A stretch of DNA of 64,000 bases from Marinobacter sp. LV10R510-11A (lineage in GTDB: Bacteria; Pseudomonadota; Gammaproteobacteria; Pseudomonadales; Oleiphilaceae), in assembly GCF_900215155.1 (NCBI RefSeq), contig NZ_LT907980.1:3658001-3722000 (forward strand). The letters run 5' to 3'. Below, one piece after another: positions 1 to 64,000 of the stretch. How positions within the stretch are numbered: the first letter of the stretch is position 1; every line of letters begins with the position of its first letter. Position numbers and translations under genes: made by a program. The notes below the pieces were generated by a model, which made no database searches, was not told where the DNA came from, and saw only the letters and a list, made by a program, of their open reading frames with translations.

Positions 1-96
1 ACCCGCCGCCAGGTAGCCAACGAGCGGCGGCAGACCGACGGCTTTGATCAGGAGACCAAGGCCGAATGCAAAAGAAATCCAGATAGCTTCAGGCAT
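1..96 (-). CDS. Kef-type monovalent cation:proton antiporter, N-terminal fragment
   Basis: Only the first 32 codons are inside the window; the gene runs off the left edge. The minus strand gives an open frame from an ATG at 96, beginning MPEAIWISFAFGLGLLIKAV and continuing with the LPPLVGYLAAG stretch typical of the first transmembrane helix and loop of KefB/CPA2-family sodium or potassium:proton exchangers. The family moves K+ or Na+ against H+ across the inner membrane. No strong ribosome binding site is visible upstream. Family assignment rests on this short but characteristic segment, so any more specific name would be a guess. Confidence 0.6.
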   Translation of the reverse strand, partial: MPEAIWISFAFGLGLLIKAVGLPPLVGYLAAG

Positions 97-197
97 GAGA
101 AGTTCTTTCAGAGGAAACGGATCAACTTCCTTATAAGGCTACCTTGTTTTTCCCGACCGTTGAAGCCGATAACCACAGAACCTCGCGCCAGCACTCC

Positions 198-1145
198 TTA
201 CTCTGCTTTTGAGATACGGGGTTTGGCAAACTCCAGAAACAGACGGGCCGACTCTTCCGGTGCCTCGATCATCGGTGCGTGGCCAATCCCGTCCAATACC
301 TCCAGTCGTGCACCGGGGATGGCGTCCACAAAGACTTCGCCATTACGATAGTCAATCACGCGGTCTTCCTTGCCCCAGACTACCAGTACCGGATCCTCTA
401 TGCGTTTAATGGCGTTGTGGAAATCTGACTCGAAGCCAGCGTCCCTGATAGCGGCAAAGATGACTTCATTCACTTCCTGGTTAGCCAGGGCCTGCTCTTC
501 CATAACGCCCAGAATCGGCCAGGGAACAAAAGGCTTTTTCTCAAGGGCAAAATCCATCAGGCGCTCGAAATCGCCGGGTTTCGAGGGAATAAGCGGATTG
601 TCTCCAGCGACCACCAGATCGACCAGTTCGCTCTCATACTGGAGGATGCCAGCCGGGTCGAACAGTACAGCGGTTTTGATCTGTTCCGGATAAGTGGCGG
701 CATAGAGAGCAGTAATTGCGCCGCCCATAGAGTTGCCCATCATGTGCATCTCGGTAATGTTCAGAGCCTCAAGAATGCGGGCAAGATGGCCGACTTGATC
801 CTTCAGCCGGTATCCCAGATCCAACGGCTTGCTGCTGTCGCCGTGGCCCGGCAGGTCTATAGCATAAACATTGAAATCATCAGTGAGCTCCCGGGCGATG
901 CGGGTCCAGTTATCCTTGTTGGCACCAAACCCATGAACCAGAACGATGGTGTCTCCGTTGTTGGCTTTTGAGTTGCGCAGGTAAGCAATGTTTAGTTCGC
1001 CCACGGTAATGTTGGCTGCTTCGAGACCGGCGGCGGAGCGTTCAAAACCAATGGCGGTTTCGTATATGCCATAGCGGGAGCATGCGCTTAAAAGCAGAAC
1101 AGACAAAAATAGAAAAACGGCAGTAAAAGGAGATCGTTGTAGCAT
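198..1145 (-). CDS. alpha/beta-fold hydrolase, predicted lipoprotein
   Basis: A 315-residue serine hydrolase of the alpha/beta fold. The N-terminus has a lipoprotein signal (hydrophobic FLFLSVLLL followed by the LSAC lipobox), so the mature enzyme should be lipid-anchored in the envelope. HGFGANKDNW is the oxyanion-hole loop, GNSMGG the nucleophile elbow (Ser), WGKEDRVID carries the acid Asp, and GIGHAP the catalytic His. I chose the ATG at 1145 rather than an upstream start at 1193 because AGGAA lies about eight bases before it and the signal peptide then starts directly. It stands alone between the antiporter and purD. Substrate (lipase or esterase) cannot be told from sequence. Confidence 0.85.
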   Translation of the reverse strand: MLQRSPFTAVFLFLSVLLLSACSRYGIYETAIGFERSAAGLEAANITVGELNIAYLRNSKANNGDTIVLVHGFGANKDNWTRIARELTDDFNVYAIDLPGHGDSSKPLDLGYRLKDQVGHLARILEALNITEMHMMGNSMGGAITALYAATYPEQIKTAVLFDPAGILQYESELVDLVVAGDNPLIPSKPGDFERLMDFALEKKPFVPWPILGVMEEQALANQEVNEVIFAAIRDAGFESDFHNAIKRIEDPVLVVWGKEDRVIDYRNGEVFVDAIPGARLEVLDGIGHAPMIEAPEESARLFLEFAKPRISKAE

Positions 1146-1205
1146 TTGGGGGTTCCTAGCTGTTTGTGTAATGCGCCCGCTGGGCAAGCGCAATCACATT
1201 ACTCT

Positions 1206-1236
1206 ATAAAAAAGCCCGGTCATTGGCCGGGCTTTA
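1206..1236 (-). terminator. Rho-independent terminator of purHD
   Basis: On the minus strand the stem AGCCCGG / CCGGGCT with a short loop is followed by TTTTTTAT. It lies just after the purD stop codon, so it should end the purH-purD transcript before the lipoprotein gene. Confidence 0.85.
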
Positions 1237-1250
1237 GCTTGAGTGCGTCG

Positions 1251-2537
1251 TTACGATCTTTCCCGGGCAATGGCGCGGTAAGCGATGTCGTTGCGGTAAA
1301 ATGCGCCATCCCAGCTTAGTTTTTTCGCAAGTGTGTAAGCCCGCTGCTGGGCTTCGGTTACGGTGTTGCCCAGCGCGGTTGCGCAAAGTACACGCCCGCC
1401 ACTGGTAACCACCTGGCCGTCGGCAAGTGTGGTACCTGCGTGGAATGCCTTCTCGCCCGCTGTGTCTGTTTCCGGTAGGCCAGAAATGACATCGCCTTTT
1501 TTGTAGCTGCCGGGATAACCATCTGCGGCCAGCACAATGCCAACGGCGGCGCGTTCGTCCCAGTCAGAGCTGCACTGATCCAGCTTGCCGTCAATGGCAG
1601 CCTGACAGAGCTCAACAATGTCTGATTTCATTCGCATCAGAATGGGCTGAGTTTCCGGATCGCCAAAGCGGCAGTTAAATTCGATGACCTTGGAAGCACC
1701 AGAGGGGTCAATCATCAAGCCAGCGTAAAGGAAGCCTTTGTATGGCAGACCTTCTGCTGCCATACCGCGAACGGTCGGGTAGATGATCTCATCCATGATG
1801 CGTTGATGCACTTCAGCAGTCACCACAGGGGCAGGAGAGTAGGCTCCCATGCCGCCGGTGTTGGGGCCGGTATCACCGTCGCCAACGCGCTTATGATCCT
1901 GAGAGGTGGCCATAGGCAGAACATGGTCGCCATCTACCATCACAATAAAGCTGGCTTCTTCGCCGTCGAGGAATTCTTCAACAACCACGCGGTTGCCGGC
2001 GTCGCCAAAAGCGTTACCTGCCAGCATGTCGCGAATGGCGTTTTCTGCTTCCTCAAGGGTCATGGCAACAATGACGCCTTTGCCAGCGGCAAGGCCGTCT
2101 GCCTTGACGACAATCGGCGCGCCCTGTTTGCGGACATAAGCCAAGGCTTCGTCTAAGTCTGTGAAGTTGCCGTAGTCCGCAGAGGGGATTTTCTGGCGGG
2201 CCAAGAAATCCTTGGTGAATGCTTTGGAGCCTTCCAGTTGCGCTGCGCCGGCGCTTGGGCCGAAGACGCGCAGGCCACGCTCTTCAAAGAGATCCACAAT
2301 GCCAGCTACTAAAGGCGCTTCTGGGCCTACGATGGTAAGGCCAACCTTGTTATTGGCGGCAAAGGTAGCCAGGCCTTCAAGGTCCAACACGTCTATATCG
2401 ACGTTTTCTACACCTGGCTCGCGGGCGGTACCCGCGTTGCCAGGTGCCACATAAACCGTATCGGCACCCGGAGACTGGGCCGCTTTCCAGGCCAGTGCGT
2501 GTTCACGTCCGCCGTTGCCGATTACCAGAATATTCAT
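1251..2537 (-). CDS. purD: phosphoribosylamine-glycine ligase (GAR synthetase)
   Basis: PurD joins glycine to 5-phosphoribosylamine using ATP, the second step of de novo purine synthesis, in the cytosol. The 428-residue protein has the family length. Visible features are the N-terminal MNILVIGNGGREHALAW fold, the ATP-grasp core with VVKADGLAAGKGV, the MGAYSPAP segment, and EFNCRFGDPETQ near the metal site. It follows purH by 34 bases on the same strand, and a terminator lies behind it, so the two genes form a purHD operon. Confidence 0.97.
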   Translation of the reverse strand: MNILVIGNGGREHALAWKAAQSPGADTVYVAPGNAGTAREPGVENVDIDVLDLEGLATFAANNKVGLTIVGPEAPLVAGIVDLFEERGLRVFGPSAGAAQLEGSKAFTKDFLARQKIPSADYGNFTDLDEALAYVRKQGAPIVVKADGLAAGKGVIVAMTLEEAENAIRDMLAGNAFGDAGNRVVVEEFLDGEEASFIVMVDGDHVLPMATSQDHKRVGDGDTGPNTGGMGAYSPAPVVTAEVHQRIMDEIIYPTVRGMAAEGLPYKGFLYAGLMIDPSGASKVIEFNCRFGDPETQPILMRMKSDIVELCQAAIDGKLDQCSSDWDERAAVGIVLAADGYPGSYKKGDVISGLPETDTAGEKAFHAGTTLADGQVVTSGGRVLCATALGNTVTEAQQRAYTLAKKLSWDGAFYRNDIAYRAIARERS

Positions 2538-2571
2538 ATCTTGTTGCCCTGTACTTTTATAAAGAGTTCTA

Positions 2572-4152
2572 TCAGTGCCGGAAATGGCGCATGCCGGTAA
2601 ACACCATGGCTATGCCGTGTTCGTTGGCGGCATCGATAACTTCCTGATCGCGCATGGAACCACCTGGCTGGATAACCGCGGTAATGCCCGCTTCAGCCGC
2701 AGCATCAATGCCATCCCGGAATGGGAAGAAGGCATCAGAGGCCATCACAGAACCTTTTACTTCCAGGCCTTCGTCGGCGGCTTTGATGCCGGCGATTCGG
2801 GCGCTGTAAACGCGGCTCATCTGGCCTGCACCGACACCGATTGTGCGGCCTGATCTGGCGTAAACAATGGCGTTGGATTTAACGTATTTCGCCACTTCCC
2901 AGGCAAATAGCAAATCGTTCAGCTCATGTTCGGTTGGCTGGCGAGTAGTCACGACTTTTACGTCGGCCATAGCCACCATGCCCAAATCGCGATCCTGAAC
3001 CAGAAGGCCGCCAGTTACGCGCTTGTAGTCCATGGTCTGGGCGCGCTCACCAACCAAGTCGCCGCAGGCCAGCAGGCGCACGTTCTTTTTAGCACTGACC
3101 AGTTCGACCGCTTCTGGGGCGATGGTGGGCGCAATAATCACTTCCACAAACTGGCGCTCAATAATGGCCTTGGCCGTTGCTGCGTCCAGCTCGCGGTTGA
3201 AGGCAATAATGCCGCCGAACGAAGAGGTGGGGTCGGTTGCGAAAGCCAGCTCGTAGGCTTGGAGGATATCGGCACCGATCGCTACGCCGCAGGGGTTCGC
3301 GTGTTTGACGATAACGCAGGCCGGATCTGCAAACGGCTTCACGCATTCCAGAGCCGCGTCGGTATCTGCCACGTTGTTGTAGGATAGCTCTTTGCCCTGA
3401 AGCTGTTTTGCCGTGGCAACACAGGCTTCTTTCGGATTGCGCTCTGCGTAAAACGCCGCACGCTGATGCGGGTTCTCGCCGTAACGCATGTCCTGCACCT
3501 TGACGTACTGGCTGTTGAAGGTGCGGGGGAAATCGGCGTTGTTGTTATCCGCTGTGCGGCCGCCCAAGTAGTTGGCAATGGCACCGTCGTAGCCTGCAGT
3601 ATGCTCGAAAGCCTTTACTGCCAAATCGAAGCGAGTGCTGTGGGTCAGCTGGCTATCGTTGTCATCCAACTCTTTCAGAACCCGGCTGTAATCCGAGGCG
3701 TTTACCACAATGGCCACGTCGTTGTGGTTCTTGGCCGCGGCGCGAACCATGGTGGGGCCGCCAATATCGATGTTCTCGATGGCAGTGGCAAGGTTGCAGT
3801 CGGGGTTGGCTACTGTCGATTCAAAGGGATAAAGGTTCACCACAACCATATCAATCGGATCAATGCCGTGTTCACCCATAATGGCATCGTCTGTGCCCCG
3901 GCGGCCCAAAATGCCGCCATGGATTTTTGGATGCAGGGTTTTTACCCGGCCGTCCATCATTTCCGGAAACCCGGTGTATTCAGAGACTTCGGTAACAGGA
4001 ACGCTGTTTTCCGTCAGAAGGCGAAAGGTGCCTCCGGTGGAGAGCAGTTCGATACCGCGGTCGGTAAGGGCGCGCCCAAACTCGACGATGCCGGATTTAT
4101 CACTAACACTGATCAGTGCGCGACGGACGGGGGTATTAGCCTGGTTTGCCAT
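2572..4152 (-). CDS. purH: bifunctional AICAR transformylase / IMP cyclohydrolase
   Basis: PurH carries out the last two steps to IMP: formylation of AICAR and ring closure. The 526 residues fit the family. The N-terminal MGS-like cyclohydrolase domain shows [22 protein letters not shown] and [14 protein letters not shown]; the transformylase domain shows [20 protein letters not shown] and VKHANPCG, with [11 protein letters not shown] near the C-terminus. It is the first gene of purHD; a hairpin separates it from fis upstream, so it may have its own promoter in that short gap. Confidence 0.97.
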
Positions 4153-4186
4153 GGGGTCACATTCTTCACTTGGGGTGAACGAACAA

Positions 4187-4215
4187 GGGCCTCGCGAAGG
4201 GTATCCGGGAGGCCC
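4187..4215 (-). terminator. hairpin between fis and purH, possible terminator
   Basis: GGGCCTC and GAGGCCC form a seven-base-pair stem in the gap between fis and purH. The following minus-strand bases (TTGTTCG) are a weak T-run, so termination is likely partial. Confidence 0.45.
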
Positions 4216-4237
4216 TCTTCAAGTCAGGGTGTCTCGA

Positions 4238-4555
4238 TTATAGCAGGCCGTACTGCTTCAGCTTCTTGCGCAGGGTTCCGCGGTTCAGGCCGAGCATGGT
4301 GGATGCTTTGGTCTGGTTGTTGCGGGTGTACTTCATTACCTGCTCAAGCAGCGGTGCTTCCACTTCAGAGAGCACCAGTTGGTACACCTCAGTAACGGGT
4401 GCGCCATCAAGCTGAGCGATGTAGTTTTTCAGGGCAACCTCAACGTTATCGCGCAGGGTAACGGTGGTGCCGCTGCTGTTCACCGTTTGTAGCTGGTGAA
4501 TATCATCGTTGGCCGGGGCGTTCAACGTGTTGTTTGCCAAAGTTTCAGCGGTCAT
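4238..4555 (-). CDS. fis: DNA-binding protein Fis
   Basis: Fis is a small dimeric nucleoid protein that bends DNA and activates stable RNA promoters. The 105-residue protein is slightly longer than the 98 of E. coli. Its C-terminal helix-turn-helix ([20 protein letters not shown] then [12 protein letters not shown]) is nearly canonical, and the preceding [17 protein letters not shown] matches the dimer helices. The start ATG overlaps the dusB stop (ATGA), the conserved dusB-fis operon of gammaproteobacteria, where fis transcription depends on the promoter ahead of dusB. Confidence 0.97.
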
Positions 4556-5550
4556 GCTGCGAATACCTCTCCATTTCGTAAGCCTGAAAAATACTGTTGG
4601 ATACTGTCTTTCTGCTCCAGCGCATCATTGAGCGCATTGAAGCGATTACGGAACTGTTTGCCGGGGTCGTGGGATTGCAAATACCAGCCCACATGTTTTC
4701 TGGCAATACGCACGCCCATGGGCTCTCCGTAAAAGCTGTGCAGGGCGGCTAAGTGTTCGCTTAAAATCTGTTCTACTTCGTTCAGTGGCGGCGCCGGCAG
4801 GTGCTCGCCGGTTTCAAGAAAATGCAGAATTTCCCGAAAAATCCAGGGGCTGCCCTGTGCTGCACGGCCAATGAGCAGACCATCTGCGCCGGTATACTCC
4901 AGGATCCTGCGGGCCTTCTCCGGCGATGTGATGTCGCCATTGGCGAAAACCGGGATGCCAACGCTGGCTTTGACTTGTGCAATGGTGTCGTACTCTGCAT
5001 CGCCATTGTACTTGTCAGCGCGGGTGCGGCCATGGATCGCCAGTGCCTGAATGCCGCTGTCTTCGGCCATACGCGCAATGGCCAGTGCGTTGCGATTGTC
5101 CTGATCCCAGCCGGTGCGCATTTTCAGCGTAACGGGGATATCAACGGCACTAACCACGGCTTTCAGTATGTCCCAAACTAGGTTTTCATCTTTCATCAGC
5201 GCTGAACCAGCCGCTTTGTTGCACACTTTTTTCGCCGGACAACCCATGTTGATGTCGATAATCTGGGCACCAGATTCGGCGTTGAGCCGGGCCGCGTTGG
5301 CCAGCATTTCCGGGTCACCGCCGGCGATCTGTACGGATCTTGGTTCTGGCTCCCCGGCATGGTCCATACGGGTTCTGGATTTGCGCGTATGCCAGAGCTT
5401 GCTGTCTGCTATCACCATTTCCGAGACTGCCAGGCCCGCACCCATTTTGCGGCAGAGCAGCCGAAAAGGGCGGTCTGTTACACCTGCCATGGGTGCAACA
5501 ATCAGCGGATTGGGCAGGGTGTACGGCCCGATTTTTGCCGTTGGCAGCAT
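4552..5550 (-). CDS. dusB: tRNA-dihydrouridine synthase B
   Basis: DusB is an FMN enzyme that reduces U to dihydrouridine in the tRNA D-loop. The sequence shows the TIM-barrel start [16 protein letters not shown], the Cys loop [20 protein letters not shown], the FMN-binding [12 protein letters not shown] and VFANGDITS, and [14 protein letters not shown] chose the ATG at 5550, which gives [12 protein letters not shown] like other DusB proteins; a GTG at 5568 would add six residues and neither has a strong Shine-Dalgarno. It is translationally coupled to fis. Confidence 0.96.
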
Positions 5551-5774
5551 GGTTTGAACCCGTATCACAGCAGATTAAGCAAAGGTCGGAGCGGAGCGGT
5601 TGTTTAATAAATAACCGATGCCGGTTCCGAAGGGCGCTAATGATACCGCCGGGGGCACTGTGATTGAAGGGGCAGAGGGGCGAAAAAACTGATTATTTTT
5701 CGCTCTTTTTGGTTGACTTTTGTTCTACGAAGTGGGGGTTGGCCTGTGTGCCGGGTGGTCGCCGGCAGACAGTT

Positions 5775-6977
5775 TTACGGCATGTAGGGTCGGAAGATGA
5801 TGTTGTAATTAACGGCGTCACGGCCCGGGTCGCGGATGCTTATGGCAATGCGAACCGGTGTTTCCACAGGCATGATGTCGAGCTTATCGGCCTCGCCGGC
5901 AAGGTAATCCGACGGCGTGAAAACGCTCTGAGCAACTATGTCCCCATTTAGATTTGAGAAGGTCAGCGCAATGGCTGGGAAGGGTTGCTGAAAATCTGCC
6001 CGATTAATAATGACTGCATCTACGACCAACTGGCTGCGGTTTTCTGGGTTGGTACGAACCACGAGCTTACGGCTCTGGATGGCGTCAACGTTAATCAGAG
6101 GTTTTAATTTGCAGCCTGCCAGTTCGCAGCCTTTTTCGTAAAACGGACGTAGTTCTGGAATCGCTGACAGCCGATCGAACTGGAACCAGGTTACTTGCGC
6201 AACTAGAACACCTAGTAACCCCAACACAATGACCGACCAGACAATTGTGCGTAACCAGCTTTTGTTGTTGCCGCCCACGGATACCGGGTCGTGCCTAAGA
6301 TCTCCAAACGGTGCGCTCGTTGAGAAGGATTCCTGTTCGCTGGCAAAAGACTCAAGCGCCGGGTCGGGTTGTGGGTCAACGTAAAAGTCCGACGTGTCTT
6401 CTTTTGGGTGCTCCAAGGAGCTATCTTCGGCTATGTCCGCGGTGGAGTTTTCGGGTTCAGGTTCAGGTTCTTGTGGGGGTTCTGGCTCGGCCTCTGGCGC
6501 GGTTTTCGCGGCGGAATTATCCTCCCAGAGAATCGCTTCGGCCCAGCTCTCATCGACAACTTCGGCATCTTCATCGATCTCGTCCCGTGTGGAGTGATCT
6601 CTGTCATCGAAGCTCCGAAAACTGTCGCTCAACTCGTTGTCCGAGAACGTCAGTTTTGTGCCAGCATAACGGTCTTCTTCAGCGTCTTCTTCGGGGTTAT
6701 CCGCAAAAAGGAATTCGTCTTCCGTGGTGTCGCTGGTAAAGCTGCTGGTAGCGGGGCTCTCGGGGAGCGCGCTCTGCGGTGGCGTTTTGCTGGCCGTGTG
6801 GGCGGGTGTTTTCAGCGCGTCGCCGGCACCCGTTGTTACTTGGTGTTCGACCGCGTTGAAGACATCCCTGCAGTGACCGCAGCGTACTTTGCCCTTGGCA
6901 ATGCCAAGCTGCTCACCGGTAACCCGGAAGCGGGTATGACATTTGGGGCACTGAGTCTGCAGACTACTCTGGGTCAT
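5775..6977 (-). CDS. zinc-ribbon / DUF3426 membrane protein
   Basis: A 400-residue protein with three parts. Residues 1-50 hold an MJ0042-type zinc ribbon with two CxxC pairs (CPKC and CGHC). Residues of about 60-240 are acidic, low in complexity and rich in Glu, Asp and Pro, probably disordered. One transmembrane helix (TIVWSVIVLGLLGVLVAQV) follows, and the C-terminal DUF3426 domain (NPENRSQLVVDAVIINRADF and on) should lie in the periplasm. The same gene sits beside prmA in many gammaproteobacteria. Function is unknown; the topology suggests a cytosolic metal-binding sensor linked to an envelope domain. Confidence 0.85.
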   Translation of the reverse strand: MTQSSLQTQCPKCHTRFRVTGEQLGIAKGKVRCGHCRDVFNAVEHQVTTGAGDALKTPAHTASKTPPQSALPESPATSSFTSDTTEDEFLFADNPEEDAEEDRYAGTKLTFSDNELSDSFRSFDDRDHSTRDEIDEDAEVVDESWAEAILWEDNSAAKTAPEAEPEPPQEPEPEPENSTADIAEDSSLEHPKEDTSDFYVDPQPDPALESFASEQESFSTSAPFGDLRHDPVSVGGNNKSWLRTIVWSVIVLGLLGVLVAQVTWFQFDRLSAIPELRPFYEKGCELAGCKLKPLINVDAIQSRKLVVRTNPENRSQLVVDAVIINRADFQQPFPAIALTFSNLNGDIVAQSVFTPSDYLAGEADKLDIMPVETPVRIAISIRDPGRDAVNYNIIFRPYMP

Positions 6978-7039
6978 GCTTCGTTCCTGAAAGCGACTGA
7001 ACTACGAGTCCCGCAGTTTAGTTGTTAAAACAGTCTTCG

Positions 7040-7936
7040 TCATCTGTCGTTGCGCCGGCCTGTGAGGCGTATCCATTCTTCACGTTGTTCCGGCTCGTCC
7101 ATAATAAACCAAGGTTCATAGGCGACCATCACCTCGCGAGCTTGGTTAGACAAAATACCTGAAAGCACAAGGTCGCCTCCTAGCTTTGTCAGTGCTGCTA
7201 GGTGCGGTGCTAAACCAATCAGTGGCTGTGCGAGAATGTTCGCCAGCATCACATCCGTTTTGGTGTCGGGTTCGTCTTTGGGCAGGTAGAGATCGAGCCT
7301 AGCCGGATCTACGCCATTACGGCGGGCATTTTCGCGGCTGGCTTCCAATGCCTGGGGGTCGGTGTCTACGCCAACCACATGATATGCACCCAGTAACAGA
7401 GCCGCCAGGCCGAGGATTCCGGAGCCGCAACCGTAGTCGGTAACTTGCTTGCCAGTAACATCCTTTCCGTCTAGCCATTCCAGACACAAAGCGGTGGTGG
7501 CGTGGGTGCCGGTTCCAAATGCCAAGCCTGGGTCGAGCATCAAGTTCGCCGCATCCGGATCGGGTGCGTCAGCCCAGCTGGGCACTATCCACAGGCGCTC
7601 GCCGAACTGCAGCGGATGAAAATCATCCATCCAGGCCCGCTCCCAGTCTTTGTCTTCAACCAGAGTTACGTCTATGTCTGTGAGGGATTGCTGAGTTTGC
7701 TGGTGCCAGGCGTTGCGCACATCGCTACACAATTGATCAATATCCCGGTCTGACTGAAACAGCCCGGTAACGGTAGTCTGGCTCCACAAGGGTGTGGTGC
7801 CAGGGTCGGGCTCATAGAGCGGCTGGTCTGCAGCATCTTCCATGGAGACAGCTTCTGCGCCCATCTCCATAAGCAGATCCTCAAGCTGATCCGCGGTATC
7901 GGGATCAGCTGGGATCTGAAGTTGTATCCAGGGCAT
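7040..7936 (-). CDS. prmA: ribosomal protein L11 methyltransferase
   Basis: PrmA trimethylates several amino groups of ribosomal protein L11 with S-adenosylmethionine. The 298 residues match the family length. Seen are the N-terminal substrate-recognition domain (MPWIQLQIPADP), the GLAFGTGTHATTALCLEWL motif, the SAM loop VTDYGCGSGILGLAALLLGA, and MLANILAQPL, the NPPY-like motif. It lies between accC and the zinc-ribbon gene on the same strand, an arrangement common in this group. Confidence 0.97.
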   Translation of the reverse strand: MPWIQLQIPADPDTADQLEDLLMEMGAEAVSMEDAADQPLYEPDPGTTPLWSQTTVTGLFQSDRDIDQLCSDVRNAWHQQTQQSLTDIDVTLVEDKDWERAWMDDFHPLQFGERLWIVPSWADAPDPDAANLMLDPGLAFGTGTHATTALCLEWLDGKDVTGKQVTDYGCGSGILGLAALLLGAYHVVGVDTDPQALEASRENARRNGVDPARLDLYLPKDEPDTKTDVMLANILAQPLIGLAPHLAALTKLGGDLVLSGILSNQAREVMVAYEPWFIMDEPEQREEWIRLTGRRNDR

Positions 7937-7964
7937 AGATTTTCCTGCATTGCGATGCAGAATG

Positions 7965-9305
7965 TTAGTCCCGCATCAGCTTCTCAAGGTAATGAATGGT
8001 GAAGTCTACCGTTTTAAAGCCGCCGTCGCGCACCAGTTTACGGTGCAGAGGTTGATTGGTTTTAATTCCTTCAATCAGCAGCTCGTCCAAAGCGATTTTC
8101 ATGCGTCGGCGGGCAACCTGGCGATCGTCGCCCCAAGTGATCAGTTTTGCAATCAAGGAGTCATAAAACGGAGGTACCGTATAGCCACTGTACAGGTGTG
8201 AGTCTACCCGCACACCGTTGCCGCCTGGCGCGTGAAAGTGCGTCACTTTACCGGGGCTGGGCACAAAGGTAGCCGGGTCTTCCGCGTTAATGCGGCACTC
8301 CATTGCATGGCCCGTAATATGGATTTCGTCTTGTGTGTATTGCAGCGGAAGCCCACTGGCAATGCGCAGCTGCTCGCGCACGATATCCACACCGGTAACC
8401 ATCTCAGAAACCGGGTGCTCTACCTGCACGCGCGTGTTCATCTCAATGAAAAAGAACTCGCCGTCTTGATACAGGAACTCAAAAGTGCCGGCACCCACGT
8501 AGCCAATTTCCTTACAGGCATCCACACAGGCTTTGAGAGTACGCTCGCGGGCTTCTGGGTCGATATTCGGTGCAGGCGCTTCCTCGATGACCTTCTGATT
8601 GCGACGCTGCATGGAGCAATCACGATCACCCAGATGGATGCAGTTGCCGTGCATGTCGGCCAGTATTTGAATCTCTACGTGGCGCGGGGTTTCCAGGAAT
8701 TTTTCCAGGTAAACGGTAGGGTCGCCAAACGCATTCCGGGCTTCGCTCTGGGTAATTTGGACGCTTTTGAGCAGTGAGGCTTCGGAATGAACCACCTGCA
8801 TGCCACGACCGCCGCCGCCCGACGCTGCCTTGATCATCACCGGGTAGCCTATTTTGCGGGCTATCTTCAGGGTACTCTCGTCGTCATCGGTAAGCGGGCC
8901 ATCTGAGCCAGGCACGGTAGGAACGCCGGCGCGAATCATGGCGTTAATAGCAGAAACTTTGTTGCCCATCAGGCGAATGGTCTCGGCTCTTGGGCCGATA
9001 AAGCGGAAGCCGCTTTTCTCGACCTGTTCGGCAAAATCGGCGTTCTCGGCAAGGAAGCCGTAACCCGGGTGTATGCCAACGGAATCCGTTACTTCTGCAG
9101 CGCTGATAATCGCCGGAATGTTGAGGTAACTTTCCAGGGCGCTGTTCGGCCCGATACATACGGATTCGTCAGCCAAACGCACGTGCATCAGATCGCGGTC
9201 GACCTGTGAGTGAACGGCTACGGTTTTGATGCCGAGCTCTTTGCATGCACGCAGAATCCGAAGGGCTATCTCACCTCGGTTTGCGATCAGAACTTTTTCT
9301 AACAT
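7965..9305 (-). CDS. accC: acetyl-CoA carboxylase, biotin carboxylase subunit
   Basis: AccC uses ATP and bicarbonate to carboxylate the biotin on AccB, the first half of the acetyl-CoA carboxylase reaction that starts fatty acid synthesis. The protein of about 446 residues shows [17 protein letters not shown], the ATP-grasp glycine loop [53 protein letters not shown] and ECRINAED. The start at 9305 matches other AccC proteins; an in-frame ATG two codons upstream (9311) is equally possible. It follows accB by 24 bases in an aroQ-accB-accC operon. Confidence 0.97.
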
Positions 9306-9329
9306 GGCCATGAGTAGCTATCACCGGGT

Positions 9330-9794
9330 TCAGGAAATGATTAACAGCGGCTGGTCAAACTCCACGGGCTGACCGTTCTCAGCCAGAATTTCTGTGACCG
9401 TACCGCTCTTGTCGGCCTCAATCTGGTTCATCATCTTCATGGCTTCTACAATGCAGACAACCTCGCCAGCTTTAACGGATTGGCCAATTTTTACGAAAAC
9501 GTCCGCCGTGGGCGATGGGGCCTCATAAAACGTTCCGACCATAGGGGAGCGCAAGGCATGCCCTTTCTGGATGGCCTGTTGTGTGCTGTCTTCCTGAACA
9601 GGGCCCGGCGTTTCCGGTGCCTGGGCGGATTGATGCATAGGCGGTGGAGCATAGTGGCTGATATATGGGGCGCCGGCAGTTTGTTCACGACGGCGGGAGA
9701 TGCGCACAGAGTCGTCTCCCTCGTGAATCTCAAGTTCTTCGACGTCAGACTCCTCGAGCAGTTCGATCAGTTTTTTAACTTTGCGAATATCCAT
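9330..9794 (-). CDS. accB: acetyl-CoA carboxylase, biotin carboxyl carrier protein
   Basis: AccB carries the biotin that shuttles CO2 between AccC and the carboxyltransferase. It has the usual three parts: N-terminal [20 protein letters not shown], a Pro/Ala/Gln-rich linker, and the C-terminal biotinyl domain with the [12 protein letters not shown] motif in which the Lys between two Met residues is biotinylated. I chose the ATG at 9794 giving MDIRKVKK as in homologues; the longer frame begins with a TTG. Confidence 0.97.
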
Positions 9795-9821
9795 AGTCAA
9801 TCCAGTCCCGTGTTGTCAGGT

Positions 9822-10262
9822 CTATCGGTGAATTCGTTGTATGGCTGCTTGGAGTGCGAGTTCGTACCCTTGGCTGCCTAATCCGCAGATAACGCCCTCG
9901 GCGATATCAGAAAAATACGAGTGATGGCGGAAAGCCTCCCGCGCATGCACATTGGAAAGATGCACTTCTATAAACGGAATTTCTGAAGCCAGTATGGCGT
10001 CACGCAAGGCAACACTGGTGTGTGTAAAGGCTGCAGGGTTAATGATGATGAAATCCACACCTTCAGCCCGGGCTTCGTGAATCCGATCAATCAGTTCATA
10101 TTCCGCGTTCGACTGCAGATGCAGCAAATGATGGCTGTGTTCTGCTGCTTTCTCCCGCAACCGTTCATCAATATCTGCCAGCGTCTCGTGGCCATAAACC
10201 TCTGGCTCGCGAGTTCCGAGCATGTTCAGGTTGGGGCCATGAAGCACGAGAATTGTAGACAT
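9822..10262 (-). CDS. aroQ: type II 3-dehydroquinate dehydratase
   Basis: AroQ removes water from 3-dehydroquinate, the third step of the shikimate pathway. The 146-residue protein begins [20 protein letters not shown], with the catalytic Tyr in EVYGH, the [19 protein letters not shown] loop, and [19 protein letters not shown] containing the catalytic His. The start at 10262 matches the family; the longer frame upstream adds 20 residues without homology. It heads the aroQ-accB-accC cluster, a standard arrangement. The 265 bases upstream hold no gene and should include the operon promoter. Confidence 0.97.
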
Positions 10263-10527
10263 GGTTGCGTCTGCCTTTATCACTTTAATAACAGGATCGC
10301 CGAAAATAACGGCATGTTCCACCCATGATGTGTGCTTTTTTTTCTCAGATCAACACTTTTTGACAATGTTATCTGTTGCCACCGGGTCGCAACAAAAGGC
10401 CTAGTGAATAGAAACGAGATCTTTCCGCTGAGAGTAATCATTGTCGTGAACGGTGGGGGTGACTTCTATACGACGATGGTTTCATACGGGCAGCTGAGGG
10501 GGCTGCCCGGTTGGTTATCTCTAGTGA

Positions 10528-12141
10528 TCAGTTGCCGGCAAGTGTGACGCAGTTGCGGCCTTGCTCCTTCGAGACGTAAAGCGCCCGATCAGCGTTCTCA
10601 CACAGAGTCTGGGATGAATCGTTATCCCAAGAGGCCACGCCGCAGCTAAAGGTAACGTTGAATTCCCTATCGCCCGCGGGTTGCTGAAGTTCCGAGAAGC
10701 GCCCGCGGATTTCGTTGAGAACATTGCGTGCATCGCTGGGCCGAGTGTTGGGAAGAATAACGGCAAACTCTTCGCCGCCGTAGCGACCTATGTGATCGGT
10801 TTTGCGCAGGCGCTGTTTGAGAAACATCGAGAGGCTGCGAAGAACGCGGTCGCCAATAGGGTGGCCAAAGGTATCGTTTACCTTCTTAAAATAGTCTATA
10901 TCAATCATCGCAAAGCACAGGGGCTGATTTTTTTGCCGGGCCTTAACGATTTCCTGATCTAGCAGGTGCAGTGTGTGGGTGTGGTTATACAGTCCTGTGA
11001 GGCTGTCACGGATCATTAGCGCCAACAGGGAGCGCGCACGCCGGCCCCGGTTGTGGAGTGTCGCAATCAGGTGCTTAGGGTCGATGGGTTTGGTCAAAAA
11101 GTCATCGCCACCTAGGCTCATAGCGTGGAGTTGTTTGGTGACATCATCTTCCGCCGAAAGATAAATGATCGGCACGCTGTGGAATCGATCCTGCTGGCGG
11201 ATTACCCGAGCGATCTCCATGCCGGTGCAGCCCGGCATATACATGTCGAGAATAATGATTTCGGGGGAAAACATGTCCAGTGCGTTGATGATTTCCATGG
11301 GGTCGGTGATGACGTGTGCGGTCATGCCCGCCTTTTTCAGAACCGTTTCCATAAATTTTGCTTGGGCCCGGGAGTCATCCAGTACAAGTACCCGGTAAGG
11401 CTCAACGGTGTTTCCGTGGGTATAGGTTTCTATTTTTTCGATAAGCTGCCCTGGATCAACAGCCGGGTAGAAAAACTCTTCGCCGCCGCACCGAGAAGCG
11501 CGAAGACGGGTCTGGATGGAGCCGTCTTCATCGCTCATAAAGATAATCGGAACAGGCGTATCGTGCCTTTCCTGCAAGTGCTCGATGGTCGCGATACCGG
11601 CGTGCTGGTCGCCCCCGAAATTCACATCCATCAAGATGGTTTCAGGCTTATGCAGAGCGCAGGCTTCGGCAAGCTCTTCTGCAGAGCTGAAAGCTGAGGC
11701 GCGGAACCCGAAAAACTCAAGCTGGCGGATGAGCCGGTTCGCCATCTCTGCGTTTGCGAGTGCAATATAAACGGGGGTGCGCCTAAACTGATGTGGTGCT
11801 TCGGTGTTGCTTTGGTCGGTTCGGCGCAGAGTACTGCGCGCAAGTGCATCAATAGCGGACTGAAGCTGCCGTTCGGTGGTGTCGTCTAGGGGGGAGTTGG
11901 CCGGCCAGTCGCGGATAAGTTCGAGAATAGTGCTGCCTGCCTCAGCATGGGCTTCCATCTCGAATCTTTGTGCGTAGCGAACCAGCTTGTCGGATGCCGC
12001 CAAAAGCTCTTCGCGGTGCGCGGTGAACGAATCGCTGCTGCTGTGAATTTTCTGCCAAGTATCCAGAACAATCCGTGCTTGGGTTGTTACGCGGCGGGCA
12101 AAGTGCTGCCTGAGTTTTTCTTTCTGGCTTGCGTCGCTCAT
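10528..12141 (-). CDS. two-receiver response regulator with GGDEF diguanylate cyclase domain
   Basis: A 537-residue signalling protein. Residues 1-110 form a helical region resembling an Hpt-like domain. The first receiver (about 120-240) keeps an Asp in TILMDVNFGG but lacks the acidic pair and the conserved Lys, so it is probably not phosphorylated. The second (about 247-365) has DDS, the phosphoacceptor Asp in IIILDMYMPG and the Lys in LTKPI, and looks functional. The GGDEF domain (about 375-535) has an active GGEEF signature preceded five residues earlier by RKTD, matching the inhibitory RxxD site. It should make cyclic di-GMP in response to an unidentified kinase. Confidence 0.92.
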   Translation of the reverse strand: MSDASQKEKLRQHFARRVTTQARIVLDTWQKIHSSSDSFTAHREELLAASDKLVRYAQRFEMEAHAEAGSTILELIRDWPANSPLDDTTERQLQSAIDALARSTLRRTDQSNTEAPHQFRRTPVYIALANAEMANRLIRQLEFFGFRASAFSSAEELAEACALHKPETILMDVNFGGDQHAGIATIEHLQERHDTPVPIIFMSDEDGSIQTRLRASRCGGEEFFYPAVDPGQLIEKIETYTHGNTVEPYRVLVLDDSRAQAKFMETVLKKAGMTAHVITDPMEIINALDMFSPEIIILDMYMPGCTGMEIARVIRQQDRFHSVPIIYLSAEDDVTKQLHAMSLGGDDFLTKPIDPKHLIATLHNRGRRARSLLALMIRDSLTGLYNHTHTLHLLDQEIVKARQKNQPLCFAMIDIDYFKKVNDTFGHPIGDRVLRSLSMFLKQRLRKTDHIGRYGGEEFAVILPNTRPSDARNVLNEIRGRFSELQQPAGDREFNVTFSCGVASWDNDSSQTLCENADRALYVSKEQGRNCVTLAGN

Positions 12142-12366
12142 TGTGCTCTGGCCTGTCTTTTATTCATTATGGGCCGCCCTTTACGGCGTGGACGATTTAC
12201 CCAACCTTAATTTGTTTTTGGAGTCTATAGTGTTTTGAGTTGTCGGCGTAGGTTGCGCTGTGTAATTGTTTGTGAATTCTGCGGTGTGTATATAGAAGGC
12301 GCCATAGGTTAGGATCCATACAGACCGTTTGCACAGTCAATTAACAGACAAGGGGCTTAACGTAAT

Positions 12367-13419
12367 ATGCCAGGCAAAATCAGACAGTATTTCAGAGACA
12401 AAAAGGACAACACTCAGGATTATGCCGGCAACAAAGGCGTGATCGGCAAATTTGTGGTTGTTGTTCTGCTGGTATATCTGTTGGTGGCAGTGGTGATGGG
12501 GATGTACTGGAGCAGTGAGCCGGAGTCCTTCTCGGTGCGCGAGCATACCCGGGCGGTCGCCAATGATATGCAAAGGGAGCCCATAACGGGCTTTGCGACA
12601 ACCGTAACGATGATCCGCATAGCCGAAACCCTTCTGGATAAGCCGGGTGGTTATATCACCAACGATATTTTCCCGCCGGGCCTGTGGCTGGATAACGTAC
12701 CTAACTGGGAATACGGAGTGCTGGTGCAGTTACGCGACCTGTCTCGCGCTATGCGCAGGGATATCAGCCGCTCCCAGAGCCAGTCTGCAGAAGATCCGGA
12801 TCTGATCATTGCCGAGCCACAATTCCACTTTGACAGCGCAAGCTGGGCCATTCCATCGACAGAGGCGGAGTACCGCCGGGGCATTACTGCACTGAAGCGT
12901 TACCTCGATCGCCTTTCCAGCCCAGAGCAGGCCTACGCCCAGTTCTTTGCCAGAGCCGACAACCTCAATAACTGGCTGGGTGATCTGGAGACTCGCCTGG
13001 GCAGCCTTTCGCGCACCCTTGGTGAGAGTGTTGGCAAAGCATCGGTATCAGAAGCGGTGGCTAACGTTGATTCCGACAACCCGTTGACCGAAGAGACGGG
13101 CGGCGGCGATATAAAAACCGAGTGGGCCAAGATTGACGATGTGTTCTACGAAGCCCGGGGCAGCTCCTGGGCATTGCTGCACATCTTCCGCGCGATTGAG
13201 GTGGATTTCCGCAAGGTGCTTCGGGACAAGAATGCCATTTCCAGCGTCAAGCAGGTCATCATTGAGCTTGAAGGAGCCCAGGGTGACATGTGGAGCCCGG
13301 TTATCCTGAACGGTAGTGGATTTGGTGTGCTGGCGAACCATTCGCTGACTATGGCGGCCTATCTATCCCGTGCCAATGCGGCGATCAGCGATATGCGGGA
13401 TTTGCTATCTAGGGGCTGA
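12367..13419 (+). CDS. DUF2333 family membrane protein
   Basis: A 350-residue protein of the DUF2333 family, found mainly in gammaproteobacteria. It has a short positively charged N-terminus, one transmembrane helix (FVVVVLLVYLLVAVVMGMYW, residues 29-48) and a large C-terminal portion expected in the periplasm with mostly helical character. Function is unknown. It is transcribed alone, divergent from the diguanylate cyclase gene (about 225 bases between), and ends at a hairpin shared with ppa. Confidence 0.85.
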   Translation: MPGKIRQYFRDKKDNTQDYAGNKGVIGKFVVVVLLVYLLVAVVMGMYWSSEPESFSVREHTRAVANDMQREPITGFATTVTMIRIAETLLDKPGGYITNDIFPPGLWLDNVPNWEYGVLVQLRDLSRAMRRDISRSQSQSAEDPDLIIAEPQFHFDSASWAIPSTEAEYRRGITALKRYLDRLSSPEQAYAQFFARADNLNNWLGDLETRLGSLSRTLGESVGKASVSEAVANVDSDNPLTEETGGGDIKTEWAKIDDVFYEARGSSWALLHIFRAIEVDFRKVLRDKNAISSVKQVIIELEGAQGDMWSPVILNGSGFGVLANHSLTMAAYLSRANAAISDMRDLLSRG

Positions 13420-13436
13420 GGGAGTTTCTGGAGACA

Positions 13437-13470
13437 TAAAAAACCGCGCTGCAAGGCCCGGTTTTTTGTA
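13437..13470. terminator. bidirectional terminator between DUF2333 gene and ppa
   Basis: The sequence has A-run, stem ACCG-C-GC / GC-C-CGGT with one mismatch, then a T-run, and works on both strands. The two flanking genes converge here. Confidence 0.8.
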
Positions 13471-13484
13471 TTCGATCGGGCAAA

Positions 13485-14012
13485 TTAGTTGGTATAGGCC
13501 TTGATCGAATCAACAATGGCTTGCTTGGCGTCGGCAGCGCTGCCCCAGCCTTGCACCTTGACCCACTTGCCTGGCTCAAGCGTCTTGTAGTTTTCAAAAA
13601 AGTGCTTGATCTGTGCACGCAGCAATTCTGGCAGATCTTCGAGCTCTTTAACGTCATCGTAGATGCTGGTCAGCTTGCTGTGCGGCACGGCAAGCAGCTT
13701 GGCGTCACCACCGGCTTCATCTTCCATGTTCAGAACACCCACCGGCCGGCAGCGGATAATCGAGCCATGTTCAACCGGATGAGGGGTAACCACAAGCACG
13801 TCAATCGGGTCGCCGTCGTCCGCCAGAGTGTGGGGGATAAACCCGTAGTTTGCCGGATAGAACATGGGGGTGGCCATAAACCGGTCTACCAATAGCGCGC
13901 CCATGTCTTTGTCCAGTTCATACTTGACGGGGGAGCTGAAGGCCGGAATTTCAATGGCAACGTAGATGTCTTCAGGCGGGTTCTTGCCTGCGGGGATGTT
14001 GTCGAATTGCAT
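13485..14012 (-). CDS. ppa: inorganic pyrophosphatase
   Basis: Family I soluble pyrophosphatase, hydrolysing PPi to phosphate and so pulling biosynthetic reactions forward. The 175-residue protein has the family length. The signature [10 protein letters not shown] holds the metal-binding aspartates, with PVKYELDKD and [14 protein letters not shown] upstream and [17 protein letters not shown] near the C-terminus. The ATG at 14012 is preceded by AGGAAGGA and fits homologues; the longer frame to 14075 adds unrelated residues. Confidence 0.97.
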
Positions 14013-14170
14013 GTGCGATCCTTCCTGGTAGGTCTCGAGTGTGCGTTTTACTGCGGTTAAAATTTGTGCGCGCAATTATACGTAACTCTCTCGCAGTTCG
14101 AAACTAAACGTTGGTAGTGTCGGGCGGGAAAACGGATTGCAGGGTGCGCCGCAATCCGTTCTGAGCTCTA

Positions 14171-15310
14171 TTAAAGCTTGATCTGCTTGGCAATAAGTTC
14201 CTTCATGATCTCGGTGGTGCCACCGCCAATTGATAGAATCTTTGCATCCCGGTACAAGCGATCAACCACAGATTCGCGCATGTAACCCATGCCGCCGAAA
14301 AGTTGCACAGCCTCGCGAGTGACGTTCTCACAGACTTCCACGGAGAAGTTCTTGGCCATGGCTACCTGTTTGATCGGATTCTTACCTTTTTGCATAAGAT
14401 CCGCACAACGGTAGGTGTACTCCCGGGCGATGTCGATCTGGGTTGCCATGTCTACCAGCTTGTGGCGAGTTACCTGAAAGCCGGCAATGCTGCGGCCGAA
14501 GGCATTGCGCTGTTTGGTGTATTCCAGGGCAGCTTCATAGGCCATCTGAGCGGTCATGTAGGCCATGATTGCCAGCATCAGCCGCTCTGACAGGAAGTTG
14601 CTCATGATGGCAATAAAGCCTGCGTTCTCTGCGCCGATCAGGCGATCAGCCGGTACTCGGCAGTCTTCGAAGAAGAGCTCTGCCGTGTCGCTGGCCCACC
14701 AGCCCATTTTCCGCAGCTTTGTACCGTTAGAGAATCCCGGCATGTCGCGGTCGACTAGCAGCAGGCTGATACCGCCGTGGCCTTCACCACCTGTGCGCAC
14801 AGCAACCGTGTAGTGATCCGCACGGGTGCCACTGGTAATGAAGGTTTTGCTGCCATTCACAATGTAATGATCACCGTCTTTCACCGCACGGGTTTTCAGG
14901 CTGGCCACGTCGGAGCCGCCGCCGGGTTCGGTGATGGCCAGTGCGGAGATTTTCTCACCACTCAGTACCGATGGCACAATCTGTTCGCGAATCTCTTTCT
15001 TTGCCCATTTTGCAACGGGCGGTAAGCCAATATCTAGGGAGCCCAGGCTGGCAACAAAGCCGCCGGAGGTAGAGCGCATAAATTCTTCTGAAATAGCGAC
15101 TTTTAGAAAAACGTCGCCTTCACCCATGCCTCCCAGCACTTCTGGGAAGCCGGCGGCGAGCAGGCCGGCATCGCCTGCCTTTTTGAAAATTTCACGAGGA
15201 AACTCACCGGCTTCTTCCCATTCATCAATATGGGGAAGAACGTGAGTTGTGATGAATTTTCGGGCAGTCATGCGCACTTGATTGTGCGTATCGTTGAAAT
15301 AATCGGACAC
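14171..15310 (-). CDS. acyl-CoA dehydrogenase
   Basis: A 379-residue FAD enzyme that introduces the trans-2 double bond into an acyl-CoA. Motifs: ALAITEPGGGSDVASLKTRA (FAD and substrate loop), TFITSGTRADHY, QRNAFGRSIAGFQVTRHKLV, and AVQLFGGMGYMRE close to the C-terminus, followed by LYRDAKILSIGGGTTEIMKE. The start is taken as the GTG at 15310, with AGAGG eight bases before it; the ATG at 15361 adds 17 residues without similarity. It is a single gene. Chain-length preference is not readable; the nearest named relatives are short/branched-chain types. Confidence 0.92.
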   Translation of the reverse strand: MSDYFNDTHNQVRMTARKFITTHVLPHIDEWEEAGEFPREIFKKAGDAGLLAAGFPEVLGGMGEGDVFLKVAISEEFMRSTSGGFVASLGSLDIGLPPVAKWAKKEIREQIVPSVLSGEKISALAITEPGGGSDVASLKTRAVKDGDHYIVNGSKTFITSGTRADHYTVAVRTGGEGHGGISLLLVDRDMPGFSNGTKLRKMGWWASDTAELFFEDCRVPADRLIGAENAGFIAIMSNFLSERLMLAIMAYMTAQMAYEAALEYTKQRNAFGRSIAGFQVTRHKLVDMATQIDIAREYTYRCADLMQKGKNPIKQVAMAKNFSVEVCENVTREAVQLFGGMGYMRESVVDRLYRDAKILSIGGGTTEIMKELIAKQIKL

Positions 15311-15397
15311 GATAAAAACCTCTATTCGAGAAGAATATGAGGCAGTGTCGCGTAATTTCATCTACCAAGCAAGCGCTTGGTTGCGTTGCTGCCTTGG

Positions 15398-16078
15398 TCA
15401 GATGCCTTTGCGGGGAATGCTCTCAATCCCAGCGCTCGTACCGAGCAACAGTAGGTCGGCAGGGCGGCGGGCGAAGAGCCCATTGGTAACAGCGCCCACA
15501 ATGTTGTTCAGTCTTTCCTCGACCTGGATCGGGCGAGAAATATCCATGTTGTAGATATCCAGAATAATGTTGCCGTTATCGGTTGTGAATCCGTCGCGGT
15601 ACACAGGGTCTCCGCCCAGTTTGACGATTTCACGGCCAACATGGCTCCGTGCCATGGGGATAACTTCTACCGGCAAGGGGAAGTCGCCGAGTATGCCGAC
15701 CTTTTTGGATCCGTCGGCAATGCAGATAAAGGTCTTTGCGACCCCCGCAATGATCTTCTCACGAGTAAGTGCGCCGCCACCGCCTTTGATGAGTTCAAGG
15801 CGTTCGTTGGTTTCGTCCGCGCCATCCACGTAGAACTCCAGTTCACCCACACTGTTCAGATCGTAAACGGGAATGCCGTGGCTTTTCAGACGCTCTGCTG
15901 TGGCTTCTGAGCTGGCTACAGCACCGTCGAACTCAGTTTTCAGCTCCGCGAGCATATCGATAAAGAAGTTGGCCGTGCTTCCCGTGCCAACGCCAATAAT
16001 GCTGTCGCGCTCCAGGCGCGGCGCTATGTAGTCTACTGCGGCTTTGGCAACGGCTTTCTTGAGTTCGTCCTGGGTCAT
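15398..16078 (-). CDS. rpiA: ribose-5-phosphate isomerase A
   Basis: RpiA interconverts ribulose 5-phosphate and ribose 5-phosphate in the pentose phosphate pathway. The protein (about 226 residues) shows [14 protein letters not shown] (phosphate loop), [20 protein letters not shown] with the catalytic acids, and [17 protein letters not shown] precedes the ATG at 16078, which is six codons inside the longest frame. It is divergent from ilvA, the gene pair rpiA/ilvA being a common neighbour set in gammaproteobacteria. Confidence 0.97.
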
Positions 16079-16212
16079 TGGGCACTCCGGCTGCAATTCT
16101 TATGGGTTCAGGCTCATTATAGCGCTTAAGGGCGGTCTGCTTATAGACGGCTGCCGTGCAAACTTTCTACACTGTAGGTTTTCCCAATCATCCACCAGCA
16201 ACTGGAACCAAC

Positions 16213-17748
16213 ATGCCGCAACGCTACATCAAGAAGATTCTCGATGCGCGCGTCTATGACGTGGCCATCGAAACACCCCTTACTGAAGCCCGCAGCCTGT
16301 CCAAGCGCTTTGGCAACAATATTATGCTTAAGCGGGAAGACCTTCAGCCGGTGTTTTCTTTCAAGATTCGCGGCGCGTACAACCGGATTGTTCAGTTGTC
16401 GGAAGAGCAGAGATCCAAGGGGGTTATTTGTGCCTCTGCAGGTAATCATGCGCAGGGTGTTGCGCTGGCAGCGAAGAAGCTGGGTATCAAAGCCGTTATT
16501 GTGATGCCGCAAACCACGCCAGAAATCAAAGTGCGTTCGGTGCGGGATCATGGCGCGCGGGTTGTTCTGAAGGGCGATGCTTTTGATGAAGCCGCAACGC
16601 ACGCCCATGAATTGATCGAGAAGCACGGCTATACCTATATACCGCCTTACGATGACCCCGATGTTATCGCTGGGCAGGGCACCGTTGCCATGGAAGTGTT
16701 GTCGCAATTCAGTAAGCCGATTCACGCGGTGTTTATCTGTGTGGGCGGTGGGGGCCTGATTGCAGGTATGGCTGCCTACATAAAATACTTGCGCCCTGAG
16801 ATCAAGGTGATCGGTGTCGAGCCGGATGACTCTAATTGCCTGCAAGCTGCTATGAAGGCAGGCAAGCGAGTTATTTTGGATGAAGTCGGGCTGTTTGCGG
16901 ACGGTGTAGCGGTAAAGCAGATCGGGAAATATCCTTGGGAGGTCTGCAAAGACCACGTAGATGAAGTGATAACCGTTTCTACCGATGAAATCTGCGCGGC
17001 CATCAAGGATATCTTTGAAGATACGCGTTCAATCTCTGAACCTGCGGGCGCACTGGGTGTTGCTGGCATCAAGAAGTACATTGAGCGGGAAAAGATCGAA
17101 AATGAAAACCTTGTCGCCACCCTGAGTGGCGCCAACATGAATTTTGACCGCCTGCGATACATTTCTGAGCGCACCGAAATCGGTGAGAAACGCGAGGCTA
17201 TCCTTGCGGTCACCATTCCCGAGAAGCCAGGGGCCTTCAAGACGTTTATCAACGCCCTACACAAGCGCAGCATTACCGAATTTAACTATCGGTATGCAGA
17301 TGCCGGCCAGGCCACGATTTTTGTGGGCGTTCAGGTTCAGGCCGGTGGTCTGGGTCGGGACGAATTGGTGCACGAGCTCCGTGAAAACGGATACTCCGTT
17401 CTCGATCTGACCGACAGCGATATGGCCAAGCAGCACATTCGCCACATGGTTGGCGGCCATGCGCCCACGATTACCAATGAGAAGGTGTTTCAGTTTGAGT
17501 TCCCTGAGCGCCCCGGCGCATTACTGAAATTCCTTATGTCTCTGGGAACACGTTGGAATATCTCCATGTTCCACTACCGCAATCACGGAGCGGCCTACAG
17601 CCGTGTGCTTCTGGGTGCCCAGGTAGAGGATGATGAAGTAAAAGCCTTTGAAGCCATGCTTGAAAAAGTGGGTTTCCGTTATGAAAACATGACGGAAAAC
17701 GAGGCTTATCAGCTGTTCCTAGGGGCAGGTAACGGTAAGGCTTCTTAG
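16213..17748 (+). CDS. ilvA: threonine ammonia-lyase, biosynthetic
   Basis: IlvA deaminates threonine to 2-oxobutyrate, the first committed step of isoleucine synthesis. The 511-residue protein has an N-terminal PLP domain with the cofactor Lys in FSFKIRGAYNRI, SAGNHAQGVA (phosphate contacts) and CVGGGGLIAGMA, and two C-terminal ACT-like regulatory repeats (AVTIPEKPGAFKTFI and FEFPERPGALLKFL) through which isoleucine should inhibit. The start at 16213 (MPQRYIKK) matches homologues; an ATG at 16156 adds 19 unlikely residues. Confidence 0.96.
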   Translation: MPQRYIKKILDARVYDVAIETPLTEARSLSKRFGNNIMLKREDLQPVFSFKIRGAYNRIVQLSEEQRSKGVICASAGNHAQGVALAAKKLGIKAVIVMPQTTPEIKVRSVRDHGARVVLKGDAFDEAATHAHELIEKHGYTYIPPYDDPDVIAGQGTVAMEVLSQFSKPIHAVFICVGGGGLIAGMAAYIKYLRPEIKVIGVEPDDSNCLQAAMKAGKRVILDEVGLFADGVAVKQIGKYPWEVCKDHVDEVITVSTDEICAAIKDIFEDTRSISEPAGALGVAGIKKYIEREKIENENLVATLSGANMNFDRLRYISERTEIGEKREAILAVTIPEKPGAFKTFINALHKRSITEFNYRYADAGQATIFVGVQVQAGGLGRDELVHELRENGYSVLDLTDSDMAKQHIRHMVGGHAPTITNEKVFQFEFPERPGALLKFLMSLGTRWNISMFHYRNHGAAYSRVLLGAQVEDDEVKAFEAMLEKVGFRYENMTENEAYQLFLGAGNGKAS

Positions 17749-17849
17749 CCTGTAAACGAAGTCGGCCCGATGCCGTGACGAAAAGTTCTGTTGCGGCAGA
17801 CTCCGCCTATATGACCAGAGCTCAGCTAGATCGGTAACACTTTTCTGCG

Positions 17850-18482
17850 TTATTTTACCCGGTAAACCTTCCTGTCTGTCACCACGCTGTGCAGTGGCAC
17901 GTCCCAAGGTTCAATGGGGAGTGTCTTCACCTTCTGGAAATCGTGAGCCAGGCCGATCAGCTTTGGCGCCAATCGCGGGCGCAAACGACTGAACGCGAAC
18001 GTTCGATCGTAAAAGCCGCCTCCCATCCCCAGCCTCCCGCCATTTTCGTCAAACCCCACCAGCGGGAACAACACTGCGTCCAGCGACCAAGCCGGTCGCC
18101 TAAGCCCTTTGCTGAACGCAGGTTCGGGGATGCCAAAGCGATTGGCGGTCAGTTCAACGCCGTCGTAATAGGGACTGAAAACCAGCTTGCCCGGGTGAAT
18201 CGGGTGCAGCACCGGCAGATAAAAATGAACCCCTTTGCGATGAGCCATGGCCATGTACGGATGCGGGTCAATCTCGCCATCGTTGGGCAGGTAGATGGCT
18301 ATGTGCCTAGCCCTCTGTAAATCCGAATTTTTTAACAGGTTCAGAGCGAGAGAAGCAGAGGCCTGTTCTTGTTCGCGAGGCGATAACTTACGTCTGCGCT
18401 GGCGCAGTTGTTTGCGGAGTTCGTGGCGAGGCACTGGAGGTAAATCGGATTCAGAAGGATGTGAGTCGATGAACTGGCTCAA
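17850..18482 (-). CDS. fau: 5-formyltetrahydrofolate cyclo-ligase
   Basis: YgfA/Fau converts 5-formyl-THF to 5,10-methenyl-THF with ATP. The protein shows RHELRKQLRQRRRKL at the N-terminus, YLPNDGEIDPHP, and the signature VGFDENGGRLGMGGGFYDRTF. The start is uncertain: the longest frame begins at 18530, inside the 6S RNA gene; I propose the TTG at 18482, just past the 6S 3' end, giving about 210 residues. A GTG further in (before PRHELRK) is also possible. The fau gene directly behind 6S RNA is the classic gammaproteobacterial order, in which both are co-transcribed. Confidence 0.9.
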   Translation of the reverse strand: MSQFIDSHPSESDLPPVPRHELRKQLRQRRRKLSPREQEQASASLALNLLKNSDLQRARHIAIYLPNDGEIDPHPYMAMAHRKGVHFYLPVLHPIHPGKLVFSPYYDGVELTANRFGIPEPAFSKGLRRPAWSLDAVLFPLVGFDENGGRLGMGGGFYDRTFAFSRLRPRLAPKLIGLAHDFQKVKTLPIEPWDVPLHSVVTDRKVYRVK

Positions 18483-18488
18483 AATAAA

Positions 18489-18665
18489 GCTTCCCGAGCT
18501 GCCGTTATCAGATGTAGCCCTTGAACCCAAAGTTCAAGGTCGGTGGCCGCTGTGACAAATTAGGCTTTCCCCTCGCGGAGACATGCTCACAATGCCCTAG
18601 AGTAGCCACCTAGGTAAAGCGCATCGGCTCGAGGACGAATCCGACCAGCGAACAGCCCAGGAAGT
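18489..18665 (-). ncRNA. ssrS: 6S RNA
   Basis: 6S RNA binds sigma-70 RNA polymerase by mimicking an open promoter and damps transcription in stationary phase. The minus strand here carries recognisable conserved blocks: GAGCCGATGCGC, GGCATTGTGAGCATG, GGGGAAAGCCTAAT, and CTTGAACTTTGGGTTCAAG, ending in a 3' arm (CTCGGGAAGC) that can pair with the start. It lies between zapA and fau, exactly the conserved location. The 5' end is placed about seven bases past a TATAAT box; the 3' end is estimated, and the length of about 177 nt fits. Confidence 0.9.
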
Positions 18666-18671
18666 AGGTTC

Positions 18672-18702
18672 ATTATAGGGTCAGACCCGGGGCAGATTGC
18701 AA
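18672..18702 (-). promoter_or_regulatory. sigma-70 promoter of 6S RNA
   Basis: On the minus strand a perfect TATAAT (18672-18677) lies seven bases before the inferred 6S start, with TTGCAA (18697-18702) 19 bases upstream as a weak -35. Confidence 0.65.
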
Positions 18703-18727
18703 CACCTATTAGGGAATCTCCCCGGAC

Positions 18728-19024
18728 TCAGTGGTTGGAAGGCTCTCCCAGAGCATTCTCCAGCTTGCTGTCCATGGCTTTAAGCAGGGTGCTGGTGACG
18801 TCAGACATGGTGTCCCGCTCGAGCAGTTCATGGGTCATGTTCAGTGCCGCCATTACGGCGATACGCTCAGTTCCGAACACTTTGCCGCTGGTGCGTATTT
18901 CGCGCATTTTGCTATCGAGATGTCGGGCCGCACGAATCAGGGCCTCCTGCTCTTCTGCGGGGCAGGCGACTAAGTAGTCCTTATCGAGAATTTTCACCTC
19001 AACAGTAGTAGATTGCTTAGACAT
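18728..19024 (-). CDS. zapA: cell division protein ZapA
   Basis: ZapA binds and bundles FtsZ filaments at mid-cell. The 98-residue protein shows the family's VEVKILDKDYLVACPAEEQ N-terminus, AARHLDSKMREIR, and RIAVMAALNMTHELL coiled-coil helix. Its ATG overlaps the stop of the upstream small gene by one base (TGATG), so the two are translationally coupled. 6S RNA follows about 60 bases downstream of the stop. Confidence 0.95.
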   Translation of the reverse strand: MSKQSTTVEVKILDKDYLVACPAEEQEALIRAARHLDSKMREIRTSGKVFGTERIAVMAALNMTHELLERDTMSDVTSTLLKAMDSKLENALGEPSNH

Positions 19025-19230
19025 CAATGGTGCTCCAGCGCCCGAAGGCGGCCGATCATGGCTTCGATCTTGTTTTTGGCAAGATCATTTTTCTGCATAA
19101 GCTGGGACCGTTCCCGGTTCCAGTCATCCTGCAACTGCCTCACAGTGGCGTTGTCCCGCTCCAGTTTTTGGCAGTGTTCGATCAGCTTGTCTAGCTTGTC
19201 CGCTAATGCTTGTACTTCGGACTGTTCCAT
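19024..19230 (-). CDS. small coiled-coil protein, TIGR02449 / ZapB-like
   Basis: A 68-residue protein that is almost entirely a charged coiled coil (LADKLDKLIEHCQKLERDNA and on). Its size, sequence and place immediately upstream of zapA match the TIGR02449 family, which is often noted as ZapB-like. It may act with ZapA at the division ring, but that is inferred from neighbourhood and structure only. Confidence 0.85.
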   Translation of the reverse strand: MEQSEVQALADKLDKLIEHCQKLERDNATVRQLQDDWNRERSQLMQKNDLAKNKIEAMIGRLRALEHH

Positions 19231-19390
19231 GACGTGCCCAGCATTGGTTGAAGTTATTGCGACTAACTATAAGTGCGTGCGTCATAGCGGTCAATTTACA
19301 GGGGTGTCATAAGTTCACTCTGCAGTGTCTTGAGGGCGCCTGAATGATAAGATACAGCCCTAACTTTATAACATAGGATTGTCTTGGCTC

Positions 19391-19990
19391 ATGTCAGAAA
19401 CCGACACTGCCGACGCGGCATACGCCGCTGAATTCGAGCGTTGGGCTAATGTTTTTATGGCCCATAAAGCATTCAGCCATCCTTCCGAGCTGCACGGTGC
19501 TCTTTGTGGCCGAATGGCTACGGGTGCCCGCTTAGAGGAACCAGAGTGGCTGTTCATGGTGTGTGAACACATGGGGCTGCCTGAAAGTGCGGCTGGGGAA
19601 GGCGAAAGCCTGACCGTTTTCATGAACGAAGCGTACGAGCGGGCGCTGGCGTTTTTGAAGTCAGAGGATATGGGTTTTTATCCACTGCTGCCTGACGATG
19701 ACTATGCCATCGATCAACGCTTGGAAGCACTGGTGGCCTGGGTGCGCGGTTTTCTTGAGGGTATGGCCTTGTCCGCTGGAGAGTCACTCGGCGAGGCGCC
19801 GCAAGAGATTCGTGAGTTAATGGAAGATATGGTGGCCATCAGCCAGGTATCTGAAGATCAGGATCCGGGTGACGAAGGCGAGCAGCAGTTTCTGGAAATA
19901 GTCGAATACATCCGGCTGGGCGCTTTGGCTGTATTTACCGAATTCAATCCTCCGGAAAAGCCAGCGTCACAAACGCAAACATTGCACTGA
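19391..19990 (+). CDS. UPF0149 family protein (YgfB/YecA)
   Basis: A 199-residue acidic, helical protein of the UPF0149 family, with the SHPSELHGALCGRMATGA motif near residues 36-53 and VRGFLEGMAL in the middle. The ATG at 19391 gives MSETDTADAA, preferred over 19379. It sits just before pepP as ygfB does in E. coli. The biochemical role is not settled; in Pseudomonas YgfB modulates AmpC expression. Divergent from the zapA unit. Confidence 0.9.
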   Translation: MSETDTADAAYAAEFERWANVFMAHKAFSHPSELHGALCGRMATGARLEEPEWLFMVCEHMGLPESAAGEGESLTVFMNEAYERALAFLKSEDMGFYPLLPDDDYAIDQRLEALVAWVRGFLEGMALSAGESLGEAPQEIRELMEDMVAISQVSEDQDPGDEGEQQFLEIVEYIRLGALAVFTEFNPPEKPASQTQTLH

Positions 19991-20016
19991 TCATGTCACA
20001 CACTGCGGGAGAACGT

Positions 20017-21336
20017 ATGTCATCTATTATACCCGTCAAGGAATTCGCCGAGCGCCGTCGCAAGCTGATGGAACGCATGGCGCCAGACAGTATTGCCATT
20101 ATACCGGCTGCGCCGGAGCGTGTTCGCAACCGGGATGTGCTGCACCCATTTCGCCAAGACAGTGATTTTCAGTACCTGACCGGCTTCGGTGAACCCGAAG
20201 CGGTACTGGCGCTGATTCCCGGCCGTGAACACGGTGAATCTGTGCTGTTTTGCAAAGAGAAAAACCCCCAGAAAGAACTCTGGGATGGCTTTTTGGTAGG
20301 CCCCGAGGGCGCGATTGAGCGCTACGGCTTGGATGATGCCTTCCCAGTTGTAGATATCGACGACATTCTGCCCGGCATGATCGAAGGTCGCAGCCGGGTA
20401 TATTACCCACTGGGTAAAGATCAGGGTTTCGATACCCGAGTAATGGACTGGGTTAAGGTTATCCGTAGCAAGGTCAAAAGCGGAGCACACCCGCCGGGTG
20501 AATTCGTGTCGCTGGAGCACCTTCTGCACGATCTTCGGCTTTACAAAAGCGCCAGCGAGATAAAAGCCATGGCCCGGGCCGGCGAAATCAGCGCCGAAGC
20601 CCACTGCCGTGCTATGAAGCGGGCCCGAAAGGGCGGCAATGAATACAACCTTGAAGCTAAGCTGATCCATACGTTTATGGATCATGGATCCCGTTCTACG
20701 GCGTATCCATCTATTGTTGGCGGCGGCGCCAATGGTTGTATTTTGCATTACATCGAGAACTCAGCGCCCCTGAAAGAGGGCGACCTAGTGCTGATTGATG
20801 CAGGGTGCGAGGTGGAGTGCTATGCCTCCGATATTACTCGAACCTTCCCGGTTAGCGGCACGTTCAGCCCTGAACAGCGGGCGGTTTATCAGGTGGTGCT
20901 AGATGCTCAGTACGCAGCTATTGAAGCCGTTCGACCGGGTAATCACTGGGATCATCCGCACCAGGCGGCGTTGAAAGTGCTGGTTGGCGGGTTGATCGAT
21001 CTTGGTATTTTGTCAGGCACGGTAGGCGACGCCATTGCCAGCGAAGCCTTCAAACCCTTCTTTATGCACCGCACCGGCCACTGGCTAGGCTTGGATGTGC
21101 ACGATGTAGGCGACTATAAGGTTGGCGACGCGTGGCGGCTGCTTGAGCCAGGCATGGCGCTTACGGTTGAGCCCGGTTTGTATATCTCACCGAATAATAC
21201 CGACGTGGATGAAAAGTGGCGGGGTATCGGCATTCGTATCGAAGACGACGTAGTGGTCACCAAAGAGGGTTGCCGCGTGCTGACGAATGGCGTGCCGAAA
21301 ACCATTGAAGAGATCGAAGCACTGATGGCGGAATGA
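20017..21336 (+). CDS. pepP: Xaa-Pro aminopeptidase
   Basis: PepP removes N-terminal residues that precede proline. About 439 residues, close to E. coli PepP (441). The N-terminal domain has RNRDVLHPFRQDSDFQYLTG; the pita-bread catalytic domain supplies metal ligands in LIDAGCEVECYASDITRTFP, HRTGHWLGLDVHD, LTVEPGLYI and GIGIRIEDDV. The start at 20017 follows GGGAG; an ATG at 19993 is possible. It is followed after four bases by ubiH, the usual pepP-ubiH-ubiI operon. Confidence 0.96.
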   Translation: MSSIIPVKEFAERRRKLMERMAPDSIAIIPAAPERVRNRDVLHPFRQDSDFQYLTGFGEPEAVLALIPGREHGESVLFCKEKNPQKELWDGFLVGPEGAIERYGLDDAFPVVDIDDILPGMIEGRSRVYYPLGKDQGFDTRVMDWVKVIRSKVKSGAHPPGEFVSLEHLLHDLRLYKSASEIKAMARAGEISAEAHCRAMKRARKGGNEYNLEAKLIHTFMDHGSRSTAYPSIVGGGANGCILHYIENSAPLKEGDLVLIDAGCEVECYASDITRTFPVSGTFSPEQRAVYQVVLDAQYAAIEAVRPGNHWDHPHQAALKVLVGGLIDLGILSGTVGDAIASEAFKPFFMHRTGHWLGLDVHDVGDYKVGDAWRLLEPGMALTVEPGLYISPNNTDVDEKWRGIGIRIEDDVVVTKEGCRVLTNGVPKTIEEIEALMAE

Positions 21337-21340
21337 GCCT

Positions 21341-22606
21341 GTGAAAAACTCCGATACCGATGTGATCATTGCCGGCGGCGGGTTGGCAGGTGCGACGCTG
21401 GCGCTGACCCTTGCGAGAGTTGCGCCAAACCTGAGAGTGACCGTGGTTGAGGCGTTCCCGCTGTCTGCGGATGCCTTGCCTGATTCTTATCAGCCCAGCT
21501 ATGACGCTCGCTCCACCGCCTTGGCTTGGGGTTCGCGGCTGATTTTTGAAGAGCTCGGGCTGTGGTCGCGGTTATCGGAACATGCAACGCCCATTCAACA
21601 GATTCACGTGTCCGACCGGGGCCATTTCGGCGCCACCCGTCTGAATGCCAAAGAGTACGAGCAGCAAGCCCTGGGCTATGTGGTAGATAACCGTTGGATG
21701 GGGCTGTGCCTGATGCGGGAGTTGCTCCAAACGAACACTCAATGGCAAGCGCCGGCTGAGGTCGTAGACATGACGCCGTCTGAGCAAGGCGTAAGCGTCA
21801 CCCTGAAAAGCGGCGATGACACCAGCACCGTAACGGCGCAATGCCTGATCGTTGCAGATGGAGGCCGTTCTGGGCTGCGGGAAAAACTCGGTTTTCAAGC
21901 CAGCCATCATGGCTACAATCAGAACGCCCTGATTGCCAACATAACGACCAGCGACAGCCATCAGTTTGTGGCGTATGAGCGTTTTACCGACGCTGGCCCC
22001 ATGGCGCTGCTACCTCACGGCTCGCCCTCCCGCGCGGGTCATCAATCTGCATTGGTGTGGACGCTGAGCGATAATGAGCTTGCAGACGTTCTGGCCATGT
22101 CTGAGAGCGATAAGTGCCAGCGGCTTCAGGAACGGTTCGGTTGGCGCCTGGGTCGGTTTACCCGAATGGGCGAGTGCAACCATTACCCGCTAACACTGAC
22201 CACGGTTGGTGAACCTATAAGGCCGGGCGTAGCACTCGTGGGCAACGCTGCGCACGCGTTGCATCCGGTAGCAGGGCAGGGCTTCAACTTGGCCTTGCGG
22301 GGCCTGATGACGCTGGCGGAACAGTTCCGGCTGGCCGCTGAACAAGGTCGGCCACCGGGTGATTTTCAAATTCTGCGCCGCTACCACGAGTTGCACCGCC
22401 CAGACTGGCAACAAACCGTGCAGTTTTCAGACTCACTGATCCGTATTTTTGGTCAATCCTTGGCGCCAATCGCAGCGGTGCGGGACGCCGGACTGATAGG
22501 TTTGGATTTGTTGCCGGGAGCCAAGCGCCTGTTTGCGCGCAAAGCCATGGGTACCGGCGGGCGCCGAGCTGTTATCAATGGGCCAGCGGCGAGCGATAAG
22601 AAATGA
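21341..22606 (+). CDS. ubiH: 2-octaprenyl-6-methoxyphenyl hydroxylase
   Basis: UbiH is a flavin monooxygenase of ubiquinone synthesis. The 421-residue protein begins at a GTG four bases after pepP and shows the dinucleotide-binding IIAGGGLAGATLALTLA, the DG motif in LIVADGGRSGLREKLG, and the second FAD motif GNAAHALHPVAGQGFNLALR. Assigned as UbiH rather than UbiI by order behind pepP. Its 3' end overlaps ubiI by four bases (ATGA). Confidence 0.92.
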   Translation: MKNSDTDVIIAGGGLAGATLALTLARVAPNLRVTVVEAFPLSADALPDSYQPSYDARSTALAWGSRLIFEELGLWSRLSEHATPIQQIHVSDRGHFGATRLNAKEYEQQALGYVVDNRWMGLCLMRELLQTNTQWQAPAEVVDMTPSEQGVSVTLKSGDDTSTVTAQCLIVADGGRSGLREKLGFQASHHGYNQNALIANITTSDSHQFVAYERFTDAGPMALLPHGSPSRAGHQSALVWTLSDNELADVLAMSESDKCQRLQERFGWRLGRFTRMGECNHYPLTLTTVGEPIRPGVALVGNAAHALHPVAGQGFNLALRGLMTLAEQFRLAAEQGRPPGDFQILRRYHELHRPDWQQTVQFSDSLIRIFGQSLAPIAAVRDAGLIGLDLLPGAKRLFARKAMGTGGRRAVINGPAASDKK

Positions 22607-23826
22607 GTGATACCAAAGAGTTCGACATCCTTGTAGTGGGCGGCGGCATGACCGGCACCGCACTAGCACTTGGTCTATCTCAGCAGGGTTGGAAAACGGG
22701 CTTGGTCGAAGGCGGTGAACGCGCCGCATTGTTGCAAGCCCCGGCACCTGTTGAAGACGTATCGGATTTTGAACCCAGGGTTAGCGCGATTTCCATGGCC
22801 AGCCAGCAATTGCTGGAGTCGCTAGGAGCTTGGAAGGGTGTTGTAGCTGGGCGCCATTGTCCTTACCAGGGCATGACTGTGTGGGATGGCGAAGGTACCG
22901 GGCGTATCCATTTTGAAGCCGCCGAATTGCAAGCCCGCGCCCTGGGAACAATTGTCGAGAACCGCAGTTTGGTTAGGGCTCTGTTTGAGGCTGTGGAAAC
23001 CAGTGCCGTTGAATTGGTTGATGGCGTACAGGTAACTGGTTGTCGGTTGGATGGTGATCAGCGTGGCATTGAGCTTGCGGATGGCAGCAAATTGAGCGCC
23101 CGGCTTGTGGTCGCGGCCGATGGTGCTAACTCCCGCATGCGCCAGTGGGTTGGGCTGCCTACCCGTGAATGGGATTATGACCAGCAAGCTATTGTGTGCA
23201 CCGTGCGCACGGCTCAGAACCACAGATATACGGCCTGGCAACGGTTTTCCCAAACCGGGCCGCTGGCGTTTTTGCCATTGGCGACGGAAAGCGGCGATGA
23301 GCATTTCTGCTCCATCGTCTGGTCACAGGATATCGAAGAAGCCCGGCGCCTGATGGCGCTGGATGATGCAGCCTTTACCGCTGAGCTTGAGTGGGCGATC
23401 GAGCGAGAGCTCGGTGCCGTTGAGGCTGTCTCCCAGCGCTTTGCTTTCCCGCTCCGCCAACGCCACGCAAAAGACTATATCGCGCCTGGTTTTGCTCTGG
23501 TGGGCGATGCCGCTCATACCATTCACCCGCTTGCGGGCCAGGGCGCCAACCTAGGGTATGGCGATGTACGGGTGTTGTTGGAGGAGTTGTCCAAGGCCAG
23601 AAGTACCGGTTTAAGCCCTGCTCACGAACTGGTGCTGGCACGCTATCAGCGTCGTCGCAAGGGTGAGAACCTGGCCATGATGGCAGCCATGGAAGGGTTC
23701 AAACAGCTATTTGGCCGTGATGAGTTGCCACTGAGGTGGCTAAGAAACACGGGTATGCGCTGGCTTGATGGGCTTGGCCCGGTAAAAAATCGTATCGCAG
23801 CAGAGGCGATGGGCCTTATTATCTAA
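22603..23826 (+). CDS. ubiI: UbiH/UbiI-family FAD-dependent hydroxylase (UbiI/VisC-like)
   Basis: A second flavin hydroxylase of the same family, 407 residues, with ILVVGGGMTGTALALGLSQQ, VVAADGANSRMRQWVGL and GDAAHTIHPLAGQGANLGYGD. UbiI hydroxylates C5 of the ubiquinone ring in aerobic growth. It starts within the ubiH stop, so the two are coupled. The exact ring position oxidised is inferred from gene order. Confidence 0.9.
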   Translation: MSDTKEFDILVVGGGMTGTALALGLSQQGWKTGLVEGGERAALLQAPAPVEDVSDFEPRVSAISMASQQLLESLGAWKGVVAGRHCPYQGMTVWDGEGTGRIHFEAAELQARALGTIVENRSLVRALFEAVETSAVELVDGVQVTGCRLDGDQRGIELADGSKLSARLVVAADGANSRMRQWVGLPTREWDYDQQAIVCTVRTAQNHRYTAWQRFSQTGPLAFLPLATESGDEHFCSIVWSQDIEEARRLMALDDAAFTAELEWAIERELGAVEAVSQRFAFPLRQRHAKDYIAPGFALVGDAAHTIHPLAGQGANLGYGDVRVLLEELSKARSTGLSPAHELVLARYQRRRKGENLAMMAAMEGFKQLFGRDELPLRWLRNTGMRWLDGLGPVKNRIAAEAMGLII

Positions 23827-23855
23827 ATAACCCCGCTCAAACAGGATCTGCACTT

Positions 23856-24776
23856 ATGGCAGGAGCAAACTTACTCGCCCTCATCGATGATATAGCCACG
23901 ATCCTTGATGATGTCTCGCTGATGACGAAAGCGGCTACCAAGAAAACCGCAGGCGTGCTGGGTGACGATCTTGCTCTGAACGCGCAACAGGTCACCGGTG
24001 TAAAGCCAGCGCGAGAATTGCCTGTGGTTTGGGCGGTGGCGAAAGGCTCGCTGGTTAACAAGGCAATTCTGGTACCCGGCGCTGTCGCAATCAGCTTTTT
24101 TGTACCCTGGCTGGTCACGCCGTTGTTGATGCTTGGTGGTGCTTATCTATGCTTTGAAGGGGCTGAAAAGCTGGCCCATAAATTCCTGCACGCAAAGGAA
24201 GATGAACAGCATAAAGATGAGCTGCGCGAAGCCCTGAAACAGCCAGATGTTGACGTGAAGACGCTGGAAAAACGCAAGATCAAAGGCGCTATCCGAACGG
24301 ATTTCATTCTTTCTGCAGAGATTATCGCCATCACCCTTGGTGTGGTAGCGGGTACGGGCATAGGCATGCAGTTTGCGGTGCTGTCGGTGGTCGCGGTCAT
24401 GATCACAGTCGGCGTTTACGGGTTGGTTGCGGGCATCGTAAAGCTGGATGATGGCGGCCTGTACCTGACCCAGCAGGACAGTAAACTTGCGCAAAAAATA
24501 GGGCGGGGCATTCTGTGGCTGGCGCCTTATATGATGAAGACGTTATCCATTCTGGGCACCATTGCCATGTTCCTGGTAGGTGGTGGCATTTTGGTGCACG
24601 GGATACCGCTGGTTTATAACGCCATCGAACACTTCGCTATGGATTTTGGCGGCCTGTCGACCACACTGATCCCCATGTTGGCCAATGGCTTGATCGGCTT
24701 GCTGGCGGGTGCGTTGCTGGTGGCGGTGATTACACCTTTGCTTCGGATGTGGGAAGCCAGATCAGAAGCTTCTTAA
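23856..24776 (+). CDS. DUF808 family inner-membrane protein (YedI-like)
   Basis: A 306-residue membrane protein of the DUF808 family. It begins MAGANLLALIDDIATILDDV, followed by VMTKAATKKTAGVLGDDLAL-like residues typical of the family, and has several hydrophobic segments (around residues 70-95, 150-195, 225-260, 275-300). No function is established. It is the last gene of the pepP-ubi run and converges on rsmE with 17 bases between stops and no clear terminator. Confidence 0.88.
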   Translation: MAGANLLALIDDIATILDDVSLMTKAATKKTAGVLGDDLALNAQQVTGVKPARELPVVWAVAKGSLVNKAILVPGAVAISFFVPWLVTPLLMLGGAYLCFEGAEKLAHKFLHAKEDEQHKDELREALKQPDVDVKTLEKRKIKGAIRTDFILSAEIIAITLGVVAGTGIGMQFAVLSVVAVMITVGVYGLVAGIVKLDDGGLYLTQQDSKLAQKIGRGILWLAPYMMKTLSILGTIAMFLVGGGILVHGIPLVYNAIEHFAMDFGGLSTTLIPMLANGLIGLLAGALLVAVITPLLRMWEARSEAS

Positions 24777-24793
24777 TTCAGAGACTTCTTAAA

Positions 24794-25513
24794 TCAAAGG
24801 CAGGCATCAAACAGTCGGCTGACAAGAACTGGAACGGCTGTTTCGACCCGTAGAATGCGTGGCCCCAAGTGAACGCTCTGGCAACCAGCGTCTTTCAGTT
24901 TACCCACTTCGTAGGGCGTGAAACCGCCTTCTGGGCCAATACAAAGCGCTGCAGCGCGGTTCAAGTGAGTAGGGCAGACCGTAGAGGTTCCCGGGTGGGC
25001 AACCAGAGCTTGCTTGTTTTTTAATAGGGCAGGTAGCTCATCTTCCACGAAGGGTTTGAATAGCTTGCGGATGTGTACGCGTGGCATGCCCGTATCTTTT
25101 GCCTGCTCAAGCCCAAGAGTCAGGTTTTCGCGTAGGTTTTCATCCGAAAGCAAAGGCGTTTGCCAGAAGCTTTTTTCCACCTTATAGCTGTTGATCAGCC
25201 AGATATCCTTGACGCCCATCGTCGCGCTGGTTTGTAGAATGCGGCGGAACATCTTAGGTCTGGGCATGGCGAGAATAAGCGTAAGAGGCAGCGGAGCCGG
25301 TGGCTGCTGATCCAGTACAACAACCAGTTCGACCTCAGAATCGGTGAGCTCAACCACGTTTCCCAGCCCCATCAGGCCGTTTACTCGCCCAACAGGCAGC
25401 TGATCCCCTACGGAGGTGCCAAGCACAGATTTAATGTGCTCTAGCCGTCGGCCTCGCAGCACCACACGATTAGGTGCCACAAAGTCTTCATCGAACAGTA
25501 AGGCTAGATTCAT
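24794..25513 (-). CDS. rsmE: 16S rRNA m3U1498 methyltransferase
   Basis: RsmE is a SPOUT-fold enzyme that methylates N3 of U1498 in 16S rRNA. The 239 residues show the N-terminal PUA-like part (NRVVLRGRRLEHIKSVL), LAMPRPKMFRRILQTSATMGV, and the knot region CIGPEGGFTPYEV with LGPRILRVETAV. Its start overlaps the tatC stop by four bases, so it is the last gene of the his-tat operon. Confidence 0.95.
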   Translation of the reverse strand: MNLALLFDEDFVAPNRVVLRGRRLEHIKSVLGTSVGDQLPVGRVNGLMGLGNVVELTDSEVELVVVLDQQPPAPLPLTLILAMPRPKMFRRILQTSATMGVKDIWLINSYKVEKSFWQTPLLSDENLRENLTLGLEQAKDTGMPRVHIRKLFKPFVEDELPALLKNKQALVAHPGTSTVCPTHLNRAAALCIGPEGGFTPYEVGKLKDAGCQSVHLGPRILRVETAVPVLVSRLFDACL

Positions 25514-26310
25514 TCAGCTGGTGACTCATCTGCGTCTGGGTCAGCTACTTCACGCTTTGCCAGCCGGCCAAACAGAATGCCCAGCTCGAACAAAATCCAC
25601 ATGGGTACAGCCAGAAGCGTCTGCGAGATAATGTCTGGCGGTGTCAGCATCATGCCGATAACGAAGCAGCCGACCACCACGTAAGGGCGTTTAGCTGCCA
25701 GGTCCGCCGGTGTTGTTACGCCACTGAGGATTAGCAGAATGGTGGCAATGGGAATCTCAAAGGCTATCCCGAAGGCAAAAAACATCTTCAGCACGAAATT
25801 CAGGTAGCTGCTGATATCCGGTAGTTCAACAATACCTTCCGGGCCTATGGCCGTAAAAAAGCCGAACACCAAGGGGAACACCACGTAGTACGCAAACGCG
25901 GCGCCCAGATAGAACAGAAGAACGGAGGTAAACAGCAGCGGGAACGCTAGGCGCTTTTCATGGGCATAAAGCCCCGGCGCTATAAAACTCCAGAGCTGGT
26001 AAAGAATAACCGGGATAGCGACAAAGACCGATAAGAACAGTGCCAGTTTCAGGGGCGCGAAAAACGGCGAGGTAATGTCCGTTGCGATCATCATCTGCCC
26101 AATCGGAAGCAGTGACCGAATAGGCTCGGACAGCCAGAGGTACAGCTCGTTGGCAAAGGGGTAGATAGCCGCAAAACAGATAACGACGGCCAGAACCATT
26201 TTCAGCAAACGGTTGCGAAGTTCCAGCAGGTGTTCAACTAAAGGCATCTCCGGCTGTGCGGAAGAATTACTCTGGTGCTCTGTGCTGTTACCGTCTGGTT
26301 TTGCATTCAT
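25510..26310 (-). CDS. tatC: twin-arginine translocase subunit TatC
   Basis: TatC is the signal-peptide receptor of the Tat pathway, which exports folded proteins. The 266-residue protein starts with a hydrophilic region, then MPLVEHLLELRNRLLKMVLA, and has six transmembrane helices; conserved pieces are PILYQLWSFIAPGLYAHEK and FAFGIAFEIPI. It overlaps tatB by four bases upstream and rsmE by four downstream. Confidence 0.97.
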   Translation of the reverse strand: MNAKPDGNSTEHQSNSSAQPEMPLVEHLLELRNRLLKMVLAVVICFAAIYPFANELYLWLSEPIRSLLPIGQMMIATDITSPFFAPLKLALFLSVFVAIPVILYQLWSFIAPGLYAHEKRLAFPLLFTSVLLFYLGAAFAYYVVFPLVFGFFTAIGPEGIVELPDISSYLNFVLKMFFAFGIAFEIPIATILLILSGVTTPADLAAKRPYVVVGCFVIGMMLTPPDIISQTLLAVPMWILFELGILFGRLAKREVADPDADESPAE

Positions 26311-26729
26311 GAAGGCTTATCCGACGGTGTTTGCGTGGTATCCGGCTGATCCGTCTTGTTCTCTTGGGGGTCTTTTTTCGGATCACTTTGTGGGCTCTGA
26401 TCTGCCACCGCTTGCTTGTCGGCAGCCTTTTTCCCGATTGGCTTGTCCGACATAATCATGTGCTCGTATTGCTTGGCCTCGTCGAGAGCGCCACGCACGG
26501 TTTTTTGCACGTCTTCCAAACCCACATCGCCGGCTTCGCGTAGCTCTTTCCTGAGCTCATCGGCTTTTAGCTGGCGGTCGAGTTCCGAGGTGAACTGGCT
26601 GACCATGCGGCGCGCACCGCCAATCCAGCGCCCGGCCGCTCGGGCGGCCGTAGGCAGCCGTTCGGGGCCAAGCACCAACAGAGCGATAACGCCGCAGATC
26701 AGCAGCTCAAGAAAGCCGATATCAAACAT
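26307..26729 (-). CDS. tatB: Sec-independent protein translocase TatB
   Basis: TatB helps TatC recognise substrates. The 140-residue protein has one N-terminal helix (MFDIGFLELLICGVIALLVL) with the typical Gly-Pro hinge (GPERLP), an amphipathic helix, and a long polar C-terminal tail. It lies between tatA (11 bases) and tatC (overlapping). Confidence 0.96.
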   Translation of the reverse strand: MFDIGFLELLICGVIALLVLGPERLPTAARAAGRWIGGARRMVSQFTSELDRQLKADELRKELREAGDVGLEDVQKTVRGALDEAKQYEHMIMSDKPIGKKAADKQAVADQSPQSDPKKDPQENKTDQPDTTQTPSDKPS

Positions 26730-26740
26730 TCTGCCGGGTC

Positions 26741-26974
26741 TCAGCTATTGGATTTTTCCTTGGGCTTCTCTTCAGTCGCCTGCTGGGTCTGTGCGTCGGC
26801 TTCACCTTCCAGAGAATCGGGGTCTTCGGTTTTGCTATCGTTATCACTCATGGATTTTTTGAAGCCACGAATGGCGCCACCAAGATCACCGCCAATGTTG
26901 CGCAGTTTTTTGGTTCCGAACAACAAAATCACAATGCCCAGTACAATAAGAAGTTGCCAGATACTGATGCCCAT
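26741..26974 (-). CDS. tatA: Sec-independent protein translocase TatA
   Basis: TatA forms the pore-like assembly of the Tat pathway. The 77-residue protein starts [20 protein letters not shown], then [20 protein letters not shown]. The ATG at 26974 has GAGGA upstream; the much longer frame upstream is spurious. Three-gene tatABC order is complete. Confidence 0.97.
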
Positions 26975-27065
26975 TACGGGGTCCTCGTTTTTGATGTTTC
27001 TATTCGCTGGTATTGTACGCCACCCAAGCAGGTTGGCGGAAACCCCCGTAAGGGGTATTGCCAGC

Positions 27066-27395
27066 TCACTCGCTACGGGATGCCTTTTCTTCCAGCCCCG
27101 AAAGATCAAACCGGTTAGATAGCTCGTCCAGAATATCCTTCGAGCTAAGCCCAAGGCTGGAGAGCATAACCAAACTGTGAAACCAGAGATCCGCTGTTTC
27201 GCTGACTACCGCCCGAGTTTCTCCCGAGTGCTCGGCATCTTTGGCGGCCAGCAGCGTCTCAGTACACTCCTCACCCACCTTTTCCAGAATTTTGTTCAAG
27301 CCTTTGGCATGAAGGCTGGCGACGTAGGATTTCTCCGGGTCGGCTGATTTACGGGCTTCCAGAACCCGAGTGAGGTTTTCCAGAACATCACTCAC
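27066..27395 (-). CDS. hisE: phosphoribosyl-ATP diphosphatase
   Basis: HisE splits PPi from phosphoribosyl-ATP, step two of histidine synthesis. The 109-residue all-helical protein shows [28 protein letters not shown] and [13 protein letters not shown], the MazG-like acid and Asp motifs. The GTG at 27395 is chosen because AGGAG lies eight bases before it; a GTG at 27404 directly abuts that site. It sits just behind hisI. Confidence 0.95.
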
Positions 27396-27407
27396 TGCAC
27401 ACACTCC

Positions 27408-27824
27408 TCATTTGGTGCCATAAATGGCATCCGGATCTTTAATAACGGGGTCAACGCTAGCCCACTGGCCGTCTTTCAGGGAGCGATAAAAACAGCTACG
27501 CCGACCGGTGTGGCAGGCTATGCCGCCTTTTTGCTCCACCTTCAGTAATATCACATCCTCGTCACAATCGAGGCGAATATCCGTAATGACCTGTTGATGC
27601 CCAGAAGACTCACCCTTGCGCCACAGTTTGCTCCGTGAACGAGACCAGTAAACCGCCTGGCCTTCTTCGGCTGTTAATCGCAGCGATTCCCGATTCATCC
27701 AGGCCATCATCAGTATATCGCCGTTGGCGGCATCTTGGGCGATAGCAGGAACCAGGCCATCGGCCGTCCAACGAATGGCTTCAAGCCAATCGAGGTTGTC
27801 TAGATTACCAGAGAAGTCTTTCAT
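27408..27824 (-). CDS. hisI: phosphoribosyl-AMP cyclohydrolase
   Basis: HisI opens the adenine ring of phosphoribosyl-AMP, step three of histidine synthesis. About 138 residues with [30 protein letters not shown], the metal-binding [15 protein letters not shown] and [12 protein letters not shown] (Cys ligands). The ATG at 27824 fits homologues better than the frame start at 27875. hisI-hisE-tatABC-rsmE form one minus-strand unit. Confidence 0.96.
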
Positions 27825-27911
27825 TTCAGTGAATCCTGAGTGCTTGAGCTCTAGAAATTGCCGGCGAACGAACAACAGTGCGAAACGGGCGGTATTCTAA
27901 ACCATCTGAGC

Positions 27912-28364
27912 CTAACCGGAATGACTGCTTTCTGCAGCTTGATACTGAGCCAGAGCACGTCGGGCGGAGTCTGGTAACGGAGTAGATTTTTGCGTACTGT
28001 CGTCAACACAAACAATCACCGTTTCCGCCGTTGCACAGCAAATACCGTTCTGAAAAAGACCCTGATATAACTGCATGGAACTGTTGCCAATGCGCGCAAC
28101 GGCTGTCCCAATATCTACAGTGCCTGGCCAATGAATTTCTGTGCGCAACTGAAGGCTGAGATTGGCAATCACAAAGGATTTGCCGGGGGAGACGAGAGGG
28201 GCCTGCGGATTATAAATTAGTTCGACTCGGCCGGTTTCGATAAGTGTTGAAAATACTGCGTTGTTTACATGGCCCTGTCGGTCCGTATCTGCGAAGCGCA
28301 GCTTGTCATAAGCCCGGGCAAGAAACTGTTCTAGTGTCCAGTCTTTAGTTACGTCAGTTGTCAT
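27912..28364 (-). CDS. hotdog-fold acyl-CoA thioesterase (4HBT family)
   Basis: A 150-residue hotdog-fold thioesterase. The motif YDKLRFADTDRQGHVNNAVF holds the catalytic Asp and follows the YbgC/4-hydroxybenzoyl-CoA thioesterase pattern. It should hydrolyse an acyl- or aroyl-CoA in the cytosol; the substrate is not readable. It stands between hisI and the start of the accessory region. Confidence 0.88.
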   Translation of the reverse strand: MTTDVTKDWTLEQFLARAYDKLRFADTDRQGHVNNAVFSTLIETGRVELIYNPQAPLVSPGKSFVIANLSLQLRTEIHWPGTVDIGTAVARIGNSSMQLYQGLFQNGICCATAETVIVCVDDSTQKSTPLPDSARRALAQYQAAESSHSG

Positions 28365-28466
28365 TTACGGTCACCTTTCGAATGTAAGTTGGTTGCTGTG
28401 ATACGGCCATACTTTTGTTGGTACGGTCTTCGCCCGCCTAGCCAGTTCCATAAAGAGGCTAATTCA

Positions 28467-28904
28467 GTGAAAGCAGAGAGTTATACCATTTACCCTCTGG
28501 GCCCAAGCGATCTGTTTGCTGCTGCAGAAATTTGTGCACTGGCAATGAACGATAACCCAATTCACGTTCAGGTGTTCGGGTCCTTGCCCGCGCTACGGGA
28601 GCACAGGCTCAGGCGCTTTATCCCGGGGCTAATCGCCTACGTTCATCGCAAAGGCAATCTTTACGGTGCTTTCGCCAAGGGAACCTTGGTTGGCGTGCTA
28701 GGCATGCTACCACCCAAAAACTGTAAACCGTCTCCTCTCGACACACTGCGCCTGATGCCAACACTGCTGACATCTAACAGCCCTGCTGGCACGTTACGCT
28801 TGGCGAAATGGCTCAGTACCTGGGCCAGGATAGACCCAGCCGCGCCCCACTGGCATCTGGGCCCGCTAGCGGTGGCGCCCTCTTGGCAACACCAAGTTGG
28901 GTGA
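28467..28904 (+). pseudogene. GNAT N-acetyltransferase, truncated
   Basis: The GTG at 28467 has AGAGG eight bases before it and begins a GNAT-like sequence (KAESYTIYPLGPSDLFAAAE, then ALAMNDNPIHVQVFG). The frame stops right after WHLGPLAVAPSWQHQ, which is exactly where the acetyl-CoA pyrophosphate loop should follow. The C-terminal third of the fold is missing and the next 190 bases hold no recognisable continuation. I therefore call it a 3'-truncated gene; it marks the edge of the eroded region. Confidence 0.75.
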
Positions 28905-29092
28905 TGATGCGGCCTGCCGACGTATAGCTGGAAGCGAGCGCGGCTAGTAAAAGACACCACAAGGAGTCAGTCGTTACTTTTCGAGGAGGGCGTCGTTGCT
29001 GGCACCTAAGGCAGGGCTCTCGTCGTCGCGGGTCTGTGCATTCACAAAACGAATCGGTGAACGCACAACGGGGCCGCGCGTACTTTGTGTTA

Positions 29093-29553
29093 CTAGGCCA
29101 CGGGCCTGTATCTGCGCGTCAGCAGGCCGAAGCGAGTGGCTGCCCAGCCCAGACGACGGTTAATACTTTTGGTTTTTGGAGCCACGTTAGGCACTTTCAC
29201 GGTGAACCAGCCACGGGTAAGACAGCGCACTAGGCTCATTACAAAGCCGAGCATGAACTGCAGCATCCAGCCGGTTAGGTTCTTGCGGAACGCAACGACA
29301 TCATCGTCGGTGGGTTGCGCCCTGACCGAAGATCATCAGGGTGCGGGTCATGATGTTGGCGCCTTTACCCAGCAGGTTCTCGGGATCGTGCAGGCGTACT
29401 GCCAGGGAAATCAGTTTAGAGACCGGCGTCCAGGGAGTTGGGGATCACCACCATGGAGCTAATTAGGCCGGAGTGGGAGCTGACCTTAGCCATGATGCAA
29501 GACTTGGCCTGGGTGGACATGGAGTTGCCACCGTATTCCTTGCCAATCTGCAT
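29093..29553 (-). pseudogene. fadE: fadE acyl-CoA dehydrogenase, deleted remnant
   Basis: Three pieces match successive parts of the long-chain acyl-CoA dehydrogenase FadE: GKEYGGNSMSTQAKSCIMAK with VVIPNSLDAGL (E. coli KEYGGLEFSAYAQ and VPNSLGPGEL), then RLHDPENLLGKGANIMTRTL with MIFGQGA (E. coli SDPEKLLGG and ANILTRSMMIFGQGA, far apart in the intact protein), then VAFRKNLTGWMLQF to LTRGWFTV in another frame. The pieces are in the right order, so the gene has lost most of its length in several internal deletions and carries frame changes. It is fused at its 5' end to the fadJ remnant. Confidence 0.8.
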
Positions 29554-29967
29554 GCCGAAGGCTTTTTCCAATACCGGACCAACCTTGGTGCCCACGTCTA
29601 CACCTTCGGTGAGCAAGCGGGTTGCCTCGTTCAGGTAGGGCGCCAAGATGCGGGTGGTGTAAAAACCGGGGCCGTACTTGAGCATCCGGTGCTTCAGGCC
29701 CAGCATCACTTCTGGCAGGCCCAGTACTGTGTCGCTATTGGCGGCGACCACTGGGATGTCCAGGTCTGCCAGCTTCTGAAAGGTCTGCTGGCAGAGTACT
29801 GACAGCTCGCTGACTTCCTGAGCGCTCTCGGCGTTTTCAAACAAGTTAATGTCGGCGCCGACCATGAACGAGCCTTCCTTGGTGGAATACAACACCAGGG
29901 CCTTGGGCTTGGCCTGCGTGAGTTCCGCGAAGGCGGCGTTGAAGTCGTCGGCGAACGCCGCTTTCAG
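29554..29967 (-). pseudogene. fadJ: fadJ fatty-acid oxidation alpha subunit, deleted remnant
   Basis: In one open frame there are, in order, FadJ hydratase pieces (AFADDFNAAFAELTQAK, VLYSTKEGSFMVGADINLFE, KLADLDIPVVAA), then SDTVLGLPEVMLGL, then a jump of several hundred residues to GPGFYTTRILAPYLNEATRL and VGTKVGPVLEKAFG from the dehydrogenase domain. The oxyanion-hole segment after PVVAA and the whole NAD-binding domain are missing. The deletions are in frame, so an open reading frame of 263 codons survives (29416-30207), but it cannot be a working enzyme. The first 80 codons of that frame are not recognised. Confidence 0.8.
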
Positions 29968-30154
29968 CTGGCTCAGCACCTTGATGCGCTGTTTCATAGT
30001 TTTGGCAAAGCTCAGATCACGCAGTGCCGAGCTGAGTTCGGAAGACAGCGGCACCCGGCGGTCCGCGAGCGGATTGAACAGGCGGCCGTGCAGGTCTTTG
30101 CGGATGAGGAGTTTCACCAGATCACCCTGCAGCAAGGAAGCTTTGCTGAGTGCC

Positions 30155-30490
30155 TGCTTGCACCACGGGTTGGAGCAACTGGCGGAGCGCTGGGGTAGTG
30201 ATAACACGCAGGTTCAGCAGCGGCTGAGCGGGCTGTTTATCAGCGTGCTTCAGGAAGGGCAGGAGCAGGGTGTTCTCAATAACCAGGTGGGCACGCCGAT
30301 CTTGTTGGACTTCTTCTACGGGTTGCTACTGCGTGTTTGCCAAATGCATCTGTTACGTGGCAGGGCTGGGCGTATGGCCGACCAGCATGGGGTGCTGTTC
30401 GATATGCTGTGGCGGACGATCACCGTTTCCCCTGCAGAGCCACCGGTACCGGTACCGGCAGCGGCCAAGGCGCCTACCGCGACCCGATAG
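30155..30490 (+). pseudogene. TetR-family regulator, C-terminal remnant
   Basis: The plus strand encodes the ligand-binding half of a TetR-type repressor: HHGLEQLAERWGSD, QQRLSGLFISVLQEGQEQGV, DFFYGLLLRVCQMHLLRG and VLFDMLWRTI. The helix-turn-helix half is missing; the frame upstream is only the complement of the fadJ remnant. With fadJ and fadE beside it, this could be a former fatty-acid degradation locus with its own regulator, though that link is inferred. Confidence 0.6.
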
Positions 30491-30521
30491 CCCAGTCGTC
30501 CAAGTCTCCTACAAAAAATGA

Positions 30522-30755
30522 TTATTGCGTAGCTTGGCTGATCTTTTTTGCCTGCTCCGATGCCTCATTCTCCATAAATGCGTTCATATCCTTTTCAAAC
30601 TGCTGAACGTCTTTTGGTTGCACTGAGATCTTCGGAGCGCCGCTACCAGTCGTCCCTATAGGGCTTTCGAGAGTGGGCTGATCTTTCTTACTGATGTTGG
30701 AGGTAACAAGAAGTCCAACAACAATTAGAGCTATTAACAACATAATTAGCCGCAT
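30522..30755 (-). CDS. small single-helix membrane protein, unknown function
   Basis: A 77-residue protein with an N-terminal membrane helix (MRLIMLLIALIVVGLLVTS) and a short polar C-terminus containing a helical QPKDVQQFEKDMNAFMENEA stretch. It overlaps the upstream gene by ten bases on the same strand, which supports both being real. I do not recognise a family with a known role. Confidence 0.6.
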   Translation of the reverse strand: MRLIMLLIALIVVGLLVTSNISKKDQPTLESPIGTTGSGAPKISVQPKDVQQFEKDMNAFMENEASEQAKKISQATQ

Positions 30756-31036
30756 GACAGTATGGAAACACCCTCGATTTCAACCACCGTTTTTGCATCA
30801 GATCGCTCAATAATTTTTACCAGAGTCGATTGGATGGTTTCGTCTTCTCGGGCGTCACTGTCGCTAAAAAAAGTCTGCTCCTGCGGCTCCGAGTTCTCCT
30901 CCGAAATGAATGAAATAACGATTTTTGTTGCAGAGTCAGCCGTTTCTCCGAAGTATTCCAACGAAATCTTCGGATAACCGTTGAAGCCCTTTTTTACCTG
31001 TTTCGCGATTCGTTTTTTTGCTTTGTCGATGTTCAT
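30746..31036 (-). CDS. conserved small cytosolic protein, unknown function
   Basis: A 96-residue protein beginning NIDKAKKRIAKQVKKGFNGY with an alternating beta-like core (KISLEYFG, KIVISFIS) and ending VKIIERSDAKTVVEIEGVS. The sequence resembles a small hypothetical protein seen in several marine gammaproteobacteria; no function is known to me. It is the first gene of a two-gene unit with the membrane protein that overlaps its end. Confidence 0.6.
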   Translation of the reverse strand: MNIDKAKKRIAKQVKKGFNGYPKISLEYFGETADSATKIVISFISEENSEPQEQTFFSDSDAREDETIQSTLVKIIERSDAKTVVEIEGVSILSCG

Positions 31037-31144
31037 AATTTGAGCTCAGTGGTAAACGATCCGAAAAGTTTAGCGAATAAACCCTCGCGGCTACTTGAAC
31101 AGCGTTAGCGCTGCATTCCCTTTCCATACGAAGTTTGGTGAGGG

Positions 31145-31555
31145 TTAAGCGCCTTTTTGGTTTTCGATGTATTGCTTTATAATCGAAAGCGGTGCGCCAC
31201 CGCAGGTGATTACGCAGTAGCTTTTCGACCAGAAAAATGGTTTCCAGTAATAGCTATTAACGTGGTCGGCAAACTCTTTCCTGATTCTTCGAGAGGTTCC
31301 CGTTTTCAGGGCGTTCACAAAATCAGCTACGGCGTATTTGGGGGGTAGTTCCATCAAAATATGGATGTGGTCAGGCTCGCCGTTTACCTCAAAAAGCTCC
31401 CCCTCCCAAGCGCTCACACGCTCAGAAATCAGTTCAGACAGGCGAGCTAATATGCCCTCGTTAATGACCGGGTTTCGATACTTTGTCACAAGAACCAAGT
31501 GATACTTTGTGTTGTATACGCAATGGTGCTGAGCTTTCAGGGTTGTTTTAGACAT
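31145..31555 (-). CDS. tnpA: IS200/IS605 transposase TnpA (Y1 HUH)
   Basis: A 136-residue single-stranded DNA transposase. It has the HUH motif (DHIHIL), the preceding beta strand (YHLVLVTKYRNPV), KTGTSRRIRKEF, and a C-terminal helix SIIKQYIENQK bearing the catalytic Tyr. The start at 31555 gives MSKTTLKAQHHCVYN as in homologues. No frame damage is visible, so it may be active. Confidence 0.93.
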   Translation of the reverse strand: MSKTTLKAQHHCVYNTKYHLVLVTKYRNPVINEGILARLSELISERVSAWEGELFEVNGEPDHIHILMELPPKYAVADFVNALKTGTSRRIRKEFADHVNSYYWKPFFWSKSYCVITCGGAPLSIIKQYIENQKGA

Positions 31556-31578
31556 AGGAACCAATTATATTAGGATTC

Positions 31579-32799
31579 ATGGATAAGCGCAAAATCAATT
31601 ACAAGCTCTACCCCAGCCAATCGCAATCTGAGCGGTTGCTTGAGAGCTTGCGCTTACACCAACAACTTTATAATGCCGCACTACAAGAGCGTATCGACTG
31701 TTACCGAAAAACCGGAAAGTCGATATCCTATAACGACCAACAAGCCAGTTTGACTCAGATCCGCGCCGACCATCCCGAATACAAAGCCATTCCGGTTTAC
31801 ATTACCCGAATGACGCTTCGCCGCCTGGACAAAGCGTTCAAAGCGTTTTTTGAGCGCGTAAAGAAAGGCCAGGCTCCGGGGTTCCCCCGCTTTCGCTCAC
31901 TCAGCCGGTTTTCCAGTTTTGAGATGTGCGGTGGCAGCGGCTGGGCGTTTATTCCCGAGGCGAACGGTAAGCACGGCAGGCTTTCGATCAACGGCATTGG
32001 CCGCATCAAGGCTCGGGGGAAGGCTCGAACTCTGGGAAAAGTCAAAACTAGCCAGGTTATCCATAAGCACGGGCAGTGGTTCTTATCAGTCACCGTCGAA
32101 TGTGAGCCTGTGCGGGCCTGCAAAGGCCAGAAAGCTTGCGGGTTCGATTGGGGCGTGGAGTATTTAGGCACGGTTACGCACGAAAACGGCGAGCATTACG
32201 CGATCGAGAACCCACGTTACTACCGGGACTCCAAAGAGAGCTTGCTGCCGATGCAGCAGGCTGTATCACGCAAAAAGCGAGGTTCCAACCGGTGGAAGCG
32301 GGCCTGTAAAGTTCTGACTCAAGCCAGAGCTAAGGTTGCCCGGCAGCGCCACCACGATCACCATCAACTGAGTCACGATCTCGCGAAGGAATACACGCTC
32401 TTTGCCACGGAAAAACTGACCATTCGGAACATGACCCGAACGGCAAAAGGCACACTCGAAAAGCCAGGGAAAATGGTCAAGCAGAAGTCCGGGTTAAACC
32501 GGGAGATACTAGACACCGCGCCGGCAAAGTTGCTGGCCATGATTCACTACAAAGTCGAAGAAACTGGTGGTGAGTTTGTCGAAATACCCACTCGAAAAGC
32601 AAAGCCGAGTCAGCGTTGCCCTGCCTGCTGGGAGGTCGTAAAAAAGACGCTCAGCGAACGAACGCATCAGTGCGATTGCGGCTGTACCATGCCGCGTGAC
32701 GCGGCGAGCGGCCTTGTGGCTATCAAGTGGGCTTTAGGTTTGGGCGGAAACTCGCCCAATGCAGGTCACTCTGCAAAACCGCTTCTAAGTGTGGCTTAG
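31579..32799 (+). CDS. tnpB: TnpB RNA-guided nuclease of IS605 type
   Basis: TnpB proteins are small RuvC nucleases guided by an RNA from the element's right end, ancestors of Cas12. The 406-residue protein keeps the RuvC acids: Asp190 in CGFDWGVEYLG, Glu278 in ATEKLTIRN and Asp374 in MPRDAASG. The zinc finger between RuvC II and III is intact (CPAC and CDCG). The N-terminal helix-turn-helix part starts MDKRKINYKLYPSQSQSERL. SD-like TAGGA lies before the ATG. All elements needed for activity seem present. Confidence 0.93.
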   Translation: MDKRKINYKLYPSQSQSERLLESLRLHQQLYNAALQERIDCYRKTGKSISYNDQQASLTQIRADHPEYKAIPVYITRMTLRRLDKAFKAFFERVKKGQAPGFPRFRSLSRFSSFEMCGGSGWAFIPEANGKHGRLSINGIGRIKARGKARTLGKVKTSQVIHKHGQWFLSVTVECEPVRACKGQKACGFDWGVEYLGTVTHENGEHYAIENPRYYRDSKESLLPMQQAVSRKKRGSNRWKRACKVLTQARAKVARQRHHDHHQLSHDLAKEYTLFATEKLTIRNMTRTAKGTLEKPGKMVKQKSGLNREILDTAPAKLLAMIHYKVEETGGEFVEIPTRKAKPSQRCPACWEVVKKTLSERTHQCDCGCTMPRDAASGLVAIKWALGLGGNSPNAGHSAKPLLSVA

Positions 32800-32860
32800 T
32801 GGCGGTAGTTTATTAACCTAATCCGTTAGTATAATCCTTTACGGATAGAGTCCCGTTCAA
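32700..32860 (+). ncRNA. putative omega RNA of TnpB
   Basis: In this family the guide RNA overlaps the 3' end of tnpB and runs to the right end of the element, with the guide taken from flanking DNA. The stem at 32821-32846 and the end near 32860 would form its 3' scaffold. The 5' limit is a guess, and no transcript evidence exists here. Confidence 0.4.
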
Positions 32861-32907
32861 ATCGAATTGCCAGACCACCAATGTACTATGTAGGTAGCAT
32901 ATATACC

Positions 32908-33414
32908 ATGCCGTCACCGTTGAATAATGTTGTGTTGATCGGTATGCCTGGCTCAGGCAAAAGTACCGTGGGCGTTGTGCTGGCCAAGGCCGCCGCGTTG
33001 GCTTTTATGGATACCGATTTGTTGATTCAATCACATGCGGGCGAAAGCTTGCAGAGCATTGTTGATGGCCGGGGTTACGAAGCTTTGCGCCGTGTTGAGG
33101 AGCAAGTACTGTGCAACCTGGATGTGGCTGGCCACGTTATTGCGACCGGCGGCAGCGCGGTGTACAGCGAGCGTGCGATGCAGCACCTCAAACGCAACAG
33201 CGTGATTGTGTTTTTGGATATTTCTATGGCAGCGGTGCGCCAGCGCATTGGCGACTTCAGCCTTAGGGGTATTTCCAAACGGCCAGACCAAACACTGGAA
33301 GAGCTGTTTGCCGAGAGACGCATATTATACACTCGCTACGCCGATGTCGTTGTTCACTGCGAGCACAAAACTCAGGATCAGGTGTGTGAAGAGATCCTTC
33401 TGAAGGCTTGCTAA
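32908..33414 (+). CDS. shikimate kinase-like P-loop kinase
   Basis: About 168 residues of the shikimate kinase fold. It has the Walker A loop GMPGSGKSTVG, the DTD motif in FMDTDLLIQ, GYEALRRVEEQVL, the GG motif in VIATGGSAVYSE, and a lid region with RGISKRPDQTLEEL. The ATG at 32908 gives a normal N-terminus; an ATG at 32881 adds nine residues. It is a solitary gene just past the IS605 element, away from other aro genes, so it may be a second copy or act on another substrate. Confidence 0.8.
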   Translation: MPSPLNNVVLIGMPGSGKSTVGVVLAKAAALAFMDTDLLIQSHAGESLQSIVDGRGYEALRRVEEQVLCNLDVAGHVIATGGSAVYSERAMQHLKRNSVIVFLDISMAAVRQRIGDFSLRGISKRPDQTLEELFAERRILYTRYADVVVHCEHKTQDQVCEEILLKAC

Positions 33415-33657
33415 AAGTTGCCTCATATTCGCACGGGCCATAACAGCCGCCTTCAGCGCCAAACCCGCCAATATCGATACCTTCGGGTTGGCGATGCTCA
33501 TGGTTATCAGCAAATGTAAACCATTCCTATCTATTGGTTGGCCTTAAGGCCATACTGATAACGTTGCGAACCAGCTTGGCTGCTTTAATAGCGGTCACTG
33601 CGTAGCCACAGCCATTAAGTTGGCTCAAATTGGCTTTAGGTTTATGAGGAAAGCATC

Positions 33658-33774
33658 ATGAGTAAAGGAAAAGACAGTAAGAAAGACCCGAAAAAGAAAC
33701 CGCTTTTAACAGCAAAAGAGAAGAAAGCCGCAAAAGTTGCCAAGAAATCCCCATCAAACGTGCTAGGTAGCTAA
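33658..33774 (+). CDS. 38-residue lysine-rich protein
   Basis: A very small gene below usual ORF cut-offs. AGGA lies about eight bases before the ATG, the product (MSKGKDSKKDPKKKPLL and on) is about 40% lysine, and a good terminator follows eight bases after the stop. The combination of ribosome binding site, clean frame and terminator argues that it is expressed. Small Lys-rich proteins of this kind occur in gammaproteobacteria without known role; nucleic-acid binding is a guess from charge. Confidence 0.6.
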   Translation: MSKGKDSKKDPKKKPLLTAKEKKAAKVAKKSPSNVLGS

Positions 33775-33781
33775 ACACGGC

Positions 33782-33816
33782 AATGCCATCGATTTCTCCG
33801 GTGGCATTTATTTTTT
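33782..33816 (+). terminator. Rho-independent terminator of the lysine-rich gene
   Basis: AATGCCA and TGGCATT form a seven-base-pair stem around a 13-base loop, followed by TATTTTTT. It lies eight bases after the small gene's stop. Confidence 0.75.
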
Positions 33817-33887
33817 AATTTCAATTTCCTTAATACTCTCGTTGGTCAGATTACCTCATCAATCAATCGATATCAGCCGGCCCAGCG

Positions 33888-34229
33888 CTATGTGGTGCGC
33901 GGGGCAAACATGATAATTGCCATGCCTAAAAGCGCCACCGCAGACCCCACTATGTCCCATGTTGTTGGTCGAATTCCGTTGACTGTCCATAGCCAGAATA
34001 TCGCCATGACAATATAAACACCACCATAGGCGGCATAGACCCTGCCCGCGGCGGTTGGATGCAGTGACAACAACCATACGAAAGCGACCAAGCTCAGAGC
34101 GCCGGGTACCAGAAGCCAGATTGTCTTGCCTTCTCGAAGCCACAGATATGGTAAGTAGCAACCGACAATTTCCGCTAGCGCAGTGATGATAAAAAGGCCA
34201 ACAGTTTTCAGTTCAGGCAAAACAATCAT
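33888..34229 (-). CDS. YnfA-family small membrane protein (integron cassette gene)
   Basis: About 113 residues and four membrane helices, family UPF0060/YnfA, related to small multidrug resistance proteins. Typical pieces: [38 protein letters not shown] and [17 protein letters not shown]. The ATG at 34229 is favoured over 34253. It is the last cassette of the array in transcription direction, following the attC at 34261-34344. No convincing attC follows its stop, so its own recombination site may be lost. Confidence 0.85.
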
Positions 34230-34260
34230 TGCGTAGCCCTGTTTCTCAGCCATATTTTTT

Positions 34261-34344
34261 GCCTAACGCTGAGTTAAGCAGCGTGCGTAAGCATATCCGG
34301 CCGAGGCCCAACGGGCCAGAGCGAATTTAATGCAATTGTTAGGG
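34261..34344 (-). repeat. attC site, MAPEG cassette
   Basis: Read on the minus strand, CCCTAAC (34338-34344) is the R'' end and GTTAGGC (34261-34267) a perfect GTTRRRY R' end, 84 bp apart. The inside is partly palindromic. It carries the original stop codon of the MAPEG gene. Confidence 0.75.
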
Positions 34345-34567
34345 TAGCGCACCGAGAATCTGAACGCTCATGATGAACATGCACATTACCCCGACTGCAT
34401 ACGCAACCGTTCGCCAAGGCTGAATCCCGCCCAACGAAGGCTGCATCTTCGGGAGTCTTGAACGTGACTTTTCCGATTCGATGGAACCCTTGATATGCGG
34501 AGATAGTAAACATCTTAAAGAACAGGAGCACTGAAGCTACCGCGTACCAATATTCTGCTTGATCCAT
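34339..34567 (-). pseudogene. MAPEG-family membrane protein, internally deleted cassette gene
   Basis: The N-terminus matches MAPEG-like proteins (YWYAVASVLLFFKMFTISAY then TFKTPEDAAFVGR). The frame then changes; in the +1 frame the C-terminal helix appears (QPWRTVAYAVG with CMFIMSVQIL) and ends at a TAA located in the attC R'' sequence. The middle of the protein, some 60 residues, is gone and the deletion shifts the frame, so the 97-codon open frame extending to 34274 ends in nonsense read through the attC. MAPEG proteins act in glutathione or lipid-mediator metabolism. Confidence 0.7.
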
Positions 34568-34580
34568 GGTGTTCCTTGCC

Positions 34581-34639
34581 TCCTAACGCTCCGCTAATGT
34601 GCGACGCCTGCGGCGTCACCACTAAGCGGCTTGTTAGCA
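34581..34639 (-). repeat. attC site, brnTA cassette
   Basis: A classic short attC on the minus strand: CTAACAAGCCGCTT at the R''/L'' side and AGCGGAGCGTTAGG at the L'/R' side pair as an imperfect stem around a central GC-rich palindrome (GACGCCGCAGGCGTC). It overlaps the last codons of brnA. Confidence 0.85.
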
Positions 34640-34863
34640 GATTCGGCTTGAAGGCGCTCAACTAGCCACACCTTGATGATTGACTGGCGGGTAACGCCAA
34701 TGCGCGCCGCCTCACGATCCAGTGAATCTACGACCCAAACAGGAAAGTCAACGTTGATTCGCTTTTGTTCCTGATTGACACGGCGGACCGTGGACAGATC
34801 AAGGTCATCAACAATATCTTCCTGACCTTCCTCGAATTTTTTATCGAAGTCTTTAGCTTTCAT
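34594..34863 (-). CDS. brnA: BrnA-type antitoxin
   Basis: An 89-residue antitoxin of the BrnA/ribbon-helix-helix type: RINVDFPVWVVDSLDREAAR and IGVTRQSIIKVWLVERL form the DNA-binding fold that neutralises the toxin and represses the operon. The ATG at 34863, nine bases after GGAGG, is chosen over the frame start at 34872, and it overlaps the end of the toxin gene. The last residues (ANKPLSGDAAGVAH) are encoded by the attC site, a frequent outcome in cassette genes. Confidence 0.85.
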   Translation of the reverse strand: MKAKDFDKKFEEGQEDIVDDLDLSTVRRVNQEQKRINVDFPVWVVDSLDREAARIGVTRQSIIKVWLVERLQAESANKPLSGDAAGVAH

Positions 34864-35116
34864 AGAGCTCAACCTCCTTCTTGCGGGAACGCCTGACTGA
34901 AATCAGGCGAATACGGCTTTCCCTGTATGTGACGACCGCCGACCAGTGTCTTTCACCAATCTTGCCTATCAGCAAAAATCTTGGCTCGCCCTCTGACTTT
35001 GCGCGGATTTCCAATAGATTCGGATCTTTCCACAGACGTTGGGCGGCCACGAAATCAATACCGTGCTTATCCAGATTGGTCTGACTTTTGGCTTCGTCGA
35101 ACTCAAACTCGTCCAT
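34853..35116 (-). CDS. brnT: BrnT-type ribonuclease toxin
   Basis: An 87-residue toxin of the BrnT family (RelE-like fold). Typical are EFDEAKSQTNLDKHGIDFVA, RFLLIGKIGERHWSAVVTYR and IRLISVRRSRKKEVE, with the catalytic basic residues in the last strand. BrnT cleaves RNA and is held by BrnA. Toxin first, antitoxin second, overlapping, is the standard order. It is a cassette gene in the array. Confidence 0.88.
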   Translation of the reverse strand: MDEFEFDEAKSQTNLDKHGIDFVAAQRLWKDPNLLEIRAKSEGEPRFLLIGKIGERHWSAVVTYRESRIRLISVRRSRKKEVELYES

Positions 35117-35332
35117 GAGTATAAATTATCCCTTTTTTACTCAGCTCGCAAGATGTGGGAGGCGTAGTGCAACTGCTAACGCTGAGGGAACCAGAAGCGC
35201 CAGCTTATGGCGCCAGGAACCAGACCACCGAATGAGCAGTTCGGCTCAGAAGATTGCGCCGGATTGCCCCGCGACCTGAACGCCAGATTGGAGCCGCGAC
35301 GCGGCGGAAAATCGGTCGCTGTGCAGCCGATT
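35117..35332. other. non-coding stretch with possible damaged attC
   Basis: No gene seen. On the minus strand GTTAGCA (35174-35180) resembles an attC R' end and is followed inward by a stem GCGCCA / TGGCGC, but no matching R'' could be found. It may be the remains of the attC of the cassette that received the intron. Confidence 0.3.
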
Positions 35333-36000
35333 GTGTACGCCCAGCATGGGCATGAACTAATGGGGTGAAAGTCCCCTGTGGGAAGGTCACCGTTCAGCCG
35401 GTTTTAGCCGATTGAACGCTAACCACTAGCGAATGGCAAGGGCCAATCCGTGAGGAGCGGTCTCCGGAACGCCGGCCGGAAGTAAGCCGCTAGCAAAACT
35501 GCGAGCTGATGAACAAGAACATCATATGAGACATAGGCCGGCGGCGAGTTGGCACAAGCCGACGCCTCGGGATCTGTTCAACGAGCGATCGGTCAATTAC
35601 CAGTCAGGCTACTGGTCGATCAAGCCTGGGCGCAGCCGTTGCCATCGGCGGTTGCGAGCCAACTAGGTGGACACCGATAGCGCCGATGGAGGTAACCCCG
35701 CCGATGATTGAGCAGAAGTCAGCAGACGGCACAGTAGCCAAGCGCCCATCGTAATGGTTGGGACACGGTGAAGGCCTGAACCCGAAAATCAATGAGGAGC
35801 CTGTGCAGCTCAACGATTCCATATCCGACCGGACTGAGGAACGTTGGCGCAAAATCAGAAGCCATCATTGGGGTAGGAGGAGGTAATCGGCCATCTTACT
35901 CTGAACGTTTTCGGGAAACGCCCTGTGCGGATCCGCCGGTCCGACGCATCGGTGCAGGGTGTTGTGGGGGCTGGGGGTTAGATACCCCCGGCTACCCGAT
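35333..36000 (+). mobile_element. group II intron without an encoded protein
   Basis: The start GTGTACGCCCAGCATGGGCA, then GGGGTGAAAGTCCCCTGTGG, matches the 5' end of many bacterial group II introns, and the end GGGGGTTAGATACCCCC with GGCTACCCGAT matches a domain VI with bulged A and the 3' end. Before it, GAAACGCCCTGTGCGGATCC looks like domain V with a CGC triad, although the loop is longer than usual. Between, about 550 bases read like domain I-III structure; no reverse transcriptase frame is present. The intron is on the plus strand, opposite to the cassette genes. Ends are judged by eye. Confidence 0.65.
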
Positions 36001-36144
36001 TAGGCAGGGCTTAAAGCTGACGCCTGTTCAGAAAAGATATTTTGCACAATGCCCGAGGTACCAGCCTAGGCGGCGTTTGAGCGATAGCCTGCACGTACAG
36101 GCAAATTGTCACAGCGTAAATAAACGGCGTAATTATTTTAAGCC

Positions 36145-36214
36145 GTCTAACGTTTGACGAGAGAGGCGTGTCCTGGCTTGCCGGGGCACGCCTCTCTCGA
36201 CGGAAGGGTTAGGT
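36145..36214 (-). repeat. attC site, cupin cassette
   Basis: On the minus strand ACCTAAC (R'') and GTTAGAC (R') both match consensus, 70 bp apart. The arms CGAGAGAGGCGTG / CACGCCTCTCTCG are an unusually long perfect pairing. The cupin stop codon lies in R''. Confidence 0.9.
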
Positions 36215-36586
36215 CTCTGTGTGCGCATATTGGCTTTCGAGTAGCTCAAACCCGGAAAGAGCGGGGCACACGACAGATATGAAAACCAGCGGTTCAGGAC
36301 CAGTGTTTAGTACGCCATGAACTTCACCTTTGTGAGCAACGACGACATCGCCTGCTGTGATCTGCTTTGAGCTGCCGGCGGCATCGAGTTGGTATTGACC
36401 GTGACCGGACAGGATTGTCCAGGTGTCTTGACCCTCAGGATGCAGATGAGCTGAAATTCTTTGGCCTGACTTTACGTACCAAGCCACGATTGCGGCTTCA
36501 ACCGACTCTGTAATGACAGACCTGAAGGGCTCGCCATCAGCCGGCTGAAGATGATTGGCGCTGGGGAAGATGCGTTTGATGCTCAT
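36209..36586 (-). CDS. cupin-domain protein (integron cassette gene)
   Basis: A 125-residue single-domain cupin. The first motif HLHPEGQDTWTILSGHGQY gives the metal-binding His and Glu-like residues and the second GDVVVAHKGEVHGVLNTGP the last His. AGGA precedes the ATG. Small cupins are common in integron cassettes; possible roles are metal-dependent dioxygenase, isomerase or ligand binding. Its TAA is part of the attC. Confidence 0.85.
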   Translation of the reverse strand: MSIKRIFPSANHLQPADGEPFRSVITESVEAAIVAWYVKSGQRISAHLHPEGQDTWTILSGHGQYQLDAAGSSKQITAGDVVVAHKGEVHGVLNTGPEPLVFISVVCPALSGFELLESQYAHTET

Positions 36587-36653
36587 GGGACCGACTTCCT
36601 TTGGGATTTGCTGCGATTTGTGGAGACAGTGCGCTTGCGGTTGCTCCTAAGAA

Positions 36654-36711
36654 ACCTAACACTTGAGTTCAGCGGCTGCCGAAGGCAGTCCTTTGCAACG
36701 AAGAGTTAAAC
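36654..36711 (-). repeat. attC site, second unknown cassette
   Basis: On the minus strand GTTTAAC (R'') and GTTAGGT (R') match consensus, 58 bp apart, with a central GACTGCCTTCGGCAGC palindrome. The stop of the 74-residue gene lies in R''. Confidence 0.9.
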
Positions 36712-36930
36712 ATCTTCGCGCATGAGACGGATATCGACTTCTCGCGCGACATATCGTTCATTGCTTGTTATTCCACGAAGTACCCAAGGTGCATTGGTTT
36801 CAGGCTGTACATCTGAGCCGGATACGACGTTGAGCCTTTTGGCTTCAAGCAGGGGCTCGCCAACTATGGTTTCGGTCCGGACGATCCACCAAAGGCCAAT
36901 GTCTCCGCCGACGAATGCAAACAATCGCAT
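36706..36930 (-). CDS. 74-residue cassette protein, unknown function
   Basis: A small protein, MRLFAFVGGDIGLWWIVRTE then GEPLLEAKRLNVVSGSD and REVDIRLMREDV. I do not recognise the family. It sits precisely between two good attC sites (start 28 bases after the R' of one, stop inside the R'' of the next), which supports it as a genuine cassette gene. Confidence 0.65.
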   Translation of the reverse strand: MRLFAFVGGDIGLWWIVRTETIVGEPLLEAKRLNVVSGSDVQPETNAPWVLRGITSNERYVAREVDIRLMREDV

Positions 36931-36957
36931 ACTATTTCAAACTCCTTTCGTGTTGAG

Positions 36958-37016
36958 GTCTAACACCTAAGCATTTAATGGTCGTGCGCAGCATGACCTT
37001 TAAATGTCTGTTGGAC
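36958..37016 (-). repeat. attC site, orphan at array edge
   Basis: GTCCAAC (R'') and GTTAGAC (R') on the minus strand match consensus, 59 bp apart, with pairing CATTTAAAGGTCATG / GACCATTAAATG. The gene it once served would lie to the right and is gone; that side now has 260 bases without a gene and then a dead IS91-type element. Confidence 0.88.
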
Positions 37017-37277
37017 TAAGCCGCCAACGCCGCAGCTATCGAACGGTGCCTAAGGATAAAGTAATTTGGAGGCGAAGCTTGAACGGTACATCTGGGGCCG
37101 GGCGCGAAGCAATGCCGGCGGGGTTTGGTCTCATTCGATCCTTCATGAGGCGGTTCCTTGTGGTGATTCCCCTCAGATTACCTCTCAGGTACCCGTTTTT
37201 CCAGCCTTCGGCCGCAGAGAGATCCAGCTCACTAAGAACTGTAGGTTTCCCCCCGTCGGATCAAGAAGGCCGTGAAG

Positions 37278-38428
37278 CTAACCCGTCGGCACAGCCGTTA
37301 TTCTGAACCGTGGGATCTGGCGAACCATACGCACCAGGCCATCATCACATTGTGGGCAGGGCCAGCATCGCTGGGATGTTGGACTCTCCGCTGTAGCTTC
37401 TGATCGGGGCGGTTGCGATAAACAGTGCCGGATAACAGCCAGTTTTCGTCGTCGGGTTCGGTTGCTCAGGTAGCCGAAATGGCGAATCCGCATGAAGCCT
37501 TTGGGCAGAATGTGCATCAGGAACCGCCGCACGAACTCCCGTCCATCCAGCCACTGGGTCTTGATCCGGGAGTGATCGCGGTAATCCTTATATCGGAACG
37601 AGACCTGATCCCCCTCCATCGACAACAAGTGCCCGTTGCTGATGGCGATTCGGTGACTGTAGCGGGCAAGATAATCCACCACACTATCGGCCTGGTTCAG
37701 GCAATGTCGAGTGTAAACAACCCACTCCTGTTGCATCAGGCCGTCGAGCACACCATCAATCTCACCGTTGCGGGTAACCCGGTGCAGTTCGCCTGCGTTC
37801 ACCGCCGCTCTCAGCATCGACACCATTCGCCCTCGAAAACGCCGGGATAAGGCCCGTACCGGGAACAGGTAGTGGCTTTTTGCCTTGTGCCAGTCTTCGG
37901 TGCCGGTCAACACTCCGCCGGGGATCAGGCAATGCACGTGAACATGACGGTTCAGGTTCTGTCCCCATGTGTGGAGCACCGCCGTCATGCCCAGTTCGCC
38001 GCCAAGGTGCCGGGTGTTGCGCCCAAACTGCTTAAGCGTGTCCTAGACTGCGGCGAACAGACAGCGGTAGATCACGTCGGGATGGAGCTGAACCCAGCCG
38101 TTCAAGGTGTGAGGTAGCGTAAACACCAAATGGAAGTAAGGCACCGGCAGTAACAGGGAGCGCTGACGTGCGCTCCATTGTTCAGTTGCATGGCCCTGAC
38201 ATTGCGGACAATGGCGACCCCGGCATCCGTAGTAGCAGATGGAGCGGGCCTGGCAATGATCACAACGCATTTCCATACCGCCCATGCGGGCGGTCCGGCA
38301 GTCCGTTAGGCGAGCGCCGATAATAACGGGCCAGCGCGGTGACGACATAAAGATAGCTGTGCTGGGTGCGGGGGGGGGAAGCCATGCTGGCACATGGCCT
38401 GGATCATGGTCTGACGTAACGGTGTCAT
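37278..38428 (-). pseudogene. IS91-family Y2 transposase, disrupted, fused to an integrase start
   Basis: The main part is an IS91-type rolling-circle transposase: zinc-binding CDHC and CPQC clusters, LPVPYFHLVFTLPHTLN, the HUH motif HVHVHC, and DYLARYSHRIAISN. A TAG at 38043-38045 (where homologues have Trp in AVWDTLKQ) interrupts it. The first 50 codons, from an ATG at 38428 with AGGAG before it, instead match the start of the tyrosine integrase that often accompanies IS91 elements (MTPLRQTMIQAMCQHGF, then RTQHSYLYVVTALARYYRR after a frame change in a nine-base C tract). An internal deletion has joined the two. Confidence 0.8.
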
Positions 38429-38442
38429 GACAGTAACTCCTC

Positions 38443-38472
38443 TTCTGAATAGCCCAATTGGGCTATTCAGAA
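38443..38472. repeat. 30-bp perfect palindrome at IS91-type element end
   Basis: TTCTGAATAGCCCAA followed by its exact complement. It stands 15 bases outside the integrase start and is likely the terminus or an operator of the IS91-type element. Confidence 0.7.
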
Positions 38473-38655
38473 GTATCCGTCAAGACACCCAATTTCGCAG
38501 GAAACTCAGGGCATCGTCTAAAATTTTATAAAACAATAGCTTAGTCCACCCCCTACATCGCTGCCATGTAATCGTTTGGCTTCTGCGATCCGCGCTTTCA
38601 ATAACACTGTATAGAAAACCGTTCCAAGCCGAGGAGCAAAGCTGTGAAGAGCTAG

Positions 38656-38680
38656 GAACCCCGGCTGCGCGCCGAGGTTC
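38656..38680. terminator. GC-rich hairpin downstream of ubiB
   Basis: GAACC..GGC / GCC..GGTTC stem about 43 bases past the ubiB stop. The T-run on the minus strand is missing, so activity as a terminator is uncertain. Confidence 0.35.
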
Positions 38681-38722
38681 ATTTATGCATTCCTGGAAAA
38701 CACTGCAGCACCAACGCGTATT

Positions 38723-40366
38723 TCAGCGGCTACCACGCACAACCAGTACTCCCGCGCCAGCTAGCAACGCCCAAGACCATAGCGGCGCGTTCTCTGCCCA
38801 TGCCCGGGCCTCTGGTTGGGTGCCGATAATGGCTGCGGCAACCAGAGCCACGGCTGTAATCCCTCGGCGCCAGCGCCGGTCAGCCCTGCGCTGTTGTTCC
38901 CGAAGTAGGGCAAGCGTGTCTTGGTTCTGTTTCTCGGTGGGGCCGGCGCTGCGTAGCTGTAGCAAGGCGTCGTGAACCAGCTGCGGCATTTCGGGAGACT
39001 GTTCCAGCCAGGCGGGCAGGTGGGTCTGCAGGGTCTTGATCAAGCCAGACGGGCCGATTCGTTTGCGCATCCAGGTTTCCAGGAAAGGCTGCGCTGTGCT
39101 CCACAAGTCGAGTTCGGGGTACAGCTGGCGGCCCAGGCCTTCTACGTTCAGCAAGGTTTTTTGCAGCAGAACCAGCTGAGGCTGTACTTCCATATTGAAC
39201 CGGCGAGCAGTTTGGAACAGGCGAAGCAGGAAGTGGCCGAAGGAAATGTCCTTAAGTGGCTTCTCAAAAATTGGCTCGCATACGGTGCGGATGGCTGCTT
39301 CGAATTCGTTTACCCGGGTATCCGGTGGTACCCAACCGGATTGGATGTGCAGTTGGGCTACTTGTCGGTAGTCCCGGCGGAAGAAGGCCAGAAGGTTACG
39401 AGCCAGGTAGCTTTGATCATCCGGCGCCAGGGTACCAACAATGCCAAAATCAATGGCGATGTATTTCGGGTCAGCCGGGTTGGATGCGTCGACAAAGATG
39501 TTGCCCGGGTGCATGTCGGCGTGAAAGAAGCTGTCTCGGAACACCTGAGTAAAGAAGATTTCGACGCCCTTTTCTGCCAGAACCTTCAGGTTCACGCCGG
39601 CAGCCTCCAAAGCGGGAACATCGGCAATGGGGATGCCGTATATGCGCTCCATCACCATCACGGATTTGCGGGTGTAATCCCAGTTGATAAAGGGAATATA
39701 GATCAGCGAAGAAGTCTCGAAATTACGACGCAACTGACTCGCGTTGGCGGCTTCCCGCTGCAGATCAAGCTCATCGTGAATGGTGGAATCGTAATCTGCC
39801 ACCACGTCTACCGGGTGTAGCCGCTTGCCTTCTGCCCAATACTTCTCAAGCAGGTTGGCCATCAGATACATCAAGGCGAGATCTTGGCGGATAACCTTCT
39901 CGATACCGGGGCGTAGCACCTTTACCACCACGTCTTGGCCGTTCAACAGCGTCGCGGTATGAACCTGTGCCACGGAGGCAGAAGCCAGGGGGTCGGCGCC
40001 GAACTCTTTAAATAATTCAGAAACCGGCGCACCAAGAGAGGTTTCAATAATGCGGCGGGCCGCATCGCTAGGAAACGGCGGTACTCGATCCTGCAGCGTT
40101 TTTAGGGAGTCTGCCATGTCGTCAGGCAGTAAATCACGGCGCGTAGACAGAATCTGGCCGAACTTTACGAAGACCGGCCCCAGTTCTTCCAAGGCCAAGC
40201 GCAGGCGGTCACCACGGCTGAGCTTTGGTTTTGGGAAGAGATGCCAAGGTGCCAGCAGGAAAAACACTTTCAGTGGCCCCGGCAACTCTGCTAACGGCAG
40301 AAACGTATCCAGCCGGTAACGGCAGAATACCCAGGAAATTCGGAACAGGCGTTGCAGGCGGGTCAC
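38723..40366 (-). CDS. ubiB: ubiquinone biosynthesis protein kinase UbiB
   Basis: UbiB is an atypical ADCK-type ATPase/kinase required for ubiquinone synthesis. The 547-residue protein shows [20 protein letters not shown] (the KxGQ motif), [11 protein letters not shown] (Ala-rich loop), [14 protein letters not shown] (catalytic Asp) and AIDFGIVG, with hydrophobic helices at the C-terminus. It overlaps ubiJ by four bases in a ubiE-ubiJ-ubiB operon. Confidence 0.97.
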
Positions 40367-41004
40367 GGAGTCTCCGGTTTGTCAGTAGTGCCGCGGCTTT
40401 CGATCTGGTTCACGCGGGCCTCCAGGCGTTCGGTGCGCAGGCTGAGGGCGTCGATATCCTCAAATGTGGCTTCCAGTTCGCGGCGACCGGGCAGGGCGCG
40501 GCTTTCCTCGTGCACGTATTCTTCAATATTGGCGTTCAGGGTGCTGAAAGCCTGGCGGCTCCAGCTTACGGCGTTGCGAATACGCTTGCCGATAAAGTGA
40601 GCCGGTACGTCGCCGATGTGTCTTGCCATGGCAGCTTCCCAGTCTGGGTTCAGCTGATCCAGCGCGCGCTGAAACTGGTGTGCCAGGGCGGTATCGCCGG
40701 TCACTTCAAGGCGGTTATCGGTGAACACGCGGTTGTCGCCCGTCGCCAGTGCAGCGAAAGCCAGGGGCTTGCCGCTGATTTCCAATGCAGGTTCTTCCGC
40801 AGGTTGGCTACGCACCTGCACCCGGTTGCCCGCTCTGTGCAGGGAGCAAGTCAGGGAGACGGGGTCGGTAATGCGGAACTGTACTGGCCTCTCAAGCGCG
40901 CCTAGCAGCGCCTGCTGACCAGCAGGATCCAGCTCAAGCGCGTGGTTCAAGGCCCGCTCGATTATGGCTGTTACCGCCGCTAGCAGGGTTGGGCCGGGAA
41001 ACAT
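40363..41004 (-). CDS. ubiJ: ubiquinone biosynthesis accessory factor UbiJ
   Basis: A 213-residue protein with an N-terminal SCP2 sterol-carrier-like domain (about residues 15-120) and a C-terminal coiled coil ([20 protein letters not shown]). UbiJ holds hydrophobic intermediates in the Ubi enzyme complex. It shares one base with the end of ubiE and overlaps ubiB by four. Confidence 0.94.
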
Positions 41005-41786
41005 CAGGGCTTGATTCCCACGTGTAGGGCGACAACGCCGCCGGTCATGTTGTAGTACTTGCAGTTCACCAGACCTGCGTTTTCCATCATGCCTTTGAGC
41101 GTCTCTTGGTCTGGATGCATGCGGATGGATTCGGCCAAGTACTTGTAGCTTTCGCCGTCGCCGGCGATGAGCTGGCCCATCAATGGCAGGGCGGTAAACG
41201 AGTAGGTGTCGTAGGCCTTGCTAAGTAGCGGGTTGGTGGGCTTGGAAAATTCCAAAATCATGAGCTTGCCGCCGGGCTTTAGTACGCGGGCCATGTCCCG
41301 AAGGGCCTGATCCTTGTCGGTCACGTTTCGCAGGCCAAAAGCAATGGATACGGCGTTGAAGTTGTTATCCGGGAAGGGCAGGTGCTCGGCATCGGCTTGC
41401 ACGTATTCAATGTTGCCAGCGTAACCGCGGTCGGTCAGGCGGCTACGGCCTACCTTCAACATAGAGGCGTTAATGTCGGCCAGAACCACTTGGCCGTTCC
41501 GGCCCACGAGATCAGAGAACTTCATGGTCAGATCGCCGGTCCCGCCGGCAATATCCAACACTTTGTGGCCTGGGCGCACACCGGAAAGCTCAATGGTAAA
41601 GCGTTTCCACAGACGATGGATGCCCATAGACATCAAATCGTTCATGAGGTCGTATTTGCCCGCTACGCTGTGAAAAACGTCGGCCACCTGGCTGGCTTTT
41701 TGGCTCTTGGGCACATCGCGGAAACCGAAATGGGTGACGTCGTCCTGGCCATTGCTGGAGTTGGCCGGCGGTTGTTGCTCGCTCAT
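41004..41786 (-). CDS. ubiE: ubiquinone/menaquinone C-methyltransferase
   Basis: UbiE methylates the C2 position of the ubiquinone ring (and demethylmenaquinone). The 260 residues show [45 protein letters not shown], the SAM loop [15 protein letters not shown], and [19 protein letters not shown]. First gene of ubiEJB. Confidence 0.97.
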
Positions 41787-41912
41787 GGGGCATGTCCTGT
41801 CAGAATCTGAACCTCGTATTCTAACGGTTGAGGGGGTTGCTACAAGAGTGGCGAGACGTTTAATACCGCCTTACACTATAAAACCGATAACTTTTGAAGA
41901 GAAAACTGACCC

Positions 41913-42191
41913 ATGTCCGTAATTGATGTACATCGCGCCCATACCCTTGATAAAGACCATGCTCGCGACGCGGCCGAGGCGCTTGCCCGGGATCTGTCCA
42001 GCCAGTTCGATCTTAATTACCAGTGGGAAGGCGATCACCTTAAGTTCAAGCGCTCGGGTGTTAAAGGTCACCTGAACATAACGGGTGACGACCTGCACGT
42101 GCATTTGGAGCTGGGCCTGTTGCTGCGGCCATTCAAAGCAAAGATTGAGAATGAGATTCACAGCCAGCTGGATCAGATCCTGAAAGCCTAA
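41913..42191 (+). CDS. polyhydroxyalkanoate-system small protein (TIGR02610)
   Basis: A 92-residue protein with the pattern of the PHA_gran_rgn family: AAEALARDLSSQFDLNYQWE, then FKRSGVKGHLNITGDDLHV and LLRPFKAKIENEIHSQLDQI. The family is found near PHA synthesis genes in many proteobacteria, though no phaC is visible in this window. It faces ubiE across a 126-base promoter gap. Confidence 0.85.
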   Translation: MSVIDVHRAHTLDKDHARDAAEALARDLSSQFDLNYQWEGDHLKFKRSGVKGHLNITGDDLHVHLELGLLLRPFKAKIENEIHSQLDQILKA

Positions 42192-42206
42192 CCCTTCAGG
42201 TGTTTT

Positions 42207-42956
42207 TCAAAGGTCGCCCGGGAGCACAAACGGCTCTGGGTGGCCGTTGAGAATGTTGTCCATAACCTGCTGCTCTCTGGTCACCAGCCGGCTGATCAAC
42301 AAGTCCACGTTATCCATCTTCCGGAATGCTAAGTAACCTCTGTGAAGGAAGTTGTGCAGATCACTAAGATCGGCCATTTCTGCTGGGGCCCGACTCATTG
42401 AAAGCAGCCACCCCAGTGCACGATTACGCACATATCGGTCGAGCTGTTGCCCAACATCGGCCACCAACATTACCTGCTTCTCGCGCTGTTCCAGTTTCTG
42501 GCTGGCGCGGTATACCTCGCAGTAGTGTTCACCGGTTACCGAGCTTGCCGGTATATCACGCTCATCAAGCAGTTCGGCCAGCTCAAGATCCAGCTGCTGA
42601 GTAATCAGGTTTAGCTCGACCAGCCCGGCAAGCATTTCCAGTTGATGATCTGGTAACCACTTGACCATTTTCGGGAATACACGGTCTATGTTGTCGTCGC
42701 GCCGAGTCATGCTGGCGGGGGCGTAAAGATCGGTCAGTAGGAATTCCAGGCCGGTGTGATAGCCAAGATGCTGATATAAGTCCTGGTGCGTCGATTTCAG
42801 GCGTTCTGCCTGCCAATCAGCAACGGTGAACGTGCTGCTTAATAACCGATGGCCGGTTTTATGAATCCTGAAATCGTGGTAATCCAATAGCAACTGTTGC
42901 AAGCGACGGGCGCTATCTGAACGCACATCCGTGTTAACGAGGCGCTCACGGTACAT
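42207..42956 (-). CDS. FFLEELY-motif family protein
   Basis: A 249-residue helical protein with the sequence GLEFLLTDLYAP near residue 70, the position and pattern of the family's FFLEELY motif, plus HRGYLAFRKMDNVDLLISRL near the C-terminus. No biochemical role is known to me. It is a single gene, convergent with the PHA-system gene. Confidence 0.75.
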   Translation of the reverse strand: MYRERLVNTDVRSDSARRLQQLLLDYHDFRIHKTGHRLLSSTFTVADWQAERLKSTHQDLYQHLGYHTGLEFLLTDLYAPASMTRRDDNIDRVFPKMVKWLPDHQLEMLAGLVELNLITQQLDLELAELLDERDIPASSVTGEHYCEVYRASQKLEQREKQVMLVADVGQQLDRYVRNRALGWLLSMSRAPAEMADLSDLHNFLHRGYLAFRKMDNVDLLISRLVTREQQVMDNILNGHPEPFVLPGDL

Positions 42957-43067
42957 GGTGACAGCTCCGGTGGGTCTGTGTAGAGATTTGTAGTTTACCG
43001 GAGGGAAGGCGAGGGTGCAGCAAGCCCGGCCAGTGGCCGGGCATCAATTCTTTGGTTGTCTAAACTT

Positions 43068-43991
43068 CTAACCTTGGGCGGCAGCAGGCGAGGGCTTAAA
43101 GTCTGGCAGCCATTCTTTGCTGTCGAGGGTTACAAAATGACTGGGCGCTAACGTTTCAACAATGCGCATGGTGGTGGGGCTCTGGCGTGCGCTATCAAGC
43201 ATGGCTTGGCGATCCAGAAGCCGATCCACGGCAGGAATCAGGAAGGTACCGTGACGTATATGTTGGTACACGTCGGTGTCGGTGCGCTCTATCCACTCAA
43301 AAATGTTCTCAATGTTACGAACAATGGTTAGGTGGTCGCGGGTGGCATAGAAAAGCTTGCTCAGCAGTTGTTTTTTACGCGGGTTCATTTTACCGAAGAA
43401 CGTCTGTCCGTAGGCAGATGAAGGCGCGCTGTTGATCAGGCGAATCAGCCAAGGCCACATGCCGTGGCTAACAGGCTCGAGGAGCGCTGATACCAGCGGA
43501 TGAATTTTTCCTTGGGGCAAGGCTGGCGCTTCAAGAACCACTTCCACGTGTTCAAACAAATCTGGCCTCTGCCTGACTGCTTCTAGCGTCACGGCCCCGC
43601 CCCGCGAGTGGCCATGAACCCTAACATTGCGTGTACTGGGCAGGTTCTCCAGAGCTTGGGTCAGAATGCTGGCATCATACTCAATCGTGCTTTCTAAATG
43701 CTTTATTGGCAGCTCCCACTCGGCTGTTTCCGGCGTCACACCGCTAACAGGAATATGGTAGTTGCTGCAGGTAAGCAGGATCAGTTCGGTGGTCGGTGCG
43801 TCATAGGTCTGGGTGAAGTAGCAGTGGTTTTCTAGAAAGCCATGTACGCCAATAACGGTTTGCTCTGCTTCGCCGCTGTGATTGCGAACAGAAACAGCGC
43901 CTTTGCCAACACGATACACCCTCCCAGAGAACATCTCCGAGTAGGCACTGTCGATCGGTTTGATCAGCTTGCTGATATGGCTTGCTTTCAT
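43068..43991 (-). CDS. alpha/beta-fold hydrolase
   Basis: A 307-residue alpha/beta hydrolase. HGFLENHCYF is the oxyanion-hole loop, HGHSRGGAV the nucleophile elbow with Ser, and TLAPSHFV holds the likely catalytic His. There is no signal peptide. GGAGGAG precedes the ATG at 43991; the longer frame to 44168 is unlikely. Its neighbour across the next gap is the wax-ester synthase; a role in lipid turnover is possible but not shown. Confidence 0.85.
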   Translation of the reverse strand: MKASHISKLIKPIDSAYSEMFSGRVYRVGKGAVSVRNHSGEAEQTVIGVHGFLENHCYFTQTYDAPTTELILLTCSNYHIPVSGVTPETAEWELPIKHLESTIEYDASILTQALENLPSTRNVRVHGHSRGGAVTLEAVRQRPDLFEHVEVVLEAPALPQGKIHPLVSALLEPVSHGMWPWLIRLINSAPSSAYGQTFFGKMNPRKKQLLSKLFYATRDHLTIVRNIENIFEWIERTDTDVYQHIRHGTFLIPAVDRLLDRQAMLDSARQSPTTMRIVETLAPSHFVTLDSKEWLPDFKPSPAAAQG

Positions 43992-44354
43992 AATGCATCT
44001 CCTCCCAGCACGGCTATAGCCTGTTTTTGGAGTTTGGTCATTCGACCTTGGTTGCGCTGGTAACCCTGTTGTACTCCCATTCGGCCCAACCTTTATTGGC
44101 GCTGGTAACCCAGTTATTGCCTTGATATGACCAATCGGTAACCGTTGGGAGCTTGTAATAACTATCACACCAAGGCTTATAACCAGTATAGGAGTAAAGT
44201 ATGTGTATATGTAGTTTTCTGTAACCTGACATCATCGATGCCTTTGTGGAGCCGGTGGTATATGTCTGGCACAATGCTGAGCGCTGTTTTTTTTACTCTA
44301 TTACTCTTTAGCTCCACTACTCTTTAATTTCACTACTTCCGGGGACGTTCGAGT
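43992..44354. other. 363-base intergenic stretch with a repeat-bearing short frame
   Basis: A minus-strand frame at 44038-44274 encodes 78 residues rich in Tyr, Trp and Asn, ending in two similar segments (NNWVTSANKG and YNRVTSATKV) that mirror a DNA repeat, GCGCTGGTAACCC-GTT. It has no good ribosome binding site and may be the 3' end of a lost secreted protein. The promoter for the acyltransferase gene should also lie here. Confidence 0.35.
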
Positions 44355-45770
44355 TTGAGCCACGAGCAAACGCATCTTATGCTTCCTGCGGACTCAGCTT
44401 GGCTGGCTCTGGAGAGCCCCCGAAACCCCATGACTATTACTGTCATGATGCGGGTAGATGGCCTGACGGCCCCCCGGCTGCGGGAGTTTTTGCGCGTGTA
44501 CTGGATGGCTTGGGAACGCTTCCGGTATATGCCCGTTAAGCGGGCACCCGGCTGGCAGTGGGAGCCAGACCCGGTTTTTGATCTCCGGCACCATCTTGAT
44601 GTAGTGCTTGATCGCTTCACAGACTCTGCACTTCAGGAGTGGGTTTCTGAGCGCCTGAACCAGCCCCTGCCGTTATATCGCCCCCTATGGAAATTCTGGC
44701 TGGCGCCGAATGCCGAAGGTGGCTCGGTATTGTTGCTTCGATTACACCACTGCTATGCCGACGGCGTATCACTGACAGGTATTTTTGACCGCCTGTGCTC
44801 GACCTCGCCGCAGCAGCACCCGGCGGTATACGGCGCGCGGCAAACCGGAAATTTAGCTCCCTGGATGTCAGCAGCCAAAAACCGGGTTGAGCAATTGCTT
44901 GGCGGCGACGCAGCGGCGGAAGCCGGCACTAACAAACAAAGCGCCGAACCGGGAAGTCAGTTTGATCAGGCCAGAACTTTACTGGATCAAGCGGCCCGCA
45001 ACGGCGTGAAACTGGTAAATGAATTCAGCGATTTTCTGGCAGAGCCGGAAGATACGCCATCCGACCTCAAGCGAGCGTTGTTGGGGCAGCGCCATTGTCG
45101 GTGGTCTGCGCCGGTTGCTCTAGGTCGATTCCGCTCAATCGCCAAGGCTACTAATGTAACGATCAACGATGTCCTTCTCAGCTGCGTGGCGGCAGCGGTT
45201 CGTCCCCGCCTTGGTATTTCTGGGGCGGACTTAGAAGACGCGGTGATGCATGCAGCGGTTCCCGTTGATATTCGCGACCGCCTTCCAGATGATCTGAAAC
45301 CAGAACCGGACTCCCTCGGTAACTACTTCGGTACCGTATTTGTTCCCCTGCCAGTAGATGGCGAGAGCGCTCTGGAGCGTCTATATCGCATCAAACAGGA
45401 AACCCGCCGGCTGAAGAAAAGCTGGCAGCCTGGAATAGCCTGGGGGTTGTCGGCCTGTGCATCCTTGATTCCAGACGCCCTGCGCCAGCCGCTTTTGGAT
45501 GTTTTTTATCGCAAAGCCAGCGCGGTGGTGTCGAACGTTATTGGCACCCCAGAGGCCAGATACATTGCCGGCTGCCGGATTACCGAACAAATGTTCTGGG
45601 TGCCCCAGGCCGGTGACATAGGGTTGGGAGTCAGCATTGTCAGCTATGCCGGGCAGGTTCAGTTTGGCGTAGTGGCAGACGAAGCCGTATTGGCAGACCC
45701 CGCAGAGTTTCTGCAAGATTGCCTGCAGGAGTTGTCGGAGTTCCCCGGTGGTTCACCTATTGTTGTTTGA
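44355..45770 (+). CDS. wax ester synthase / diacylglycerol acyltransferase
   Basis: WS/DGAT joins acyl-CoA to a fatty alcohol or diacylglycerol to form storage wax esters or triacylglycerol. The 471-residue protein begins MSHEQTHLMLPADSAWLALE, has the catalytic HHCYADG motif at residues 131-137 (HHxxxDG), NVTINDVLLSCVAAAVR, and a C-terminal condensation-like half with SNVIGTPEARYIAG. Such enzymes are a hallmark of Marinobacter and Acinetobacter. No partner reductase (fatty acyl-CoA reductase) is in this window. Confidence 0.93.
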   Translation: MSHEQTHLMLPADSAWLALESPRNPMTITVMMRVDGLTAPRLREFLRVYWMAWERFRYMPVKRAPGWQWEPDPVFDLRHHLDVVLDRFTDSALQEWVSERLNQPLPLYRPLWKFWLAPNAEGGSVLLLRLHHCYADGVSLTGIFDRLCSTSPQQHPAVYGARQTGNLAPWMSAAKNRVEQLLGGDAAAEAGTNKQSAEPGSQFDQARTLLDQAARNGVKLVNEFSDFLAEPEDTPSDLKRALLGQRHCRWSAPVALGRFRSIAKATNVTINDVLLSCVAAAVRPRLGISGADLEDAVMHAAVPVDIRDRLPDDLKPEPDSLGNYFGTVFVPLPVDGESALERLYRIKQETRRLKKSWQPGIAWGLSACASLIPDALRQPLLDVFYRKASAVVSNVIGTPEARYIAGCRITEQMFWVPQAGDIGLGVSIVSYAGQVQFGVVADEAVLADPAEFLQDCLQELSEFPGGSPIVV

Positions 45771-45839
45771 GGTCTACAGTGAATGGGTAAACGCGAACGA
45801 CCGCGTTGTCATTTACAACCACAATAAGAGGTGACGAGT

Positions 45840-47360
45840 ATGATTTACGCACAACCAGGAAAAGACGGTTCCGTCGTTTCTTTCAAATCCCGTTACGAGA
45901 ACTACATCGGTGGCGAGTGGGTCGCTCCGGTTAAAGGTCAGTACTTCGAAAACATAACGCCGATAACCGGCGCTGTTATCTGCGACATTCCGCGCTCCTC
46001 CGCCGAGGATATTGATCTGGCGCTTGATGCTGCGCACAAGGTCGCGCCGGCCTGGGGCAAAACTTCACCGGCAGAGCGCTCCAACATTCTGCTTAAAATT
46101 GCTGATCGCATTGACGCCAACTTAGAAAAACTGGCTGTCGCAGAAACCTGGGATAACGGCAAAGCGATTCGTGAAGCCCTAAATGCGGATATCCCTCTAG
46201 CCGCCGATCACTTCCGTTACTTTGCGGGCTGCATCCGGGCCCAAGAAGGGAGCATGAGTCAGATTGACGAAAACACCGTGGCTTATCATTTTCATGAGCC
46301 TCTTGGTGTGGTCGGGCAGATCATTCCTTGGAACTTCCCGATTCTGATGGCTGCGTGGAAGCTGGCGCCCTGTTTGGCCGCTGGCAACTGCACCGTGTTC
46401 AAGCCAGCGGAGCAGACGCCCGCCAGTATTCTGGTACTTATCGAGATCATTGGTGATCTGTTGCCGCCGGGCGTTCTCAACATTGTTAACGGCTATGGTA
46501 TCGAAGCGGGTGAAGCGCTTGCGACTAGCAAGCGTATTGCCAAGATCGCCTTTACAGGCTCTACCCCGGTTGGTTCGCACATCCTCAAGTGCGCGGCAGA
46601 AAACATCATTCCTTCAACGGTTGAGCTGGGCGGCAAGTCTCCTAACATCTATTTCTCTGATGTAATGAAAGCCGAGCCAGAGTTCGTGGACAAGTGTATA
46701 GAAGGCCTGGTTCTGGCATTCTTCAATCAGGGCGAAGTGTGCACTTGTCCGTCTCGCGCGCTGGTGCAGGAAGACATGTATGAAGAGTTTATGCAGAAAG
46801 TGGTTGAGCGCACTAAGGCCATCAAGCGTGGAAACCCGCTGGATACGGATGTGCAAGTGGGCGCACAAGCCAGTAAAGAGCAGTTCGACAAGATCATGTC
46901 TTACCTTGAGATCGGCAAGCAAGAAGGAGCGGAGATTCTAACGGGGGGCGACAGGGAAGAAATGGACGCCGAATTCAACGACGGCTTCTACGTTCAGCCC
47001 ACCTTGTTCAAGGGCGATAACAAGATGCGGGTGTTTCAGGAGGAAATCTTTGGCCCGGTTGTGGGTGTAACCACGTTCAAAACCGAAGAGGAAGCCCTGG
47101 CGATTGCCAACGATACTGAGTTTGGGCTGGGTGCCGGCGTCTGGACCCGCGACACCAACCGTGCATATCGTATGGGGCGCAGCATTCAGGCTGGCCGAGT
47201 GTGGATGAACTGCTATCACGCCTACCCGGCACACGCAGCCTTTGGCGGTTACAAAAAGTCTGGTGTTGGGCGTGAAACCCACAAGATGGCGCTGGAGCAT
47301 TATCAGCAGACCAAATGCATGCTGACCAGCTACGACATTAACCCGTTGGGCTTTTTTTAA
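45840..47360 (+). CDS. NAD+-dependent aldehyde dehydrogenase (ExaC/AldA type)
   Basis: About 506 residues of the aldehyde dehydrogenase superfamily. Motifs: [31 protein letters not shown], the catalytic Glu in [12 protein letters not shown], the nucleophile Cys in [15 protein letters not shown], and [13 protein letters not shown]. Closest named types are ExaC/AldB-like acetaldehyde or long-chain aldehyde dehydrogenases. The ATG at 45840 follows AGAGGTG; the frame start at 45831 overlaps that site. A role in oxidising fatty aldehydes or alcohol-derived aldehydes is likely, given the acyltransferase beside it. Confidence 0.92.
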
Positions 47361-47456
47361 CCCAGTTGCGACAGGCGGCCTCTACCAAGAGGCCTGCCAA
47401 CCGCACGTTTTGATGCACAGCCAACCGTCCTGACGCAGGAACAGACAGGAGAAACC

Positions 47457-48860
47457 ATGAACGAAAATGGAACTGGGGGCGCAGGCAGTCAAACCCGAAT
47501 AGAAACCGACAGCCTAGGCGATGTCCATGTGCCTGTGGCGGCACTTTGGGGCGCCCAAACCCAGCGCGCTGTTGATAATTTTCCGGTCAGTGGTCAGCCC
47601 ATGCCTCCGGCCTTTATTGCGGCGGTGGCCCGTATCAAACTTGCGGCTGCCGAGGCCAATGCCAGTTTGGGGCTTCTGGACAACGGCCGTTGCGATGCCA
47701 TTACAGGCGCCTGCCAGGCGCTTATCCGAGGCGAGTACGCCGATCAGTTTCCGGTCGATCGGTATCAGACCGGTTCGGGCACCAGCACCAACATGAACGT
47801 GAACGAGGTGCTCGCCGCCATTGCGGCTAAGAGCGGCGTGGAGGTGCACCCTAATGATCATGTAAATATGAGCCAAAGCTCCAATGATGTGATTCCCACG
47901 GCTATTCACGTGAGCTCAGTGATTGGGGTGAGGGAGCGGCTTATTCCTGCGTTAACGCATTTGCGCGGCGTTATCTACGAGCGTGAGGCGTTGTTTTCTG
48001 AACAGGTGAAAACCGGCCGCACGCATCTCATGGATGCCATGCCGATCACCCTTGGCCAAGAGTTGCGTACGTGGCGGGAACAGATACTTGCGGCAGAAAA
48101 ACGTCTTGATGCGACAGCGGATGAACTGCTCGCGCTGCCCCAGGGCGGCACGGCGGTAGGTACGGGCGTGAATGCGCTGCCGGAGTTTTCTGGTCAGTTT
48201 GTGAAATTCCTGAAGGCCAATACCGGCTATGCATTCCGTTCTTTGGATCACAAGTTTGTAGGCCAGAGCGCGGTGGATGGGCCTGTTGCGCTTTCATCAC
48301 AATTACGTGGGCTAGGCATTGTGCTCACCAAAATTGCCAACGACCTGCGCTGGATGAACAGCGGCCCGATTCACGGGCTTGGGGAGATTAGCCTAGCGGC
48401 GCTGCAGCCTGGTAGCAGTATTATGCCGGGCAAAGTGAACCCGGTTATTCCCGAATCTGTGGCCATGGTGGGGGCCCAAGTAATCGGGCTGGACAGCGCG
48501 AATGCCATTGCAGGGCAGTCTGGTAACTTTCAGCTTAACGTGATGCTGCCACTCATTGGCGGCAACCTGCTGGATATGATCAGCCTGCTTAGAAACGCCA
48601 CCAGCATGCTGGCGGACAAGGCCATCCGGAACTTTTCCGTGAACACCGAAACACTGGATGCCGGCGTTCGTCGCAATCCGGTGCTGGTGACGGCGCTTAA
48701 TCCTGAAATTGGTTACAGTCTGGCTTCGGATATCGCCAAGGAGGCCTATAAAACCGGTCGCCCGGTTATTGATGTAGCTGAGGAAATCAGTGGTCTCAGC
48801 CGGGAGCGTTTGGAAGAACTAATGGACCCGCTCAAGCTGACCCGAGGCGGAATCGACTGA
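47457..48860 (+). CDS. fumC: class II fumarate hydratase
   Basis: FumC interconverts fumarate and malate in the TCA cycle without an iron-sulfur cluster. The 467 residues match the family. Seen: RIETDSLGDVHVPVAALWGA, YQTGSGTSTNMNVNEVLA, HPNDHVNMSQSSNDVIPTA, TGRTHLMDAMPITLGQE, and the signature GSSIMPGKVNPV. Mqo, which uses its product malate, is about 3 kb away. Confidence 0.97.
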   Translation: MNENGTGGAGSQTRIETDSLGDVHVPVAALWGAQTQRAVDNFPVSGQPMPPAFIAAVARIKLAAAEANASLGLLDNGRCDAITGACQALIRGEYADQFPVDRYQTGSGTSTNMNVNEVLAAIAAKSGVEVHPNDHVNMSQSSNDVIPTAIHVSSVIGVRERLIPALTHLRGVIYEREALFSEQVKTGRTHLMDAMPITLGQELRTWREQILAAEKRLDATADELLALPQGGTAVGTGVNALPEFSGQFVKFLKANTGYAFRSLDHKFVGQSAVDGPVALSSQLRGLGIVLTKIANDLRWMNSGPIHGLGEISLAALQPGSSIMPGKVNPVIPESVAMVGAQVIGLDSANAIAGQSGNFQLNVMLPLIGGNLLDMISLLRNATSMLADKAIRNFSVNTETLDAGVRRNPVLVTALNPEIGYSLASDIAKEAYKTGRPVIDVAEEISGLSRERLEELMDPLKLTRGGID

Positions 48861-48886
48861 AATAAACGGATCAGGAGTACCGGCGT

Positions 48887-49369
48887 TTGCTGATAGCCCT
48901 GAAGTTATTTGTGATGCTGGTGCTGGCCAATGGTGCGCCAGTGGTTGCCGCAAAGGTGTTCAGGCGCCGCTGGTCTGCGCCTGTGGATGCCGGGTTGCAC
49001 TGGTTTGATGGTCGCCCGTTGCTGGGCAAAAGCAAGACCTGGCGGGGGATCACTTCCGGAGCCCTTTGCTGTGCGCTGTTTGCTCTGGCCACGGGGCACG
49101 GGTTTGTATTCGGGCTATTGTTTGGCCTGCTTGCGCTCGCCGGTGACCTGCTCAGTAGCTTTATCAAGCGCCGGCTGGGGCTGAAATCCAGCGCGCGAAT
49201 GTCATGGCTGGATCAGGTGCCCGAGGCGGCTTTTCCTGTGCTGCTGGCCATGGCGTGGGGACTGGTGAATGCATGGGTCGCGCTGTTCGTTGTCGTGTTT
49301 TTCACGCTAGCCAATATGTGGATATCGCCGCTACTCTATCGCTTGGGCATTCGGCGCCAACCTCACTGA
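48887..49369 (+). CDS. CarS-like CDP-alcohol synthase family membrane protein
   Basis: A 160-residue membrane protein of the CDP-archaeol synthase (CarS/DUF46) family. WFDGRPLLGKSKTWRG and GDLLSSFIKRRLGLKSS with SWLDQVPEA match the conserved polar motifs of the family, between several hydrophobic helices. In archaea the enzyme activates archaeal lipid with CTP; the bacterial role is not established. The start is a TTG at 48887, with AGGAG ten bases before it. Its end overlaps the phosphoesterase stop on the other strand by seven bases. Confidence 0.8.
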   Translation: MLIALKLFVMLVLANGAPVVAAKVFRRRWSAPVDAGLHWFDGRPLLGKSKTWRGITSGALCCALFALATGHGFVFGLLFGLLALAGDLLSSFIKRRLGLKSSARMSWLDQVPEAAFPVLLAMAWGLVNAWVALFVVVFFTLANMWISPLLYRLGIRRQPH

Positions 49370-50340
49370 GACGGGGCTCGGGTTAAGGTGTGAATCGTCA
49401 CTTCTGGCGGGCAATTCAGCCGCACGTTCACAACAGAAGTGCCGGATCCCGGAGAGGTGTATCCCTGCATGCCATTTGCTTTCCAATAGCCGCGGCCCAG
49501 GTGTCGCGGGCAGTCGGCATCTAGGGTCAGAGGAATGCCTCCTGGCAGGCAGATCTGGCCACCATGGGTATGGCCACACAGGAACATGTCGTAGCCCGCA
49601 TGGGAGGCTTCCCGCCAGATTTCAGGCGAGTGGCTCAGCAGGAGGCTGATACTTCCGAGTGGAATGTCATCGCCTGCACGGTGCAGGTTATGAGCCTTGT
49701 AGAAGTGTGGGTCATCAACCCCTGCGAGATAGATGCACTCACCACCTCGCTCTATCGGGGCCATCTCGTTCATTAGCAGGGCGTAGCCCATGTCTTCTAA
49801 CGCGGGCACCATGCGCACACTGTCGTGGTTACCAAGCACGGCGTAAGCGGGGCCCCGGATTGCCTCACGCAACCGCGCCATGCCTCCAAGGGCGGCCTCT
49901 ATCGGCCCCCAAGTTTCTTTTCGGTAATCACCCGTAAGCACGCACAGATCGTAATCCAGCGGAGAAATCTGTCGTATAACTGCCTGTAGATTAGCTTCAT
50001 CCATATCCACGTGCAGGTCGGTGAGGTGCAGAATGCGAAAGCCTTCAAAGTTTGCCGGCAGGCCTGGCAGGTAAAATCGGTTGTAGGCTGTATCCACGCG
50101 CCGGCTGTTGTTCTGCCCGCGCCCGTGCAACCCCGCTAGCCTCAGGCAGAAACGGATAAATCCGGGGGCAGAAGTTAGGCTTTTTAGGCGAAACGAAGAA
50201 CGATCCTGGCCGAATACCCGGGCTTCCGCTTCACGCTCAATGCCTAAGCGCTGGCGGGCATGAACCGGCCCCAGCCGTAGGCTCAGGCGGTATTCCAGAA
50301 GCTCATCCTGGTGTTCCGATTTTCGGGCCGGTGAGGTCAT
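49363..50340 (-). CDS. calcineurin-like metallophosphoesterase
   Basis: About 325 residues with a full set of metallophosphoesterase motifs: LHLTDLHVDMD, LTGDYRK, AVLGNHDSVR, LLLSHSPE and CGHTHGGQI, as in the YkuE group. It has no clear signal peptide or anchor. AAGGAG lies five bases before the ATG at 50340; the longer frame to 50394 is rejected. Substrate unknown; relatives act on lipids such as UDP-diacylglucosamine or undecaprenyl phosphates. Convergent with the CarS-like gene. Confidence 0.88.
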   Translation of the reverse strand: MTSPARKSEHQDELLEYRLSLRLGPVHARQRLGIEREAEARVFGQDRSSFRLKSLTSAPGFIRFCLRLAGLHGRGQNNSRRVDTAYNRFYLPGLPANFEGFRILHLTDLHVDMDEANLQAVIRQISPLDYDLCVLTGDYRKETWGPIEAALGGMARLREAIRGPAYAVLGNHDSVRMVPALEDMGYALLMNEMAPIERGGECIYLAGVDDPHFYKAHNLHRAGDDIPLGSISLLLSHSPEIWREASHAGYDMFLCGHTHGGQICLPGGIPLTLDADCPRHLGRGYWKANGMQGYTSPGSGTSVVNVRLNCPPEVTIHTLTRAPSQ

Positions 50341-50489
50341 CTGTGCTCCTTTGGTTTCAGGCCTAGCTTGTGCGCCCTGTGCGCGGGCACACATTCACAT
50401 TATGGTAGGCAACAGAGGGGATGCAACCTTGCGAGTTAACAGCCACAATCTGTAGTCTGTAGACATTCACATCCGTAGCAGAGGTCATT

Positions 50490-51176
50490 ATGACATCATC
50501 TTGTAGTATTCCTGGTCTGAACGTGGCCCGCAGCCGCTTCCCCGAGCCGGAGCAGGATCTGCTGGCGGAAGAAGGCGAGCAGAGAGTGGTTCTTGCAGGT
50601 GGGTGCTTCTGGTGTGTTGAAGCTGTACTCATCGCATTGGACGGCGTAACCCGCGTGGAGTCTGGCTACGCTGGCGGGTTGCCAGAAACGGCTAACTACA
50701 GCGCCGTATGCACCGGCACAACGGGCCATGCGGAAGCAGTAGGTGTGCACTACGACCCCGCACGAGTTAGCTTTGGGGCGTTGCTCAGGGTGTTTTTTTC
50801 CGTAGCCCACGATCCGACCCAACTCAACCGCCAGGGTAACGATCGGGGTACGCAATACCGCTCCGCCGTTTTTTATGAAACCCTAGAGCAGAAGCGGGTT
50901 GTGGAATCCTACATTCGCCAGCTTGGTGAAGCGGGGGTTTACTCTGACCCTATTGTAACGGCTATGGAACCGTTGGAAGCGTTTTATCCTGCGGAGGAGC
51001 AGCACCAGAATTTTGCTGCCCGAAATCCATATCAGCCATACATCATGGCGGTGGCCGCCCCGAAAATTGAAAAACTGATTGATGGCTTCGGTGACCGGCT
51101 TAAATCGGAATATACTGGTGCCGACGCTAATTCAAAAGCCAGTTCCCATTCTGATTCCGGGAATAACCTGGCCTGA
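50490..51176 (+). CDS. msrA: peptide-methionine (S)-S-oxide reductase
   Basis: MsrA repairs S-methionine sulfoxide in proteins. The 228-residue protein has the catalytic Cys39 in GGCFWCVEA, SGYAGGLPE, GHAEAVGVHYDP, FFSVAHDPTQLNRQGND and GTQYRSAVFY. It is followed after 11 bases by msrB, so the two form a methionine-repair operon. The longer C-terminal tail (ANSKASSHSDSGNNLA) is Ser/Asn rich and probably unstructured. Confidence 0.95.
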   Translation: MTSSCSIPGLNVARSRFPEPEQDLLAEEGEQRVVLAGGCFWCVEAVLIALDGVTRVESGYAGGLPETANYSAVCTGTTGHAEAVGVHYDPARVSFGALLRVFFSVAHDPTQLNRQGNDRGTQYRSAVFYETLEQKRVVESYIRQLGEAGVYSDPIVTAMEPLEAFYPAEEQHQNFAARNPYQPYIMAVAAPKIEKLIDGFGDRLKSEYTGADANSKASSHSDSGNNLA

Positions 51177-51187
51177 GGAGATGAACA

Positions 51188-51613
51188 ATGAGCAGTTCTG
51201 CTGCAGGTTATGACCTAACGCCTTTGACCGAGGCGCAGACAGAAGAAAAAGCCGCCAGCCTGACACCCGAAGAACGCCAGGTGTTACTGGATCACGGAAC
51301 GGAGCATCCGTTCTGTGGCACTTTGCTGGATAACAAATTGGCCGGCGTTTATCACTGCCGGCTTTGTGATTTGCCTCTGTTCAGTTCAAGCGCAAAATTT
51401 GATTCCGGTACAGGCTGGCCCAGTTTTTTTCAGCCGTTTGATAAAGAGCACATCCATTACATCGAAGATACAAGCATGGGAATGGCTCGCACAGAAGCGC
51501 GCTGTCTTCGCTGTGACAGTCACCTAGGCCACGTATTTCCAGACGGGCCGCCCCCGACAGGTAAGCGCTATTGCCTGAACTCCGTTGCCCTGGTTTTCCA
51601 GGAAATGGGCTGA
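51188..51613 (+). CDS. msrB: peptide-methionine (R)-S-oxide reductase
   Basis: MsrB reduces R-methionine sulfoxide. The 141 residues show two zinc-binding CxxC pairs (CRLC and CLRC), the GTGWPSFFQPF motif, and RYCLNSVAL with the catalytic Cys. AGGAG lies before the ATG. Its 3' end abuts, on the other strand, a broken cation exchanger whose open frame runs back into msrB. Confidence 0.96.
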   Translation: MSSSAAGYDLTPLTEAQTEEKAASLTPEERQVLLDHGTEHPFCGTLLDNKLAGVYHCRLCDLPLFSSSAKFDSGTGWPSFFQPFDKEHIHYIEDTSMGMARTEARCLRCDSHLGHVFPDGPPPTGKRYCLNSVALVFQEMG

Positions 51614-51838
51614 GGCGACACCCGTAGAAAGTAAGTAGCCGGTATAAGCGACGTAAACCAGCAGACCGACGGTTAACACCAGCATCAGTGTCCAGTCCCG
51701 GTATAGCACCTCCGGGGCTACTGACATAGGCTCGATCACTGCAGTCAGGGAAGCGGCTAGTTCTGGCACCGACGTACCAATCGCCACGATCGTCAGGCCA
51801 ATGACCAGCCATATGATTGCGCCAACAGCCATTTCCAT
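51600..51838 (-). pseudogene. sodium/calcium exchanger family protein, deleted remnant
   Basis: The minus strand gives VIGLTIVAIGTSVPELAASL, an alpha-repeat signature of CaxA/YrbG-type cation antiporters, then directly EPMSVAPEVLYRDWTLMLVL with VYVAYTGYLL, pieces that lie further apart in intact proteins. The N-terminal half and the end are missing, and the frame continues into msrB antisense. A gene of about 320 residues has been cut to about 75. Confidence 0.7.
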
Positions 51839-52111
51839 AGATGAACCTCAATCAGGTTGTTTCTGAAATAGAACGCCCATGAAACCGTCGGGTGGCCAGA
51901 GGTGTAAGCACCAGAAAGGCATGGGACTAAAGTTGAGGTGATATTGCCTGTTAAGGCAGAGAGAATTTATTATTTCTGCGATAATAGCGTGCGCATTCAG
52001 AACGGACGCATACGGCAGCGCCATCTACCTTGCGACTTGCCAGCATCCGACAGATCTCTGGGCTGATCGTGGAGGGGCGAAAGGCTCAAAACTAGCTAGG
52101 GTGAACAACCA

Positions 52112-53593
52112 ATGGCCGTTAAACAGGCAGACGTAGTGCTGGTAGGTGGTGGTGTCATGAGCGCCACTCTCGGCATGATGCTAACGCAGTTGGATCCGTC
52201 CATGAAAATTGTCATGTTGGAGCGTCTTGATCACGTTGCTCATGAAAGCACCGACGGATGGAACAACGCAGGCACTGGGCACGCAGGATACTGTGAACTG
52301 AATTACACGCCGCAGACCGAAGATGGCGATGTCGCTATTGAGCGCGCGCTTCAGATCAATGCGCAATATGAGGTCTCGCTGCAGTTCTGGTCGTATCTGG
52401 TAGAGCAGGGCATGTTGCCAGAGCCCTCAAAATTTATTAACCGCACACCACACCAGAGTTTTGTCTGGGGTGAGAAAGACGTGGCGTTCCTTAAGCGCCG
52501 CCATGAGCGCATGAGTGCTCACCACCTGTTTCGTGGCATGGAGTACACGGAGTCGCCGCGGGAACTGGAAGAGTGGATGCCGCTGGTTGTTCAAGGTCGC
52601 GACCCTATGCAACGTGTTGCCGCCACCCGCATCCGTCACGGCTCCGATGTGGATTTCGGTTCCCTGACCCGGAACATGGTCGAGTACCTGCAAAGCCAAC
52701 CCAACTTCGAGCTGATGTTGAGCAGCCCGGTGCATTACATAGACCAGCGTGATAATGGCCGCTGGAAAGTCCGAGTGAAAAACCAACACACCGGTGAGCA
52801 GACCAAGCTGGAAAGCGAATTTGTTTTCTTGGGTGCGGGCGGTGGGGCACTGCCTTTGCTGCAGAAATCAGGCGTTGATGAAGCCCGTGGTTACGGTGGG
52901 TTCCCTGTTAGTGGCCAATGGCTTGTGTGTCGCAAACCAGACGTAGTAGGGCAGCACCACGCCAAGGTATATGGCAAGGCGCCCATTGGTGCACCACCTA
53001 TGTCGGTACCGCACTTGGATACCCGCATTATCAATGGCGAACCGGCTTTGCTGTTTGGCCCGTTTGCCGGCTTTACCACCCGCTTCCTCAAGCAGGGCTC
53101 TATCTTTGATCTGTTCGGCTCGGTGCGCACGACTAACCTCAAACCGATGTTGTCGGTGAGCAAAAGCAATATGGATCTCACCCGCTATCTGATCGGTGAA
53201 GTATTCCAGTCACACAGTGATCGCGTGGAAGCACTGCGCAACTTCTTCCCAGAAGCTGAAGAAGAGAACTGGGAACTGCGAAGTGCCGGCCAGCGAGTGC
53301 AGATTATCAAGCAGGCTGAAGGCGGCGGCGGGAAGCTGGAATTCGGTACCGAAATCGTGGCTTCAAAAGACGGCACTCTGGCGGCTCTGCTTGGTGCATC
53401 ACCGGGTGCATCTACGGCGGCCAGCGCAATGATCAGTGTGGTCGAGCGCTGCTTTGCGGAGAAAATAAAAACGGATGAGTGGCAGGAGCGCATGAAAACA
53501 ATGGTGCCATCCTACGGCCAATCTCTGGTGGACGATGAGGCACTGCTGACGAAAGTACGGGAAAGAACGCTCGCTACCTTGAAGCTGAGCTGA
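52112..53593 (+). CDS. mqo: malate:quinone oxidoreductase
   Basis: Mqo oxidises malate to oxaloacetate at the membrane and passes electrons to quinone. The 493-residue FAD protein shows VLVGGGVMSATLGMMLTQLD, DGWNNAGTGHAGYCELNYTP, FVWGEKDVAFLKRRHE, and FLGAGGGALPLLQKSG, with LFGPFAGFTTRFLKQGS. It lies 63 bases ahead of the ATP-grasp gene; a shared transcript is possible but there is no evident functional link. Confidence 0.97.
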   Translation: MAVKQADVVLVGGGVMSATLGMMLTQLDPSMKIVMLERLDHVAHESTDGWNNAGTGHAGYCELNYTPQTEDGDVAIERALQINAQYEVSLQFWSYLVEQGMLPEPSKFINRTPHQSFVWGEKDVAFLKRRHERMSAHHLFRGMEYTESPRELEEWMPLVVQGRDPMQRVAATRIRHGSDVDFGSLTRNMVEYLQSQPNFELMLSSPVHYIDQRDNGRWKVRVKNQHTGEQTKLESEFVFLGAGGGALPLLQKSGVDEARGYGGFPVSGQWLVCRKPDVVGQHHAKVYGKAPIGAPPMSVPHLDTRIINGEPALLFGPFAGFTTRFLKQGSIFDLFGSVRTTNLKPMLSVSKSNMDLTRYLIGEVFQSHSDRVEALRNFFPEAEEENWELRSAGQRVQIIKQAEGGGGKLEFGTEIVASKDGTLAALLGASPGASTAASAMISVVERCFAEKIKTDEWQERMKTMVPSYGQSLVDDEALLTKVRERTLATLKLS

Positions 53594-53656
53594 TATTTGC
53601 GATTTTCTCGTATCGGCGTAGTCTTAAAAAGACACTCGGAAACAAGGATAGAGCCT

Positions 53657-54889
53657 ATGAGCGAGCATAAATATAACCCTGAAAAAGGGTATATCGCCTT
53701 TCTCGGTTGGAGTCTCAACGCAGTAGAAGCCGCTGATAAATTCGATCGCCGCTACGTGGTGGTTGCACCGGACTGGGCCGAGCCCTATTGCAAAGAGCAC
53801 GATATTCCCTACGTGCCTTGGAATTTTGAACGCTTAAATGACCGCTCCGTAGAGATTGCCCAAACCCTGAAAGAAATGGGTGTGGATGTCGCTATTCCGT
53901 TGTTTGAAGAAACGGTGGAATGGGCCGGTGCGATCAACTCCGTTTTGATGGACAAGCCGAGGCTGTTCGGTCAGGCCATGTTGCTTCGCGATAAAGCACT
54001 GATGAAGCGCCGTGCGCAGCTTGGCGGCATACGCGTGGGTATATTTGAAGAAGCTCACGATAAAGGCGATGTTGTCCGCTTTTTGAAAAGAGTTAATCAA
54101 ACTCTGCTCAAGCTCGATGGCGACCCCAACGATCCCATTCATTTGAAAGCCTTCGATAAGGCCGGCTGTCTTGGGCACAGAATCATTCGCACCCCGGACG
54201 AAGTAGATTCCATTCCGGATGAAGAATTCCCGGTGCTGATGGAGTCCCACCTAGACGGCTGGGAGTTTGCGGTAGAGGCTTGGGTCCATAACGGTAAGAT
54301 CGCCTTCCTGAATATCTCCGAATACGTCACCTTGGGCTATTCTGTTTTCGTGCCGGCGACGCCAGATCTCGAAAAGTACCGGGATCAGATCCGCGGCGAA
54401 ATTGAAAAGCTGATCAAGGCCTTCGATATTGATTTCGGCTTTATTCACCCCGAATATTTCGTGACCAGCGACAGCACCATGTACTTTGGTGAGGTGGCAT
54501 ATCGGCCACCCGGATTCAAGGTTTTCGAGCTGCTTGAAACGGCTTATGGCTTCAACGCCTATCAGGGTCTGATTCTTTCGTTTGATCCCAAAACCACGCC
54601 TGAAGAAATGAAAGCCTTCTTCCCGAAAGAAGTGGTGGATGCCAAGGGTTACGCGGGTTGCTTCGGTGTGTACCCACGGCGCCGGGTTGTCAGCAAGCTG
54701 GAGATTCCGGAGGAAACCGAGAATCACGAGTATTTCGAATCCCATGAGCTGACGCCTCCGGTTGAGGAAACGGTAACCAAGCGCACGGCATTTGGTACCC
54801 ACTGGGGCCTTGTGTATTTCTTTGGTGAAGACCCTTATGTGCTGCGAGATCTCCTGAAACATCAGGAAGATTTGGATTTCTATGTATAA
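53657..54889 (+). CDS. ATP-grasp ligase of unknown substrate
   Basis: A 410-residue protein with an ATP-grasp fold. After an N-terminal domain (YIAFLGWSLNAVEAADKFDR), the central part has RDKALMKRRAQLGG (about 111-124, the NK/MK-type ATP lysine region), a LMESHLDGWEFAVEAWVHNG stretch (about 194-213) and FGEVAYRPPGFKVFELLETA (about 277-296) with the metal-binding Glu. Such enzymes make carboxylate-amine or carboxylate-thiol bonds. The ATG at 53657 is chosen over 53597. The next gene, 54 bases on, is a large papain-like protein, so the pair may make and process a peptide or amide product. That pairing role is inference. Confidence 0.82.
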   Translation: MSEHKYNPEKGYIAFLGWSLNAVEAADKFDRRYVVVAPDWAEPYCKEHDIPYVPWNFERLNDRSVEIAQTLKEMGVDVAIPLFEETVEWAGAINSVLMDKPRLFGQAMLLRDKALMKRRAQLGGIRVGIFEEAHDKGDVVRFLKRVNQTLLKLDGDPNDPIHLKAFDKAGCLGHRIIRTPDEVDSIPDEEFPVLMESHLDGWEFAVEAWVHNGKIAFLNISEYVTLGYSVFVPATPDLEKYRDQIRGEIEKLIKAFDIDFGFIHPEYFVTSDSTMYFGEVAYRPPGFKVFELLETAYGFNAYQGLILSFDPKTTPEEMKAFFPKEVVDAKGYAGCFGVYPRRRVVSKLEIPEETENHEYFESHELTPPVEETVTKRTAFGTHWGLVYFFGEDPYVLRDLLKHQEDLDFYV

Positions 54890-54943
54890 TCGTGCGATGC
54901 ACTAACAGCTATGGGGCCTGATGCAGGCCCTGAGGAACGTCGT

Positions 54944-56968
54944 TTGAACGATCACCAATCGGGCAATGAAGTGTCGGCTGTGAGCTTGGATAAGCTGGCA
55001 CAAAGGCTGGATGACTCGGTTCTGGCCTTGGAAGAAAGCCGGTCTTTTGCCAAGATCGGCAAGCTGCCGCGTGTGTTTGATCTTGTTCGTAGGATATTGA
55101 TGCGGCCAGAGGGCTGTGCGGTAATTGAAGCGCGTACAGAGCGCCTGGAGAAAGCTGGCGTTTTTGAGGGCACCGACTGGGCAGAGCCTGCCATGTTGTT
55201 GCCATCACTAACCACGGCTGCACTGCAGAGCCCGAACGCAGACACGGTGGTTATCGAGGCGCTCAGTGAGCTGCGGTTGCTGGCGGTAGTGCGCGAAGCC
55301 TACCTTCACCCCTCAGTGTCTGCCGAGCAGGCTCATAATTACCTTACACAGGTTCTTGCGATCAACCTAGGCCTGCTGTTTGGTATGACCGGCGAAGCCG
55401 AGCGTGAACAGGGCCGGCTGGCTCTGGTAAGCCAGCACGTGGTGCAGCACGTAGCCCAGCATATTGGCTACGAACACGTTATAGACAGCTTGATTGAAGA
55501 AATCTGGCGAATTTTGCAGCAACGGCCGATTCAGGTCGCCGATGTGCGCAAAATGATCACTCAAATTGCTATCTGCAGTGCCGAGCCAGAGACAGATCTC
55601 GGCAGCGCAGGGCGCGGAGCGGATCGGCTGATCTCCAGCCTATATGGCCCAACGCGAGGATGCAGCGAAGATCCCGGTGCGGTGGTTTACCAGCAGCGCC
55701 TAGAGGCTATGGATTCCCAAACGCTGCAGAATGAAGCTACGGGTTTCGCCCGCTCCATGCATGACACCGGCCTAGTATCTCCCTATCACGCGTGCTTTGT
55801 GCGTTTTATTCTGGAGAACCAGGATAACCTGCTCAGCGAAGCTTTAGGGCTTTCAAGCACTGGTCGAGATTGCCTACTTTGTTACCGTGAATTGGTGCAC
55901 GCGCTGATTACCGAAGGTGTGTTTCCCGAAACGGCCCAAGGTATTTATGGCCTTGCACTCTTGCTTGAGCGGGGCATTCTTTATCAGCCACCTTTGGCGC
56001 CTGCACTCTGGCGTCAGGCCCGGCTCAACCTGTGCCCCGAGGCCCGAGAACGTTTGCAAATTGCCTACGGCTACCAACCGCAAGCAGGCGCCTGGTTGAT
56101 CCAGGGTGTGCTGAATATGTTGGGACAGCCATTGGGTGTTGGCCAAGGGAACAACCCAACCTGCCAGTCTGCCCGCGCGTTGTCCATGTGGGCGTACAAC
56201 GATCCCGACTACCTACTGCAGATGGTCGCTTGGGCAGCCAGAGATAACGAAATCGTTATGCATTTTGAGGGGCAGCCGGTGTCTTCGGCCCACAGCCTTG
56301 GTGGCGTCGCCTCAGAAGTCACCTTTGATCTCGACCCGGTTTCGCTGGTTGTGGTGCCACATCTGGATCGTATCTACGGCGAGATGGGGCGCATGTGTAT
56401 TGGCCGTGAAGGCGATCCGCACAAATGGGTGAACCCGGAATTCCATGGCTGGTCTGCAGGGCGCGGTTTTGCCATCAATGTGGATGTGGCCACTGGTAAT
56501 CTGGATAACCTGGAAGGTTTTATCCGGCATTTCTACGCCAGCTATCACCCTCACTACAACGGCAGTCAGCCTCTCATACACCCTCAGCCTGCCGGTGTTG
56601 CGGTAACTGACAGGGCCGCACGCTTTATTGGCTGGCACGCCATAACGATTCTTCGGGCGGCGCTGGACCCGGAAGGCGAGATGCGTGTGTACTTCTACAA
56701 CCCGAACAACGACAGTGGCCAGAGCTGGGGTGACGATGTGCACGTGAACACGCAAGGCTGTGGGGAAAGGTTCGGTGAGGCCTCTCTGCCGTTTGAGCAG
56801 TTCACGTCCCGGTTATATATCTTTCACTTCGACCCGCTTGAGCATGGCGAGCCAGCGGACGTAGGGGAAGCTGAGCTGCAACGGGTGATGGAACGTGTAT
56901 ACCGAAGCTGGGGCCAAGATCGCGTACCTGCGATAGAGCTCCAAGCCGAGCCGCCACACACTGAATAG
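54944..56968 (+). CDS. large protein with papain-like cysteine protease motifs
   Basis: Counting from an ATG at 54911, a 685-residue product; I favour a TTG at 54944 (12th codon), six bases after GAGGAA, since the ATG lies in a GGGCCT/AGGCCC hairpin. Residues 1-400 are mostly helical and unrecognised. Then Gln412-GNNPT-Cys418 has exactly the six-residue Gln-to-Cys spacing of papain's oxyanion Gln and nucleophile. His576 (GWHAITILRA) and Asn597 (YFYNPNNDSGQSWG) complete a Cys-His-Asn set in the right order, with the SWG that follows papain's Asn. It follows the ATP-grasp gene on the same strand. I know of no named family for the full protein; activity is unproven. Confidence 0.72.
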   Translation: MNDHQSGNEVSAVSLDKLAQRLDDSVLALEESRSFAKIGKLPRVFDLVRRILMRPEGCAVIEARTERLEKAGVFEGTDWAEPAMLLPSLTTAALQSPNADTVVIEALSELRLLAVVREAYLHPSVSAEQAHNYLTQVLAINLGLLFGMTGEAEREQGRLALVSQHVVQHVAQHIGYEHVIDSLIEEIWRILQQRPIQVADVRKMITQIAICSAEPETDLGSAGRGADRLISSLYGPTRGCSEDPGAVVYQQRLEAMDSQTLQNEATGFARSMHDTGLVSPYHACFVRFILENQDNLLSEALGLSSTGRDCLLCYRELVHALITEGVFPETAQGIYGLALLLERGILYQPPLAPALWRQARLNLCPEARERLQIAYGYQPQAGAWLIQGVLNMLGQPLGVGQGNNPTCQSARALSMWAYNDPDYLLQMVAWAARDNEIVMHFEGQPVSSAHSLGGVASEVTFDLDPVSLVVVPHLDRIYGEMGRMCIGREGDPHKWVNPEFHGWSAGRGFAINVDVATGNLDNLEGFIRHFYASYHPHYNGSQPLIHPQPAGVAVTDRAARFIGWHAITILRAALDPEGEMRVYFYNPNNDSGQSWGDDVHVNTQGCGERFGEASLPFEQFTSRLYIFHFDPLEHGEPADVGEAELQRVMERVYRSWGQDRVPAIELQAEPPHTE

Positions 56969-56982
56969 ACCTGCAATTGTGC

Positions 56983-57873
56983 CTATTGCTCAGGATGGCT
57001 TGCGCCTCTGAGCATGGCATGCAGCAGTTCATCTGCATCAAACTTGGTAAGAGCTTCGTTGGCGCCCACCTGATTGGCGTAGCTTAGGCTCATCTCGCTG
57101 TTCAGGGACGTGTGCAGAATGATGTAAGGCTGCTTTAGCGCACTGTTATCTCGCACGTCGAATGTTAGCTCGTAGCCATCCAACCCCGGCATTTCAATGT
57201 CGCTCACCAGAATATCAACCGGTCGCCCGAGTTCGTTGTCGTTCAGTAGAACCTGTAAAGCTTGATCACCGCTAGTGGTAACTTGGTAGGGAATATCCTT
57301 GGCGTCCAGCACATCACATAGCTGCTTTCGGGCAACCCGGGAGTCGTCTACCAACAGAATGCTGAGGGCTTTGAGGGTTTCGCTCTGAACATCGGTGAGT
57401 GCAACGTCTTGCGAGTCCAACGAATCTGGGTATACGTTCGCTAGTAACAGCTCAACATCCATCAACTGAACGGTATCGCCTTCTACATCCAGCAGACCGG
57501 TTATAAAGGCTTTGTCTCCCAGCGCTTTGGGCGGTGCCTGTACCTTTTTCCAGTTCGTTTCTATGATCCGCTCCACACCACGCACTACAAAGCCGATCTC
57601 TTGGCGTTGAACATCGGTGATCATAATGGAGGATGTTTTCAGCTCCTCCGGCGTTAAGGCCGGATAGCCAACGGCGGCAGCCATATCGATCACCGGCACG
57701 GCGGAACCACGAAAACTGATTGTTCCCGCAACCGCGTGGTGGCTGTGGGGTAACTTGACAAGGGGGCTGAAGGTTAATATTTCGCGGATTTTCAGCGTAC
57801 CAATCCCGAATAGCCGGGTGCCCGACAAGCGGAACAGAAGAAGTTTCTGGGTTTGCTTAGTTTTGCTGGTCAT
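56983..57873 (-). CDS. cheV: chemotaxis coupling protein CheV
   Basis: A 296-residue fusion of a CheW-like domain (residues 8-155, with FRLSGTRLFGIGTLKIREIL and GTISFRGSAVPVIDMAAAVG) and a receiver domain (about 170-290, with LLVDDSRVARKQL and the phosphoacceptor Asp in ILVSDIEMPGLDGYEL). CheV couples chemoreceptors to CheA and may act as a phosphate sink. It is a single gene, convergent with the papain-like gene. Confidence 0.94.
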   Translation of the reverse strand: MTSKTKQTQKLLLFRLSGTRLFGIGTLKIREILTFSPLVKLPHSHHAVAGTISFRGSAVPVIDMAAAVGYPALTPEELKTSSIMITDVQRQEIGFVVRGVERIIETNWKKVQAPPKALGDKAFITGLLDVEGDTVQLMDVELLLANVYPDSLDSQDVALTDVQSETLKALSILLVDDSRVARKQLCDVLDAKDIPYQVTTSGDQALQVLLNDNELGRPVDILVSDIEMPGLDGYELTFDVRDNSALKQPYIILHTSLNSEMSLSYANQVGANEALTKFDADELLHAMLRGASHPEQ

Positions 57874-58015
57874 AACCCGATCCTTGCTAACTTCCCCCGG
57901 CCGCGAAAGCAGGAGGCTTTCGGGAAGGGGGAGTCAAATGCGACACGAATTAACGATAGCAAGCTTACAGGCCATTATCATCCGTTACCTTGGTAACTTT
58001 GGTAACGAATGGTAT

Positions 58016-59596
58016 TCAGCTTTTCTGCGTTTCTGGCAGCTGAGGGATAAGATTCTGCTCACGTGCCATCGAATAGGCCGCTTTGGGGCCGAGCCACAGT
58101 GTGGGCAGCAGAATCAGTGAGACCGGGATAGCTGTGATCACAATAAACTGCTGGAGCACACCAATTTGGCCGGCGCCCATGTAAAGCAGAACGCCTGCCA
58201 TACCTGCCATAGTCAGGCCCCAGAATGCCCGTACAAAGGTATTCGGCTGGTCGTGGCCAGAGCTCACAACAGCAATGGAGTAGCTCATGGAATCGCCGGT
58301 GGTTGCCACAAAAATGGTGGTCAGTACCAGAATGGCCAGGGCCATGAATGCGCCGCCCGGCAGAGCTTGGGCAACCGTAAGTGTGGCCACATCGAAGCGG
58401 AAGTTATTCAGGGCTTCTGCAAGATCAATCACGCCGGTCATCTGATAGTAAATGCCGGAGCCGCCTAGGAGAGTGAACCAGATAGTGGTGGCAATAGGCG
58501 CCATAACAGCCACCGCTAGAATCATGTCCCGAATGCTCCTGCCGCGCGAAATGCGTGCAACGAAGATCGCCATCAGTGGGGCATAGCCAATAAACCATGC
58601 AAAGAAGAACACGGTCCACCACTGCATCCACCAGCCGGGAGCGGTTTCTGCTGTCATGGTCGCCATTTCCATGAACGAGGAAACATACTGCCCCATACTC
58701 TGGAAGTAGGTGTTCGTCAGATATAGCGTTGGGCCGAAGATAAAGATAATTGCCGCTACCGCCAGCGCCAGAAACACGTTCAGCCGGCTCAGGAACTGAA
58801 TGCCACGGTGAATGCCAGAAATGGCAGACGTTACATAGATGACGGCTAGGCCAACCAGAATGGCCAATTGTGTGGCCAGACCATCGGTCAGGCCGAATAG
58901 CTCGCTCAGGCCAAAGCTCATCTGAGTAGCCAGGAAGCCAACCGGACCTACGGTGCCGGCAACTACTGCGATCACGCAGCAAGCATCAACAACACTGCCC
59001 AACCAGCCGCTCATGACGCGCTCGCCAAATACCGGGTAAAGCAGTGTGCGTGGCTGAAGTGGTTTGCCTTGCACGTAGTGAGCATGGGCCAGAACAATCG
59101 CAGCCAGAGTGCCCAAAACTGCCCAGGCCAGGAAACCCCAGTGCATGAACGATTGTGCCATGGCATTGGAAACGGCTTCAGCGGTACCAGGTTCACTCGT
59201 GTAGGCCGGTGGCGTTACAACAAAATGATAGACCGGCTCGCCGGCCGCAAAGAACACACCGCCACCCGCTAGCAGAGTACACATAATGATAGAGAGCCAG
59301 CGGAAGGTGCTCATCTCTGGCTTATCGAGGTTGCCAATCTTGGCTTTAGCTGCTGGCGTGCATGCTAGGCCTATCGCGATAAAAAACGTTGCCAATAGCA
59401 ACATCTGGAAGTAGGTGCCAAACACTTTGGCAGTCCAGGCAAAACCGTTACCAATAAGGGCGGCAACCGCGTCCACATCGAACAAAGAGAATCCGACGAA
59501 CAAAACAATGAAACCAACGCTGAGCGTAAGTAGCACAGGATCACCAAGCTGGGCTATGGAGTAATCTCCGCCTGACTTGAGATTGTTACTCTTCAT
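58016..59596 (-). CDS. BCCT-family betaine/choline/carnitine transporter
   Basis: About 526 residues with twelve hydrophobic helices. Seen are GGGVFFAAGEPVYHFVVTPP (family signature), AMAQSFMHWGFLAWAVLG, and the Trp-rich GWWMQWWTVFFFAWFIGYAP segment of the substrate site, then FVARISRGRSIRDMI. The transporter should bring in a quaternary amine or related osmolyte with Na+ or H+. The ATG at 59596 has AAGG nine bases before it; the longer frame to 59896 runs into non-homologous sequence. Specific substrate cannot be read. Confidence 0.92.
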   Translation of the reverse strand: MKSNNLKSGGDYSIAQLGDPVLLTLSVGFIVLFVGFSLFDVDAVAALIGNGFAWTAKVFGTYFQMLLLATFFIAIGLACTPAAKAKIGNLDKPEMSTFRWLSIIMCTLLAGGGVFFAAGEPVYHFVVTPPAYTSEPGTAEAVSNAMAQSFMHWGFLAWAVLGTLAAIVLAHAHYVQGKPLQPRTLLYPVFGERVMSGWLGSVVDACCVIAVVAGTVGPVGFLATQMSFGLSELFGLTDGLATQLAILVGLAVIYVTSAISGIHRGIQFLSRLNVFLALAVAAIIFIFGPTLYLTNTYFQSMGQYVSSFMEMATMTAETAPGWWMQWWTVFFFAWFIGYAPLMAIFVARISRGRSIRDMILAVAVMAPIATTIWFTLLGGSGIYYQMTGVIDLAEALNNFRFDVATLTVAQALPGGAFMALAILVLTTIFVATTGDSMSYSIAVVSSGHDQPNTFVRAFWGLTMAGMAGVLLYMGAGQIGVLQQFIVITAIPVSLILLPTLWLGPKAAYSMAREQNLIPQLPETQKS

Positions 59597-59963
59597 AAAC
59601 ATTAACCTTTGTGTATAGACACCACGAAACAAAGCGCGGGACTTTGCCACAAAAGTGACACTAATACCAACGTCGAAGCCCGCTGCGAAATACGGAGAGC
59701 GTGGCGACCGAGTGGCAGGTACGGCCACAAGCGCTTTGGACTGCAGGTAATAGATTATATAATAGCTACTAATTTCAGGTTTCGAAAAGGAATGCCAAGC
59801 TTGATCTCCAGGCCCATAGTGCCCAGCTTTTTCTCCAGTGCCCTTAATTTTGTGTTGGGCCGTCTCAAGGGCGCGGGTTGCGGGGTATCCCACCATGTCA
59901 CCGTAGTTGTCCAGTTGGCGATTTCGCCTAATTCATCACCTGGTGGGTGGTATGAGAAACGCA

Positions 59964-60846
59964 ATGGCTCATCTCATCGAGCAAATGGCCTACGTAGGCC
60001 AAACCCCGTGGCATGGCCTGGGGAGCGAACTGACTTCAAATCAGCCACTGGATGTCTGGGCTAAACAAGCCGGTCTGGATTGGCAGATTGAAGAAAGCCC
60101 TGTGCGGTTCGTTACTAATGCCTCCGGTCACCTCGGAGAGATATTGGCGTATCCCGATAGCAAGGTGCTTTATCGGTCGGATACAAGGGCACCGCTGTCG
60201 GTAGTCGGTAACCGTTTCAAGGTAGTCCAGCCCGAGGAAATTCTGGAGTTCTACCGGGATTTGACCGAGGTATCCGGTTTCGAGCTCGAAACGGCAGGTG
60301 TTCTGAAAGGTGGCCGGAAAATGTGGGCGCTGGCCCGTACTGGTCAATCTGGCATGCTCAAGGGCAACGATCAAACCAACGCCTACGTGCTGCTGGCCAC
60401 TGCCTGTGACGGCACCATGGCAACGACCGCTCAATTCACCAGTATCCGTGTGGTGTGCAACAACACCCTTGCTGTGGCGCTAAAGGATGCCACTGCTACT
60501 GCGGTCAAGGTGAAACACAACACAGCCTTCGATGCAGACCTGGTGAAGAAGCAGCTCGGCATATCCGTTTCCGCCTGGGACGATTTCATATATCGCCTCA
60601 AGACTCTGAGTGAGCGCAAGGTTAAAAGCACTGAGGCCCGCAACTACTTCCTGAAAGTGTTCACGGACGATGTGAAAGAGGGTGTGGGTAAAACCAACGA
60701 GCGGTCCATGGCTAAAGCCCTGGGTCTGTATGAAGGCGAGGGCATGGGCGCCGCTTTGGCGTCATCGGGTGGACTCTGCTTGGTTTGGAACCGGCGCTGC
60801 CGTTAAGAACCGGGCGCTCGAACAGGCCATGTCCCTCGTTGCTTAG
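59964..60846 (+). pseudogene. DUF932 plasmid/phage-type protein, internally deleted
   Basis: The protein starts MAHLIEQMAYVGQTPWHGLG and follows the DUF932 (TIGR03299) family through FTSIRVVCNNTLAVAL, RSMAKALGLYEGEGMGAALA. At about 60768 some 30 codons are missing and the frame shifts; the proper C-terminus (DSAWFGTGAAVKNRALEQAM) continues in the +1 frame to a TAG at 60844-60846. Family members occur on plasmids and integrative elements beside YqaJ-type genes, as here. Confidence 0.8.
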
Positions 60847-60874
60847 AACCTCTTACTAAAAACCAAAACGTCAT

Positions 60875-60915
60875 AAAGCCCCGCTTGAGCCTACTGCTCT
60901 TGCGGGGCTTTTTTA
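60875..60915 (+). terminator. Rho-independent terminator after DUF932 remnant
   Basis: AAGCCCCGC and GCGGGGCTT pair over an 18-base loop and are followed by TTTTTA. Confidence 0.85.
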
Positions 60916-60933
60916 TGTCTGGAGGAAAACACC

Positions 60934-61438
60934 ATGGGCATGAATGCAAAGATAATTCAGAAGCAGCGTCCAGTTTTGAGGCTGGTCTCCACCAAGGATC
61001 TCAGTCGGGATGAATGGCTGAAAGTGCGCAAGAAGGGTATAGGCAGTAGCGATGCCTCTGCAGCCATTGGCATGAACCCGTATCAATCCCAGCTTGAGCT
61101 GTGGATGGTCAAAAACCGCCGGTGAGTTTGGCTCTCGTCTTTGGAAGGAAGGCGTGCCTGATTATATCCAGTGCCAAGTGCAGCACCAGTTGGCAGTAAC
61201 TGGCAAGCAGGCTGCTGATGTATGCGTGCTGTTGTGTGGTCAGCAGTTGAAGATCTACCGAATTGAACGGAATGAAGAGCTCATTGACGCACTGGTGGTG
61301 CTTGAGCGCCAGTTCTGGGATTTCGTTGAAACGGATACACCACCCCCAGCTGACGGAACCGATTCTGCAGACCGTGCGCTGCGCCATCTGTACCCACTGG
61401 ATAAAGGAGAAACCCTGGACTTCAGCCGGGGCTTCTAG
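60934..61438 (+). pseudogene. YqaJ-type viral recombinase/exonuclease, internally deleted
   Basis: GGAGG precedes an ATG. The first frame gives RDEWLKVRKKGIGSSDASAA with GMNPYQSQLELWM, the N-terminus of YqaJ proteins; it ends after MVKNRR. One base out of frame the sequence picks up at KTAGEFGSRLWKEGVPDYIQ and CQVQHQLAVTGKQAADV, a point some 65 residues further in intact proteins, so the active-site middle is gone. The C-terminus is also cut at about LDFSRGF. YqaJ enzymes digest DNA ends in recombination. Confidence 0.8.
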
Positions 61439-61501
61439 ATCAATACCCGCTCACCAAGCCGGGAAGCCGACGATTCCTTATCCAAGCATGAACACCCCCT
61501 T

Positions 61502-61538
61502 GGCCACGCGGGTATGACAAGTGCCCCGTGGCCCTTTT
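61502..61538 (+). terminator. Rho-independent terminator after YqaJ remnant
   Basis: GGCCACG and CGTGGCC form the stem, followed by CTTTTTC. It is 15 bases before the next start codon, and an SD (AGGAGA) lies between, like a short attenuator. Confidence 0.7.
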
Positions 61539-61552
61539 TCAGGAGAGTTATC

Positions 61553-61846
61553 ATGATTAAAGGTTTGGCTATTACGCCTCCCGTGTTGGGGCGCATCAGT
61601 ATCGGTCGGGTTGTCGAAAAGAACGGCTGGCTGTTGCATCCACTCGATGAAGAGCTACGAAAGGACGCGCCTAACGGCAAGCTGCGAACCATTCCGGTAA
61701 GCATGCTGTTCAACGAAGCAGATCTCAACCTGCGGGCTGAGTACACCATGTCCGATCGAAAAAGCGGCCGGCCTATGTGTGTAGGCAACGGCGACACATG
61801 TAGGCGCCTCACACAGTCAGGAGTACAGTCTTTGCCATGCCCCTAG
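61553..61846 (+). pseudogene. plasmid-type hydrolase/metal-binding protein, deleted remnant
   Basis: AGGAGA lies before the ATG. The 97-residue frame starts MIKGLAITPPVLGRISIGRV and continues through WLLHPLDEELRKDA, MLFNEADLNLRAEYTM and RPMCVGNGDTCRRLT. It resembles the N-terminal part of a protein usually called a hydrolase or metal-binding protein in plasmid and ICE regions; a stretch of about 20 residues seems missing after VVEKNG and the C-terminal half is absent. Function of intact relatives is not known. Confidence 0.6.
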
Positions 61847-61866
61847 GGATTTGGTAATGCAGAAAT

Positions 61867-64000
61867 TCAAAGATGCCCTAAAGCGGCTTGAACATCATCA
61901 AAACGTCGTACCCAAGGCTTTGCCTCTGTCAAAGTCGGTGGCAGTCGCTCTAGTGTGGCCCGAGCTTCCTGATAGCTCGTAAAACTGCCGTAGATAACGG
62001 AATACCAAGGCAAACCTCGACGCGAAGTACGCACATAAGCTGCCGTGTGTTTTATTTTATGACGCTCAATGTACTGCTTTATAGCTACCTCCGAACTGGC
62101 CGCTATCAATTGAACAGTAAAATAGTCAGAGGGTTGATCTCGTACCCAAGATTCCGTCCGAAAATAAGTTTGATCGTACCGTGCTGACTCCTCAGCATCC
62201 AAAGGACCTGAACGACTATCGCTTTGTCTGCCATCCGGCATTATTATAAAATCCACTCCGCTGATAAACGAGCCATCGCCCGAAACGGTGAGTATGTGCA
62301 CGCCGGTATCTGTCAGCCCTAAACGTCGTAACTGCTGAGGTGAGATCCTTAGCCAGTATTCACCCGCTACCACTTGAGGGACTATGTAAAAGCCGTCCCA
62401 GCTACTTGTTGTTTCACCCACTACTTCATTTTTATCGTTTAATAGTTCCAACTCGAGGTCGCCTATCCCTCGCTCGACGCCATTCTCCAGCAAGTAAACG
62501 GTGCCATCAATTTCCGTAGTCAGCCTCACGGGGAACTCGAGTTTGGCCACCGTGCCGGGCCGCGGCACCAGGTTGAGCCCGGGAAGCTGAGGCGACCACT
62601 GAGGGTCCTCCAGAGTCGACACATCCACCCCGATGTCGACGTACCGTTTAACGGGGAGATGATTAATATGAGCGACGCCCGCAGCGTTCGTCCGCGCCTT
62701 GTGCCGGGCGCCGTTGACCGTGAAACCGGCACCGGAAACAGGCAGCTCATGGTCATCCATGACGCCGTTATTGTTGTCATCCAGAAACATCTGTACCGAA
62801 GCGGCGCCGCTGTTGGCCATTGGCCGAGCGTCGAATAGCCAGTCTGCTTGTCGCGGATCTCGCCCCATGGCAACAAACAGCTGGGCGCCTATCGCAATCT
62901 CTCCCGTGTCAACATAGCTGGCATTAACACCCAGCCCATAACGCCCCAGACTCTTTGTGAAACCGCCAGTATAGCGGGTTTGCGGTGAAGCAAAGGTATG
63001 TGCCACTCCGAAGGTCATGCGGTAGCCTTTACCCAGAGGCTTGTCCGCCGTGAACGCCAGCGCTGAAATATCGCTCTTAGCGCCCAGAGTGTAATTCAGT
63101 TGGCTGCGGAAACTCATGTCGCGAACCCGGCGACTGATGCGTAGCGTACCCAGTGTATGTTCAGTATCCCCGGATGCCCGCCAGTTCAGCGTGTTGGTAA
63201 GGGCAGTACGGTAGAGGTATGCGGATACCCGTGCGCTGACATCCATATTGGCAACGCCGGATTCCCGCTCGTCTCGCCTTGCCTCAACGGTCACCGGTAA
63301 ACTTGAATGCTCCCCCACCGGAATGGAACCGCTAAGCCTAAGCTCATCCCGAGTGCGCACAGGGTCGCTATAGGCGGGAAACACGTCGCTGGCGAAATCG
63401 TTCAAGTGTATTCGGCTTGCGTCCACCGCTACTCCGCCGACACGGGTTTTCAGCCCGAGATCGGCAAGCGAACCACCGTCCTCGGACTGGACGAAATCGC
63501 CGCTGATGCTCATGGATTGCCAGAACGTGCGCAGCCCCAGAGTGGTGTACTGCTTTTCGGTATCATCTACCGGCGCACGGATGAATCCAGCGGATGCCGA
63601 AAGGTAACGGGAAAGGCCAAAGTCGAACTGAGCGACGGACCGGGGCTGTCCTTCATCGTCGCGATGTTCGGTAAGGCTGTACTGGAACTCGCCGGGGCGC
63701 ACCATGGATTGGGCCAGAGAGAAACTGTATTGTTCCACCCGGGTCTGCCCCAGAGGCCCATTGAAGATCAACTGAAATTCATTACGGCCATAACTCAGGG
63801 GCTGATCCTCAAACCGATACCGGCCCTCAGAGTCGGCTAGTTGAAAGCCTACAAGGGCATCGTTGTAATAAAGCTCCACGTCCCAGCCAGGGGGCAGATC
63901 ACCTTCAAAGACCTGCCGGTCAAAGCTGGTAGGTTGCGTCAACGGGCGATTGCTTAACGTTACCCCTTCACCGCTACTGCCTCGAGTAACATTGTTGACA
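61867..64000 (-). CDS. outer-membrane usher-like protein with C-terminal SPOR domain, 5' partial
   Basis: The frame stays open to the right edge of the window, so the N-terminus is missing; at least 710 residues are encoded here. The first part (GWDVELYYNDALVGFQLADS, FEDQPLSYGRNEFQLIFNGP) and a long beta-rich, Gly/Arg/Tyr-patterned region resemble fimbrial usher-type outer-membrane barrels. Near 62750-62790 lies a DxNNNGVxDDHE calcium-binding-like repeat in an SdrD-B-like domain. The last 80 residues (FTVQLIAASSEVAIKQYIER and YSVIYGSFTSYQEARATL) form a SPOR domain, which binds denuded peptidoglycan. The combination suggests a surface-fibre export or envelope protein. Confidence 0.7.
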   Translation of the reverse strand, partial: VNNVTRGSSGEGVTLSNRPLTQPTSFDRQVFEGDLPPGWDVELYYNDALVGFQLADSEGRYRFEDQPLSYGRNEFQLIFNGPLGQTRVEQYSFSLAQSMVRPGEFQYSLTEHRDDEGQPRSVAQFDFGLSRYLSASAGFIRAPVDDTEKQYTTLGLRTFWQSMSISGDFVQSEDGGSLADLGLKTRVGGVAVDASRIHLNDFASDVFPAYSDPVRTRDELRLSGSIPVGEHSSLPVTVEARRDERESGVANMDVSARVSAYLYRTALTNTLNWRASGDTEHTLGTLRISRRVRDMSFRSQLNYTLGAKSDISALAFTADKPLGKGYRMTFGVAHTFASPQTRYTGGFTKSLGRYGLGVNASYVDTGEIAIGAQLFVAMGRDPRQADWLFDARPMANSGAASVQMFLDDNNNGVMDDHELPVSGAGFTVNGARHKARTNAAGVAHINHLPVKRYVDIGVDVSTLEDPQWSPQLPGLNLVPRPGTVAKLEFPVRLTTEIDGTVYLLENGVERGIGDLELELLNDKNEVVGETTSSWDGFYIVPQVVAGEYWLRISPQQLRRLGLTDTGVHILTVSGDGSFISGVDFIIMPDGRQSDSRSGPLDAEESARYDQTYFRTESWVRDQPSDYFTVQLIAASSEVAIKQYIERHKIKHTAAYVRTSRRGLPWYSVIYGSFTSYQEARATLERLPPTLTEAKPWVRRFDDVQAALGHL

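Follow-up and report, generated by a model that had tools for sequence, protein, structure and literature searches.

The locus considered here raises the question of what two adjacent genes, one for an ATP-grasp protein and the other for a large protein carrying the residues of a papain-like enzyme, accomplish together. Both lie in the window, a stretch of 64,000 nucleotides from the genome of Marinobacter sp. LV10R510-11A, and the first-pass annotation of that stretch had suggested that they form a unit of no known pathway which could form and trim an amide-linked product or modify a protein. No description of the pair was found in the full-text literature, most subscription journals lying outside the scope of the search, and an earlier mention would most likely stand in the amidoligase survey of Iyer et al. 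(2009). The text of a paper on salt in Halomonas elongata (PMC9006882) contained none of the terms sought.

The partner ORF is the next ORF after that of the ligase, on the same strand, and ends at position 56968 (Table 1). A start at ATG 54911 would yield a protein of 685 aa separated from the ligase gene by 21 bases, while a start at TTG 54944 would yield 674 aa and a gap of approximately 54 bases. The TTG is probably the true start, since a GAGGA sequence lies 7 bases upstream of it and since the start of the homologues agrees with it, 674 aa being the commonest partner length among the best 120 homologues listed. The first-pass annotation was thus correct in placing the partner behind the ATP-grasp gene on the same strand, but it mixed the two starts in combining the gap of the one with the residue numbering of the other. 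Partner residues are numbered here, as they were there, by the 685-aa count from ATG 54911, and inspection of the codons places Gln412, Cys418, His576 and Asn597 at those numbers.

Table 1. Features of the ligase-partner unit, by position in the window
Feature	Position	Strand	Remark
ATP-grasp, L-amino-acid-ligase-type carboxylate-amine ligase	53657..54889	+	410 aa
Ligase Lys164, probable ATP-binding lysine	54146..54148	+	invariant 33/33
Ligase His264, Glu266, Glu279, Arg283 (motif H-x-E ... E-x-A-x-R)	54446..54505	+	invariant 33/33
Likely ribosome-binding site GAGGA for TTG start 54944	54932..54936	+	
Partner protein, N-terminal helical domain and C-terminal papain-like cysteine enzyme	54944..56968	+	674 aa
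All-helical N-terminal domain, approx. residues 26-404 (685 numbering)	54986..56122	+	model
Papain-like domain, approx. residues 405-642	56123..56836	+	model
Gln412, oxyanion-hole position by analogy to papain	56144..56146	+	
Cys418, presumed nucleophile, first residue of helix in model	56162..56164	+	
His576, in strand in model	56636..56638	+	
Asn597, directly after strand in model	56699..56701	+	

The papain-like order of Gln-x5-Cys, His and Asn, which had been noticed in the single sequence, proved to be shared by the family members compared. All four residues are invariant in the 47 aligned sequences (the query included), at identities down to 48%, and the pattern Q-x5-C ... H-x20-N is present in each of 114 distinct family proteins, these being the proteins of the loci compared which have approximately 600 aligned residues or more (cut-off 560); Cys418, whose variation would have spoken against the proposal, does not vary in either set. 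Because the four residues are invariant in the alignment and retained in 114/114 proteins, and because their placement relative to helix and strands fits in the predicted model, the arrangement is beyond chance, and the family comparison supports the view that the partner is an active-looking papain-like protein, which probably cuts or processes an amide bond. The best structural matches to the papain-like domain of the model were calpain cores, and the helical domain in front of it, of some 380 residues, gave weak structural matches to helical-repeat proteins. Sequence searches of the partner against Pfam, NCBIfam and the PDB returned no family match; among 47 relatives the Pfam matches were stray ones, none shared by more than three members and the best at E 0.0022, and a partner profile run against the PDB retrieved nothing beyond designed helical bundles and a pair of thioredoxin-reductase entries (E 0.3-1.6). 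The partner is therefore assigned to no named peptidase family. No signal peptide was seen on it by eye.

For the ligase, the predicted model displays the ATP-grasp fold along the whole length of the protein (pLDDT 80.9), residues 150-155 and 159-169 being poorly modelled. Among the best 50 rows of a structure search, its nearest folds were the dipeptide-forming L-amino-acid ligases, with purine-pathway ATP-grasps also near; no RimK- or TTL-type chain was among these 50, although absence from such a list excludes nothing. Structural alignments with BL00235, BacD and RizA gave 12-17% identity, and His264, Glu266, Glu279 and Arg283 align with the H-x-E and E-x-[AG]-x-R motifs of BL00235 and RizA. 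Lys164 probably binds ATP, and K164, E266, E279 and R283 correspond to the catalytic Lys, two Glu and Arg of such enzymes. The Pfam family ATP-grasp_4 matched the ligase at 21.1 bits, below its gathering cut-off of 27, and PF13535 is annotated on many of the homologues among the best 120 listed. The probable role of the ligase is to link two molecules through an amide bond. Over 108 adjacent pairs the divergence of the ligase is at most 29%, compared to as much as 54% for the partner.

The distribution of the two families bears out the claim that they form a conserved two-gene unit. When the phylum was sampled evenly, 8 of 299 genomes had the partner, and these eight were also the ones with ligase orthologues, two weak ATP-grasp matches (G296, 34% over 59 residues; G197, 28% over 119) being left out; seven of these carriers also fall within a sample of the order, in which both families occur in the same 40 of 293 genomes and neither was found alone in any genome (thresholds of E 1e-50 for the ligase and 1e-20 for the partner). 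The ligase and its partner are an obligate pair in the genomes sampled. Two genomes of the host's own genus, G487 and G525, have neither. The 40 genomes hold 52 ligase genes, of which 33 have a partner behind them on the same strand, two have one in front, five are divergent from one and 12 have no adjacent partner seen, while 16 of 56 partner genes stand alone (three fragment rows of a broken copy in the host being left out); both solo counts are upper bounds, since at most three or four partner candidates were scored per genome, and the ligase of G070:C12, though tallied as solo, is accompanied by a divergent partner in L130. Four genomes (G449, G468, G506 and G550) have kept both genes with no adjacent copies seen, which argues for function and against hitch-hiking. 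Among 80 named loci found via the partner, 73 have a full ligase adjoining; the other seven comprise L008, with a partial ligase match, L028, near a contig end, and L009, L010, L011, L042 and L056, where no ligase was seen beside the partner, L010 seeming to be genome G506, in which the ligase lies elsewhere. The distance matrices of the two proteins correlate with r 0.915 over 108 distinct adjacent pairs, a value that includes shared phylogeny, the best of 1000 permutations reaching 0.26.

Outside this order, the ligase was found in three of 337 genomes of another class of the phylum (G016, G626 and G701), and the partner adjoins it on the same strand in all three. Among the best 120 matches listed, ligases of Halomonas, Alkalilimnicola and Arhodomonas are 85-88% identical to that of the window, and relatives of the G016 ligase, at approximately 80%, occur in Methylohalobius, Aquisalimonas, Roseovarius, Albimonas and Lolliginicoccus, the last of which extends the isolate names to at least two phyla, Pseudomonadota and Actinomycetota. 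Many of the named carriers belong to marine, saline or halophilic genera; carrier bins named Azoarcus and Pseudonocardia are not obviously so. Plasmid carriage was considered and rejected, the search giving one ligase match, on a 1.8-Mb Halomonas record. The host genome itself carries a second, divergent pair at C1:1007971-1011490 (L090:7969-13188), the two proteins of which are 75% and 49% identical to those of the window; a SelO-family gene (PF02696) lies directly behind its partner. A broken partner copy, with matches scattered over pieces, is located at C1:1895152-1896556 (L092:8280-9569).

A link to ectoine emerged from the same genomes. Ectoine synthase (EctC, NF009806) was found in 152 of the 293 order genomes, that is in 40/40 with the pair versus 112/253 without it (Fisher P 2e-13 by genome and 2e-5 by genus), and in 43/43 pair genomes when the three of the other class are included. 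Of 41 pair genomes tested, G016 among them, all have EctA over the cut-off and 40 have EctB, the exception being G562; the 11 other genomes examined from the family of G016 lack the ligase, and three of these 11 have EctC over the cut-off. The presence of ectoine synthase in every carrier tested hints at an undescribed chemistry of salt adaptation. In five genomes of five families (5/40 order pair genomes) EctC is encoded near the ligase or the pair, against approximately 0.09 cases expected under random gene placement; distances were taken one contig at a time among the EctC matches listed, so that the proximity counts are lower bounds. The order is EctC-ligase-partner in G353 and ligase-partner-EctC in G300 (75% complete), where the called ORFs are separated by -8 and +1 bases, while EctC adjoins the ligase in G449 (EctC-ligase), is divergent in G539 and lies approximately 2 kb away in G362. 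No EctC was seen near the ligase gene in the remaining 35 of 40 pair genomes, and the unit is not a regular member of the ect cluster.

In a tree of 27 EctC proteins, four of the five linked ones belong to a nine-member clade whose genes all lie away from ectAB, and the fifth groups with EctC of the ectABC type; the starred branches force at least two events, linkage shows no more clustering than chance would give, and the tree is to be read with the long branches of two linked rows (L194 and L202, the EctC of the latter being cut by a contig end) and several poorly supported forks in mind. In the host, ectA-ectB at C1:2988397-2990240 have no ectC beside them (an aspartokinase-like ORF was seen there by eye), and the only ectC found, which belongs to the clade seen near ligase genes elsewhere, is located approximately 119 kb away at C1:3108954-3109337.

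The unit has further neighbours. A malate:quinone oxidoreductase gene (52112-53593 of the window) ends 63 bases before the ligase gene, and such a gene lies within 1.5 kb in 51 of the 80 named loci but in only two of 57 other loci examined, for which reason it was rejected as a pathway gene; an Mqo-like gene also accompanies the second ligase in L198, and another is situated at 3.3 kb from the L090 partner. Before the malate:quinone oxidoreductase gene, window positions 51381-51851 (-) hold short overlapping ORFs only, where L181 has, in the same place between MsrB-like and Mqo genes, a 341-aa exchanger-like membrane protein (a cluster of 52 loci), and the copy of the window looks broken. Behind the pair, at a distance of 1 kb, lies a gene for a BCCT-type betaine/choline transporter, a family of osmolyte uptake (58016-59896, -), with a CheW/response-regulator gene in between; of 137 other loci examined, 12 have a BCCT-type gene at a distance of 6 kb or less. 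Further along are genes for a DUF932 protein (59907-60806, +) and for a protein of 691 aa in which SPOR and SdrD-B-like domains were recognised (61867-63942, -).

A PotF/PotD-like ABC operon is found directly upstream of partner-family genes in two loci of one genus (L126:8280-14458 and L129:3941-9870) and of the whole pair in L204:7630-15253, the three loci spanning two families. Solo partners lie near GCS2-like and AstE/AspA-like genes (L125:6413-11868, L186:8025-13841 and L188), the calls coming from a Pfam test in L125, with AstE narrowly under its cut-off, and from clustering in the other two. Such ABC, GCS2-like and AstE-like neighbours hint at amide or amine metabolism with no one substrate. 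The solo partner of L125 is also directly behind a Memo-family gene. Histone-deacetylase-family (PF00850) genes, which could act on acetylated amines, were seen near the ligase in L121:5591-6709, L128:12711-13811 and L195:10434-11573 (tested in L121 and L195, by clustering in L128). Anti-phage defence was rejected, PADLOC giving no match for the ligase, the partner or two paralogues.

Taken together, these observations are best accommodated, at a probability of roughly 45%, by a two-enzyme module of salt-adapted ectoine producers that makes and breaks, or makes and trims, an amide. The ATP-grasp protein would convert a carboxylate, most likely an amino acid's, into an acyl phosphate and couple this to an amine in the manner of L-amino-acid ligases. 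The papain-like domain of the partner, with Cys418, His576, Asn597 and Gln412, would form a thioester in attacking an amide of that product, which it would hydrolyse or transfer. This is the most economical reading, and glutathionylspermidine synthetase/amidase and the asnO-ngg-peptidase operon (PMC8070244) offer parallels for such a pair. Between them, the two proteins would set the level or the final form of an amide-linked compound in salt-adapted bacteria which also make ectoine. Catalytic activity, one common product, the small-molecule nature of that product and its importance under salt are all points that we infer.

The main rival is a cycle of protein modification, in which the ligase would attach an amino acid to a peptide or protein while the partner, with its helical domain as a guide, would take it off again; RimK/RimB and tubulin tyrosine ligase/vasohibin work in this way, and Rlo is a further model for it. 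The large helical domain with its weak resemblance to helical-repeat proteins, and a ligase so unusually conserved as if it bound a conserved macromolecule, favour this reading, but the nearest folds of the ligase among the best 50 rows are enzymes of small molecules, no RimK/TTL-type chain is among those rows (an absence which proves nothing), and no candidate gene for a conserved protein substrate recurs beside the pair in the gene clusters listed. We consider it unlikely, if a serious competitor. Polyamine conjugation and release in the manner of glutathionylspermidine synthetase/amidase, suggested by the PotF/PotD-like operons, appears highly improbable: only three loci are concerned, their binding proteins fall short of the curated PotF/PotD cut-offs (in L126/L129 they reach 420 and 415 bits where 636 are required, in L204 only 92 where 582 are), neither protein matches a GSP-synthase or CHAP domain, and L213 has a sugar-type ABC operon upstream instead (itself below cut-off), with a clustered relative in L182.

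The ectoine link may, for its part, stem from shared salt habitat only, the pair being a real unit all the same; this is compatible with the other readings and is possible, if somewhat doubtful, for although EctC is likewise present in 112 of 253 genomes lacking the pair and many carriers bear the names of presumably marine or halophilic genera, the proximity in five families is well above simple random expectation. In a further reading, 2,4-diaminobutyrate or a similar amine would be acylated by the ligase, the cysteine enzyme would trim or transfer, and EctC would cyclise, the outcome being a second, ectoine-related solute. The EctC linkages, once as a tightly packed ligase-partner-EctC run and in four of five cases from the clade apart from ectAB, are consistent with this, as is the low-efficiency use of other substrates such as glutamine by EctC, described in passages of a paper on the enzyme (PMC5924519). 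It is nonetheless quite improbable: in G300, G362 and G539 no EctC besides the linked one was found, so that this one presumably takes part in normal ectoine production together with an ectAB located elsewhere, 35 of 40 pair genomes have no EctC seen near the ligase gene, and linkage does not cluster in the EctC tree. A wider proposal, speculative and on balance unlikely, is that the pair and an occasional EctC apart from ectAB constitute an undescribed pathway for an amide-linked or cyclised compatible solute, starting from, for example, diaminobutyrate, glutamine or a polyamine, in which the ligase would build and the cysteine enzyme trim or recycle as salinity changes.

A closely coupled two-enzyme unit whose ligase is listed under isolate names from at least two phyla, and whose partner is unrecognised by the domain libraries searched, points to a missing pathway. 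If the pair does make or recycle a salt-related amide, this would add to the osmolyte chemistry of the industrially used Halomonas, and the pair offers a testable handle on the role of EctC proteins outside the ect cluster.

As the first-pass annotation had supposed, no named system matches the pair, either in the literature search or among the systems compared. The ligase resembles the L-amino-acid ligases BL00235, BacD (YwfE) and RizA in fold and in the aligned Glu/Arg motif, but it differs in its 12-17% identity, its sub-cut-off match to ATP-grasp_4 and its tie to a papain-like partner. The partner shares with papain- and calpain-like cysteine peptidases (clan CA) the Gln-Cys-His-Asn order and a Cys at the start of a helix, but carries a large helical domain in front and has no family match. 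Glutathionylspermidine synthetase/amidase likewise combines an ATP-grasp ligase with a papain-like amidase to make and break one amide, but it is one fused chain of other subfamilies, whereas here two genes are involved. Passages of the literature on solitary EctC (PMC5924519) describe the function of these proteins as unresolved and mention no ATP-grasp or cysteine-enzyme neighbour; the EctC proteins near ligase genes resemble them in belonging, in four of five cases, to a clade encoded apart from ectAB, but the pair genomes concerned do have ectAB elsewhere. The NAGGN operon PA3459-PA3461 (asnO-ngg-peptidase), as outlined in part of one source (PMC8070244), produces an amide-bond solute under osmotic stress and includes a peptidase gene, but its asparagine synthase, GNAT-type Ngg enzyme and glutamyl aminopeptidase differ from the enzymes of the pair, and no asnO, ngg or glutamyl aminopeptidase was found in the pair or the window neighbours scanned. 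RimK/RimB and RloABC come close in joining a cytosolic ATP-grasp with a protease partner, and Rlo, in the relevant passages of PMC12239564, is tied to osmotic stress, yet to hypo-osmotic stress and not to salt; it consists there of a RimK-like ligase, a retropepsin and a membrane-bound inactive transglutaminase, and where RimK/RimB and Rlo employ a retropepsin-type protease, the unit described here has a papain-like partner instead.
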